DNA from: Chloroflexota bacterium
Lineage (GTDB): Bacteria > Chloroflexota > Dormibacteria > Dormibacterales > Dormibacteraceae
NCBI GenBank assembly: GCA_005882115.1
Contig: VBEG01000050.1
Location: 1-41,764, forward strand
Length of the DNA: 41,764 bases
Direction: 5' to 3'
The position numbers were made by a program, and so were the translations under genes. Below, piece by piece: positions 1-41,764 of the stretch. The notes under the pieces were generated by a model. It had not been told where the DNA came from, did not search any database, and was given only the letters and a program-made list of their open reading frames with translations. Every line of letters begins with the position of its first letter. Position 1 is the first letter of the stretch.

Positions 1-2202
1 GCGACCGCCGCGATCCCGACCGCCAAACCCGCCCTCGCGTGGGGCGGGGGGTGGCGAGGCAAGCGCGACCGCCATCGCCTCCTGGCTGATCTTTTCCTCG
101 ATCGGCTCCCCCTTCGCGGTCAGCTCCACGATCGCCGCCTGCCGGCTCAGGTTGAGCCTGCCCTGGCTGTCGACCTCGACGGCCTTGACCACGATCTCGT
201 CGCCGATGTTGCACACCTCTTCGACGCGCTCCACGCGGTGGTCGGTCAGCTTGGAGATGTGGACCAGGCCGTCCTGGCCGGGCAGCACCTCGACAAACGC
301 GCCGAAAGGCATGATGCGGACGACCTTGCCCTTGTAAATCCTGCCCACTTCGACCTCGTCGGTCAGGCTCTTGATCCAGTCGATCGCCTTCCGGCCGCCT
401 TCCTGGTCGACCGCGGCGATGAAGACGCGCCCGTCGTCCTCGACGTCGATCTGCGCGCCGGTCTCCTCGGTGATCTTGCGGATCATCTTGCCTCCGGGAC
501 CGATGATGTCGCGGATCTTGTCCGGGTTGATGAGGATCGTGGTGATCCGCGGCGCGTAGTCGCTCATCTCGGTGCGCGGCCGCGGCAGGACCGCCAGCAT
601 CTTGTCGAGCACGAAGAGCCGCGCCTCCCGCGCCTGCTCGAGGGCCTGGGCCATGATCTCGTGGGTCAAGCCCTTGATCTTGATGTCCATCTGCAGGGCC
701 GTGATCCCGTCCTTGGTGCCGGCGACCTTGAAGTCCATGTCGCCGAGCATGTCCTCGACGCCCTGGATGTCGGTCAGGACCGCGAATTTGCCTTCGCGGG
801 TGACCAGGCCCATCGCGATTCCCGCAACCGGAGACTTGATGGGCACGCCTGCGTCCATCAAAGCGAGCGTCGACCCGCAGACCGAAGCCATCGACGTCGA
901 TCCGTTGGAGCTCAGAATCTCAGAGACCAGGCGGATCGTGTATGGAAAGTCCTCTACCGGTGGGACGACCGCCAGCAGCGCGCGCTCCGCAAGGGCGCCG
1001 TGGCCGATCTCGCGCCGGCCTGGCCCGCGCTGAGGTCGCGCCTCGCCGACCGAGTACGGCGGGAAGTTGTAGTGGTGCATGTAGCGCTTGAACTCTTCTG
1101 CCGTCAGGCCGTCGAGCTTCTGCTGGTCGGACATCGAGCCGAGCGTCGCGATCGTCAGGGCTTGCGTCTGGCCGCGCGTGAATAGCCCCGATCCGTGCGT
1201 TCGCGGCAGGACGCCCACCTCGACGGTGATCGGCCGCACGTCCTTCAGGCCACGACCGTCGACGCGCACCCCCTCCTCGACGACGCGCTGCCGAACCCGA
1301 TCCTTCAGTGCCTTGTCGAAGAGCTTGCCGATGATGTCCGCGTAGTCCGGAAAACGCTCGCCAAGCTCGAGGATCGCCCTTCCTCGCAGCTCGTCCAGAC
1401 CGTTCTCACGGGTCTGCTTGTCGGCGCTGTAGAGGACCTGGTCGAGCCGCAGGGCGAGGTATTCGCCCACGATCTCGAGCATGTGCTCGGGGTAGGTGGC
1501 GGAGATCCACTCCCGCTTCTCGAGCCCGATCTGCTGTTGCAGCTCGAGCTGGGCGGCGCAGATTCGCTTGATCTCCTCGTGGGCTGAAGCCAGCGCGTCG
1601 AGCACAACCTGCTCGCTCACGCCCTTGGCCCCGGCCTCGACCATCAGGATCGCGTCCGCCGTGCCGGCGACAACGAGGTCGAGCTCCGAGTCCACGATCT
1701 GCGACATGGGCGGGTTCACGACGACCTGGCCGTCGATGTACCCCATGCGGACCGCGCCGACGGGACCCTGGAACGGGATATCGGAGATCACGAGCGCGGT
1801 CGATGCGCCGTTGATGCTCAGGATGGTCGGGTCGTTCTCCTGGTCGACAGACAGCACGGTCGAGATGACCTGCACGTCGAGCCGGAAACCCTCCGGGAAC
1901 AGCGGCCGCAGCGGCCGGTCGGTCAGACGCGACGCGAGGATCGCCGTCTCGCTTGGCCGGCCCTCCCGGCGCATGAACGCGCCCGGGATCTTGCCCGCCG
2001 CGTACAGCTTCTCCTCGTAATCGCACGTGAGGGGAAAGAAGTCGATCCCCTCCCGCGGCTCCTTGGACATCACCGCGGTGCTGAGCACCACCGTGTCGCC
2101 CTGGCGGATGATCACCGCTCCGTTCGCCTGTTCCGCCACGCGGCCCGTCTCGATCGAGATTCGCCGTCCGGCCACGTCTACGTTTTTCGTGACTACTGCC
2201 AC
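1..2202 (-). CDS. pnp: Polyribonucleotide nucleotidyltransferase (PNPase), 3' end cut by the window edge
   Basis: Phosphorolytic 3'-5' exoribonuclease of the RNA degradosome, acting in the cytoplasm. I translated the minus strand from a GTG at 2202; the frame stays open to base 1 (734 codons), so the stop lies outside the window. Visible in order: two RNase PH-like domains (one carrying THGSGLFTRGQTQAL), a KH domain (IIGPGGKMIRKI), an S1 domain (GRIYKGKVVRIMPFGAFVEV), then a Gly/Arg-rich tail (GGFGGRDRGGR) reaching the edge. The GTG is preceded by GGAGG with 8 nt spacing. It lies directly downstream of rpsO, the classic rpsO-pnp pair, separated by a 140-bp gap containing an inverted repeat. 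The RGG-like tail is typical of PNPases with a basic RNA-binding C-terminus. Identity is secure; only the C-terminal length is unknown. Confidence 0.97.
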   Translation of the reverse strand, partial: MAVVTKNVDVAGRRISIETGRVAEQANGAVIIRQGDTVVLSTAVMSKEPREGIDFFPLTCDYEEKLYAAGKIPGAFMRREGRPSETAILASRLTDRPLRPLFPEGFRLDVQVISTVLSVDQENDPTILSINGASTALVISDIPFQGPVGAVRMGYIDGQVVVNPPMSQIVDSELDLVVAGTADAILMVEAGAKGVSEQVVLDALASAHEEIKRICAAQLELQQQIGLEKREWISATYPEHMLEIVGEYLALRLDQVLYSADKQTRENGLDELRGRAILELGERFPDYADIIGKLFDKALKDRVRQRVVEEGVRVDGRGLKDVRPITVEVGVLPRTHGSGLFTRGQTQALTIATLGSMSDQQKLDGLTAEEFKRYMHHYNFPPYSVGEARPQRGPGRREIGHGALAERALLAVVPPVEDFPYTIRLVSEILSSNGSTSMASVCGSTLALMDAGVPIKSPVAGIAMGLVTREGKFAVLTDIQGVEDMLGDMDFKVAGTKDGITALQMDIKIKGLTHEIMAQALEQAREARLFVLDKMLAVLPRPRTEMSDYAPRITTILINPDKIRDIIGPGGKMIRKITEETGAQIDVEDDGRVFIAAVDQEGGRKAIDWIKSLTDEVEVGRIYKGKVVRIMPFGAFVEVLPGQDGLVHISKLTDHRVERVEEVCNIGDEIVVKAVEVDSQGRLNLSRQAAIVELTAKGEPIEEKISQEAMAVALASPPPAPREGGFGGRDRGGR

Positions 2203-2270
2203 GCCAAATACCTCCAAATATGTGGGAGGAACCCGGCGGTGCGACTCTGGGTCAGATTCCTAGCAGCTGC

Positions 2271-2296
2271 CTCTCGAGTGGGCACTCGAGCGAGAG
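2271..2296. repeat. Inverted repeat between rpsO and pnp
   Basis: CTCGAGTG at 2273-2280 is followed by GG and its exact complement CACTCGAG at 2283-2290. An alternative outer pairing is CTCTCG (2271-2276) with CGAGAG (2291-2296). In the rpsO-pnp transcript it would fold as a hairpin about 70 nt before the pnp start. A second, weaker stem with one mismatch occupies roughly 2312-2330. In E. coli the same intergenic gap carries the RNase III-processed stem used in PNPase autoregulation; the parallel here is inference. Confidence 0.55.
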
Positions 2297-2342
2297 CTTC
2301 TAAGAGCTGACCCCGCGCTACCGGCGTGGGATCCTCCCGGTT

Positions 2343-2618
2343 TTATCTCCTGATCCCGAGCTTGGCGACGAGGGCGCGGTAGCGCTCCACGTCGGTGTCC
2401 CTCAGGTAGTTGAGCAGTCGCCGTTGCTTGCCGACCAGGAGAAGGAGGCCGCGGCGTGAGTGGTGGTCCTTGGCGTGCGTCTTCAGGTGCTCGGTGAGCT
2501 CCCGGATGCGTGCGGTCGACAGCGCGATCTGGACTTCGGGTGATCCCGTGTCCCCCTCCGTGCGCTTGTGGGCCGCGATCAGCGTGCCTTTGACTTCGTT
2601 CTCTACTGCCAAACTCAA
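2343..2618 (-). CDS. rpsO: 30S ribosomal protein S15
   Basis: Primary 16S rRNA-binding protein of the small-subunit platform. The 91-residue product has the family signatures [30 protein letters not shown] and [13 protein letters not shown], and ends LGIRR as most S15 proteins do. The frame is open upstream to 2696, but the family length and the N-terminus [10 protein letters not shown] fit a TTG start at 2618; another TTG is at 2612. There is no Shine-Dalgarno sequence. Instead a TATACT -10 element ends 6 nt before this TTG, which suggests a leaderless transcript. The neighbour downstream is pnp; upstream is the ggt-like gene, whose stop lies 24 bp away. Function is certain; the exact start is likely but unproven. 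Confidence 0.95.
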
Positions 2619-2624
2619 CAGGGG

Positions 2625-2630
2625 AGTATA
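2625..2630 (-). promoter_or_regulatory. Candidate -10 box (TATACT) for rpsO-pnp
   Basis: TATACT on the minus strand ends 6 nt before the TTG chosen for rpsO, so transcription would begin at or next to the start codon. No convincing -35 is visible. A 10-bp perfect palindrome, GTTACGTAAC (2641-2650), overlaps the stop of the upstream gene where a -35 or operator could sit. Inference from sequence only. Confidence 0.4.
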
Positions 2631-2641
2631 CGGGGAGCCTG

Positions 2642-4111
2642 TTACGTAACGTATTCGACCGCTCCGTCGGAGCGTGGATCGGCCCCTGCGCGCCACTGAC
2701 TCGGCCCATCGATGACGATCGCATGCGCATGGCCGAACGAGTGGTGCTTGGGCGGCATCAGCTTCACTCTGCGGTCGGCACGCGCCATCTGTGCAGCGCC
2801 CGGATAGTCCGCTTCCACAGCCAGCGTTTGCCCATCGACCAGGATCGCCATCCGGGGCCGGGCGACGGCCTCGGCAGGCTCGAGGCCCTCGTTGACCAGG
2901 TTGCGCAGGACCTGGACCTGGAGCTGCGGCTGGCGCTCCCCTCCCATGGTGCCGAAGGCCGCCCAGGGCCGGCCGTCGCGGGCGGCCATCGCCGGGATCA
3001 ACGTGTGCATGGTCCGCTTCCGCGGCTCGAGGCGATTGACATGGGCGGGGTCGAGCTTGAAATAGGCGCCCCGGTTCTGCAGCAGCATCCCCGTCCCCTC
3101 GGCGACGATGCCTGATCCGAAGTCGTAGGCCACGCTCTGGATCAGCGAGACGACGTTTCCCTGCTCGTCGGCCGCGCAGAGGTAGATCGTGTCGCCGGCC
3201 CTTGGCGTGGCGTCGACACGACCTGCCAGGTCGCGGTGCGGATCAAGGAACGCGTCCGTGGGCGCGATCGCGAAGTCGGGGTCCGTGATGTACCGGTCGC
3301 GCAGCGCGTAGCTGGCGTTGCGTGCGGTCCGGAAATCCTGGCCGGCCTCCAACCTCACAGCAATCGACGCTGCGGTCAAGCCCACAGTCGGCGGCGGCAG
3401 CTGGTAGACGACCACGTCCCGGTAGGGAAAGGCGATTGGTTCCACCCACTGCGAGCGATGCATCGCCAGGTCCTGGCTGGTCACCAAACCCTCGCGCTGT
3501 TTGATCGCCGCCACGATCGCGGCCGCGACGTCGCCGCGGTAGAAGCCATTGATGCCGTTCCTCGCGATGTCCCGCAACGTGGTGCCCAGGTCGGCATTCC
3601 GCAGCAGCATGCCCGCCTCCATGGGCGGGTAGAGCGCAAAGGCGCTTTGCTCTCGCACCAGCCAGTCGGCGGCCCGCATGAGGTGCTCGGAAAGGTCGGG
3701 CGAGATGATATAGCCCTCGCGCGCCAGCGCCGCCGCAGGCTCCAGCACCGCGCCCAGGCCGACGCTGCCAAATCGCTCGAGGAGTCTCCCCCACGCCTCG
3801 ACCGTGCCTGGCACCGTCACGCTGAGCGCGCCGCGGGCCGGCATCTCGTCGAAGCCGCGTGACCTGACAGCGTCGATGGTTGCCAGCTCGCCCGAGCGAC
3901 CGGCGCCGATCAGCCCAACTGGCGACGTTTCGCCCGCCGCCCACACGATCGCCATCAGGTCGCCGCCGACCGACGTCATATGCGGGTAGACCACGCACAG
4001 CACCGCGTCCGCCGCGATGGCGGCGTCGATCGCGTTTCCGCCATCGCGAAGGATCTGCGCGCCGACCTCACTCGCGGTGTGATGCGGCGTTGCGATGAGT
4101 CCTTTGGTCAC
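2642..4111 (-). CDS. Gamma-glutamyltransferase family protein (YwrD-like Ntn hydrolase)
   Basis: 489-residue member of the gamma-glutamyltranspeptidase family, which autocleaves and uses the new N-terminal Thr to hydrolyse or transfer gamma-glutamyl or related acyl groups. The large-subunit start [26 protein letters not shown] is recognisable (residues about 26-51). The processing site is [16 protein letters not shown], with the Thr of GDT as expected nucleophile, followed by [17 protein letters not shown] and later [10 protein letters not shown]. The second Thr of the classical TTH motif is Ile, as in the YwrD-like branch, so classical glutathione transpeptidase activity is uncertain. There is no signal peptide; the protein begins directly with the mature fold and is probably cytoplasmic. 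It starts 31 bp after the kinase-like gene and precedes rpsO, so it may be the last gene of the ribF-lipid operon. The true substrate cannot be read from sequence. Confidence 0.85.
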
Positions 4112-4142
4112 GAGTTTTGCGCCGTGCGCGCGCCCGGCGGCA

Positions 4143-5087
4143 CTAGCGGGGCGTTATGAACTCGATCGCGCCGGGCTGAATCTCGAACAACGCGGGAAGG
4201 AAACCGACCGCCTCGCCGTCGAGGTCGATGCGCACCTTGGCGGGCGATGTGATGGAGACGCGCTTGCCATACATGAGCTCCATTTTGGGATTCGTCTGAT
4301 CCAGATGCTTTCCACTGCGGATGTCGTTCATGCCGCGCATGGTCTCGATCTTGCCTGCGTTCTTGATCAGGATCACATCGAATACGCCGTCGGTCGGTGA
4401 GGCTGAAGGCGCCATCTGCATGCCACCGCCGAAGAACTGGCAGTTGGCCACCACCACCTGCTGAGCCTTGGGCAGCTCGTGCGTCGCGCCGTCGATGTTC
4501 ACCGTCATCGGCTTGTTCTTGAACCCGATCAAGGCCCGCAGGCCGGCAAGGGTGTAGGTCGCGCTGCCAAACCTCTTCGTCCCGTTGCCGACGATGTGGA
4601 CGACCTCGCCACCGAGCCCCGCGTCGGCGATGTTGATGAAGTGCCGCACCCCGGTCGCGCCGTCGGCGGACTGATACGTGACGCAGCCTGCGTCCAGCCG
4701 CCGGACCATGCCGCTGCGCAGGATTTCGATCGCCTGCTTCGGATCGATGGGTATGCGCAGGGTGCGTCGGAAGTCTCCGCCCGTGCCGAGCGGCACCATC
4801 GCGAGCTTGCTGCTCGTCGGAAGCGGTGCGCCGTTGCGAAAGAAGCCGTTCACCACCTCGTTCAGGGTGCCGTCACCACCGACCGCGACCACCACCGGCC
4901 GGGACTCGTGCACAGCTTTCTGCGCGATCTCTGTCGCTTCGAGTGGCCGGGTCGTGAACGCGACCTCGTACGGGAGTCCACTCGTGGGCAGCCAGGACTC
5001 GACCGCGGCCCACTCGCGACCTGCTTTGCCCGCCCCCGACGAAGGGTTGACTATGAACAGGATCGGCGAGCCGGGCCGAGAACCTAT
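4143..5087 (-). CDS. Diacylglycerol kinase / lipid kinase family protein (probable ATA start)
   Basis: Member of the DagK/LCB5 (YegS/DgkB) family that phosphorylates lipid hydroxyls with ATP at the inner membrane face. Visible: ILFIVNPSSGAGKAG at the N-terminus, the nucleotide-binding GGDGTLNEVVNG, and MVPLGTGGDFRRTL, where the usual GTGND reads GTGGD. Length from the proposed start is 314 residues, normal for the family. The only canonical in-frame start is an ATG at 5168, which would add 27 arginine-rich residues and overlap the upstream gene by 85 bp. An ATA at 5087-5085 overlaps the upstream TAG stop (ATAG) and is preceded by GGGAGG with 6 nt spacing, giving MGSRPGSPILFIVNP. I therefore prefer ATA. 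The neighbours glpB and the alkyl-DHAP-synthase-like gene suggest a glycerolipid role. Substrate (diacylglycerol, sphingoid base or other) is not decidable. Confidence 0.85.
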   Translation of the reverse strand: MGSRPGSPILFIVNPSSGAGKAGREWAAVESWLPTSGLPYEVAFTTRPLEATEIAQKAVHESRPVVVAVGGDGTLNEVVNGFFRNGAPLPTSSKLAMVPLGTGGDFRRTLRIPIDPKQAIEILRSGMVRRLDAGCVTYQSADGATGVRHFINIADAGLGGEVVHIVGNGTKRFGSATYTLAGLRALIGFKNKPMTVNIDGATHELPKAQQVVVANCQFFGGGMQMAPSASPTDGVFDVILIKNAGKIETMRGMNDIRSGKHLDQTNPKMELMYGKRVSITSPAKVRIDLDGEAVGFLPALFEIQPGAIEFITPR

Positions 5088-6445
5088 CTCGCGCCTCCCA
5101 CAGCGCGCGGATTCATCAATCGGTCCGGATCGATGCCTTCCTGGACCGCCCGCCAGACGCGCATCCATCCTCCCATCTCATCCGCCACCCATCGGGCGCG
5201 TGCTTGGCCGACCCCGTGGTGGTGGCTGATCGTCGCACCAAGTTCGAGTGCCGTGCTCATCGCTCCTTCCCATGCGCGCCCGTAGGCGGCCCGGGCGTCT
5301 ACTTCGGTGTCTCCAGAGCCGCCGAACGTGAAATACGCGCAGCAGCCCTGCTCGTAGGCATGACTGAAGTGGCATAACGCCAGGCCCCCGACGGCTATTG
5401 CGGTCTTGATCCTTTCGTGGAGCTGAGGAAGCACCGTCCAGTAGGCCGCAACCTCGATCGTGTCCAGGTAAGCGCCCGCGGGCTGGAGAAAGGTCTTGAG
5501 CCGCTCGGCTGACAGGTCGAAGCGATGACGCCGCCATCTCTGCCAGGGCTCTTCGCCGAGATCTCTCGCCTCGCCGGCGAAACGCTTGACCGCCGCCCCT
5601 TCGGCTCTGGCCACGCCGTCGAGCCCTGCGGTCGCGATTACCAGCAGGCACTCGTCACCGGCGACGTCATAGCCGCTGAACGCCGAGTCCTCCGCGTCGT
5701 AGAGGCGCATCACCAGCGGCCGGATGCCGGCCTGCATGATCGCGCGCATGCATTCGAGCCCGGACGCCAGGTTTCCAAACACATAGCCGCGACCCACCGT
5801 TGTCTCGGGCTGGCGGTGGACCCGCAGGACCGCCCCGATCACGACACCAAGGGCACCCTCCGCGCCGATGAGCAGCTGATGCAGCGCTGGGCCGGCGGCG
5901 GATCTGGGACCTGGCCGCGGCGCCGCAAACGTGCCGTCGGGCAGCACCACGGCGAGTCCAAGCACCATGTCCTCGATGCTTCCGTAGCGACTCGACTCCT
6001 GGCCAGAGGATCGCGTGGCGATCAGCCCCCCGATCGTGGTGCCGGGCAGGGAGCTCGGGTAGTGTCCGAGCGTCAGTCCTCGCGCGTCGAGCTGCTGCTC
6101 GAGCGCGTAGCCGTTGACCCCCGCCTCGCAGCGGCACGTCAGATTGGTTTCATCAATCTCCAACACCCGGTCGAACGCGCCCATGTCGAGCACGAGCTCG
6201 CCGGCGGCGGGCGCCAGGGCGCCGCAGACGCCGCTTCCACCGCCCATCGGCGTCACCGCCATCCCCTGCGCGGCGGCCCAACGCAAAACCGCCGTGAGCT
6301 GCTCACGACCCGACGGCCGCGCGACCAGCACCCGCGGAGGCGCCTTGCCGTCCCGGACTTCCATCACCGAGAGTGGCCACAGGTCCCGCACCGCGCGCTC
6401 GTCGACCGCGGCGGCCCCGATCAGCTTCTCGAGCTCCGCCCTCAC
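5084..6445 (-). CDS. FAD-binding oxidase of the alkyl-dihydroxyacetonephosphate synthase type
   Basis: VAO-fold flavoprotein, 453 residues from a GTG that overlaps the stop of glpB (GTGA, no room for an independent Shine-Dalgarno site). The FAD domain shows VTPMGGGSGVCGAL (about residues 64-77), PSSLPGTTIGGLIATRSSGQ and YGSIEDMVLGLAVVLPDG. Near the C-terminus, GATISHHHGVG carries a His triad at about residues 408-410, which in alkylglycerone-phosphate synthase is part of the active site and helps separate it from glycolate oxidase GlcD. In that family the enzyme exchanges the acyl chain of acyl-DHAP for a fatty alcohol, making the ether bond. Whether this protein makes ether lipids is inference; it could instead be a generic FAD-linked dehydrogenase acting with GlpB. 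The longer frame to 6505 is rejected because it runs deep into glpB. Confidence 0.8.
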   Translation of the reverse strand: MRAELEKLIGAAAVDERAVRDLWPLSVMEVRDGKAPPRVLVARPSGREQLTAVLRWAAAQGMAVTPMGGGSGVCGALAPAAGELVLDMGAFDRVLEIDETNLTCRCEAGVNGYALEQQLDARGLTLGHYPSSLPGTTIGGLIATRSSGQESSRYGSIEDMVLGLAVVLPDGTFAAPRPGPRSAAGPALHQLLIGAEGALGVVIGAVLRVHRQPETTVGRGYVFGNLASGLECMRAIMQAGIRPLVMRLYDAEDSAFSGYDVAGDECLLVIATAGLDGVARAEGAAVKRFAGEARDLGEEPWQRWRRHRFDLSAERLKTFLQPAGAYLDTIEVAAYWTVLPQLHERIKTAIAVGGLALCHFSHAYEQGCCAYFTFGGSGDTEVDARAAYGRAWEGAMSTALELGATISHHHGVGQARARWVADEMGGWMRVWRAVQEGIDPDRLMNPRAVGGAR

Positions 6446-7563
6446 TGCTTTGCCGCGTAGCGGCCGGCAAGCCAGCCTGTGAGGATCGGGACGCCAAAAC
6501 CGCACGGTCCTGCGTAGTCGTAACCGCCGAGCACGGCACCGGCGGCGTAGAGGTTCGCGTACGGCACCGAGCCGTCTTCGTCAAGCGGGTGCAGCCGGCG
6601 GTCGGTCATGAGCCCGATGCGCATCTCCTCCGAGGCGTCGATGTACTTCAGGTGATGCAGGCGACTGCCAAGGCTCTCGGCGGGGCGTCCTTCGTAGAAG
6701 ACGCTCAGCCCGAGAAGCGGTTCGGTGGTCGATCGCGCCGCGTGCAGGCCGCCACCGATGTGGCGTCCGGTGGCGAGCACGATCGCGTCGGCGTGGAATG
6801 CCCGATCGGCTGACCGCGCCGCTGTGATGCGCCCACGCGCTGTCTCGAACGAGATGATCTCCCCGTGCACGGCGCCCAACCCGATCGCCTGCTGCAGTCG
6901 CCACCCGTGCGGTGAGGGCGGTGACGCCAGCAGCTCGAAACCGTCATCCGGGAGATTCGTGAACCCCGGTGGGTAGGCGATCGCCGCACCTCGGGCTCGT
7001 GGAGCTGGAGCGCGCCGCCCGTAGAGATCGGTGAGGGCGGCCGCGGTGGGAAGTTCCGCGATCGAGACCTCCTCCGCGAACGCATCGATGCCGTGCAGCT
7101 CTTTCAGGGCGAGGGCGGTGGACCTGGCGTCGTAATCGCCGACTTCCGGGACGCCGATCACCGCCACGCGCTTGCCGCTGAGGGCTCCGAGCTCGCCTCG
7201 TGCGACGGTTTCCGGAACGACGTTGGCCGGCCTGGCGAGGCCGTGGATGTCGGCGTACAGACCGCGATTCCGCCAGCCCCCCTCGAACTTCAACCCTTCC
7301 TTGCGGAGGGCCAGCAGCAGCGTCGAGACCGCGGTGTCGAGCTCGGTCGCCAGCCCGACCGCGTCGATGCCCAGGCGTGTCAGCGGATGGTTTGGTCTCT
7401 GCAGGATCGACTCGATCTCATCGATGATCTCCATCCCGCCCGCGTAAAGCGCGGTGGCGCCCGGCGCTCGGGCGACGACTGTGACTTCGGCCCCATCCCG
7501 GCGGGCCGCAAGCGCGGCGCAGTAACCGGCGATGCCGCCGCCGATCACAAGAACTGTCGTCAA
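6442..7563 (-). CDS. glpB: Anaerobic glycerol-3-phosphate dehydrogenase subunit B-like flavoprotein
   Basis: 373-residue flavoprotein with an N-terminal Rossmann motif VLVIGGGIAGYCAALAA, a middle VLATGRHIGGGLHA segment, and a C-terminal AGAVLGGYDYAGPCGFGVPILTGWLAGRYA as in GlpB. In GlpABC, GlpB helps pass electrons from glycerol-3-phosphate oxidation to GlpC and the quinone pool. Here no glpA or glpC is adjacent; the next gene is an FAD oxidase, so the electron partner is unclear. The start is a TTG at 7563 that overlaps the ribF stop (TTGA), indicating translational coupling. It is slightly shorter than E. coli GlpB (about 419 residues). The family call is firm; physiological role as G3P dehydrogenase is inferred. 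Confidence 0.85.
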   Translation of the reverse strand: MTTVLVIGGGIAGYCAALAARRDGAEVTVVARAPGATALYAGGMEIIDEIESILQRPNHPLTRLGIDAVGLATELDTAVSTLLLALRKEGLKFEGGWRNRGLYADIHGLARPANVVPETVARGELGALSGKRVAVIGVPEVGDYDARSTALALKELHGIDAFAEEVSIAELPTAAALTDLYGRRAPAPRARGAAIAYPPGFTNLPDDGFELLASPPSPHGWRLQQAIGLGAVHGEIISFETARGRITAARSADRAFHADAIVLATGRHIGGGLHAARSTTEPLLGLSVFYEGRPAESLGSRLHHLKYIDASEEMRIGLMTDRRLHPLDEDGSVPYANLYAAGAVLGGYDYAGPCGFGVPILTGWLAGRYAAKQ

Positions 7564-8465
7564 GGAGAAACAAAACGCCGGGTGTCGGCGACGTCGCGAT
7601 GCAACTGCTGAACCAGATCGTCAGGGGTCGGGAACTTGATGTCGGGGTGTAGGTATCTCATGAATTGCAGCTCCAGCCTCTGCTGGTAGAGATCCCCTTC
7701 GAAGTCGAGCAGAAAAGCCTCCACTCGCAGCTGCGTGCCGCCGAATGTCGGCCGGTATCCGACCGAGAGCGCGGCCACGAACTCGCCCTCGGGCGCGACG
7801 GCTCGTCCAGCGTATGCGCCGAGGGCAGGCACGAGCTTGTTCGGCTCGATGCCTATGTTCGCGGTTGGAAAGCCGAGCCGCCGGCCGACGCGATCGCCTG
7901 CCTCGACAGGACCTGTCATCGCGTAGGCGCGACCGAGGAGCCTGTTCGCCGCCTCGACGTCACCCGCCCGGACCAGCCTCCGAATCTCGGAGCTGTGCAG
8001 GTCATGGCCGTCGATCTGGAACGGCGGGACGACCTCGACATCGTGCCCGTGCGCCCGCAGCCATTCGGCGTTTCCGGTGCGCCCGCGGCCGAACGCGAAG
8101 TCGAACCCGATGGTCCAGCGCCGGATCTCCATCACCGAGGAAAGTTGGTCGACGAACTCCTGGGGCGATAGCGAGGCGAGCTGGCGGTCGAATCGCATCA
8201 CGATGGCGTGGTCGACGGCGGCCGCGGAGATGAAGGCCAGCTTCTCCTGGAGCGAGGTGATCGACGGAGGACAGTTCGCGGGGTCGAGCACGCAACGCGG
8301 GTGCGGCTCGAACGTGATCAACGCGGTCTGCGCCTTCGCGGTCCGGCCGGCGCTGACTGCGTGGCTGATTACATCGACGTGTCCCAGGTGCACCCCGTCG
8401 AAGCTGCCGACCGACAGCACGACGGGGCCGATGGGCTCCGTCGGCAGCCCAATATGGACCTTCAG
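7560..8465 (-). CDS. ribF: Bifunctional riboflavin kinase / FAD synthetase (possible CTG start)
   Basis: Makes FMN and then FAD from riboflavin. The FAD synthetase domain shows VGSFDGVHLGH near the N-terminus and FDFAFGRGRTG; the kinase domain shows GRRLGFPTANI and PALGAYAGRAV, ending with a helix around RYLHPDIKFPTPDDLVQQL. The first canonical in-frame start is GTG at 8420, which cuts into the first beta strand. A CTG at 8465 overlaps the truB stop (CTGA), has GGAGAAGG upstream, and yields MKVHIGLPTEPIGPVVLSVG, a normal RibF N-terminus of 301 residues in total. I chose CTG but mark it as probable; the minimum gene is 7560-8420. Supplying FAD next to two flavoprotein genes is fitting context, although truB-ribF adjacency is itself common in bacteria. 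Confidence 0.92.
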   Translation of the reverse strand: MKVHIGLPTEPIGPVVLSVGSFDGVHLGHVDVISHAVSAGRTAKAQTALITFEPHPRCVLDPANCPPSITSLQEKLAFISAAAVDHAIVMRFDRQLASLSPQEFVDQLSSVMEIRRWTIGFDFAFGRGRTGNAEWLRAHGHDVEVVPPFQIDGHDLHSSEIRRLVRAGDVEAANRLLGRAYAMTGPVEAGDRVGRRLGFPTANIGIEPNKLVPALGAYAGRAVAPEGEFVAALSVGYRPTFGGTQLRVEAFLLDFEGDLYQQRLELQFMRYLHPDIKFPTPDDLVQQLHRDVADTRRFVSP

Positions 8466-9376
8466 TGCAGCACCTTCTCCGGTACGAAGGTCCTACGCAG
8501 AGGGTCGGTATGGCCCAGCGCGACCAGGTGGCCGGCGGAGTCGTGCGCTCGCACCAGCCCAGGTCCTGGCTCCGGAAGCACACGCACAGCCCGGCCCTGG
8601 CGCACCTGCGCCTCCTGCTCGACGTTGAGCCTGACTCGTTCCATTTCCGGCAGTATGACTTCCGCCGGAAGCATCCGATCCGAGACGGATTCGGCGTCCG
8701 TGAGCTCGTCGCCACGCACTGCCTGGTCGAGCGTCAGCGGCCCGTAAGCCGTGCGCACCAGGCGCCCGAGGTAGCCCCCGACCCCAAGCCGATCGCCCAG
8801 GTCCCGCGCGATCGAGCGCAAGTATGTACCGCTGCCGCATCTGACCTCGACGCGAGCGACCGCGTGCGGGCCAGCCTGAAAGTCGAGCAGCGAGGCGGCG
8901 TAGACCTCCACCTCGCGCGCGGCGGGCCGCGCGGCCTCGCCTTTGCGCGCGAGCGCGTAAGCCCTCTTGCCCTCCACCTTCACCGCCGAGTACGCCGGCG
9001 GCTGCTGAAGGATGCGACCCGAGAAGGTCGCCAGCGCGGTTTCGACATCGGCGGATACGATGGCGCTCGAGTCGCCCACCGGCTGCGGCTCCGCCTCGGC
9101 GTCGTCTGTCTCGGTCACGAAGCCGAGATGGATGTCGGCGACGTACGTCTTCGGCAGCTTCAGGGCGAACTCGGCGAGACGGGTCGCCGACTCGAAGAGG
9201 ATCGGCAGCACGCCGGTCGCAAGAGGGTCGAGCGTGCCGGCGTGACCCACACGACGGGCCCCGGTGAGGCGCCGCAGCCGGTTCACGACTGCGAAGGAAG
9301 TCTCGCCGGCGCCTTTGTCGAAGTTGAGAACCCCGGTCCTAAATCGAGGAGCGTCAGCGCTGGGACGAGGTGGCAA
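8462..9376 (-). CDS. truB: tRNA pseudouridine(55) synthase
   Basis: Isomerises U55 in the T-loop of tRNAs. The N-terminal signature GVLNFDKGAGETSFAVVNRLRR is followed by RRVGHAGTLDPLATGVLPI, where the Asp is the catalytic residue, then QQPPAYSAVKVEGKRAYALAR and CGSGTYLRSIARDLG; a PUA-like tail ends the 304-residue protein. The frame is open to 9508, but a perfect AAGGAGG sits 6 nt before a TTG at 9376, and no ATG/GTG/TTG lies closer to the domain. I therefore take TTG 9376, which overlaps the end of nrnA by 23 bp. The gene sits between nrnA and ribF in the usual infB-rbfA-truB-ribF order. Confidence 0.95.
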   Translation of the reverse strand: MPPRPSADAPRFRTGVLNFDKGAGETSFAVVNRLRRLTGARRVGHAGTLDPLATGVLPILFESATRLAEFALKLPKTYVADIHLGFVTETDDAEAEPQPVGDSSAIVSADVETALATFSGRILQQPPAYSAVKVEGKRAYALARKGEAARPAAREVEVYAASLLDFQAGPHAVARVEVRCGSGTYLRSIARDLGDRLGVGGYLGRLVRTAYGPLTLDQAVRGDELTDAESVSDRMLPAEVILPEMERVRLNVEQEAQVRQGRAVRVLPEPGPGLVRAHDSAGHLVALGHTDPLRRTFVPEKVLH

Positions 9377-10358
9377 GGATGGCCTCCTTGGCAGCCGACA
9401 GTACCAACTTCGTGGCCTCCTCCATCCCCTTTTCGATCTCGGCGCCGGCGGCCCGGATGTGGCCTCCACCCCCGAACGATGCACACAGGGCGGCGGCGTC
9501 CACCCCACCGCGGCTGCGGACGCTGATCTTGGTCAGGTCGCTCGACACTTCCTTGAACAGGATCGCGAGCTCGAGGCCGGCAATGCTGTTGAGCGTGTCG
9601 ATGATGCCCTCCGACTCGGCCATCACGGCGTTGGCTTCCCTGAGCATCCGGCGCGTCACCTTCGCCCAGGCGAGCCGGCCGTCCATCTCGACCCGCATGG
9701 TCGCGAGCGCCAGCCCGCTGAGCTTGAGTGTGGTCTCCGGCCGCATCTTGTAAACCTGCGTCGCGATGTGTCCGGGGTCCGCGCCGAGACGCGCCAGCCG
9801 GGCCCCGTCTTCGAGGGCACGGGGCGTGGTGTTCTCGTGACGAAATCCTCCTGTGTCCGTCAGCAGCGCAACGTAGAGGTTCGTAGCGATGGTCCGCGTG
9901 ATCGCATAACCGAAGTGGTCGAGCATCTCGATCACCGTCTGCCCGACCGCGGACGCGTCGGGGTCGATGATGTTGATGTCGCCGAACCGCGAGTTGGACG
10001 GGTGGTGGTCGACGTTGACGAGCGTGGCGTGCGAGGCGATACGGCGCACGCCACTGCCTGATCGCTCGAGGTTGCCGGAGTCGAAAAAGAACACGAGCTG
10101 AGGGTCGATGCCGTGTGGAGGCTCCGCCTGGATGTCTTCGAATCCCGGCAGGAACGCATACATCGGGGGTAGCGGTGGGGGGACGAGGACCCAGACGTCT
10201 TTGCCCTGCGACCGCAACGCTTCGGAGAAGGCGAGGCTGCAGCCGAGCGTATCCCCGTCGGCGTCTTTGTGACCGAAGATCAGGATCTCCTGGTTGGCGT
10301 CGATCAGGTCCTTGATCTCGTCGTAGAGATGCGCCTTGTCGCGTTGTGCGGTAACTAT
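9354..10358 (-). CDS. nrnA: Bifunctional oligoribonuclease / pAp phosphatase, DHH family, with an ATA start
   Basis: NrnA-type phosphoesterase that degrades nanoRNA and dephosphorylates 3'-phosphoadenosine 5'-phosphate. Motif I is GHKDADGDTLG, motif III is NVDHHPSN (the DHH), then DTGGFRHENT, and the DHHA1 domain carries FGGGGHIRAAG. Canonical starts fail: an in-frame TGA lies at 10373-10371 and the first ATG/GTG/TTG after it is a TTG at 10217, which would remove motif I. Between them, ATA at 10358-10356 overlaps the rbfA stop (ATAG) and has GAGGAG 8 nt upstream, giving MVTAQRDKAHLYDEIKDLI and 334 residues, normal for the family. It lies between rbfA and truB, a frequent arrangement in Gram-positives and Chloroflexi. 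Confidence 0.93.
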   Translation of the reverse strand: MVTAQRDKAHLYDEIKDLIDANQEILIFGHKDADGDTLGCSLAFSEALRSQGKDVWVLVPPPLPPMYAFLPGFEDIQAEPPHGIDPQLVFFFDSGNLERSGSGVRRIASHATLVNVDHHPSNSRFGDINIIDPDASAVGQTVIEMLDHFGYAITRTIATNLYVALLTDTGGFRHENTTPRALEDGARLARLGADPGHIATQVYKMRPETTLKLSGLALATMRVEMDGRLAWAKVTRRMLREANAVMAESEGIIDTLNSIAGLELAILFKEVSSDLTKISVRSRGGVDAAALCASFGGGGHIRAAGAEIEKGMEEATKLVLSAAKEAILATSSQR

Positions 10359-10732
10359 TGCGATTGCTCCTCAGAAGAGGTTTCGCCGTGAGGGAACACT
10401 TCCTTGAGCAGCTCGGAGATGTGAACGGCGTACTCGATGGTTGGGTCGAGCTCGAACCGCAGCTCGGGTGAGTACTTCAGGTTCTGGAGCCGCCGGCCCA
10501 GCTCGTGTCTGATCAGCCCCTTGGCCGACACGAGTCCTTTGATCGAAGCCTTCTTCTCGTCAGGATTGCCGAGCACGGAAACGCGCACACGCGCCTGGCG
10601 CAGATCGGGCGACATGCGCACGGCCGTGATGCTCACGAAACCGATCCGTGGGTCCTTGAGCTCGCGCCGGATGATGGACATGATCTCTTCGCGCACCTGC
10701 TCCCCCACCTGGTCCGCGCGGTAGCTGGTCAT
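10355..10732 (-). CDS. rbfA: 30S ribosome-binding factor A
   Basis: Small KH-fold protein (125 residues) needed for late 30S maturation and 16S 5' end processing. Visible: RADQVGEQVREEIMSIIRRELKDPRIGFVSITAV and the segment LRHELGRRLQNLKYSPELRFELD (here IRHELGRRL), typical of RbfA. An ATG at 10732 preceded by GGCGGAGG with 5 nt spacing is the best start; a TTG at 10753 would add seven residues. It follows infB by 36 bp, and its TAG stop provides the ATAG overlap for nrnA. The C-terminal tail TSSEEQSQ is acidic/polar and probably disordered. Confidence 0.95.
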   Translation of the reverse strand: MTSYRADQVGEQVREEIMSIIRRELKDPRIGFVSITAVRMSPDLRQARVRVSVLGNPDEKKASIKGLVSAKGLIRHELGRRLQNLKYSPELRFELDPTIEYAVHISELLKEVFPHGETSSEEQSQ

Positions 10733-10768
10733 TTCGACCTCCGCCTTTAGCAAAGCGACACGCCCTGC

Positions 10769-12748
10769 CTAGATTTCTTCCCGCTCGAGTCGATACGTCT
10801 CCATCGAGTCGCCGGCGAGGAAGTCCTCCCAGCCTTCGAGCCCGATGCCGCACTCCTGTCCGGCCGAGATCTCTCTCGCGTCTTCTTTGAAGTGCTTGAG
10901 AGAGCTGATCCGGCCCTCGAAGACCTGCTCTTTGCCCCGGAAAAGCTTGACCCAGCCTCCACGGCTGACTTTGCCCTCCACGACTCGGCTGCCGGCGATG
11001 ATGCCGGTGCGCGGGATCTTGATCGGGGTGATGACCTCGACCGTGCCTTCGCGGATCTGACGATACGTCGGCTCGCGCAAGCCCTTGGCGGCGCGCTCCA
11101 CGTCTTCGGTGAGCTTGTAGATGACGTCGTAGTAGCGGACCTCGACCTTGGCGCGCTCGGCAGCGGCGGTGCTGGAAGGCGTCGGCTTCAGGTTGAAGCA
11201 GACGATGATCGCGCTCGACACGCCGGCCAGCAGCAGGTCGGAGTCGCTGACGGCGCCGACGCCCTGTCCCACGATCTTGATGGCGACCACCGGATCCTCG
11301 ATCTTCTGCAGCGCGGCGAGGACAGCTTCCAGGGTGCCCTGGGCGTCCGCCTTGACGACCAGGCTGAGCTCCTTGACCTCGCCTTCCTTGGCCCGGCGCG
11401 CCAGGTCCTCGAGCGTGATCCGCGGCGCGACGTCGCGCGCCGCTTCCTGGGTGCGCTTCTCTGTCAGCTTGGTCAGTGCGATCTGCCGGGCGGCTTTTTC
11501 CGAGCCGACGACCTGGAAGATGTCGCCCGCCTGTGGGACCTCGCTCATTCCGGAGACCACGACCGGCGTCGCGGGCGGTGCTTCAGTCACGTTGCGCCCG
11601 CGGTCGTCCGCCAGCGCCCTCACGCGGCCGTAGATGTGCCCGCACACGAAGTCGTCGCCAACCTTCAGCGTCCCGGCCTGGACGAGCACGGTCGCAACCG
11701 GACCCCGGCCCCGCTCGAGGTGGGCGTCGACGATGGTCCCGATGGCGTTCCGGTCCGGGTTCGCCTTCAGCTCCAGGATGTCCGAGGAAAGCACGATCGT
11801 GGTCAGCAGGTCGTCGATGCCTTTACCCGTCCTCGCGCTGAGATGCACGCACTCGTGCTCGCCGCCGTAGTGCCGCGTGACGATCCCCTGCTCGGCCAGC
11901 TGTTGATGGACGCGATCGGGGTTGGCGTTGTCCTTGTCGATCTTGTTGATCGCGACGATGATCGGTACCTTGGCCGCGCGGGCGTGGTGGATGGCCTCGA
12001 CCGTTTGCGGCATCACACCGTCGTCGGCGGCGACAACCAGCACGACAAGGTCGGTGACCTGTGCGCCACGAGCCCGCATCGCGGTGAACGCCTCATGTCC
12101 CGGCGTGTCGATGAACACCACGGGGTGCCCGTCGGCGGTTTCGATCTTGTATGCACCGATCCGCTGCGTGATTCCACCCGCCTCACCGGCGGCGACGCGA
12201 GTCTGGCGGATCGCGTCCAGGATCGAGGTCTTGCCGTGGTCGACGTGACCGAGGACCGTGACGATGGGCGGGCGCGGCTTGAGCTTGCCCGGGTCCTCGT
12301 TCGCGAGGGAGAAAAGCTCCTCCCTGGAGGTCGTGACGACATTGCCCTCGCCTTCGGTGGACTCGACCGCGACCACGTCCTCGCTCGCCACCGGCTCGAC
12401 CGTGTAGCCGAACTCGTCGGCCACGATCTCGGCCGTCGCGAAGTCGATGACCTGGTTGATTGTGGCGAGGATCCTCGAGGCCATGAGCTTCTTGATGACC
12501 TCGACCGGGCTCACGCCGAGCTTCTCGGCCAGGTCCTTGACCGACAGCGTCGGCGGGAGGACGGCCCGGCGGTCGCCGTTGGTCTCGATCTTGGTCGCGA
12601 CGGCCGGCTTGAACGCGGTGCGGGCAGCCTCGATCGCGCCGGGCGCCAGGGGCGCGGCGGCGTTGCGGGTCAGCCTCCGCTGCTGGAGGAAGTTGACCAG
12701 CTCTTTCTGGCTGATGCCAAGTTCGCGTGCAAGTTCGTGTGCCTTCAT
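10769..12748 (-). CDS. infB: Translation initiation factor IF-2
   Basis: GTPase that brings initiator fMet-tRNA to the 30S P site and promotes subunit joining. The 659-residue protein has two IF2_N-like helices (starting [17 protein letters not shown] and [21 protein letters not shown]), the G1 motif GHVDHGKT at 167-174, G3 DTPGHEAF, G4 NKID, and domains II to IV ending with [26 protein letters not shown]. The N-terminal region is short compared with E. coli (about 890 residues), as in many Gram-positive-type IF-2s. The ATG at 12748 has no clear Shine-Dalgarno site; a CATAAT element ends 12 nt upstream, so a local promoter with a very short leader is possible. IF-2 is relevant to the unusual start codons proposed in this window. 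Confidence 0.98.
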
Positions 12749-12801
12749 ACCGGACTACTGATTATGCCGCCCGGGGGACATTCGAAACCCCAAGCCCCCG
12801 C

Positions 12802-13257
12802 TCAGCGCTCGATCTGAGACCAGACCTCAGGCGGAACCGGCGCACCCAGCGCGCGGTCGAGGGCGCGCCTCTTGCGGGCCAGCTCGAGGCATGCGGGCGC
12901 GGCATGGAGGTAGGCACCGCGCCCCGGCTGGCGCCCGCTCGCGTCGACCACGACCGATCCGTCCGGGCGCCGGACGAACCGGATGAGCTCGGCCTTGCCG
13001 GCCTGCTCGCGGCAGGCGACGCAGGTCCTGACCGGCCCCTTTCGCTCAGGCCGATCCCGGGACGCATCACCGGCCCCATCCCCCGGCTCTTTACCCCACG
13101 GAGTCTTGGACTCCGCGCGGCCTCCTGAGGCCGGGTACTTCCCCACGCCCCATCCCCGGCCTGTGGCCGGGACTTCCCCACGAGTGGGGAAGAGTTGGAG
13201 ACAGGTTCCCCGCCCAGCGGGGAACGTGTCTGGGGAAGAGTTACGTGCCTTCGCCAA
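12802..13257 (-). CDS. ylxR: YlxR-family RNA-binding protein; N-terminus runs through palindromes
   Basis: The conserved core ERKGPVRTCVACREQAGKAELIRFVRRPDG and GRQPGRGAYLHA identify the YlxR (DUF448) family, normally about 90 residues and encoded between nusA and infB; in some bacteria it modulates RNase P or transcription. No ATG/GTG/TTG (nor CTG/ATN) exists close to the core. The nearest canonical in-frame starts are GTG at 13146 (114 residues) and TTG at 13257 (151 residues, overlapping nusA by 17 bp). Either way the N-terminus is translated from the array of GC-rich hairpins at 13099-13230. No good Shine-Dalgarno site marks either start. Family assignment is secure; the N-terminal boundary is not. 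Confidence 0.85.
   Translation of the reverse strand: MAKARNSSPDTFPAGRGTCLQLFPTRGEVPATGRGWGVGKYPASGGRAESKTPWGKEPGDGAGDASRDRPERKGPVRTCVACREQAGKAELIRFVRRPDGSVVVDASGRQPGRGAYLHAAPACLELARKRRALDRALGAPVPPEVWSQIER
13099..13230. repeat. Array of five adjacent hairpins (REP-like palindromes)
   Basis: Five short-loop inverted repeats stand one after another: CGGAGTC/GACTCCG (13099-13115), GGCCTC/GAGGCC (13119-13132), CCCGGCC/GGCCGGG (13155-13171), CTTCCCCAC/GTGGGGAAG (13173-13192), and GTTCCCCGC/GCGGGGAAC (13205-13225) extended by GACA/TGTC to 13200-13230. They fall in the nusA-ylxR junction and inside the only possible N-terminal coding part of ylxR. No T-tract follows on either strand, so they do not look like simple intrinsic terminators. 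Confidence 0.75.
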
Positions 13258-14266
13258 GTGGGGCTTCTGCGTCGCTTGGTTTGATGTCGATCCGGTAGCC
13301 GGTCAGCTTGGCGGCGAGGCGGGCATTCTGACCGTCGCGGCCGATGGCGAGGGACAGCTGTCCTCGCGGCACCAGCACCGTGGCGGTGCGGGTGACGCGG
13401 TCGATCGTCACCCTCTCGACCTTTGCGGGGCCGAGCGCCGCCGCCACGAAAGCCTCGGGATCATCCGACCACGGAACGATGTCCACGTGCTCGTTGGCGA
13501 GCTCGCTCAAGATCGCTCGGTGTCGCACACCCTTGGGTCCGACGCACGCGCCGACCGGGTCGAGGCCAGGCTCGGTCGACGATACCGCGATCTTCGTCCG
13601 CAGACCTGGTTCGCGGGCGATGGCGCGGACCTGCACCGTGCCCGCCTTGATCTCCGGCACCTCGGCCTCGAGTAGGCGATGGATGAAAGCGCGCGCGCCG
13701 CGCGAAACGCGGACCTGCGCCTGGCGGCGGTTGTGCTGCGTGTCGAGGATGACGACGAGGACCGGGCGGCCGGGTTGAAGCGGCTCGCCGGGGATCTGCT
13801 CTTCCGGCGGCATCACACCTTCCGCCCGCCCGAGGTCCACGTAGACGATGCCGGACTCGATCCGGTCGACGATCCCGCTGGCGAGCTCGCCCCGATGCTC
13901 GGCGACGTCGCGCAGGACTTTGTCGCGCTCGAGATCGTGGATGTGTCGCAGCACGGCGTGCTTTGCCGTCTGGGCGGCCATGCGCTTGAAGTCTTCCGAC
14001 GGAAGCTCGGCGACGATGGCGGTGCCGTCAGGACGGACGACTCGGCTTCTCACGTCGAGCGCCCCGGTCTTAGTATCGAGTTTGACCGTCACCTCGCCAG
14101 GCGGGTTGAAGGCGCGCGTGTAAGCCGCCGCGAGCGCGCCTTCGACCGTGTGCAGCATCTCCTCGAAGGGGATGCCCACCTCTGCGCAAAGCGCGGTCAG
14201 CGCTTCGGCCAGCGTCTGCGTGGACGGTTCAGATTGCGACCGCGAGCCTGCCCGCGACAACGTCAT
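13241..14266 (-). CDS. nusA: Transcription termination/antitermination factor NusA
   Basis: RNA polymerase-binding factor controlling pausing, termination and antitermination. The 341-residue protein shows the N-terminal domain (EVGIPFEEMLHTVEGALAAAYTRAF), an S1 domain (ASGIVDRIESGIVYVDLGRAEGVMP), KH1 (DPVGACVGPKGVRHRAILSEL) and KH2 (LSLAIGRDGQNARLAAKLTGYRIDIK). It lacks the acidic C-terminal repeats of E. coli NusA, as usual outside Proteobacteria. The ATG at 14266 overlaps the end of rimP by 38 bp and has no clear Shine-Dalgarno site; no better start lies nearer the domain. It follows rimP and precedes ylxR-infB, the conserved nusA operon order. Confidence 0.97.
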   Translation of the reverse strand: MTLSRAGSRSQSEPSTQTLAEALTALCAEVGIPFEEMLHTVEGALAAAYTRAFNPPGEVTVKLDTKTGALDVRSRVVRPDGTAIVAELPSEDFKRMAAQTAKHAVLRHIHDLERDKVLRDVAEHRGELASGIVDRIESGIVYVDLGRAEGVMPPEEQIPGEPLQPGRPVLVVILDTQHNRRQAQVRVSRGARAFIHRLLEAEVPEIKAGTVQVRAIAREPGLRTKIAVSSTEPGLDPVGACVGPKGVRHRAILSELANEHVDIVPWSDDPEAFVAAALGPAKVERVTIDRVTRTATVLVPRGQLSLAIGRDGQNARLAAKLTGYRIDIKPSDAEAPLGEGT

Positions 14267-14699
14267 CCCACGCTATATGAATGATCACCGGCGCCCGACC
14301 GCGAAGGCCCGGCGCCTGGACTGCGATTCCCGCTCCGTCGACCGCGACCAGCTGGCCTTCGACCACGGTCTCTGTTTCGCCGCTGTGATAGCGAACGTTC
14401 ACGCGATTGCCATGAAAGCGTTCGTACTCCTGATGCGTTCGCAATGGGCGCTCCGCACCCGGCGAAGAGACCTCGAGGTCGTACGGCCCGTCGATCAGCC
14501 TCGCGTGATCGAGGAGCGGACCGGCCACCCTGCTCACCCGCTCGCAATCCTCGATGGTGATCGGCTCCGCATGGTCGATCGAGATACGGAGCGTTCGACC
14601 CGAGTGACCGGACTGGTCGAGCGAGTAGAGCTCGTAACCCATGTGATTCAGGGTTGGCTCGAGCAGCTCTTTGATCGACGGTATGGGCCAGGTTGGCAT
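14229..14699 (-). CDS. rimP: Ribosome maturation factor RimP
   Basis: Assists 30S assembly. The 156-residue protein carries the N-terminal ELLEPTLNHMGYELYSLD segment, IEDCERVSRVAGPLLD, and the family hallmark YDLEVSSPGAERPL, followed by an Sm-like C-terminal barrel (FHGNRVNVRYHSGETETVVEGQLVAVD). The ATG at 14699 starts right after the inverted-repeat element that fills the gap to secF. It heads the rimP-nusA-ylxR-infB cluster; its promoter or leader must lie in that 203-bp gap or upstream in secDF. Confidence 0.96.
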   Translation of the reverse strand: MPTWPIPSIKELLEPTLNHMGYELYSLDQSGHSGRTLRISIDHAEPITIEDCERVSRVAGPLLDHARLIDGPYDLEVSSPGAERPLRTHQEYERFHGNRVNVRYHSGETETVVEGQLVAVDGAGIAVQAPGLRGRAPVIIHIAWDDVVAGRLAVAI

Positions 14700-14716
14700 G
14701 TCCGGTCTCTACCCAG

Positions 14717-14908
14717 ACCTTACCAGGCGGGCGAGAGTTGCCCGACGGCCCTTCGGCGCCCATGCGGCCGCATTGCGTTGTTGCCGCCTGCGCTTCTCGC
14801 GACACGCGTTGACGAACACGTTTTGCTTCGATGCTCGGCGGCGCCTAGCACTGCAGCCACCTGGATCGCCGAATTGCTCGTCGCGCCCTCTCGCCCGCCT
14901 GGTTACCT
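14717..14908. mobile_element. MITE-like element: 16-bp perfect terminal inverted repeats around about 150 bp
   Basis: ACCAGGCGGGCGAGAG at 14722-14737 is the exact reverse complement of CTCTCGCCCGCCTGGT at 14888-14903. The repeats frame essentially the whole secF-rimP gap and the right copy overlaps the secF stop codon. Just outside are ACCT at 14717-14720 and ACCT at 14905-14908, a possible 4-bp target duplication. The interior has no supported gene; it contains the palindrome ATGCGGCCGCAT and some GC-rich hairpins. It could be a non-autonomous transposon remnant or, on the rimP mRNA, a long P1 stem closing a structured leader. The inverted repeat is certain; its nature is inference. Confidence 0.5.
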
Positions 14909-15922
14909 GATGGGCTGCACTCTCCGCCAGACGACGAGCAGCGGGGCCGCGTTGAAGATCGAGCTGTAGGTGCCGGAGATGATTCCGATCAGGAGCGCCA
15001 GCGCGAGGCCCTTGATCGTCTCGCCACCCGAGATGAAGATCGCCGCCAGGACGAGCACCACCGTGAAGCTGGTGATGATCGACCGTGCTGCGGTCTGCAT
15101 GATGCTCAGGTTCACGACCTGCTCGAACGAGAGGCGCTGGCTCACTCGCAAGTTCTCGCGGATCCGGTCGAAGACCACGATCGTGTCGTGGACCGAGAAG
15201 CCGACGACGGTCAGCACGGCGGTCACGAAGAACGCGTCGATCTCCCCGATGCGCAGGTCGAACACCTTGCCAAGGATGGAAAAGATGCCCGTGAGGATGA
15301 AAACGTCATGCAGCAAGGCCGCCAGGGCCGAGCCGCCGAATTGAAAGCCCGCTCGCCATCCACCAGGCACGTTGCGGAACCGGATTGCCAGCAGCAACAG
15401 GATGGCGACCGACGCGAGCACGACGGCCAGCAGCGAGTAGAAGATCGTCTCGCCGGCGATCGTGCCGCCGACCGAGAGTTGCTGCTGCACGTTCATCGGG
15501 CCCAGCCGGCTGGTGAGGTAGCTCTGGACGCTCGAGAGCTCGTTCTGGTTCAGCACCGGGTAGCGGAGGATGTAGCCGCCTCCCGTTTGGATCACCTGGC
15601 CGTTCAGGCCCTCGGCGTCCACCACTCCCTCGACCTGCTGCAGGGACGGATGGTTGGCGAAAGTGACAGTCAGCTCCGTGCCACCCGCGAAGTCGATGCC
15701 GAGCGCGAAGTGCCTGGTGGCCATCGAGACGATGCCGGGGATGATGATCAGCAGCGAGATCGCGAAGAAGATGTTGCGCAGGCCGATGATGTTCAGGCGG
15801 CGGACGCGTGGCTCGGCGGAGGGGGCCGGAGCGCGTGCGGCGGCCGGCTCGGACTCCGATGCGCCGTCGGCGACGACGTCGGCCTTCTGTTCCTCCGCGC
15901 TGACGTCAGACAGCTCGGACAC
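14903..15922 (-). CDS. secF: Protein translocase subunit SecF
   Basis: Inner-membrane partner of SecD that uses the proton-motive force to complete Sec-dependent export. The 339-residue protein begins with an Ala/Glu-rich cytoplasmic stretch, then TM1 (NIIGLRNIFFAISLLIIIPG), a periplasmic domain with FALGIDFAGGTELTVTF, and five C-terminal TM helices including VTAVLTVVGFSVHDTIVVFDRIRENLR, the SecF signature. The GTG at 15922 has GGAG 6-7 nt upstream and overlaps the secD end by 17 bp, so the two are translationally coupled. The C-terminal stop lies inside the right arm of the inverted-repeat element. Confidence 0.97.
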   Translation of the reverse strand: MSELSDVSAEEQKADVVADGASESEPAAARAPAPSAEPRVRRLNIIGLRNIFFAISLLIIIPGIVSMATRHFALGIDFAGGTELTVTFANHPSLQQVEGVVDAEGLNGQVIQTGGGYILRYPVLNQNELSSVQSYLTSRLGPMNVQQQLSVGGTIAGETIFYSLLAVVLASVAILLLLAIRFRNVPGGWRAGFQFGGSALAALLHDVFILTGIFSILGKVFDLRIGEIDAFFVTAVLTVVGFSVHDTIVVFDRIRENLRVSQRLSFEQVVNLSIMQTAARSIITSFTVVLVLAAIFISGGETIKGLALALLIGIISGTYSSIFNAAPLLVVWRRVQPIR

Positions 15923-17411
15923 GATCTACTCCGAGCAACGCCGGTCGCCTGAACCCGCCCGCGGTCAGCACGATCGCCAGCAGGTTGTGGGTGACGATGA
16001 TCGATGAGATCAAGCTCGCCACGACACCGATGCCGAGCGTGATGGCGAATCCCTTGACCGTCGACGGGCCGACGAAGCCGAGGATCACACAGGTGATGAG
16101 TGTCGAGGTGTTGGAGTCGCGAATCGCCGGCCAAGCACGTCTCACAGCCGCGTCCACCGCCGCGCTGATCGTGCGGCCGGCTCTGACTTCCTCTTTGAAG
16201 CGTTCGAAGATCAGCACGTTGGCGTCCACCGCCATGCCCACGGAGAGGATGAACCCCGTGATGCCGGCCAGCGTCAACGTCACCGGGACGACCTTGAACA
16301 CGGCCAGCACCGCGCCTGCATAAAAGAGGAGGGCGAGACTCGCCAGAAGGCCGGGCACGCGGTAGTAGACGATCATGAACAGGACGACGATCGCGAGGCC
16401 GAGCAGGCCGGCCGCGAGACTCAACTTGACCGATTCCGCGCCGAGCGTCGCGCTTACCTGCGTGACGTCAAGCGCCACGAGATCGACCGGGAGCGAACCT
16501 GCGTTGATTCCGGTTGCCAGGTCCCCGGCGCTCTGCTGCGTGAAGTTGCCGCTGATCTGGGCCGCCCCGCCCGAGATCTCCTCGATCGTGACTGGGTTGG
16601 TGAGGAACTTGCCGCAGACGGTGGTGGAGGTCTGCTGCGAAAGGCAGCCAGGATCGTATGGCGCGTAGATCTTGGCCACGTAGTCCGCGTTCTCCCAGTT
16701 GTCGATGTCCTTCTGGGTCAGGTCGAGCCAGATGGCCAGATGACGTTCAGCGCAGTTGGCCGTCTGAACGGTGTTCGGATCCCCAGGGCACGCCGCGACG
16801 TTGGCGCGGGTCAGCTGGTCGAACAACGTGCCCCCGTGCGAGCCGAACTGGATGCTGACCACCCAGGCGGTGCCGTCGGTGTTGATGTTGGGAGAGGCGC
16901 TCGTGATGTCGTCGCCCGTGAGCCCTGTGAGCTTGGGCTTGTAGCCGGGCTCCGGACCACCGGTGACCTTGGCGTCGGGCACCCAGCTCGTGTAGACAAG
17001 CTTGGAGACAGCGCCGATCGTCTTCTGCGCCTGGTCGGCGTTGACGCCGGCGAGGTCGACGGTGATCCTGTCGTAGTTGGAACCGGCTCCGCGGATCTCC
17101 GGCTCGCTGACGTTCAGAGCGTTGACGCGCTTGTTGATGACCTGGATGGTCTTCTGCTGGACGTCGGCACGGTTCTGCCCCGCCGGAAAGTTGGTCAGTT
17201 GGTAATCGATGTGGGTTCCGCCCGCGAGGTCGAGGCCGCGGTGGAAGAACAGCTGCCACACGCCGAAGTTCGGCGGCAGCCCCGGCGCGTTGCCGGTCAG
17301 CGGGTAATGGTTCGCGATGCGGTAGACGTAACCGGCCCCGTCGACGAACAGGGAAAAGACAAGAATTCCGACGACCAGCAGACGAATCGGCCAGCTGAGA
17401 ACTAACTGCAC
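15906..17411 (-). CDS. secD: Protein translocase subunit SecD
   Basis: 501-residue RND-fold membrane protein of the SecDF complex. TM1 is at the N-terminus (WPIRLLVVGILVFSLFVDG), followed by the P1 head region with HRGLDLAGGTHIDYQL and VINKRVNALNVSEPEI, and the C-terminal membrane block with ITGFILSVGMAVDANVLIFERFKEE, the SecD signature carrying the conserved Asp. The GTG at 17411 is the only reasonable start. The P1 domain has several Cys residues (segments ending AACPGDP, TANCAERH, PGCLSQQ, TVCGKF) that could form disulphides outside the cytoplasm. It lies between the DUF2905 gene and secF, the frequent ruvB-DUF2905-secDF layout. Confidence 0.97.
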   Translation of the reverse strand: MQLVLSWPIRLLVVGILVFSLFVDGAGYVYRIANHYPLTGNAPGLPPNFGVWQLFFHRGLDLAGGTHIDYQLTNFPAGQNRADVQQKTIQVINKRVNALNVSEPEIRGAGSNYDRITVDLAGVNADQAQKTIGAVSKLVYTSWVPDAKVTGGPEPGYKPKLTGLTGDDITSASPNINTDGTAWVVSIQFGSHGGTLFDQLTRANVAACPGDPNTVQTANCAERHLAIWLDLTQKDIDNWENADYVAKIYAPYDPGCLSQQTSTTVCGKFLTNPVTIEEISGGAAQISGNFTQQSAGDLATGINAGSLPVDLVALDVTQVSATLGAESVKLSLAAGLLGLAIVVLFMIVYYRVPGLLASLALLFYAGAVLAVFKVVPVTLTLAGITGFILSVGMAVDANVLIFERFKEEVRAGRTISAAVDAAVRRAWPAIRDSNTSTLITCVILGFVGPSTVKGFAITLGIGVVASLISSIIVTHNLLAIVLTAGGFRRPALLGVDRVRAV

Positions 17412-17440
17412 GGCAGCCGATCAGTGTACGTACTACCCAT

Positions 17441-17647
17441 CTAGCGCTGCCGGAAGACCAGGTTCAGCACGATGGTGGCCACGATCGAGAGGACGATGCT
17501 AGTGGCGAGGGGGATGTAGACGGTCGTGCTCCCGCTATGGAACGTGAGGTCGCCCGGCAGATGAAAGCGCCCGAAGAGCATCAGCGCCCCGCCGATGACG
17601 ACGAGGAGCACGCCGAAGACAAGAAGCAATCTCCCGACATCTGCCAC
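17441..17647 (-). CDS. DUF2905 small membrane protein
   Basis: 68-residue protein with two predicted TM helices (about residues 5-23, LLLVFGVLLVVIGGALMLF, and 43-63, PLATSIVLSIVATIVLNLV) joined by a short loop FHLPGDLTFHSGSTTVYI. This helix-LPGD-helix pattern matches DUF2905, commonly encoded next to ruvB or secDF; no function is established. A GTG at 17647 follows TAAGGAGG, although the spacing is short; the longer frame to 17755 overlaps ruvB and is rejected. It begins inside the ruvB stop region, so coupling to ruvB translation is likely. Confidence 0.8.
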   Translation of the reverse strand: MADVGRLLLVFGVLLVVIGGALMLFGRFHLPGDLTFHSGSTTVYIPLATSIVLSIVATIVLNLVFRQR

Positions 17648-17654
17648 TGCCTCC

Positions 17655-18677
17655 TTACAGTAGGCGGGTTTGCTGAGATTCGGGTTGCGGCGGCGCGATC
17701 CCGATGTGGCGGTAGGCGAGCTCGGTGGCCACGCGGCCGCGAGCGGTCCTGGCAAGGAAGCCGATCTGGATCAGGTAGGGCTCGTGCACATCCTCGATCG
17801 TCTCCGGCTCTTCGGACAACGAGGTGGCGAGCGTGTCCAGGCCGACGGGCCCTCCTTTGAACTTCACTATCACTGTATGCAGCAGCTGCCGATCGAGCGG
17901 TTCCAGGCCGATCTCGTCGACGTCCAGCATCTCGAGGGCGAGCCGCGTCGTGTCCACAGTCGCCCGACCGTCGCCCCTCACCTGCGCGTAGTCACGCACC
18001 CGCCGGAGCAGGCGGTTGGCGATGCGAGGCGTGCCGCGCGCGCGGCGGGCGATCTCGGAGACAGCGTCGTCGTGGATCTCGATGTCCAGGATCCGCGCCG
18101 ACCTCCCGACGATCTTTTCGAGCTCGGCCTTGGTGTAGAAGTCGAGCCGGTAGACGGCACCGAAACGATCGCGCAGCGGACCGCTGAGCAAGCCCTGTCG
18201 CGTAGTTGCGCCGACGCAAGTGAAATGTGGAAGCGGCAACGTCGCCGCGCTCGCGCCGACACCCTTCCCAAGCACCGCATCGAATCGAAAGTCCTCCAGC
18301 GCTGGGTAGAGCGATTCCTCGACCACCGTGTTGAGGCGGTGGATCTCGTCGATGAAGAAGACGTCGCGCGTGCTGAGGTTCAAGAGGATCGAACCGAGCG
18401 CACCCTGGTGGTCGATCGCGGGGCCCGAGCTGACCTTGATCGCCACCCCCAGCTCGTTGGCGATGATGTGCGCGAGCGTCGTCTTGCCCAGGCCAGGCGG
18501 ACCGCAAAGCAGCACATGCTCGACTGGCTCGTCGCGGCGGCGCGCGGCCTCGAGAAGGATGCTGAGGTTGTCGAGGACCTGCTGCTGGCCGATGTATTCG
18601 GCCAGCGACCGCGGGCGCAGCGTGATGTCGTACTGGTCGTCGTCGGGGCGCGCGTCGAGCAGTTTGTCCTTTGTCAC
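17655..18677 (-). CDS. ruvB: Holliday junction branch migration helicase RuvB
   Basis: AAA+ hexameric motor that drives branch migration with RuvA. The 340-residue protein shows [12 protein letters not shown], Walker [10 protein letters not shown], Walker [10 protein letters not shown], sensor region [20 protein letters not shown], and the winged-helix end [14 protein letters not shown]. The GTG at 18677 overlaps the ruvA stop (GTGA). It sits in an intact ruvC-ruvA-ruvB series, so the full resolvasome is encoded together. Confidence 0.98.
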
Positions 18678-19276
18678 TTGCGACCCAGAGCCTTGAGGGC
18701 CGAAGCGAGGGCTTCCTGGGTCGACGGTGCCGACTGCCAGTCCACGGACTCGAGCCCGGTGCGCGCTTCCTGGGACGAGAATCCGAGGTTGCGCAGCGCG
18801 GTCTCGACGGCTTTCGGCACGGCTCCGTCACCGGTCATAGCAGCTGCGCGCGGCACAGCTTCGAGCGCGGCCACCGCGTCAAGCCGCGGCTTGAGCTCGA
18901 TGATCACCTTGGCCGCCGTGCGCTGACCGACTCCGCTCGCGCGCCTGATCGGGGCTGCATCCTCGCTCATGATGGCGCGCTTGAGCACCTCGAGGCTCGC
19001 CGCGCTCAGGATGTTGAGACCGACTTTCGGGCCGACTCCGTCGACCTGGATCAGCATCTCGAAAATCTCGAGTTCTTCGACCGAGGCGAATCCGTAAAGG
19101 TTGAGCTGGTCTTCGCGCACGTGGGTGTGGATGTGCAGCTCGACATCGCCGCCTGGCGGCGGCAGCTGCTGCCGCGTTTGGTTTGCCACTGTGACGATGT
19201 AGCCGACCCCTCCGACGTCCAGCACCACGAAATCCGGACCGGCCCTTCGCACAACTCCGCTGAGATGTCCGATCAC
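18674..19276 (-). CDS. ruvA: Holliday junction branch migration complex subunit RuvA
   Basis: Tetrameric junction-binding protein. It begins [11 protein letters not shown], followed by the OB fold with GGVGYIVTV and [14 protein letters not shown], the HhH region [13 protein letters not shown] and [17 protein letters not shown], and a C-terminal RuvB-binding domain ([20 protein letters not shown]). The GTG at 19276 gives the standard 200-residue protein and overlaps the ruvC stop (GTGA). The frame upstream to 19318 is rejected because it runs into ruvC and adds non-family residues. Confidence 0.97.
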
Positions 19277-19770
19277 CTTATCGCTGCCCTTGCGAATCCC
19301 CGGCTCCGGGCGTGGCACAGCGCGATCGCGATCGCATCGCGCGCGTGATCGTCGAGGCGCCCCTCCGGCATCTTCACCTGCGCCGACAGCATGCGTGAGA
19401 TTTGCGATTTATCGGCGTTGCCGTAGCCGGTGAGGATGACCTTCACCTGGCTCGGCTTGTACTCGAAGACGGGAACGCCGCATTCCTCGAGCACGTTGAG
19501 GATCGCGCCCCGAGCCTGCGCGACCCCGACCGCGCTTGTCGCGTTGCGGCCCATGAACAGCTCCTCGATCGAGGCTTCGGCGGGAGGATTTTCCGCGAGC
19601 AACGCGCGAAGGTGGCTGGTGATGGTCAAGAGACGCGCACCATCACGACCGGGAATCGTGACGACAGTGCTACAGGCGAGTACGAGGTTGGGCTCGGCGA
19701 ACAATGCGAAGCCCGTGCCGGCCAGGCCGGGATCTACGCCGAGGATCAGTCCGTTGTTGCGGCCCGGCAT
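19273..19770 (-). CDS. ruvC: Crossover junction endodeoxyribonuclease RuvC
   Basis: Resolves Holliday junctions by paired incisions. The catalytic acids are visible in ILGVDPGLAGTGFAL (first Asp), SIEELFMGRN (Glu) and LDDHARDAIAIALCHA (C-terminal Asp/His cluster); FEYKPSQVKVILTGYGNADKSQI is the DNA-binding segment. The ATG at 19770 gives 165 residues and MPGRNNGLILGVDPG; a TTG at 19788 would add six residues. It follows yebC by 27 bp, the common yebC-ruvC order. Confidence 0.96.
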   Translation of the reverse strand: MPGRNNGLILGVDPGLAGTGFALFAEPNLVLACSTVVTIPGRDGARLLTITSHLRALLAENPPAEASIEELFMGRNATSAVGVAQARGAILNVLEECGVPVFEYKPSQVKVILTGYGNADKSQISRMLSAQVKMPEGRLDDHARDAIAIALCHARSRGFARAAIR

Positions 19771-19797
19771 TTGTCCATCAGGTTGCAAGCCATGCTT

Positions 19798-20553
19798 TTA
19801 TACCTGTGCTGAGACGCGTTCAAGAACGTCAGTTGGAATATCGAAATTGGCGTATACCTGCTGGACGTCTTCGTCCTCCTCGAGCGATTCCATCAGCCTG
19901 AGGACCGCCGCGGCCTTGTCTTCCCCAATCGGGACGGTCTGCTTCGGCTGCATCGTGATCTCGGCGTTCTCCACCGTCACGCCCAGCGCTTCCACGGCCG
20001 CCTTCACCTTCTCAAAGACGCTGGGCGGCGCGGTGATCTCGACCGATTTGCCCTCCACCTGCACATCGTCAGCGCCCGCTTCGATGGCGGCAAGACCCAC
20101 CTCTTCCGGGTCTGCTTTACCGGCGTTCGCGCTGATGACACCCTTGCGTTCGAACATCCAGTTGACAGAGTTGCTCTCACCGAGGTTGCCGCCGAGCTTG
20201 CTCAGCCGGTGACGGATGGAGGCCGAGGTTCGGTTGCGGTTGTCGGTAAGCGCGTCGACCATGACCGCCACGCCCGCGGGGCCATAGCCCTCGTAGCGGA
20301 TCTCTTCGAGCCTCTCTCCGGCCAGCTCCCCCGTCCCCCGCTTGATGGCGTTCTGGATCTTGTCGGTGGGCATGTTGATCTCCCGGGCTTTCTGCATCGC
20401 AAGGCGCAGCCGGAAGTTGCCGTCGGGGTTTCCACCGCCTTCGCGGGCAGCGATCGTGAGCTCCCGGCTGGCGCGGGTAAACGCCTGGCCGCGCTTGGCG
20501 TCGACGACCGCCTTCTTGTGCTTGATGCCGGCCCACTTGGAGTGGCCTGACAT
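19798..20553 (-). CDS. yebC: YebC/PmpR-family protein (TACO1-like)
   Basis: 251-residue protein starting MSGHSKWAGIKHKKAVVDAKRG, the family hallmark, with FRLRLAMQKAREINMPTDKIQNAIKRG and YEGYGPAGVAVMVDALTDNRNRT. YebC proteins have been described as DNA-binding regulators and, more recently, as translation factors relieving stalls at proline stretches; which applies here cannot be told. The ATG at 20553 fits the family. It precedes ruvC, with tyrS upstream. Confidence 0.96.
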   Translation of the reverse strand: MSGHSKWAGIKHKKAVVDAKRGQAFTRASRELTIAAREGGGNPDGNFRLRLAMQKAREINMPTDKIQNAIKRGTGELAGERLEEIRYEGYGPAGVAVMVDALTDNRNRTSASIRHRLSKLGGNLGESNSVNWMFERKGVISANAGKADPEEVGLAAIEAGADDVQVEGKSVEITAPPSVFEKVKAAVEALGVTVENAEITMQPKQTVPIGEDKAAAVLRLMESLEEDEDVQQVYANFDIPTDVLERVSAQV

Positions 20554-20586
20554 CAGGAAACGCCTCCGAACATGCTTTCGCTCATT

Positions 20587-21747
20587 TTACTTCACGACAA
20601 ATCGAATCCAGCGGCGCTTGCCGACCTGTACAACCGAGGCTGGATTCAACGGATCGTCGCCGGTCGCGACCACACCGTCAATCTTGACTCCGCGCTGCTC
20701 GATCAGGCGACGCGCCTCTCTGTTTGATTCGGCCAGCCCGCTACTCACCATCGCCTCGATCAGGCGGATTGGGAATCCAGTTTCAAATTCATCAATGCGG
20801 TCGGGCGTCTGGTGCCTGCGAAACTTCAGGTCGAAGTCCTCTTCCGCGCGGCGTGCGGGCTCTTCGCCGTGCAGACGCTTCACCAGCTGGTGTGCGAGGG
20901 CTGCTTTCGCGTCGCGAGGCTTCATCGCAAGCACCTCGGCCTGCTCGCGTTCGTCGAGACCCGAGATCAGTCGCACGTACTTCTCGATCAGAGGATCCGG
21001 GATCGACATGGTCTTGCCGTAGATCTGTTCCGGCGGCTCGCTTAGGCCGATGTAGTTGTGCAGCGACTTCGACATCTTCTGCAAGCCGTCGAGCCCTTCG
21101 AGTAGGGGAAATACCGCGGTGTCCTGCGGCTCCTGTCCGTATGCCTTCTGGATCTCGCGGCCGAATAGAAGGTTGAAGAGTTGGTCGGTTCCGCCGATCT
21201 CGACATCCGCCTTAACCGCGACCGAGTCGTAGCCCTGGCTGAATGGGTAAAGGATCTCGTGGGCGCCTATCGCCGCCCCGGATTTGATCCGGTCGGAAAA
21301 ATCCTCGCGCTGCAAGACCTGCTGCAAGGTCGCCTTCCCCATGAGGCGCAGGATGTCCGCCGCGGTCATCGTGGCGAGCCACTCCGAGTTGTGCCGCACC
21401 TCGATCTTGGAGCGGTCGAGGACCAGGTCGACCTGGTCGAAATAGGTCTGCGCGTTGGCTGCGACCTGCTCTTGGGTGAGCATCGGTCGCGTCTCGGAGC
21501 GGCCGCTTGGGTCGCCGATCATGGCCGTGTAGTCGCCGATGATCACAACGACGGTGTGTCCATCGTCCTGAAACGCCCGCAGGGCGTCGAGCACGACAAG
21601 GTGGCCGAGATGGAGGTCGGGGGCGGTCGGATCGAGCCCGAGCTTGACGCGCAGCCTGTCGCCCCTCTCGAGCCTTGCGAGCAGATGGTCGGCCGCCACG
21701 ATCTGCACCGCCCGTTCGCGCAGGCGCTCGAAGAATTGCCCGCTCAC
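20587..21747 (-). CDS. tyrS: Tyrosyl-tRNA synthetase
   Basis: Class I synthetase charging tRNA-Tyr. HLGH (the HIGH motif) lies in LDPTAPDLHLGHLVVL, KMSKS is intact in GLQKMSKSLHNYIG, and a C-terminal S4 RNA-binding domain is present (SSGLAESNREARRLIEQRGVKIDG). At 386 residues it belongs to the TyrZ-like branch rather than the classical TyrS. It lies 6 bp downstream of cvpA and 33 bp before yebC, probably in one operon. No T-box is seen upstream. Confidence 0.97.
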   Translation of the reverse strand: MSGQFFERLRERAVQIVAADHLLARLERGDRLRVKLGLDPTAPDLHLGHLVVLDALRAFQDDGHTVVVIIGDYTAMIGDPSGRSETRPMLTQEQVAANAQTYFDQVDLVLDRSKIEVRHNSEWLATMTAADILRLMGKATLQQVLQREDFSDRIKSGAAIGAHEILYPFSQGYDSVAVKADVEIGGTDQLFNLLFGREIQKAYGQEPQDTAVFPLLEGLDGLQKMSKSLHNYIGLSEPPEQIYGKTMSIPDPLIEKYVRLISGLDEREQAEVLAMKPRDAKAALAHQLVKRLHGEEPARRAEEDFDLKFRRHQTPDRIDEFETGFPIRLIEAMVSSGLAESNREARRLIEQRGVKIDGVVATGDDPLNPASVVQVGKRRWIRFVVK

Positions 21748-21753
21748 CGGAGT

Positions 21754-22308
21754 CTAGGGATTGACGGGGTTGGAGCTGAAGTACTGCTGCGAGTCACCTG
21801 GAAGCAGCGGCTGAAACAGGGCGATGATGGGCTTGTCGGTGGCGTTCACCAGATTGACCATGTAGACGGAGTGGTGAACCGCGTCGCGGATGTTCTGCTG
21901 CAGCGGGTCGAGTTGCGCGCCCCCGATGGGATTGGCCGCGGAGCCCAGCTCGTAGACGACCACGTAGGAGAGAAGGATCGCAGTGAACACGCCGAGGATC
22001 GTGCCGAGGGTTCGGTTGAGCACCACCGCCGGGATCTGGATCTGCGAGTGCGCAAGCTGGGTCGCGACCTCGACAATCACCAGGACCGCGAAGATGATCC
22101 CGAAAAAGCCGTAGATCCTCCCGTCGGCTATCTCAAAGCTCGACGTCTGCTGCAGGATGCCGCCGGCCTGGATACCCATGTTGGTCGCCGCCCACACGGC
22201 GATGAACAGAGCCACGAGACCGATGAACCGCCGGATCAAGCCGGCGAAGAAGCCACCCGCGGCATACGCGAGGACGAGCACGATCGGAAAAACGTCGATC
22301 CACGTCAC
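21754..22308 (-). CDS. CvpA-family integral membrane protein
   Basis: 184-residue protein with four hydrophobic segments (around residues 7-25, 29-48, 66-86 and 100-122) and the family pattern of a glycine-rich first helix (AYAAGGFFAGLIRRFIGL). CvpA proteins are linked to colicin V production and bile or antimicrobial tolerance in enterics, but the general function is unknown. The GTG at 22308 starts directly at the first helix (MTWIDVFPIVLVL). It sits between pheT and tyrS; a long hairpin separates it from pheT. Confidence 0.8.
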   Translation of the reverse strand: MTWIDVFPIVLVLAYAAGGFFAGLIRRFIGLVALFIAVWAATNMGIQAGGILQQTSSFEIADGRIYGFFGIIFAVLVIVEVATQLAHSQIQIPAVVLNRTLGTILGVFTAILLSYVVVYELGSAANPIGGAQLDPLQQNIRDAVHHSVYMVNLVNATDKPIIALFQPLLPGDSQQYFSSNPVNP

Positions 22309-22328
22309 TTAGCGCTTCCCCCGGATAT

Positions 22329-22369
22329 TCCCCACGAATTCAGAGCCTTCGGCTGCGAATTCGCGGGGA
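22329..22369. repeat. Long intergenic hairpin between pheT and cvpA
   Basis: TCCCC-A-CGAATTC (22329-22341) pairs with GAATTCG-C-GGGGA (22357-22369) with a single A/C mismatch; inside, AGCC/GGCT encloses a TTC loop. Arms are about 13 bp. The outer TCCCC...GGGGA pattern recurs in other gaps of this window. No T-run follows on the transcribed (minus) strand, so a terminator role is doubtful. Confidence 0.7.
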
Positions 22370-22415
22370 CCCCTATTAAACGGCACGCAGACGCGTGCGA
22401 AATTCGCGCCGGCCC

Positions 22416-24800
22416 TCACTCTCGGAACCTGGCGCGGTGTCTTTTCTCCAGCCCCAGCTTGATCTCCGACATGACTTTGTCCACTTCGGCGTCCGTCAGG
22501 GTGCGCTCCGGGCTTCGGAAAGTCAAGGTAAACGCGATGCTCTTGTGAGCTTCAGACACCTGCGCTCCGCGATACTCGTCAAACGCCCGTACGTGCTCGA
22601 GTAGATCGCCCGCCAATTCTTTGATGCTTGCCAGGACGGCGCCTGCCGCGACCGTGTCCTCGACCACGACGGCGAGGTCGCGCTCCACTCCAGGGAATCT
22701 CGGGAGTGGTTGGGAGCGAGGGATTCGCGCCGCCGCGAGCATGGGCTCGACGTCGACCTCAAAGGCCACGATGCGGCCCTCCAGGTTCGCGGCCGCGGAG
22801 ACGCTGGGATGAACCTCCCCGATGTAGCCGAGCTGGCGCCCGTCCATCACGACCGCCGCACAGCGGCCAGGGTGGAAAAGCTGGGCGGCAGCTCGCTGGT
22901 AGGTGCACGGCGGGCCTGACAGGGCGGCGATGCATTCGTCCAGCACCGCCTTCAGGCGGTAGAAGGCTTTCCGGCCGTCGTCCGCTGTCGATCCCGCGGT
23001 CGCGATGGCCGCAAGCCGAAGTGGCTCTTCGGGCTGCGTGTTCTTTTCTCCGACGCGCGCAAGGTAGGCCTCGGCGATCTCATAGACGCGAACATCGACC
23101 CGGCCTCGATCCCGATTCAGCACGGCCACGTCGATGAGAGAAGGCAGCAGCGACGTACGCAGGGTGTCCATATCGTCGCTGAGCGCGTTGGAGACGCGCA
23201 TCGCATGCGCGGCGATCCGGAGGTCCTCGAGTTTCCTGCCCGATACGAGGGCCGGGTTCCAGGTCTCGGTGTAACCCGCGCCCGCGAGGACTTCGCGGGT
23301 CAGGTCGAGCCGGCGGTCGAGGCTGGGCGCAAGCGGCGTCCAGCTTTCGTGGCGCCGGCCCGGCAGCGTCGGAGGAACTCGGTCGTATCCGTAGACACGC
23401 CCTACCTCCTCGACGAGGTCCTCTGGGATGGTGACGTCGAGACGAAACACCGGCGGGAGCACGTCCCACTCGCCGTCGCCCATCACCTTGACGTGAAAGT
23501 TGAGCCGCTTGAGGATCGACTCCGCCTCTTCCAGAGGCACATGTGTCCCCAGCACGTTGTCGATGAGCGCGGGACGAAGGTTGACTCGAACAGGTTCCTG
23601 CGGGCGCGGATAGACATCGGCCCAGTCCTTGTGGACCGCGCCGCCCGCCAGCTCGGCAATCAAAGACGCGGCGCGCCGCGCGCCGGCCAGGGCGAGCTCG
23701 GGAGGCAGGGCTCGCTCGAACCTCGCCGAGGCTTCGGTTCGCAGCCCGATCGTGCGTGACGTCTGTCGCACGTTGGGGCCGTTGAAGGTCGCCGATTCGA
23801 GGAGCACATCGGTGGTCGTCGACGTGACCGCGCTCTCTTCCCCACCGATGACGCCGGCCAATGCGACCGCCCGCTGGGCGTCGGCGATGACGAGCATATC
23901 GGCGGTCAAGTCCCTGGTGACGCCGTCGAGACCGAGAAGCTTCTCGTTCTCCCGGGCTCGGCGCACCTTAATCTCGGCGCCGTTCAGCTTCGCCAGGTCG
24001 AATGCGTGCAAGGGCTGCGCGTACTCGAGCAGCACGTAGTTCGTGATGTCGACGATGTTGTTGAGCGGCCGCACGCCGCACGCGCGCAGCCGTCGCTGCA
24101 GCCAGTCGGGGCTCGGGCCGACCTTCACACCCTTGATCACGCCGCCGATGTACCGGCTGCAGAGATTCGGGTCTTCGATCGTGACCTTGATGAGCTCGCG
24201 GCCAGGTGGGCTCGCGGTGCCCGTGAACGAAGGCATGAAGTCGCGTTTCACGGGCCGCCCGAGCCCGGCCGCGAGCTCGCGCGCGACGCCGAGATGACCC
24301 ATCTCGTCAGGCCGGTTGGAGGTGATCTCGGCCTCCATGATCGCCTGGCTGGGGATGACCGTGGTCAGCGGCTCACCAGGTGTCCCGCGGTCGAGGATCA
24401 GGATGCCCGAGTGATCGTCGCCCAGCATGAGCTCGGCGGCCGAGCAGAGCATCCCACTCGCGCGAAAACCCGCGATGTTCATGTCTTTCACGACTTTTCC
24501 GTTCGGCACCGTGGTGCCGGGAAGGGCGACCGGGACCAGCGAGCCGGGTACGGCGTTCGGCGCCCCGGCGATGATCTGCTCCAGGCGGCCGCCGAGGTCG
24601 ACCAGGTGCACCCAGAGGTCGTTGCGGGACTTGGGGTGTTTGGTCTGCTCGACGATCCTGCCGATCACGATCTGCGAGAGGTCGACCATCGTCAGCGACT
24701 CGATCTCGACGCCGAGCCGCGTCAAGACATCGGCCGCATCCTTCGGCGTGACGCCGTCCAGGTCCACGAAATCGCCCAGCCATTCGTAGGAAATTCTCAA
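22416..24800 (-). CDS. pheT: Phenylalanyl-tRNA synthetase beta subunit
   Basis: 794 residues, normal for bacterial PheT. Domains in order: an EMAP/tRNA-binding fold (KHPKSRNDLWVHLVDLGG, ASGMLCSAAELMLGDDHSG), B3/B4 editing region (RPLNNIVDITNYVLLEYAQPLHAFD, GGEESAVTSTTTDVLLESATF), B5, catalytic-like core, and a C-terminal ferredoxin-like anticodon-binding domain (PRFPGVERDLAVVVED to RTLTDAEVDKVMSEI). A TTG at 24800 preceded by AAGGG with 8 nt spacing gives MRISYEWLGDFVDL, the expected N-terminus. The open frame runs to 25475 but that extension is antisense-like Arg-rich peptide inside pheS and is rejected. It lies 62 bp after pheS. Confidence 0.97.
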   Translation of the reverse strand: MRISYEWLGDFVDLDGVTPKDAADVLTRLGVEIESLTMVDLSQIVIGRIVEQTKHPKSRNDLWVHLVDLGGRLEQIIAGAPNAVPGSLVPVALPGTTVPNGKVVKDMNIAGFRASGMLCSAAELMLGDDHSGILILDRGTPGEPLTTVIPSQAIMEAEITSNRPDEMGHLGVARELAAGLGRPVKRDFMPSFTGTASPPGRELIKVTIEDPNLCSRYIGGVIKGVKVGPSPDWLQRRLRACGVRPLNNIVDITNYVLLEYAQPLHAFDLAKLNGAEIKVRRARENEKLLGLDGVTRDLTADMLVIADAQRAVALAGVIGGEESAVTSTTTDVLLESATFNGPNVRQTSRTIGLRTEASARFERALPPELALAGARRAASLIAELAGGAVHKDWADVYPRPQEPVRVNLRPALIDNVLGTHVPLEEAESILKRLNFHVKVMGDGEWDVLPPVFRLDVTIPEDLVEEVGRVYGYDRVPPTLPGRRHESWTPLAPSLDRRLDLTREVLAGAGYTETWNPALVSGRKLEDLRIAAHAMRVSNALSDDMDTLRTSLLPSLIDVAVLNRDRGRVDVRVYEIAEAYLARVGEKNTQPEEPLRLAAIATAGSTADDGRKAFYRLKAVLDECIAALSGPPCTYQRAAAQLFHPGRCAAVVMDGRQLGYIGEVHPSVSAAANLEGRIVAFEVDVEPMLAAARIPRSQPLPRFPGVERDLAVVVEDTVAAGAVLASIKELAGDLLEHVRAFDEYRGAQVSEAHKSIAFTLTFRSPERTLTDAEVDKVMSEIKLGLEKRHRARFRE

Positions 24801-24829
24801 TTGGGCGGCCCTTCTGGCGGTGCGCGCCG

Positions 24830-24850
24830 CCTCCCTACGGGGTGGGGAGG
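24830..24850. repeat. Short GC palindrome between pheS and pheT
   Basis: CCTCCC (24830-24835) pairs with GGGAGG (24845-24850) across a 9-nt loop; a smaller GGCGG/CCGCC pair lies just before it. It belongs to the same C/G-run palindrome type seen at other junctions. Confidence 0.5.
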
Positions 24851-24862
24851 GGACTTGACCAT

Positions 24863-25885
24863 CTAAAACTGCTCCAGGAAGCGCAGGTCGGATTCGTAGA
24901 AGAGGCGGATGTCGTCGACGTCGTGCTTGAGCATCGCCATCCGCTCGATGCCGAATCCCCACGCGTAGCCGTTCCACTGCGTGGGATCGATCCCGCCGCT
25001 GCGCAGGACTTGCGGGTGCACCATGCCGCAGCCGCCGACCTCGAGCCATCCCTTGTGGCGGCAGCTCTTGCAGCCGATGCCACCGCATATGCCGCAGCTG
25101 ACGTCGAACTCGAAGCTCGGCTCCGTGAACGGGAAGTAGCTGGGGCGCACGCGAACCTTGCGGTCGCGACCGTAGAGCGATTGGATCATGTACAGCAGCG
25201 TGCCTTTCATGTCGCCGACGGTCAGACCCTTGTCGACCGCGAGGCCTTCGACCTGGCTGAAGTACGGCAGCCGCGTCGCCTCCGGCGGGTCGCGCCGGTA
25301 GCAGCGGCCGGGCGTGATGATGTAGATCGGCGGCTCTTTGATGCGCTGCATTGCGCGGATCTGAACCGGCGACGTGTGCGCCCTGAGCAACAGCTCCTTG
25401 CTGAAATAGAAGGAATCCCAGTTCTCGCGCGCGGGGTGTCCCTCGGCGATGTTGAGAGCCTCGAAGTTGTACCACTCGGTCTCGACCTCCGGGCCGAGCT
25501 CGACCTGATAGCCCAGCGACTCGAGCACCGTTTCGATCTGGCGGCGGACCTGCGTCAGGACGTGGATGTGGCCGCGCTCCGGAGGCGGGCCAGGAAACGT
25601 GATGTCGATCGCCTCGGTTTCGGCAAGGTCGGCCAGCCTTGCGGTCTCGAGCTCGGCGCGACGCGCGGCCAGAGCTGCCTCGATGGCGCGCTTGGCCTCG
25701 TTGGCGGCCTTGCCGAGGCTCGCCTTCTCTGCGGGCAGAAGCTGCGCGATGTTCGACAGCAGCCGGCTGACCTGGCCATTCTTCCGGCCGAGGTATTCCT
25801 GGTCGATGCGCGCGAGATCGTCTTCGCTCGGGGCGCGCCCGATCGCCGCGAGCGCCTCTGTGGTCAGCGAGGACGCATCGGTCAT
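24863..25885 (-). CDS. pheS: Phenylalanyl-tRNA synthetase alpha subunit
   Basis: 340-residue class II synthetase subunit. Visible: N-terminal coiled-coil helices (residues about 5-85), motif 2 region (TPGRCYRRD), FFP-like SYFPFTEPSFEFDVSC, a Cys-rich insertion CGICGGIGCKSC common in this family, and motif 3 YAWGFGIERMAML. The ATG at 25885 overlaps the stop of the upstream methyltransferase (ATGA); the frame further upstream to 26119 is only Arg-rich antisense-like peptide and is rejected. The order methyltransferase-pheS-pheT is common in Firmicutes and Chloroflexi. Confidence 0.98.
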   Translation of the reverse strand: MTDASSLTTEALAAIGRAPSEDDLARIDQEYLGRKNGQVSRLLSNIAQLLPAEKASLGKAANEAKRAIEAALAARRAELETARLADLAETEAIDITFPGPPPERGHIHVLTQVRRQIETVLESLGYQVELGPEVETEWYNFEALNIAEGHPARENWDSFYFSKELLLRAHTSPVQIRAMQRIKEPPIYIITPGRCYRRDPPEATRLPYFSQVEGLAVDKGLTVGDMKGTLLYMIQSLYGRDRKVRVRPSYFPFTEPSFEFDVSCGICGGIGCKSCRHKGWLEVGGCGMVHPQVLRSGGIDPTQWNGYAWGFGIERMAMLKHDVDDIRLFYESDLRFLEQF

Positions 25886-26652
25886 GCCACTCTCCGACGC
25901 TTGATCTCGAACAGGATCAACGCCGCAGCGGCGGCGACGTTCAGCGACTCGACGCCTTCGGTCAGCGGCACGGTCACCAGCATGAGGTCCTTGCGCGAGA
26001 GGCCGTGCGCTTCGCTGCCGAGCACGATCATGCCCGCTGACTCTATCGACGCCTCGGCCAGCGGTGCACCGCCGCTCGGCGTGGCGCCGAAGCCGTCCAG
26101 CCCTTCGAGGTCCTTCCAAATGGCCCTCGCCACCACGAGCCGGAACACGTTGCCGGCTGAAGCGCGCACGGCTTTCGGTCCATACGGGTCGGCGCTGCCC
26201 GGGAGCACCGCCAGGGCCGGCGCCCCTGCGGCCGCGGCTGTGCGGCAGATCGCGCCCACGTTGCCGGGATCCTGTACGCCGTCGAGGACCAGCAGAGGCC
26301 AGCGCGCATTGCGCGCGGCCCGAATCGCATCGGCGGCCACGCTCTCGCGTAGACGCGCGATGGCCATGACACCTTGGGGCGTCACGGTCTGGGTCGCCGC
26401 GCGGTAGGCGCCCGCGGTCAGGGTCACACGCGACTCCGAGTGGAACGGCAGCTTGTCGCCTTCGCGCACGACCAGCAGCTCGAACTCCAGGCCGGCGGCC
26501 TTAGCCTCCGCGAGCACGCGCGGACCTTCCAGGAGGACGAGACCTGGCTCGCGCCGGTGAGCAAGACGCCGCAGACGGCGGACGACGTCGTTGTCCGGGC
26601 TCGAGATCAGCTGGTCAGAACCATGAGAGGAAACCGGGCGGTTTCCTCTCAT
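25882..26652 (-). CDS. SpoU/TrmH-family RNA 2'-O-methyltransferase
   Basis: 256-residue SPOUT enzyme methylating a ribose 2'-OH in 23S rRNA or tRNA using SAM. The three signatures are LLVLDGVQDPGNVGAICRTA, MIVLGSEAHGLSR and VTVPLTEGVESLNVAAAAAL, which build the trefoil knot; an N-terminal L30e-like substrate-binding part (VVRRLRRLAHRREPGLVLLEG) is present. It is probably an RlmB/YsgA-like enzyme, but the target cannot be told. The start is uncertain: ATG 26652 and GTG 26673 both lie inside palindromic repeats and neither has a good Shine-Dalgarno site, so the first residues (MRGNRPVSSHG) are hairpin-encoded. The gene overlaps pheS by ATGA. Confidence 0.88.
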   Translation of the reverse strand: MRGNRPVSSHGSDQLISSPDNDVVRRLRRLAHRREPGLVLLEGPRVLAEAKAAGLEFELLVVREGDKLPFHSESRVTLTAGAYRAATQTVTPQGVMAIARLRESVAADAIRAARNARWPLLVLDGVQDPGNVGAICRTAAAAGAPALAVLPGSADPYGPKAVRASAGNVFRLVVARAIWKDLEGLDGFGATPSGGAPLAEASIESAGMIVLGSEAHGLSRKDLMLVTVPLTEGVESLNVAAAAALILFEIKRRRVA

Positions 26653-26690
26653 CGGCGCGTGGGCAAAGCCCACCCCGCCTGGCGGCGGGG
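26623..26690. repeat. Three tandem perfect hairpins at the start of the SpoU methylase gene
   Basis: Three inverted repeats stand side by side: ATGAGAGGAAACC/GGTTTCCTCTCAT (13-bp arms, 26623-26652, loop GGGC), GTGGGC/GCCCAC (26659-26673, loop AAA) and CCCCGCC/GGCGGGG (26673-26690, loop TGGC). They span the rplT-methylase junction and include both candidate start codons of the methylase. Confidence 0.8.
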
Positions 26691-26730
26691 CAAGCGCGCC
26701 TGCTCTCTTTCCCAGCAGGTTGGGTCTGTT

Positions 26731-27084
26731 CTAGAGGGCTTTCTTAGCAACCTCCACCAGCCGAGCAAAGGAACCGCTGTCGCGCACGGCCAGGTCAGCC
26801 AGCATCTTGCGGTCGATCTCCACTCCGGCCTGGCGAAGGCCGTGCATCAGCTTGTTGTAAGGCAGCCCCGACTGGCGGGACGCCGCGTTGATGCGCGCGA
26901 TCCACAGCTGGCGCATCTCGCGCTTGCGGCGGCGGCGGTCACGGAACGCGTAGGCGAGGGCGTGCAGGACCGCCTCGTTGGCGGGTCGAAACAACAGCTT
27001 CTTGGAAAGCCGGAAGCCCTTCGCGCGATCGAGGATTGCCTTGTGACGGCGATGCGCGGGAACGCCGCGCTTGACTCGCGCCAT
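26731..27084 (-). CDS. rplT: 50S ribosomal protein L20
   Basis: 117-residue 23S rRNA-binding assembly protein. Starts [24 protein letters not shown], with [24 protein letters not shown] and [22 protein letters not shown], all L20 hallmarks. The ATG directly abuts the rpmI TAG stop (no gap). It is the third gene of infC-rpmI-rplT; L20 is the usual autoregulator of this operon in other bacteria. Confidence 0.98.
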
Positions 27085-27279
27085 CTAGACCCCCAGCGCC
27101 CGGCGCACCGTCTTGCGGTCCGCCTTCGAGACCGGCTGCTGGTTCTCGTAGTTGCGCTTGCGCTTCTGCGACTTGTGCTCGAGCAGGTGGCTCTTGAAAG
27201 CGGAGCGCCGCATCAGCTTGCCGTTGCGGGTCACGCGAACTCGCTTTGCGATGCCCTTTTGGGTCTTGATCTTAGGCAC
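27085..27279 (-). CDS. rpmI: 50S ribosomal protein L35
   Basis: 64-residue basic protein: MPKIKTQKGIAKRVRVTRNGKL, then a HLLEHKSQKRKRN segment and the terminal RKTVRRALGV, typical of L35. The GTG at 27279 overlaps the end of infC by 8 bp, so translation is coupled. Confidence 0.97.
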   Translation of the reverse strand: MPKIKTQKGIAKRVRVTRNGKLMRRSAFKSHLLEHKSQKRKRNYENQQPVSKADRKTVRRALGV

Positions 27280-27820
27280 TGGTTGCGGCCGGCTCCTTCG
27301 CTGCGCCCTGACGGCTCGGCGCGAGGATCATGAACAGGTTCTTGCCCTCGAGGAGAGGCTGTCGTTCGATGACCGCGAACTGCTTGGCGTCGTCCGCCAC
27401 GCGCTCGAGGATCTTCCGCCCTATCTCCTGATGGACCATCTCGCGGCCCCTGAACATGATCGTCACCTTGACCTTTTCTCCTGCCTCGAGGAACTGTCGC
27501 AAACCCTTGAACTTGGTCTGGAAGTCATGCTCCGCGACCTTCGGCCGCAGCTTCATCTCTTTCAGCTTGATGACGTTCTGCTTGCGCCGCTGGTCCTTCT
27601 CGCGCTTGATGGTCTCGAACTTGAAGCGTCCGTAGTCCATCAGGCGGCAGACCGGCGGGCTCGCCTGCGGCGCCACCTCCACGAGGTCCAGCCCCTTCTC
27701 GTTTGCGATGCGAAGCGCGGCGTCCAGAGAAAGCACGCCCAACTGGTTGTTCTGGTCGTCGATCAGTCGCACTTCCGAGCTGCGGATCTGATCGTTGATC
27801 CTCAGCTCTTTAAACGGTAT
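27272..27820 (-). CDS. infC: Translation initiation factor IF-3 with an ATA (non-AUG) start
   Basis: Binds 30S, prevents premature 50S joining and rejects non-standard start codons. The N-terminal motif LRINDQIRSSEVRLIDDQNNQLGVL and the C-terminal MKLRPKVAEHDFQTKFKGLRQFL and KVKVTIMFRGREM are clear. The first canonical start (GTG at 27772) would delete the conserved RIND segment. An in-frame TGA at 27826-27824 limits extension, and between it and RIND the only plausible initiators are ATA at 27820 and CTG at 27805. ATA has GAGG 9 nt upstream and gives MPFKELRINDQ and 182 residues. In E. coli and many bacteria infC starts at AUU for autoregulation, since IF-3 discriminates against such codons; the same logic fits here. 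Overlaps rpmI. Confidence 0.95.
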   Translation of the reverse strand: MPFKELRINDQIRSSEVRLIDDQNNQLGVLSLDAALRIANEKGLDLVEVAPQASPPVCRLMDYGRFKFETIKREKDQRRKQNVIKLKEMKLRPKVAEHDFQTKFKGLRQFLEAGEKVKVTIMFRGREMVHQEIGRKILERVADDAKQFAVIERQPLLEGKNLFMILAPSRQGAAKEPAATSA

Positions 27821-27870
27821 GGGTCAAAACCTCGGCCAAATTCAGTGCTGCTTTATTCCTCCATCCAGAT

Positions 27871-27899
27871 AAAACAAAACGGACAGCAAGTGCCGTCCG
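27871..27899 (-). terminator. Intrinsic terminator / candidate attenuator in the infC leader
   Basis: On the minus strand CGGACGGC-ACTT-GCTGTCCG (27899-27880) forms an 8-bp stem with a tetraloop, directly followed by TTTTGTTTTA. One pair is G-U only in the minus-strand RNA (A/C on plus), which points to function in the infC-direction transcript. It ends about 50 nt before the infC start, in its 5' leader, so it can act as an attenuator. Upstream in the same leader are GCGCGC/GCGCGC, ACCCT/AGGGT and CCCTCTG/CAGGG stems. In Gram-positives this operon is attenuated by L20 or IF-3; I cannot identify the ligand here. Confidence 0.6.
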
Positions 27900-28017
27900 C
27901 CGCCGGGCGCGCGCAGGGCGCGCTTCCGAAGGTACCCTTTCGAGCTCTCTGAGGGTGAGGGTCGGCCCCTGCTTTACAGAGGGTGGATGGTACCGGAAAC
28001 GTAACCGCGTGCGCACA

Positions 28018-28161
28018 ATGTCCTTGCCCTTGCGAATTGGAACGCTGCCCCGCGGCCCAGCACCCACCAAGCTGACGACCATTCTTGCGGTCGCGGCCGT
28101 CGTGGCCGTCGTGCCATGGGGCCGAGGCAATCCCGGCTTCGCCGTCCCAGCAAGCTTGTGA
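28018..28161 (+). CDS. Possible 47-residue small membrane peptide upstream of the hypothetical gene
   Basis: An ATG frame encodes a peptide with a short N-terminal basic part and one hydrophobic stretch (TTILAVAAVVAVVPW). Its TGA overlaps the GTG of the next gene (GTGA), the same coupling seen for known gene pairs in this window. No Shine-Dalgarno site is evident and the hydrophobic stretch could come from GC-rich repeat-like codons. It is the only candidate in the 337-bp gap between infC and the next gene; the rest holds the infC leader. Confidence 0.25.
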   Translation: MSLPLRIGTLPRGPAPTKLTTILAVAAVVAVVPWGRGNPGFAVPASL

Positions 28162-28709
28162 GCGAACCGGCGCCGGAGATCGGCCGCATCTCGCCCGACG
28201 GCATGTGGCGCTGGGACGGGCGCCAATGGGTGCCGGCCACGCCGCGAGAACCTGGACAAGGTCAGGGACCGCCGCGACCCCGGCGAACCTGGATCTGGTG
28301 GGTCGCCGGCGGCTGCGCGCTCCTGCTGATTTTGGGCGTGGGCGGCGCGGTCATCGGAGGCGTCGCTCTTGTCAACCGCATCCAGCAAGGCGGTTTCGCG
28401 TGCCTGCCGTCGGACTTTCCCCCCTATCCAGGGGCGACGGTAACGGGTGAGAAAACGTATTTCGGGACCGGCGTCGCGCCCGGCGATTCGCGCGAATGCA
28501 CTGAAAGCCTGGGCTCGGACGACGATGTGGCGACAGTCACCGATTTCTACACGAGCCGGCTGAGCTCAGGCGATTGGAACATCACATCTAACGACCGGGC
28601 CAATGGCACGATCAGCTTTGCCCGCGTCTCGAGGCCTCAGACCGTTGGAGAGGTGACGCTGCTGGGACGCGGGACGCATACCGTGATCAACATCAAGCTC
28701 GATAGCTAG
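28158..28709 (+). CDS. Hypothetical single-pass membrane protein
   Basis: Not a family I can name. The 183-residue protein has a short cytoplasmic segment with ISPDGMWRWDGRQWVPA (an N-terminal motif often seen in Gram-positive-type membrane proteins, reminiscent of DUF2510), a Pro/Gly/Arg linker, one strong TM helix (about residues 44-72), and an outside domain beginning FACLPSDFPPYPGATVTG with a second Cys in SRECTESLG, so one disulphide is possible. The GTG at 28158 is preferred because it begins just before the motif; an ATG at 28116 is also possible. It lies alone on plus between infC and thrS, and its TAG shares CTAG with the thrS stop (28706-28709), tail to tail. Confidence 0.7.
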   Translation: MSEPAPEIGRISPDGMWRWDGRQWVPATPREPGQGQGPPRPRRTWIWWVAGGCALLLILGVGGAVIGGVALVNRIQQGGFACLPSDFPPYPGATVTGEKTYFGTGVAPGDSRECTESLGSDDDVATVTDFYTSRLSSGDWNITSNDRANGTISFARVSRPQTVGEVTLLGRGTHTVINIKLDS

Positions 28710-30469
28710 CGGCGTCGCTCCGCGATCTCGGCCGAGATCATGCTCACGAATGATTCCAGCGGCATATCGGATTTTTCGCCTGCCCGGTTCTGGACGTTGA
28801 CGTGTCCGGACTCGACCTCCTTGCCGCCGACGACCGCGACGTAGGGCACCTTCTTCAGCTTGGCGTCGCGAATTTTGCGGTCGAGTCGCTCGGAGCGGCC
28901 GTCGAGATGGACGCGAACGCGTGAGGCGCGTAAGCGCTTCGCAACCTCCGACGCGAACTCCAGGTGGGCGTCGGCGATCGGCGTGATAACCACCTGGGTG
29001 GGATGCAACCACGTGGGGAAGGCGCCGGCATAGCGCTCGATGAGGTAGCTGAAAAGGCGCTCCATGGCCCCGGCCGCTCCGCGATGCACCATCACCGGGC
29101 GCTTCCGGGTGCCATCCTCCGCAACGTATTCGAGATCGAACCGTTGGGGAAGCTGGAAATCGACCTGCACGGTCGAGTTCGTGAACTCCCGGCGATGCGC
29201 GTCGTAGACCTGGAAGTCGATCTTCGGTCCGTAGAAGGCCGCCTCTCCGGCGACAAGCTTGTACGGCTGCCCCATCGACTCGAGCGCCTCCGCAAGCGCC
29301 GCTTGCGCCTCCTGCCACTGCGCTTCGTCTCCAAGCCACTTGTCCTTGACGTCGTCGCGCGTCGACAGCTGATACCAGAACTCGTCGATACCGAGCACTT
29401 TGGAGAAGTAGAGCGCCAGGTCGATCGCGCTCCTCACCTCGTCCATCAGCTGCTCAGGGGTGCAGAAGATATGCGCGTCGTTGAGCGCGAAGGACCGCAC
29501 GCGGTTCATCCCCGCGAGCGTGCCTGAGCGTTCATAACGCCAGTTGTTGCCGATCTCGGCGATTCGCAACGGCAGGTCGCGATAGCTGCGCAGCTCCGTC
29601 TGGTACACGACGATGTGGTGCGGACAGTTGACGGGCCTCAGCTCCAGCTCCTCGCCGTCCTCGAACTTCATCGGCGGATACATGTATTCGGCATAGAGCT
29701 GAGCGTGGCCGCTCTGCCGGTAGAGGTCGAGTCTCGCGACGTCCGGAGTGCGCACGTGGAGGTAGCCCCGCGCGAGCTCCTCGTCGACGATGAACCGCTC
29801 GAGCTCGCGGCGGATCGTGGCGCCGTCGGGAAGCCACAGTGGCAGGCCTGGCCCGACTCGATCGTCGACCGTGAAAAGCTTGAGGTCCCTGCCTAGTTTC
29901 TTGTGGTCGCGCTTCGCGGCCTCTTCGAGGAACTTGAGGTATTCGTCGAGCTCCTTTGGCGTTGGCCAGGCGGTGCCGTAGATGCGGGTCAGCTGCGGCC
30001 TTTTCTCATCACCGCGCCAGTACGCACCCGCGACGCGAAGTAATTTGAACGCCTTGAGGTCCTTGGTCGAGCTGACGTGCGGACCTCGGCAAAGGTCGAG
30101 AAACTGGCCCGTCCGGTAAACGCTGACCTCGTCACCCTCGACCTTGTCCCGGATCAGCTCAAGTTTGAATTCCTGACCCCGCTTTTGGAACTCTTCCATC
30201 GCCCGCTGGCGAGGAAGAACTTCGTGCTCGAACGGGATATCGGCTTGAGCGAGCCTTCGCATCCGCGATTCGATGGCCGGGAGATCAGACTCCGAAATTG
30301 GCTTTCCGAAGTCGAAGTCGTAATAGAAACCGTCCTGCACAGCGGGCCCGATGCCGTACTTCGCTTCCGGGTAGAGCTCTGTGACCGCCGCTGCCAGCAG
30401 GTGGGCAGTCGAGTGTCTGAGTTTCTCGAGGGGGTCGCCTGTTGATTCGTGGTCCCCGTAATCCGACAT
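28706..30469 (-). CDS. thrS: Threonyl-tRNA synthetase lacking the TGS domain
   Basis: 587-residue class II synthetase. It starts MSDYGDHESTGDPLEKLRHSTAHLL, directly at the N2 editing domain (HSTAH and LDLCRGPHV carry the editing His/Cys), so the usual 60-residue N-terminal TGS domain is absent. The catalytic core has RPVNCPHHIVVYQ (zinc-binding Cys/His), motif 2 FRYERSGTLAGMNRVR-like sequence WRYERSGTLAG, and motif 3 MVHRGAAGAMERL; an anticodon-binding domain follows (THPTQVVITPI-like LHPTQVVITPI). The frame is open far upstream (to 31186), but that extension is antisense to the DedA gene and is rejected. A TATACT box lies 10 nt before the ATG. Confidence 0.96.
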   Translation of the reverse strand: MSDYGDHESTGDPLEKLRHSTAHLLAAAVTELYPEAKYGIGPAVQDGFYYDFDFGKPISESDLPAIESRMRRLAQADIPFEHEVLPRQRAMEEFQKRGQEFKLELIRDKVEGDEVSVYRTGQFLDLCRGPHVSSTKDLKAFKLLRVAGAYWRGDEKRPQLTRIYGTAWPTPKELDEYLKFLEEAAKRDHKKLGRDLKLFTVDDRVGPGLPLWLPDGATIRRELERFIVDEELARGYLHVRTPDVARLDLYRQSGHAQLYAEYMYPPMKFEDGEELELRPVNCPHHIVVYQTELRSYRDLPLRIAEIGNNWRYERSGTLAGMNRVRSFALNDAHIFCTPEQLMDEVRSAIDLALYFSKVLGIDEFWYQLSTRDDVKDKWLGDEAQWQEAQAALAEALESMGQPYKLVAGEAAFYGPKIDFQVYDAHRREFTNSTVQVDFQLPQRFDLEYVAEDGTRKRPVMVHRGAAGAMERLFSYLIERYAGAFPTWLHPTQVVITPIADAHLEFASEVAKRLRASRVRVHLDGRSERLDRKIRDAKLKKVPYVAVVGGKEVESGHVNVQNRAGEKSDMPLESFVSMISAEIAERRR

Positions 30470-30479
30470 CGGGTCGTCC

Positions 30480-30506
30480 AGTATATGAACCGTTTTGCTT
30501 GGACAA
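30480..30506 (-). promoter_or_regulatory. Candidate promoter of thrS (TTGTCC-15-TATACT)
   Basis: TTGTCC (30506-30501) and TATACT (30485-30480) are spaced by 15 bp. The -10 box ends 10 nt before the thrS ATG, so the 5' leader would be only a few nucleotides and no Shine-Dalgarno site would fit. No T-box leader is present. Confidence 0.45.
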
Positions 30507-30522
30507 CCGGGCCCCTCCCTTG

Positions 30523-30544
30523 CCCTCCCCATGAATGGGGAGGG
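30523..30544. repeat. Perfect 10-bp-arm palindrome in the thrS-dedA intergenic region
   Basis: CCCTCCCCAT (30523-30532), a GA centre, and ATGGGGAGGG (30535-30544). It lies between the divergent genes thrS and dedA, upstream of the thrS -35, and belongs to the CTCCCC/GGGGAG palindrome type found elsewhere in the window. It might be an operator or just a dispersed repeat. Confidence 0.65.
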
Positions 30545-30574
30545 GTCTGGAGTCATCGATGGCGGCTCGTCCGT

Positions 30575-31174
30575 ATGAATGAAGTGGATTGGGCTCGGAT
30601 CGTGGACGCGCTCGGTTATCCATCCGCCGGACTGGGCATCCTGATCGAAAGCGCAGGCGTACCTTTTCCCGGCGAGGCGCTGCTCCTTGCCGCGGCCGCA
30701 TGGGCCGCGACGCGACACCACTCGCTCGCGCTGGTCATCTTCTTCGGCTTTTTCGGCGCCACGGCGGGAGCGGATCTTGGTTACGTGCTCGGCCACCGTG
30801 GCGGCCGGCCATTTGTCGAACGCTTCGGCGGAGTGTTCCGCATCCGGCCCGACCACCTGGCGCGCGCCGAGCTTTTCTTCGCCCGCCACGGCGACAAAGC
30901 GATCCTTGTCGCGCGCTTTGTCCTCGGTCTGCGCACCTGGGCGTCCATGCTCGCCGGCATGGCGCGTATGCCCTTCTGGCGTTTCCAGCTGTTCAGCGCG
31001 GCCGGCGGGTTGGCCTGGGCGGCTGCGATCGGGGTCGCCGGCTACTTGCTTGGGACGAACCTCCAGCTGCTGGAGACGATCATCCGCGCCATCGGTATCG
31101 GCGGGCTGGTCTTCCTCGTCGTCATTGTGTTGGCTTTGGTGCTCGCTCAGGAACGCGCAACCCGCCGGCGATGA
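30575..31174 (+). CDS. DedA-family membrane protein
   Basis: 199-residue polytopic protein of the DedA/VTT family, associated with lipid scrambling (undecaprenyl phosphate or phospholipid flipping) and proton-motive force maintenance. Signatures: GVPFPGEALLLAAAAWAA near the N-terminus, a re-entrant region GATAGADLGYVLGHRGG, and ARFVLGLRTWASMLAGMARMPFWRFQ with the conserved Arg residues. About five hydrophobic segments, the last at the C-terminus before the basic tail QERATRRR. The ATG at 30575 begins the family fold (MNEVDWARIVDALGY); the frame to 30449 is rejected because it overlaps thrS. Its last 53 bp overlap the convergent MFS gene. Confidence 0.88.
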   Translation: MNEVDWARIVDALGYPSAGLGILIESAGVPFPGEALLLAAAAWAATRHHSLALVIFFGFFGATAGADLGYVLGHRGGRPFVERFGGVFRIRPDHLARAELFFARHGDKAILVARFVLGLRTWASMLAGMARMPFWRFQLFSAAGGLAWAAAIGVAGYLLGTNLQLLETIIRAIGIGGLVFLVVIVLALVLAQERATRRR

Positions 31175-32441
31175 GGGCCACCCCACCCCCCAGGAGCAGC
31201 ACCCCGAGTCCGCCGAGCACCTGGGCGGTGCCGATGTTGTCGGCGAGAGCGGCAGCCAGCAGCACGGGAAGCGCCGACACGCCGTTGATGGTCATGTAGA
31301 GAAGCGCGAAGACGCGACCCCGGATCGCGTCGCTCGTCGATTCCATCAGGTAGGTGACGGCCGGGATCAGGATGGCTCCGAACTCGACCCCAAGCAGGAG
31401 GCTGAAGGTCGCACCGGTGATTCGGTTGTGCACCTGGAGGTCGGGAAAATGCTTCATGGCCTCTGGCACCGCCGCGAGCGCGACGAGCGTCACCCCGTTG
31501 GCGATGAGGGAACCCTCCAGCAGACGCGAGCGGTCGACGTTGCGGAGGAACTGTCCGAGCAGGATCGCGCTGAGGATCGCGCCTGCGGTCGCCGGACCGA
31601 GGATGACGTATGTGTCCTCCGCAGCGATGCCGATGACCTTGCTCACGTACGCGGGCGCGAGGGTGTAGAGGTTGAAAAGGACGAGGACCGCGATGCTCAC
31701 CTGGCCGAACGCGAGACGTAGGCCGCGTGACGCGCGCAGGGCGTCGACCCCTTCCTGGAGGTCGACGAGCATCTGGTGAAAACGGTTGCGGCTCTCCTCG
31801 ACCGGCGACTCGGTGTGACGCTTGAGATGCGGGATGTCAGACGCGAAGATCAAAGCGCCCGCGATCGCGAGCAACGCGACCGCGCACCAGTACGGCGCGT
31901 AGAGATCGATTCGCGAGATCACCGGAGCCAGCACACCGCCGACTACCAGGGTCAAGACCATGGTGAGCAGCGCCATCGAGTTGGCTGTGATCAGCGCCTG
32001 GCGTGGGAGAACGGTGGGGATGACGGCGGCCTCGGCCGGTCCGAAAAGCTGACCCACCGCGGAAAAGATCAGCGTGATCACAAGTAGATGGATGAAGTCG
32101 TCCTTCACGCCAGGTATCAAAGACGCGATGGGAATCAGCGCCACCACAACCGCCCGGCCGACGTTGCACCACACCATGATCCGTTTGCGGTCGAAGCGAT
32201 CCGCAATCACGCCGGCGGGAGGCGCGAAGAGTACCGCCGGAACCGTGTACGCGAGCAATGTCACCGCTACCGACGTGCTGCCACCGGAGATGTGGTAGGC
32301 AAGGATGATCAGCGAGAAGAGCAGGAACTTGTCCGCGAGCTGGGCTGCCAGCTGCGCGAACCAGATGTTGCGGAACGCGGTGTGCGACAACGCACCCCGA
32401 AAGCCTCCAGGAGCCTCGACGGGCAGCCTGATCGGATCCAC
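31122..32441 (-). CDS. MFS transporter (EntS/MFS_3-like exporter)
   Basis: 439-residue permease with 10-12 hydrophobic helices. It begins with HTAFRNIWFAQLAAQLADKFLLFSL, the typical TM1 start of the MFS_3 branch, has the loop 2-3 motif A as GVIADRFDRKRIMVW, and a central cytoplasmic loop (ESPVEESRNRFHQMLVDLQEGVDALRA). Related proteins export siderophores, macrolides or other small molecules, but the substrate cannot be predicted. The GTG at 32441 lies 12 bp after the rsmA stop, so it may be co-transcribed with rsmA. Its 3' end overlaps dedA tail to tail. Confidence 0.88.
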   Translation of the reverse strand: MDPIRLPVEAPGGFRGALSHTAFRNIWFAQLAAQLADKFLLFSLIILAYHISGGSTSVAVTLLAYTVPAVLFAPPAGVIADRFDRKRIMVWCNVGRAVVVALIPIASLIPGVKDDFIHLLVITLIFSAVGQLFGPAEAAVIPTVLPRQALITANSMALLTMVLTLVVGGVLAPVISRIDLYAPYWCAVALLAIAGALIFASDIPHLKRHTESPVEESRNRFHQMLVDLQEGVDALRASRGLRLAFGQVSIAVLVLFNLYTLAPAYVSKVIGIAAEDTYVILGPATAGAILSAILLGQFLRNVDRSRLLEGSLIANGVTLVALAAVPEAMKHFPDLQVHNRITGATFSLLLGVEFGAILIPAVTYLMESTSDAIRGRVFALLYMTINGVSALPVLLAAALADNIGTAQVLGGLGVLLLGGGVALIAGGLRVPERAPKPTQ

Positions 32442-32453
32442 GACCGCTAGAGG

Positions 32454-33299
32454 TTAACGATCGGGTCTGGGATTGAATGCGCGATAGACCGCTTCCCACT
32501 CGGGCAGGGTGAGCGTCTGCGGGCGCCGCGCGCCGTCGATTCCAAGCTCGGCCAGCCGGGTGGAAGACTCCACACCAGAGTTCCCGCCGATCCGCGCCAG
32601 CGTGCCGCCGATCTGCTTGCGTCGGAACTGAAACACCTCTTCGACGAAACGCAGGAATTCGTCGGTGTCGGCGACATCGATGCCGGGCCTGTCGCGCACC
32701 TCGAGGATCACGAGGGCCGAGTCAACCTTTGGCGCAGGCGTGAACGACGACGCCGGGATGGTCATGACGACTCTGGGCTCCGCGAACAGCTGCACGGCCA
32801 CCGTGCCGAGACTCGCGGAGGTCGTCGCGGTCCACCGTTCCGCGACCTCCTCCTGCACCACCAGAGACAGCCGGCGCGGCCGCGGCGGCCGATCGAGCAG
32901 CGTGCGGATCAAAGCCCCGGTCAGGTTGTACGGGATGTTGCCCGCGACGACCTCACCGCCGTTGGGAAAGCCGCCGGCCACGTCGTAGCGGAGGATGTCG
33001 GCCTGCACTACCTCGATGTTGTTTCGACCGGCGACAACTTCGCGAAGGACGGGGATCAGCGCGCGGTCGAACTCGACCGCGACGAGTCGCCTGCAGCGCG
33101 CCGCCAGCGCGATGGTGAGCGTGCCGGCGCCGGCTCCGACCTCGAGGACGTCGTCGCGGGAGTCGGTTCCGGCAGCCTCGGCGACGGCGTCGCGCAGCGC
33201 CGGATCGATGAGGAAGTTCTGGCCGAGGCGGTGCTGAAGCGTGATCCGGTGCCGGCGAAGCAGCGCCTGCAGCTCCTGGGCGTTCGCCGGATCGATCAA
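32454..33299 (-). CDS. rsmA: 16S rRNA (adenine(1518)-N6/adenine(1519)-N6)-dimethyltransferase
   Basis: KsgA-type enzyme that dimethylates the two adjacent adenines of helix 45. Visible: RLGQNFLIDPALRDAV, SAM motif I DVLEVGAGAGTLT, AVEFDRALIPVL, and the catalytic GNIPYNLTGALI, followed by SFTPAPKVDSALV. 281 residues from a TTG at 33299, a normal length. It follows tatD by 22 bp, the frequent metG-tatD-rsmA order. Confidence 0.97.
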   Translation of the reverse strand: MIDPANAQELQALLRRHRITLQHRLGQNFLIDPALRDAVAEAAGTDSRDDVLEVGAGAGTLTIALAARCRRLVAVEFDRALIPVLREVVAGRNNIEVVQADILRYDVAGGFPNGGEVVAGNIPYNLTGALIRTLLDRPPRPRRLSLVVQEEVAERWTATTSASLGTVAVQLFAEPRVVMTIPASSFTPAPKVDSALVILEVRDRPGIDVADTDEFLRFVEEVFQFRRKQIGGTLARIGGNSGVESSTRLAELGIDGARRPQTLTLPEWEAVYRAFNPRPDR

Positions 33300-33321
33300 A
33301 CAGTCGCCTGCGGCGGGCGGC

Positions 33322-34071
33322 TCACTTCATCTTTTGAAAAAGCGTGATCGCGTTGGCGCGCTCCTGGTCGGCGAGCTGCTCGAGGCTGATCCCGCGCAGC
33401 TCCGCGACGAGTTCCGCCGTGTCGACGAGGTAGGCGGGCCGGTTGGGCACGCCCATCCGTTTCTGGGCGTTGCCGTACGGCGAGTCGGTCTCCAGCAGCA
33501 GGCGATCGGCGGGGCAGCGCTTCACGACCTCACGCAGAGCTTCGCGGCTGGGACGGGTGATCAAGCCCGCAAACGAGAGATAGAAACCGACGTCCAGAAA
33601 CCGCTGCGCCCAGTCCCACTCGAGCCCGAAGTAGTGCATCACCCCGCGCAGGCCGTGGTGGGCCGAGATGGCCGTGAGAAGCTCCTGGGCGGCGCCGCGG
33701 TTGTGGACGGAGACCGGCAGGTCGAGCTCGGTGGCGATCGCGAACAGCTCGTTCAGGCGCTGAACCTGGAGGTCGTTGTGCGGCCCGCCTACGTGCTCGA
33801 AGTCGAGACCGATCTCGCCGATGACCACGACCATCTCATCCTTGGCCAGCGCGTGCATCGCCGCCAGGTCGGGTTCGGACGGCTCGAGAGGGTGGTGACC
33901 GACGCCCGCCCACACCTCCTGATAGGCATGGCCGAGCGAAACAGCGTTGCTGCTGCGATCGAGGTTGACCCCGACCGCGATGAGGCGCGTCACTCCGGCC
34001 GCAACGGCCTGCTGCACGACCTCGGTGGCATCGCCCAGCTCGTCGATATGGAGATGGGTGTCTACGAAGAT
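33322..34071 (-). CDS. tatD: TatD-family metal-dependent DNase (probable ATC start)
   Basis: TIM-barrel hydrolase with 3'-5' exonuclease activity in characterised members. Metal ligands are visible: [28 protein letters not shown] and LLETDSPYG. The only canonical in-frame start is a TTG at 34161, which would add 30 residues and overlap metG by 100 bp. An ATC at 34071-34069 is preceded by GGAGG with exactly 7 nt spacing and gives [12 protein letters not shown], which is just where TatD proteins begin; length becomes 249 residues. I therefore prefer ATC. It overlaps the metG end by 10 bp. The third residue of the usual THCH motif is Leu here (THLH), as in some homologues. Confidence 0.92.
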
Positions 34072-35795
34072 GGCGCTTCCTCCACCACCTCGTCGAGCCG
34101 CTTGAAGAGCGGTTCGGGGTTGGGCAGCTTGCGGCCGGGACGCAGCTCTGAGGGGTGCCAACGATCCCCGGATTCGTAATCGCCGGTGATCACCGTGTGC
34201 GCGGTCGCGTCTTCGGCGAACTGCCGGACTTCGGGTTGCGGAGCGATCAAGTCCTCGTAGCCCAGCATCGCGTGCAATCGCTGCGACGAAAACGGCAGGA
34301 AGGGCGCAAACATCGTCTTGAGGTTGTCGACGCAGCGCAGCGCGACATAGAGCACCGTGCCGGCGCGCTCACGATCGGTCTTGATCGTGTGCCACGGCTG
34401 CTCCGTGCCGAGGTAGACATTGACTTTCGAGGCCATCGCCATGGCGTGCTTCAAAGCGTTCTGAAACCGCGCCTCCTGCAGCTGCTGTCCGACGTATTCG
34501 AGGGCTTTCTCGACCTCCAGGAGCAGCGTCTCGTCGGCCGCCGTCATCGCCCCCGGCTCGGGCACCGCCGCGAAGTTGCGGTGCGCATTGACGAGCGTGC
34601 GGTGCACGAGGTTGCCCCACGTGGCGACGAGCTCGTCGTTGTTGCGCCGCACGAACTCGTCCCAGGTGAAGTCGGTGTCCTGGTTTTCGGGTCCGGCGAT
34701 CATCAGGTAGTAGCGAAGGGCGTCGGCGTCGTAGCGGTCGAGGACATCTTTGACGTAGATGACCTGGCCCCGGCTCGTCGAAAACTTCTTGCCCTCCATG
34801 TGGAGGAACTCACTCGCCACGATGTCATCGGGCAGGTGGAAGTCGCCCGCGCCCATCAGGATTGCGGGCCAGAGCACGGTGTGAAATGTGATGTTGTCCT
34901 TTCCCATCACGTAGTAGTGGTGGCTGTCGGGACTCTCCCACCAGTCCTTCCACGCATCGGGCTCGCCGCGCTGCATCGCCCACTCGATCGACGCCGACAG
35001 ATAACCGATCACGGCGTCGAACCAGACGTAGATCTTCTTCGCGGGGTTGTCCTCCCAGCCCGGAAGCGGAACGGGAACACCCCAGTCCAGGTCGCGCGTG
35101 ATGGCGCGAGGCTTGAGGTTGCGCACGAACTCGAGCGAGTACTTGCGGACGTTTGGCCGCCAGTTGTCGTGGGACCCGATCCACGTCTTGAGCCGCTCGC
35201 CAAACGCGGGCAGGTCGAAGAAGAAGTGCTCCGTCTCTCGAAACTCGACGGGGGCGTCACTGCCTCGCTGATGCGGGTTGATCAGGTCGGTCGGGTCGAG
35301 CTGGTTGCCGCAGTTGTCGCACTGGTCTCCTCGCGCGTCTGGGTAACCGCAGATGGGGCATTTGCCCTCGATGTAGCGATCGGGAAGCGTGCGGCCGCTC
35401 GCCGGGTCGAAGGCGCCCATCTGCTTATGAGCCACCAGGTAGCCCTTCTCGTAAAGCTTCAGAAACATGTCTTGCGTGACGCGGTAGTGGTTGGCCGTCG
35501 TGGTGCGCGTGAAGATGTCGTAGGTCATACCGAGCCGGACCAGGTCGTCCACGATCGACGCGTTGTTGCGATCGACGAACTCGCGCGGTGGAATTCCCTC
35601 CTTGTCCGCTTCGTAGGTGATCGGTGTTCCGTGCTCGTCGGTGCCGCTCGCCATAAGGACACGCGAGCCGCGGAGGCGCTCAAAGCGTGCAAGCACGTCG
35701 GCGGGCACCGCGAAACCGACCACATGGCCGATGTGCCGAGGACCGTTCGCGTACGGCCAGGCGGGAGCGATCAAGACGATTCTTCGATCAGGCAC
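34062..35795 (-). CDS. metG: Methionyl-tRNA synthetase
   Basis: Class I synthetase, 577 residues. HIGH motif is in [17 protein letters not shown]; a zinc-binding knuckle reads [18 protein letters not shown]; the KMSKS loop is KKFSTSRG, as in the MetG1 branch; the anticodon-binding helices follow. The C-terminal tRNA-binding EMAP domain is absent. A GTG at 35795 gives [18 protein letters not shown], the normal N-terminus; an ATG at 35834 would add 13 residues. GATACT ends 9 nt before the GTG, suggesting a leaderless message. Overlaps tatD. Confidence 0.97.
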
Positions 35796-35804
35796 CTGGT
35801 GGAC

Positions 35805-35810
35805 AGTATC
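35805..35810 (-). promoter_or_regulatory. Candidate -10 box (GATACT) for metG-tatD-rsmA
   Basis: GATACT on the minus strand ends 9 nt before the GTG proposed for metG and there is no Shine-Dalgarno site between, so the transcript could start at or very near the start codon. No convincing -35 is visible. Confidence 0.3.
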
Positions 35811-35882
35811 GGCCAGGCCAGGACCTGATCTCATCGGCTCGGGACGCCGATGCGTGCGTTAGGGGGCCCGGCGTCCGTCGTC

Positions 35883-35957
35883 GTGCATTGATATGCACTC
35901 CTCCGGGCGCCACCCCTGCCTTCGCCTCGGCGCCCCGACCGGCGACCTGTGGTCGCC
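35883..35957. repeat. Three hairpins between rsmI and metG
   Basis: GTGCAT/ATGCAC (35883-35898, loop TGAT), GGGCGCC/GGCGCCC (35905-35935, 17-nt loop) and GGCGACC/GGTCGCC (35941-35957, loop TGT). They fill the 172-bp gap downstream of rsmI. No T-tract follows, so a Rho-independent terminator is not supported. Confidence 0.65.
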
Positions 35958-35967
35958 TGCCGCGATC

Positions 35968-36648
35968 TCAGGCCCCGGCCGACCGATCCCGCCCACTGAT
36001 CACAAGGGTAAACTCGCCGCGCGAGCGGTCACCAAGGGCGGCCAGGATCTGTGACGGGGTGCCGCGCAGCACTTCCTCGTGCAGCTTGGTCAGCTCGCGC
36101 GTCAGGGTGAGGCTCCGTGCGGGCAGCACCTCCGCGATCAGCGCCAGCGACTTGTGGACGCGAAATGGCGACTCGAAAGCAACCGCGGGTCGCGGGTCTT
36201 CGCGCAACGAATCCATGAGGCGGCGCATCTCGCCCGGCTTGCGTGGGAGGTAGCCGAGGAACGTGAATCCCGGGCCGCCGTAGCCGGCGATGGACAGCGC
36301 GGCGGTGACCGAGCTCGGCCCGGGGACCGGGACCACGGTGTGGCCTGCGGCCCAGGCGGCGGTGACGAGCGCCTGTCCGGGATCCGAGAGGGTCGGCGTG
36401 CCGGCGTCGCTGACCAGCGCCACATCGCCCTCTTCGAGCGCCGACATGACCCGGGGCAGGCCGCGACGCTCGACCGGGGCGCGGTAGCTGTACAGGGGTT
36501 TGCGGATCCCGTGCCGGGCCAGCAAACGTGAGGTCACCCGCGTGTCCTCCGCCGCGATCGCCGACACCTCGCCAAGAACGCGGATCGCTCGTGCGCTCAG
36601 GTCCTCGAGATTGCCGATTGGTGTCCCGACGACGTATAGCTTGCTCAT
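35968..36648 (-). CDS. rsmI: 16S rRNA (cytidine(1402)-2'-O)-methyltransferase
   Basis: Tetrapyrrole-methylase-fold enzyme methylating the ribose of C1402 in the decoding centre. It starts MSKLYVVGTPIGNLEDLSARAIRVL, has AAEDTRVTSRLL, VALVSDAGTPTLSDPG and VPVPGPSSVTAALSIAG, and ends with LTKLHEEVLRG and GEFTLVISG, all typical. 226 residues is slightly short (E. coli 286), lacking the C-terminal extension. It lies upstream of metG, a common rsmI-metG arrangement. Confidence 0.96.
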   Translation of the reverse strand: MSKLYVVGTPIGNLEDLSARAIRVLGEVSAIAAEDTRVTSRLLARHGIRKPLYSYRAPVERRGLPRVMSALEEGDVALVSDAGTPTLSDPGQALVTAAWAAGHTVVPVPGPSSVTAALSIAGYGGPGFTFLGYLPRKPGEMRRLMDSLREDPRPAVAFESPFRVHKSLALIAEVLPARSLTLTRELTKLHEEVLRGTPSQILAALGDRSRGEFTLVISGRDRSAGA

Positions 36649-36659
36649 TCGCCCCCACC

Positions 36660-36699
36660 CGGCGGCTGCGCCGCCGACCTCCCCGGCAAGCGGGGAGGT
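36660..36699. repeat. Two palindromes between dinG and rsmI
   Basis: CGGCGGC/GCCGCCG (36660-36676, loop TGC) and ACCTCCCCG/CGGGGAGGT (36677-36699, loop GCAAG). The second has the CTCCCC/GGGGAG core shared with palindromes at other gene junctions here. Confidence 0.75.
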
Positions 36700-36706
36700 G
36701 AAATGG

Positions 36707-39472
36707 TCAAACCCCTTGGAGCCAGACGCCGATACGGTCGGCGACCTCCGCCGCCGGACCCACGAAGCGCGACGCCGGAGGAAGCACCTCGAGAAACGCC
36801 TTGCCGTAGTCCCGCCCGAGGATCCGGTGGTCGAGGATGGCGACAGCTCCGCGGTCCGTCGAGCGCCGGATCAACCGCCCGAAGCCCTGCTTGAGACGCA
36901 GCGCCGCCTGCGGCAGCGCCAGCTGCGAGAACGGATCGCGCACCTGGTCCGCCCTTGCCGCGTAGATCGGGTCGGTCGGAACCGGGAACGGAAGCCGAAC
37001 GATGATCACGCAGCTCAATCGCTCGCCCGGTATGTCGATGCCTTCCCAGAAGCTCGACGTGCCGAGAAGCAGCGGCCGCTCGGCCTCCTCAAACGTCTTG
37101 AGCAGCTGGCGGCGCTGACCGTCGATGCCCTGACCGAGGATCAGGACGTCGTCGAGGTCGACGCGCTGCTTCAACGCCGCGTGCACATCGCGAAGCTGGC
37201 GGTGCGAGGTGAAAAGGGCGAGCGTCCGGCCGCCCGCCCGTCGAGCGACCGCGGCGATGAGCTCCTCGGCGGCCAAGTCAAACCCCTCGTCCTCAGGCAG
37301 GGGAATGTCGGTGGGCAGGCAGACGAGGGCCTGGTGGTAGAAATCGAAAGGCGACGGAAGGATCAGCTCCTCGATCTCGGCGCCCAGACCGACCCGCGAG
37401 CTGAAGTAGTCGAAGGTCCCGCCGACCGCAAGCGTTGCGGACGTGAACACGGTCGAGCGCCGCTCCGCGTAGACACGCTCGCGGAGGAGCGAGCCAACAT
37501 TGATGGGCGCGGCCCGCAGCAAGAGGTTCTCGGCGCGCGAAACCTGGCTGAACCAGTAAACGCGATTCGCGTCGGGCCGCATCAAGGCCTCGTCGAGGAG
37601 CCGCATCGCGACATCGAGGCGGCCGCGGATCATCTCGAGCTCTCGGATGCGCTGGTCCGGGTCTTCGCCGCCCAGCCACTCGCGCACACCGCCAACGGCG
37701 CGGCGCAGCGACGCATCGAGCGCGGCGAGCGCGGTGACGGTGTTCTCGGCAGGCATGCCGATGTGCACCCACTCCGCATCGCCGCGCATGGCGGGTGTGA
37801 TGCGAACGGACTCCTCCCTTCGCTCGGCCTCGCCCAAGCGCGCAGCGACCCAGACGTCCGCGATGCGGAACAGCTCGCGGCCGTGAGCCGCTGCGGCGAC
37901 GGCGTTGGGTTGGGCTTCCGTGAAGGCCTCGCCCGAGGCGCCCAGGTGCGGCTGGCGCTGCAGCTCTTCCAGCAGCCCGTCCATCCGCCCGGCATCGTCC
38001 CGCCTCGCGAGGCGCTCGAGCAGCGCGATCAAACCCGGGCCGTCGACTTCCTGACGCAGACCCCGCGTTGCGGCCTCTTCCAGGTGGTGCGCCTCGTCGA
38101 TCACGAGGTGGTCGAACTCAGGCAGGAGGCCCCCGCCAACCTCGACATCGGCCAGGAGCAGCGCGTGATTGATCACGACGAGGTCAGCGGTCTCGGCCTC
38201 CGCACGCGCGCGGTGGACGTAGCAGTCCTCCTTCGTACAGTGGATGCCGACGCAGTCGAGTGGGTCGCTGGCGATCCGGTTCCACAGCACCTCCTCGCGC
38301 CCGTGCAGGCGAAGCTCCGAGCGATCGCCGCTCTCGGTGGTGTGCAGCCAGATTAGGACCTTGAGCTTGAACATCAGCTCCTCGGCGTCCTTGCATGGCT
38401 CGCTGAGGTAGCGCCGCCAGCGGCGCAGCGACACGTAGTTCGACCGGCCTTTGAGCAGGCATGCCTTGAAGTCCCAGGGCAGCCATTCGCGCAGCCCGGG
38501 TAGATCTTTGGACATCAGCTGCTCTTGGAGCGTGTGCGTGTTGGTCGAGACGACGACACGCTCGCGGTGACGTACAGCCCGCGCGATCGACGGCACGAGG
38601 TAGGCGAGGCTCTTGCCGGTCCCCGTCCCGGCCTCGACCACCAGCGTGCCCCCGCGCGCCTGGATCTGGGCGACCGCGAGCAGCATCTGAAGCTGCGGCT
38701 CCCGATGCTCATAGCCAGGCAGTAGATCGGCGAGCGGCCCCTCTGGGCCCAGCAATCCGGCGAGGACGTAAGGGTCTTCCGGCGGTGCCACAGCCGAGCG
38801 GCCGCGGCCGGCGGACTCGACACTCACCGCGATCTCCGGCTCCGGGTTTGGATTCGGCGCCGTCAGCGCTTCGGCGAAGAACCTGGCCACGGGCCACTCG
38901 TAGGGTGCAACAAGAGCGACCATCGATTCCTTCAGCGACTCGTGGAGTCCGACGGCCTCGTCCCGCAGGCGGAGCAGGAGCTGGCGCGTCGCGTCCGCGT
39001 CGTCGAGGGCTCGGTGCGGGCGCGGCTGAATGAATCCCATCTCGCTGGACAGCAGCGGCAGGCTGTGGCTTCCCGCGCCGGGCAGCAGGATCCGGGCAAT
39101 GTCCAGCGTGTCGAGGATCTCCTGCGATTCGTCCCACAGGCCCGCGGCCTCGAGAAACTCGACATCCAACCGCGCGCCGTGCCCCACCGGTTGCCTTCCT
39201 CGAAGGAAGTCCGCCAGGCGGCGAAGAGCTGACTCGGGGGTGGCGGCGCCGCGCAGCTCCTCCTGCTTGATCCCGGTCAGACGCAGCACGGTGTCAGGCA
39301 CCGCTCGGCCAGGGTCGACCAGCTGCTCCAGGGTGGATGTGACCTGGTCCGAGGTGAAGGCGACGGCCCCGATCTCGATAACTCGGTCTCGGGCCGGGTC
39401 GAGACCGGTCGTTTCGAGGTCCAGGGCAGCGTACTCCGGCAACTTTCCCGCGATTCTACGAACCGCGCCCAA
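36707..39472 (-). CDS. dinG: DinG-family helicase fused to a DEDDh 3'-5' exonuclease
   Basis: 921-residue two-domain protein. The N-terminal DnaQ-like exonuclease shows ALDLETTGLD (D-x-E), VGHGARLDVEFL and HRALDDADATRQLL. The XPD/DinG helicase follows, with Walker A EAGTGTGKSLAYLVP, four Cys (SEPCKD, DCVGIHC, KEDCYVH) in the position of the iron-sulphur cluster, DEAH in LVIDEAHHLEE, and motif VI LKQGFGRLIRR. Exo-fused DinG is common in Gram-positives; some fused members have lost helicase activity but here the FeS cysteines and motor motifs look intact. The start is uncertain: TTG 39472 gives MGAVRRIAGKLPEYAALDLE; TTG 39442 is an alternative; the frame to 39730 overlaps the divergent gene. 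It probably acts in DNA repair. Confidence 0.93.
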   Translation of the reverse strand: MGAVRRIAGKLPEYAALDLETTGLDPARDRVIEIGAVAFTSDQVTSTLEQLVDPGRAVPDTVLRLTGIKQEELRGAATPESALRRLADFLRGRQPVGHGARLDVEFLEAAGLWDESQEILDTLDIARILLPGAGSHSLPLLSSEMGFIQPRPHRALDDADATRQLLLRLRDEAVGLHESLKESMVALVAPYEWPVARFFAEALTAPNPNPEPEIAVSVESAGRGRSAVAPPEDPYVLAGLLGPEGPLADLLPGYEHREPQLQMLLAVAQIQARGGTLVVEAGTGTGKSLAYLVPSIARAVRHRERVVVSTNTHTLQEQLMSKDLPGLREWLPWDFKACLLKGRSNYVSLRRWRRYLSEPCKDAEELMFKLKVLIWLHTTESGDRSELRLHGREEVLWNRIASDPLDCVGIHCTKEDCYVHRARAEAETADLVVINHALLLADVEVGGGLLPEFDHLVIDEAHHLEEAATRGLRQEVDGPGLIALLERLARRDDAGRMDGLLEELQRQPHLGASGEAFTEAQPNAVAAAAHGRELFRIADVWVAARLGEAERREESVRITPAMRGDAEWVHIGMPAENTVTALAALDASLRRAVGGVREWLGGEDPDQRIRELEMIRGRLDVAMRLLDEALMRPDANRVYWFSQVSRAENLLLRAAPINVGSLLRERVYAERRSTVFTSATLAVGGTFDYFSSRVGLGAEIEELILPSPFDFYHQALVCLPTDIPLPEDEGFDLAAEELIAAVARRAGGRTLALFTSHRQLRDVHAALKQRVDLDDVLILGQGIDGQRRQLLKTFEEAERPLLLGTSSFWEGIDIPGERLSCVIIVRLPFPVPTDPIYAARADQVRDPFSQLALPQAALRLKQGFGRLIRRSTDRGAVAILDHRILGRDYGKAFLEVLPPASRFVGPAAEVADRIGVWLQGV

Positions 39473-39480
39473 TCGCGGTT
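39461..39480. repeat. Palindrome AACCGCG...CGCGGTT next to the AAA-gene promoter
   Basis: AACCGCG (39461-39467) and CGCGGTT (39474-39480) with a 6-nt spacer overlap the start of dinG on minus and the -35 region of the divergent plus-strand gene. The position would suit an operator controlling both genes; no regulator is identified. Confidence 0.45.
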
Positions 39481-39506
39481 GGAACGTGAGTCCTGGAATG
39501 TAATAT
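39479..39506 (+). promoter_or_regulatory. Candidate promoter for the AAA+ ATPase gene (TTGGAA-16-TAATAT)
   Basis: TTGGAA (39479-39484), 16 bp, then TAATAT (39501-39506) preceded by TG. The -10 box ends 9 nt before the ATG at 39516, again implying a very short leader. Confidence 0.5.
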
Positions 39507-39515
39507 GTGCGCCCG

Positions 39516-40826
39516 ATGGTAACCGGGGCGATCGAGGCTCCCAAGCGTCTTGAAGACCTGCACGTCCGTCGTGACCTGGTCGCGAGCCTGCTGCTGAGGA
39601 CGCTTGCCTTTGCCGACCAGCTGACCGGCGCCGCTCTAGAGCAGCGCCTCGGCCTGCCGTTCGAGACCTTCTCCCCACTGATCGACGAGTTCGAGAAGAA
39701 CCAGCTGATGGACACCCGCGGGGTGTCCAACGACCTCGGCCTGGAGGGCCGGCCCTACCCGGTGAAGATGAACTACGCGATCTCGGGCGCCGGCCGCCAG
39801 CGGGCGGCTGAGATGTCCGCGGTCCAGACCCGGTATCTCGGCCCTTGCCCGGTCAACTTCGAGGACTACCTCGCGCTGATCCGCTCGCAGGTGAGCGGTA
39901 AGTCGCCAGTCACCGACGCGCAACTGAAGAGGGCGCTTGGCGAGCTCGAGCTGGAGCAGCACATCATCGACCAGATCGGGGGCGCGATGGTGTCGCGCGC
40001 CTCGCTGTTCATCTTCGGCGCTCCGGGCAACGGCAAGAGCACCATCACAGAGCGCATGGCGCTGCTCATGGGGGCGCCGATCGAGATCCCACACGCAGTC
40101 GCGCTTGGCGACGAGATCATCCGCGTGATCGACCCCGTGTACCACAAGGTGGCCGAGGGCGAGCAGCCGATCGACCGCAGACTCGTCAGGGTGGAGCGCC
40201 CGGTCGTGACCGCCGGAGGCGAGCTCAAGCTCCAGCAGCTCGACCTGACCTATGACTCGCAGAACCGCTACTACGAGGCGCCGCTGCAGTGGAAGGCCAA
40301 CGCCGGCGTGTTCGTGATCGACGATTTCGGCCGCCAGGAAGTTCCGCCGATGCGGCTCCTCAACCGATTCATCGTGCCGATGGAGAAGAAGATCGACTAC
40401 CTCGACCTTTCCGCGTCGGGCCGCAAGATCGAGCTGCCCTTCCTATGCCAGGTCGTGTTCTCGACCAACCTTTCGCCCACCGAGCTGGTCGACGAAGCGT
40501 TCCTCCGCCGCATGGCTTACAAGATCGGCATCGGCAACCCGACGCCGGAGGCCTTCGGGCGCATCCTGCGCTTCGAGTGCGACCGCCAGGGCGTGCCCTG
40601 GGACGAGAAGTCGATCGGTTACCTTCTGAACAACCTCTACGGCAAGAAGCCGCTTCGCGGATCACACCCCAGGGCGCTGGTGGCACGGCTGGTCGACCTC
40701 GCCAACTACCGCCAGCAGCCGCCCCGGCTGACGCCCCAGTCCCTCAAGGAAGCATTCGACGCGTGCTTCAACCCAGCGCTCGGCAGCCTGGTCGAGGACG
40801 ACTGGGCGCGACCAGCGATCGGCTAG
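39516..40826 (+). CDS. Unnamed AAA+ ATPase with N-terminal winged-helix-like region
   Basis: 436-residue protein. The first ~105 residues resemble a helical/winged domain (RRDLVASLLLRTLAFADQLTG, LPFETFSPLIDEFEKNQLMDT); a linker follows, then the AAA+ core with Walker A FGAPGNGKSTITE at about residues 168-178, Walker B VFVIDDFGRQ with two Asp at 269-270, sensor 1 in VVFSTNLSP (Asn about 318), and an arginine-rich FLRRMAYKIG where an Arg finger would lie. The order and spacing recall MoxR/RavA-like ATPases, but no VWA partner is adjacent and I cannot name the family. Walker B has Asp-Asp rather than Asp-Glu, seen in some functional ATPases. The ATG at 39516 is preferred over GTG 39507. Divergent from dinG, convergent with plsC. 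Confidence 0.8.
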   Translation: MVTGAIEAPKRLEDLHVRRDLVASLLLRTLAFADQLTGAALEQRLGLPFETFSPLIDEFEKNQLMDTRGVSNDLGLEGRPYPVKMNYAISGAGRQRAAEMSAVQTRYLGPCPVNFEDYLALIRSQVSGKSPVTDAQLKRALGELELEQHIIDQIGGAMVSRASLFIFGAPGNGKSTITERMALLMGAPIEIPHAVALGDEIIRVIDPVYHKVAEGEQPIDRRLVRVERPVVTAGGELKLQQLDLTYDSQNRYYEAPLQWKANAGVFVIDDFGRQEVPPMRLLNRFIVPMEKKIDYLDLSASGRKIELPFLCQVVFSTNLSPTELVDEAFLRRMAYKIGIGNPTPEAFGRILRFECDRQGVPWDEKSIGYLLNNLYGKKPLRGSHPRALVARLVDLANYRQQPPRLTPQSLKEAFDACFNPALGSLVEDDWARPAIG

Positions 40827-40830
40827 TAGT

Positions 40831-40850
40831 CTTCCCCGCTGGGGAGGAAG
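40831..40850. repeat. Hairpin between the convergent AAA+ and plsC genes
   Basis: CTTCC...GGAAG with an inner TCCCC/GGGGA pair occupies 40831-40850, 5 bp after the AAA-gene stop and 9 bp from the plsC stop. It could serve as a bidirectional terminator stem, but no T-run is present; it also has the TCCCC/GGGGA core of the recurring palindromes. Confidence 0.5.
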
Positions 40851-40858
40851 TCCCGAGC

Positions 40859-41554
40859 CTAGCCCGGGGCTTGGGCTGGCTTGAAGACTCCGTCCAGCCG
40901 CCGGTGCCACGACTCCAGGTCGCTGTAGGCGCCACGTTTTTCCGGCGGTAAAAGCTCGGCGATCGCCAGCATGATCGCGTCCGCTGCCTCCTCGTGCGAG
41001 ACCCGCTCGCCGCTTGCGCGTCGCCGCAAGACCAAGAACGGCTTTCCGAAGCGAACCTTCACCGGAACGCGCCGCGGCCAGATGGCCCCTTTCGGCAAGC
41101 ACTCGCGAGTGCCCGTCAGTGCGACGGGCAGCACCGGGCACGCGGACTTCTGAGCGATGAAGCCGGCTCCCGGCTCAGGCTTGGAAAGCACGCCGGCTTC
41201 CACGCGCGTGCCTTCCGGGTACATGACGAGGACCTGGCCGGCTTGGAGCAGGTCGAACGAGCGGCGCAGAGCCACCCTGTCCGCGGTGTGGCGAACCACG
41301 GGGAATGAGTGGTAGGCGGTGAACAGCCAGCGCATCCAGCCCTTTCGGAAGTATTCGAACTTCGCCATGCTCCAGCTGTCGGAGCGCGGCAGGAACGCGG
41401 GGACCATCGGGGGATCGAGTGTCGCGAAGTGGTTCGGACACACGATGAGGCCTCCGGCGCGCGGAACGTTCTCTCGCCCTTCGACCGTGAACAGGCCGAC
41501 GAGGTATGTGCGCGTCATGAACCGCATGAACCCGCGAAGGAATGTGTACTTCAT
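40859..41554 (-). CDS. plsC: 1-acyl-sn-glycerol-3-phosphate acyltransferase-like protein
   Basis: 231-residue LPLAT-fold enzyme that makes phosphatidic acid from lysophosphatidic acid at the membrane. Motif 1 is NHFATLDPP (H-x4-D), motif 3 VMYPEGTRVEAG; the glycine-rich and Arg-binding parts (SWSMAKFEYFRKG, GAGFIAQKSACPVLPVALTG) are in order. The ATG overlaps the cmk stop (ATGA), so the two are coupled; cmk-plsC adjacency is common in Gram-positives and Chloroflexi. Substrate specificity is inferred from family only. Confidence 0.92.
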   Translation of the reverse strand: MKYTFLRGFMRFMTRTYLVGLFTVEGRENVPRAGGLIVCPNHFATLDPPMVPAFLPRSDSWSMAKFEYFRKGWMRWLFTAYHSFPVVRHTADRVALRRSFDLLQAGQVLVMYPEGTRVEAGVLSKPEPGAGFIAQKSACPVLPVALTGTRECLPKGAIWPRRVPVKVRFGKPFLVLRRRASGERVSHEEAADAIMLAIAELLPPEKRGAYSDLESWHRRLDGVFKPAQAPG

Positions 41555-41764
41555 CTTGGCGAACGGACCGCTTCCACGATGCGGCTCACAACCTCATCGA
41601 GGTCCAGGTTGTCCGTGTCGATGATCACAGCGTCACCGGCCGGTTTGAGCGGCGCGACCGGGCGCTCCGAGTCGACTCGGTCCCGGAGCTGGACCTCTCT
41701 GCGCATTGCCTTCTCGTCAACGGCTTCGCCGCGGCGTTCGAATTGCGCGGCGCGACGCCTCACC
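41551..41764 (-). CDS. cmk: Cytidylate kinase, C-terminal part (gene enters from the right edge)
   Basis: Only about 70 C-terminal residues are inside the window: RRRAAQFERRGEAVDEKAMRREV, then LRDRVDSERPVAPLKPAGDAVIIDTDNLDLDEVVSRI, matching the Cmk lid and C-terminal region (RD..DS.R...PL..A.DA..ID). The enzyme phosphorylates CMP/dCMP. The start lies beyond 41764; the GTG at 41763 is internal. Confidence 0.9.
   Translation of the reverse strand, partial: VRRRAAQFERRGEAVDEKAMRREVQLRDRVDSERPVAPLKPAGDAVIIDTDNLDLDEVVSRIVEAVRSPR

Follow-up and report, generated by a model that had tools for sequence, protein, structure and literature searches.

A probable AUA start codon in an ATAG stop/start overlap between rbfA and an nrnA-like gene of uncultured Dormibacterota

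The rbfA-nrnA junction in the window

The window, that is, the whole 41.8-kb stretch of DNA analysed here, is a contig from a metagenome-assembled genome (3.36 Mb, 147 contigs), and all the genomes with which it was compared are metagenome assemblies. Its minus strand carries rbfA followed by an nrnA-like gene, whose putative start codon shares bases with the rbfA stop codon. The features of this junction are as follows:

10355-10732, minus strand: rbfA (Pfam RBFA, 3.9e-34), with an ATG start at 10732 and a TAG stop (10357-10355) overlapping the putative nrnA start
10371-10373, minus strand: in-frame TGA closing the nrnA frame upstream of the ATA (window sequence)
10367-10372, minus strand: Shine-Dalgarno (SD) sequence GAGGAG of nrnA with an 8-nt spacer (AGGAG at -13 to -9 conserved in the clade; contrast in anti-SD matches)
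10356-10358, minus strand: putative ATA start codon of nrnA in the ATAG stop/start overlap (upstream TGA, no canonical start before the catalytic motif, NTA kept in 31 genomes)
9354-10358, minus strand: nrnA-like DHH/DHHA1 phosphodiesterase gene (Pfam DHH and DHHA1) with the ATA start, where residue 1 would be fMet

The nrnA product matches the Pfam families DHH (3.7e-13, 50.3 bits) and DHHA1 (1.6e-10, 41.7 bits), both above cut-off, and its translation contains GHKDADGD and VDHHPSN, the catalytic DxDGD and DHH motifs. Against the NCBIfam NrnA equivalog NF053633 it scored 86 bits, far under the cut-off of 350, which was not met; "nrnA-like" is therefore the safe name, and the exact substrate is not settled. 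The best solved relative is the phosphodiesterase TM1595. Since residue 13 of the nrnA product aligns to residue 7 of this chain, a start near the ATA is expected.

In the nrnA frame, the minus strand of the junction reads TTC TGA GGA GCA ATC GCA ATA GTT ACC GCA CAA CGC GAC. The frame is closed upstream by the TGA, which lies four codons before the ATA, and the first in-frame ATG, GTG or TTG is the TTG at 10217, downstream of the catalytic GHKDADGD. The criterion that no ATG, GTG or TTG be compatible with the conserved protein is met for nrnA. The ATA (10358-10356) shares bases with the rbfA TAG, giving ATAG, and is preceded at 8 nt by GAGGAG. The preliminary description had proposed a non-standard nrnA start, at ATA within ATAG. 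This proposal held and is supported by the comparison of 31 genomes, without expression data, while the positions of the TGA and of the TTG past the motif, and the GAGGAG at 8 nt, were all confirmed on the window sequence. It is very likely that nrnA starts at the ATA at 10358, the sole reading compatible with all genomes, although this is inferred from sequence alone.

Conservation and origin of the ATAG overlap

The comparison of nrnA covered 31 genomes with an intact junction, from seven genera (that of the window and six further ones) of one Dormibacterota family of uncultured soil bacteria. An NTA codon overlaps the rbfA TAG in all 31, as ATAG in 30 and as GTAG in one, which meets the criterion of a four-nucleotide overlap (a start one nucleotide before the upstream stop, on the same strand and co-oriented). 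The same junction was also found in public contig records from many separate assemblies. In most of the 31 genomes, there is no ATG, GTG or TTG from the upstream in-frame stop through the catalytic motif. Four genomes (G001, G007, G014 and G064) depart from this with a GTG or TTG well within the protein, and two others (G006 and G026) with a canonical codon upstream, 17 or 8 codons off. In G000, G019, G033 and G061, an in-frame stop lies just 3 to 5 codons upstream of the ATA. A close relative with a canonical start at a different position, which would have refuted the preliminary description, was not found among the 31 genomes.

When the 31 junctions were aligned, the upstream sequence proved highly variable. 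Its only conserved stretch is AGGAG at -13 to -9, at a fixed distance from the ATA; the ATA and the next base, a G, are conserved as well, and the differences right after the ATA cluster at the third bases of nrnA codons. The criterion that a start codon and a strong SD be conserved between species is met for nrnA (31 genomes, seven genera). A match of at least 5 nt to the anti-SD complement was present at all 31 nrnA junctions and at 21 of the 22 junctions of a DagK-like gene described below, versus 15 of 112 canonical four-nucleotide overlaps of the same lineage. These junction and SD counts are descriptive, as related genomes are not independent samples.

The last rbfA codon is of eight kinds (CGA, CCA, CAA, TCA, AAA, CTA, ACA and TCG), and its third base is A in 30 of the 31 genomes. 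As a background in the same genomes, A precedes the stop in 19% of genes and the stop is TAG in 32%. An A followed by TAG was fixed across four genera in only one of 108 unrelated gene groups, namely the FAD-linked oxidase located upstream of the ATA-started DagK-like gene. Only six of the 108 groups had TAG throughout, and stop codons otherwise exchange freely. The conservation of the NTAG junction is far beyond chance. Because ATAG is fixed in 31 genomes while stops elsewhere exchange freely, selection is favoured over mere tolerance, although the point is still open and slow drift could explain the pattern.

In six other genera of the family, the rbfA-nrnA junction carries ATG, GTG or TTG, mostly as ATGA, GTGA or TTGA overlaps. 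The preliminary description had asked whether ATAG would be conserved or replaced by ATGA or GTGA in homologues. It is conserved in the clade, and the replacement was found solely outside it, in the family's other genera. In the NrnA tree, one change divides NTG from NTA. This tree was rooted on one distant row, as the outgroup rows of the sister family f2 did not pass a motif filter, which makes the rooting uncertain; a single change is counted wherever the root is placed. When the upstream stop of a four-nucleotide overlap is TAG or TAA, the overlapped start can only be NTA, and ATAG is therefore the UAG version of ATGA. In the proposed scenario, AUA would have arisen once within the family, from an NTGA overlap, and would have been kept afterwards in seven genera. 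If the rbfA stop drifted from TGA through TAA to TAG, ATG would turn into ATA while the coupling geometry stayed unchanged. This drift is inferred, and its TAA intermediate was not seen among the compared genomes.

As a separate observation, the nrnA genes of genus g10 (G025 and G034; L027 and L028) lack a canonical start. The candidates there are ATC after GGAGGAGGG or a CTG in a CTGA overlap.

Other non-canonical starts in the window and in the family

The preliminary description dealt with nrnA alone. The gene is not an isolated case: apart from infC, at least three more genes of this window have non-canonical starts. With nrnA, there are at least five: ATA for nrnA, the DagK-like gene and infC, ATC for tatD and CTG for ribF. 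The genes concerned are the following:

4143-5087, minus strand: YegS/DagK-like lipid kinase (Pfam DAGK_cat, YegS_C), ATA at 5087 in ATAG, with GGGAGG 6 nt upstream
5084-6580, minus strand: FAD-linked oxidase frame (Pfam FAD_binding_4, FAD-oxidase_C), whose TAG stop overlaps the DagK-like start; the upper end is the opening of the frame, not a start
7560-8465, minus strand: ribF, FAD synthetase/riboflavin kinase (Pfam FAD_syn, Flavokinase), CTG at 8465 in a CTGA overlap with the truB stop
27272-27820, minus strand: infC, encoding IF3 (TIGR00168 match; Pfam IF3_N/IF3_C), ATA at 27820
33322-34071, minus strand: tatD-like DNase (Pfam TatD_DNase, 3.1e-62), ATC at 34071, with GGAGGA 6 nt upstream

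The ATAG of the DagK-like gene is conserved in genera g1, g4, g7 and g11 (with one GTAG, in g1), and the gene has ATG or GTG in g2, g3 and g9; in G061, an in-frame stop lies at or just ahead of the ATA. At one and the same codon, 15 genomes start tatD with ATC, G005 with ATG and G014 with GTG, and in G003 and G006 an in-frame stop lies directly ahead of the ATC. The ribF CTG occupies the same position in nearly all relatives compared, with ATG in G022 and TTG in the outgroup G020. The infC start varies between ATA, ATC and ATT within the family and, being a known kind of non-AUG start, serves as an internal positive control. In the outgroup genome G046, infC (L076) has no usual start, and ACG stands where relatives have ATA or ATC.

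Start codons were scanned in 148 gene groups around the nrnA locus in several genera. About nine of the 148 groups were non-canonical; nrnA was the strongest case, and infC was recovered as expected. Groups 85, 97, 66, 139, 47, 123 and others flagged in the scan turned out to have ordinary canonical starts. Of the 275 upstream-homology flags raised in a first pass, most reflected conserved upstream genes translated in a different frame; these flags were set aside.

A few observations were made outside the window. Homologues of HflX, MiaB and FtsY appear to be CTG-started, the CTG being followed by A (CTGA), on contigs of G005, G003, G022, G026 and G019 (L138-L217). The HflX and FtsY CTG codons are overlapped by the upstream stop; in G026, ATG takes the place of the HflX CTG, and the FtsY CTG was seen in two genomes. 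A homologue of type-4 uracil-DNA glycosylase (orthogroup 113) has no ATG, GTG or TTG before its first cysteines in five genomes and shows a conserved TCG CTT AG at the upstream TAG.

Proposed mechanism, rival readings and known systems

The joint explanation that we consider very likely is SD-assisted, termination-coupled initiation by fMet-tRNA at AUA, with one origin in the lineage, lowered output and probable IF3 sensitivity. It rests on what is shown, i.e. the position of the ATA, its conservation, the SD compensation, the canonical outgroups, an ordinary tRNA, IF3 and TilS complement, and the further genes. Actual initiation at AUA is inferred, as these uncultured organisms lack both protein and ribosome-profiling data; here, the ordinary fMet-tRNA(CAU) would initiate nrnA at the AUA at 10358, a near-cognate codon. 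The ribosome that ends rbfA at UAG would be positioned by the strong GAGGAG and would restart one nucleotide back on the AUA, with the same geometry as in the common AUGA overlap. That it would reinitiate, rather than initiation occurring afresh at the SD, is an inference from geometry alone. The AUA would lower the output of nrnA relative to rbfA, a low yield that is likewise only inferred, and nrnA would probably depend on coupling and, as at infC, on IF3. This IF3 sensitivity is likely but inferred from infC and sigR; neither an effect of IF3 on nrnA nor a dependence on rbfA translation has been shown.

Among the rival readings, the one that survives best is that AUA is indeed used as a start but is a neutral leftover, the strong SD and the coupling making the identity of the codon nearly irrelevant, without any regulatory role. 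It remains possible, and it competes only with the regulatory part of our explanation. In its favour, different genes of the lineage start with ATA, ATC, CTG or GTA, tatD exchanges ATC, ATG and GTG, and three genera start the DagK-like gene with GTG or ATG. Against it stands the nrnA ATA/TAG pair, fixed in 31 genomes where only six of 108 groups are all TAG.

Two further readings are very unlikely. According to the first, nrnA starts at another nearby non-canonical codon, such as the ATC at 10364, the GTT at 10355 or one further downstream. The ATC is also near-cognate and in frame, and the extreme N-terminus of nrnA homologues is variable. However, a mere 2 nt separate this ATC from the SD, and relatives have AAC, GAA, AGA and other codons in its place. 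The ATA is followed by GTN or GCN, its column alone is fixed, as is its spacing to the SD, and the alternative starts lack a well-placed SD. According to the second, an RbfA-NrnA fusion is made through programmed -1 frameshifting at the junction. nrnA is indeed in frame -1 relative to rbfA, and the junction follows a purine-rich stretch. However, the 31 junctions show no conserved slippery heptamer and eight different last rbfA codons, an in-frame TGA 3 to 5 codons before the ATA in four genomes would confine slippage to those codons, and the outgroups use ordinary NTGA overlaps.

An ATG at 10358 hidden by a sequencing or assembly error, which the preliminary description had named as a possible refutation and which the metagenomic origin of the window (147 contigs) might suggest, is for practical purposes ruled out by the same junction in 31 genomes, seven genera and many separate public assemblies. 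It is likewise all but excluded that AUA is decoded as Met in the lineage or has an initiator tRNA of its own, as the ATA starts of infC, nrnA and the DagK-like gene could suggest: internal AUA codons align with Ile 267 times and with Met 9 times in the codon alignment of genes, tRNA scans gave one normal initiator tRNA(CAU) (C1:A72, GGG/CCC) and no UAU tRNA, a TilS gene is present and adjoins an Ile2-type CAU tRNA gene, and ATC and CTG serve as starts the same way. The IF3 sequence is ordinary, and an altered IF3 as the cause gave no lead.

The preliminary description had stated that AUA is almost never a start outside infC and that nrnA would extend non-AUG initiation to an ordinary gene. 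Bacteria do begin genes with AUA only very rarely, but a correction is needed. In Staphylococcus aureus, ccpN and citZ (AUA) and cvfC1 (AUU) were already shown to have non-canonical starts (PMC13009471), and sigR of Streptomyces has a GTC start with a strong SD that is repressed by IF3 (PMC5472188); sigR and ccpN thus precede nrnA. The S. aureus starts have a strong SD and give about 10% of the AUG yield in poor medium (PMC13009471), and the SD compensation at nrnA is what these sites and sigR display. Repression of non-canonical starts by IF3 is established; overproduced IF3 also represses reinitiation, though less so when an SD is present (PMC2268962).

Like nrnA, infC (AUU, AUA or AUC, with IF3 autoregulation) has a conserved near-cognate start with an SD, and infC of the same genome also has ATA. 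Unlike infC, nrnA encodes no initiation factor, so that any control would act in trans, and the identity of its start is tied to the overlapping TAG stop, which is not the case for infC. The sigR gene resembles nrnA in that it is an ordinary member of an operon and has a conserved but non-canonical start, which gene callers miss, together with a strong SD. Its codon, however, is GTC, it comes first in its coupled pair whereas nrnA comes second, and IF3 repression is shown for sigR only. The ccpN gene of S. aureus and Bacillus subtilis shares with nrnA an AUA start conserved between genera and an extended SD (PMC13009471); no stop/start overlap is described for ccpN, cvfC1 or citZ in the relevant passages of that paper, unlike nrnA. 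Termination-reinitiation overlaps of the ATGA/GTGA type (PMC10666635; PMC2268962) have a geometry identical to that of ATAG, with the start one base before the upstream stop; the outgroup genera have exactly this geometry with ATG, GTG or TTG, whereas the TAG stop at nrnA forces a non-canonical NTA.

Conserved AUA starts outside infC (ccpN) and IF3 repression of an odd start in an ordinary gene (sigR) were thus already known. What is new, as far as we could find, is that AUA lies within a stop/start overlap and that such starts are so dense in a single lineage; four such sites are described for the whole organism in S. aureus (PMC13009471), against at least five in the 41.8-kb window. A literature search on Dormibacterota and start codons returned nothing. 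The AUAG overlap is an example of a stop and a start codon evolving together. Standard bacterial gene callers accept only ATG, GTG and TTG. Such calling would cost nrnA its catalytic motif or give it a spurious start further upstream, with similar consequences for other genes in the lineage.

Since nrnA is not an isolated case, the lineage rather than the single gene is the unit of interest. If these starts are IF3-sensitive, the lineage offers a natural gene set for testing IF3 as a general regulator beyond infC. A bolder reading, which we find slightly harder to believe than to doubt, is that the family keeps several percent of its genes on AUA, AUC or CUG, many of them in stop/start overlaps with a strong SD, and that these genes form a translational regulon tracking the IF3 level and coupling. 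If this were true, standard gene callers would systematically misplace or truncate such genes. In the control of 51 groups from sister family f2, infC and possibly infB, in one genome, were non-canonical. This control is too small, and we therefore do not claim that the rate in the family of the window (f1, about nine of 148) exceeds that in other bacteria. The infB in question, from the sister-family genome G055 (contig C70), is seemingly ATA-started in an ATAG and begins ATA GCC ACG GTC AAG AAA.
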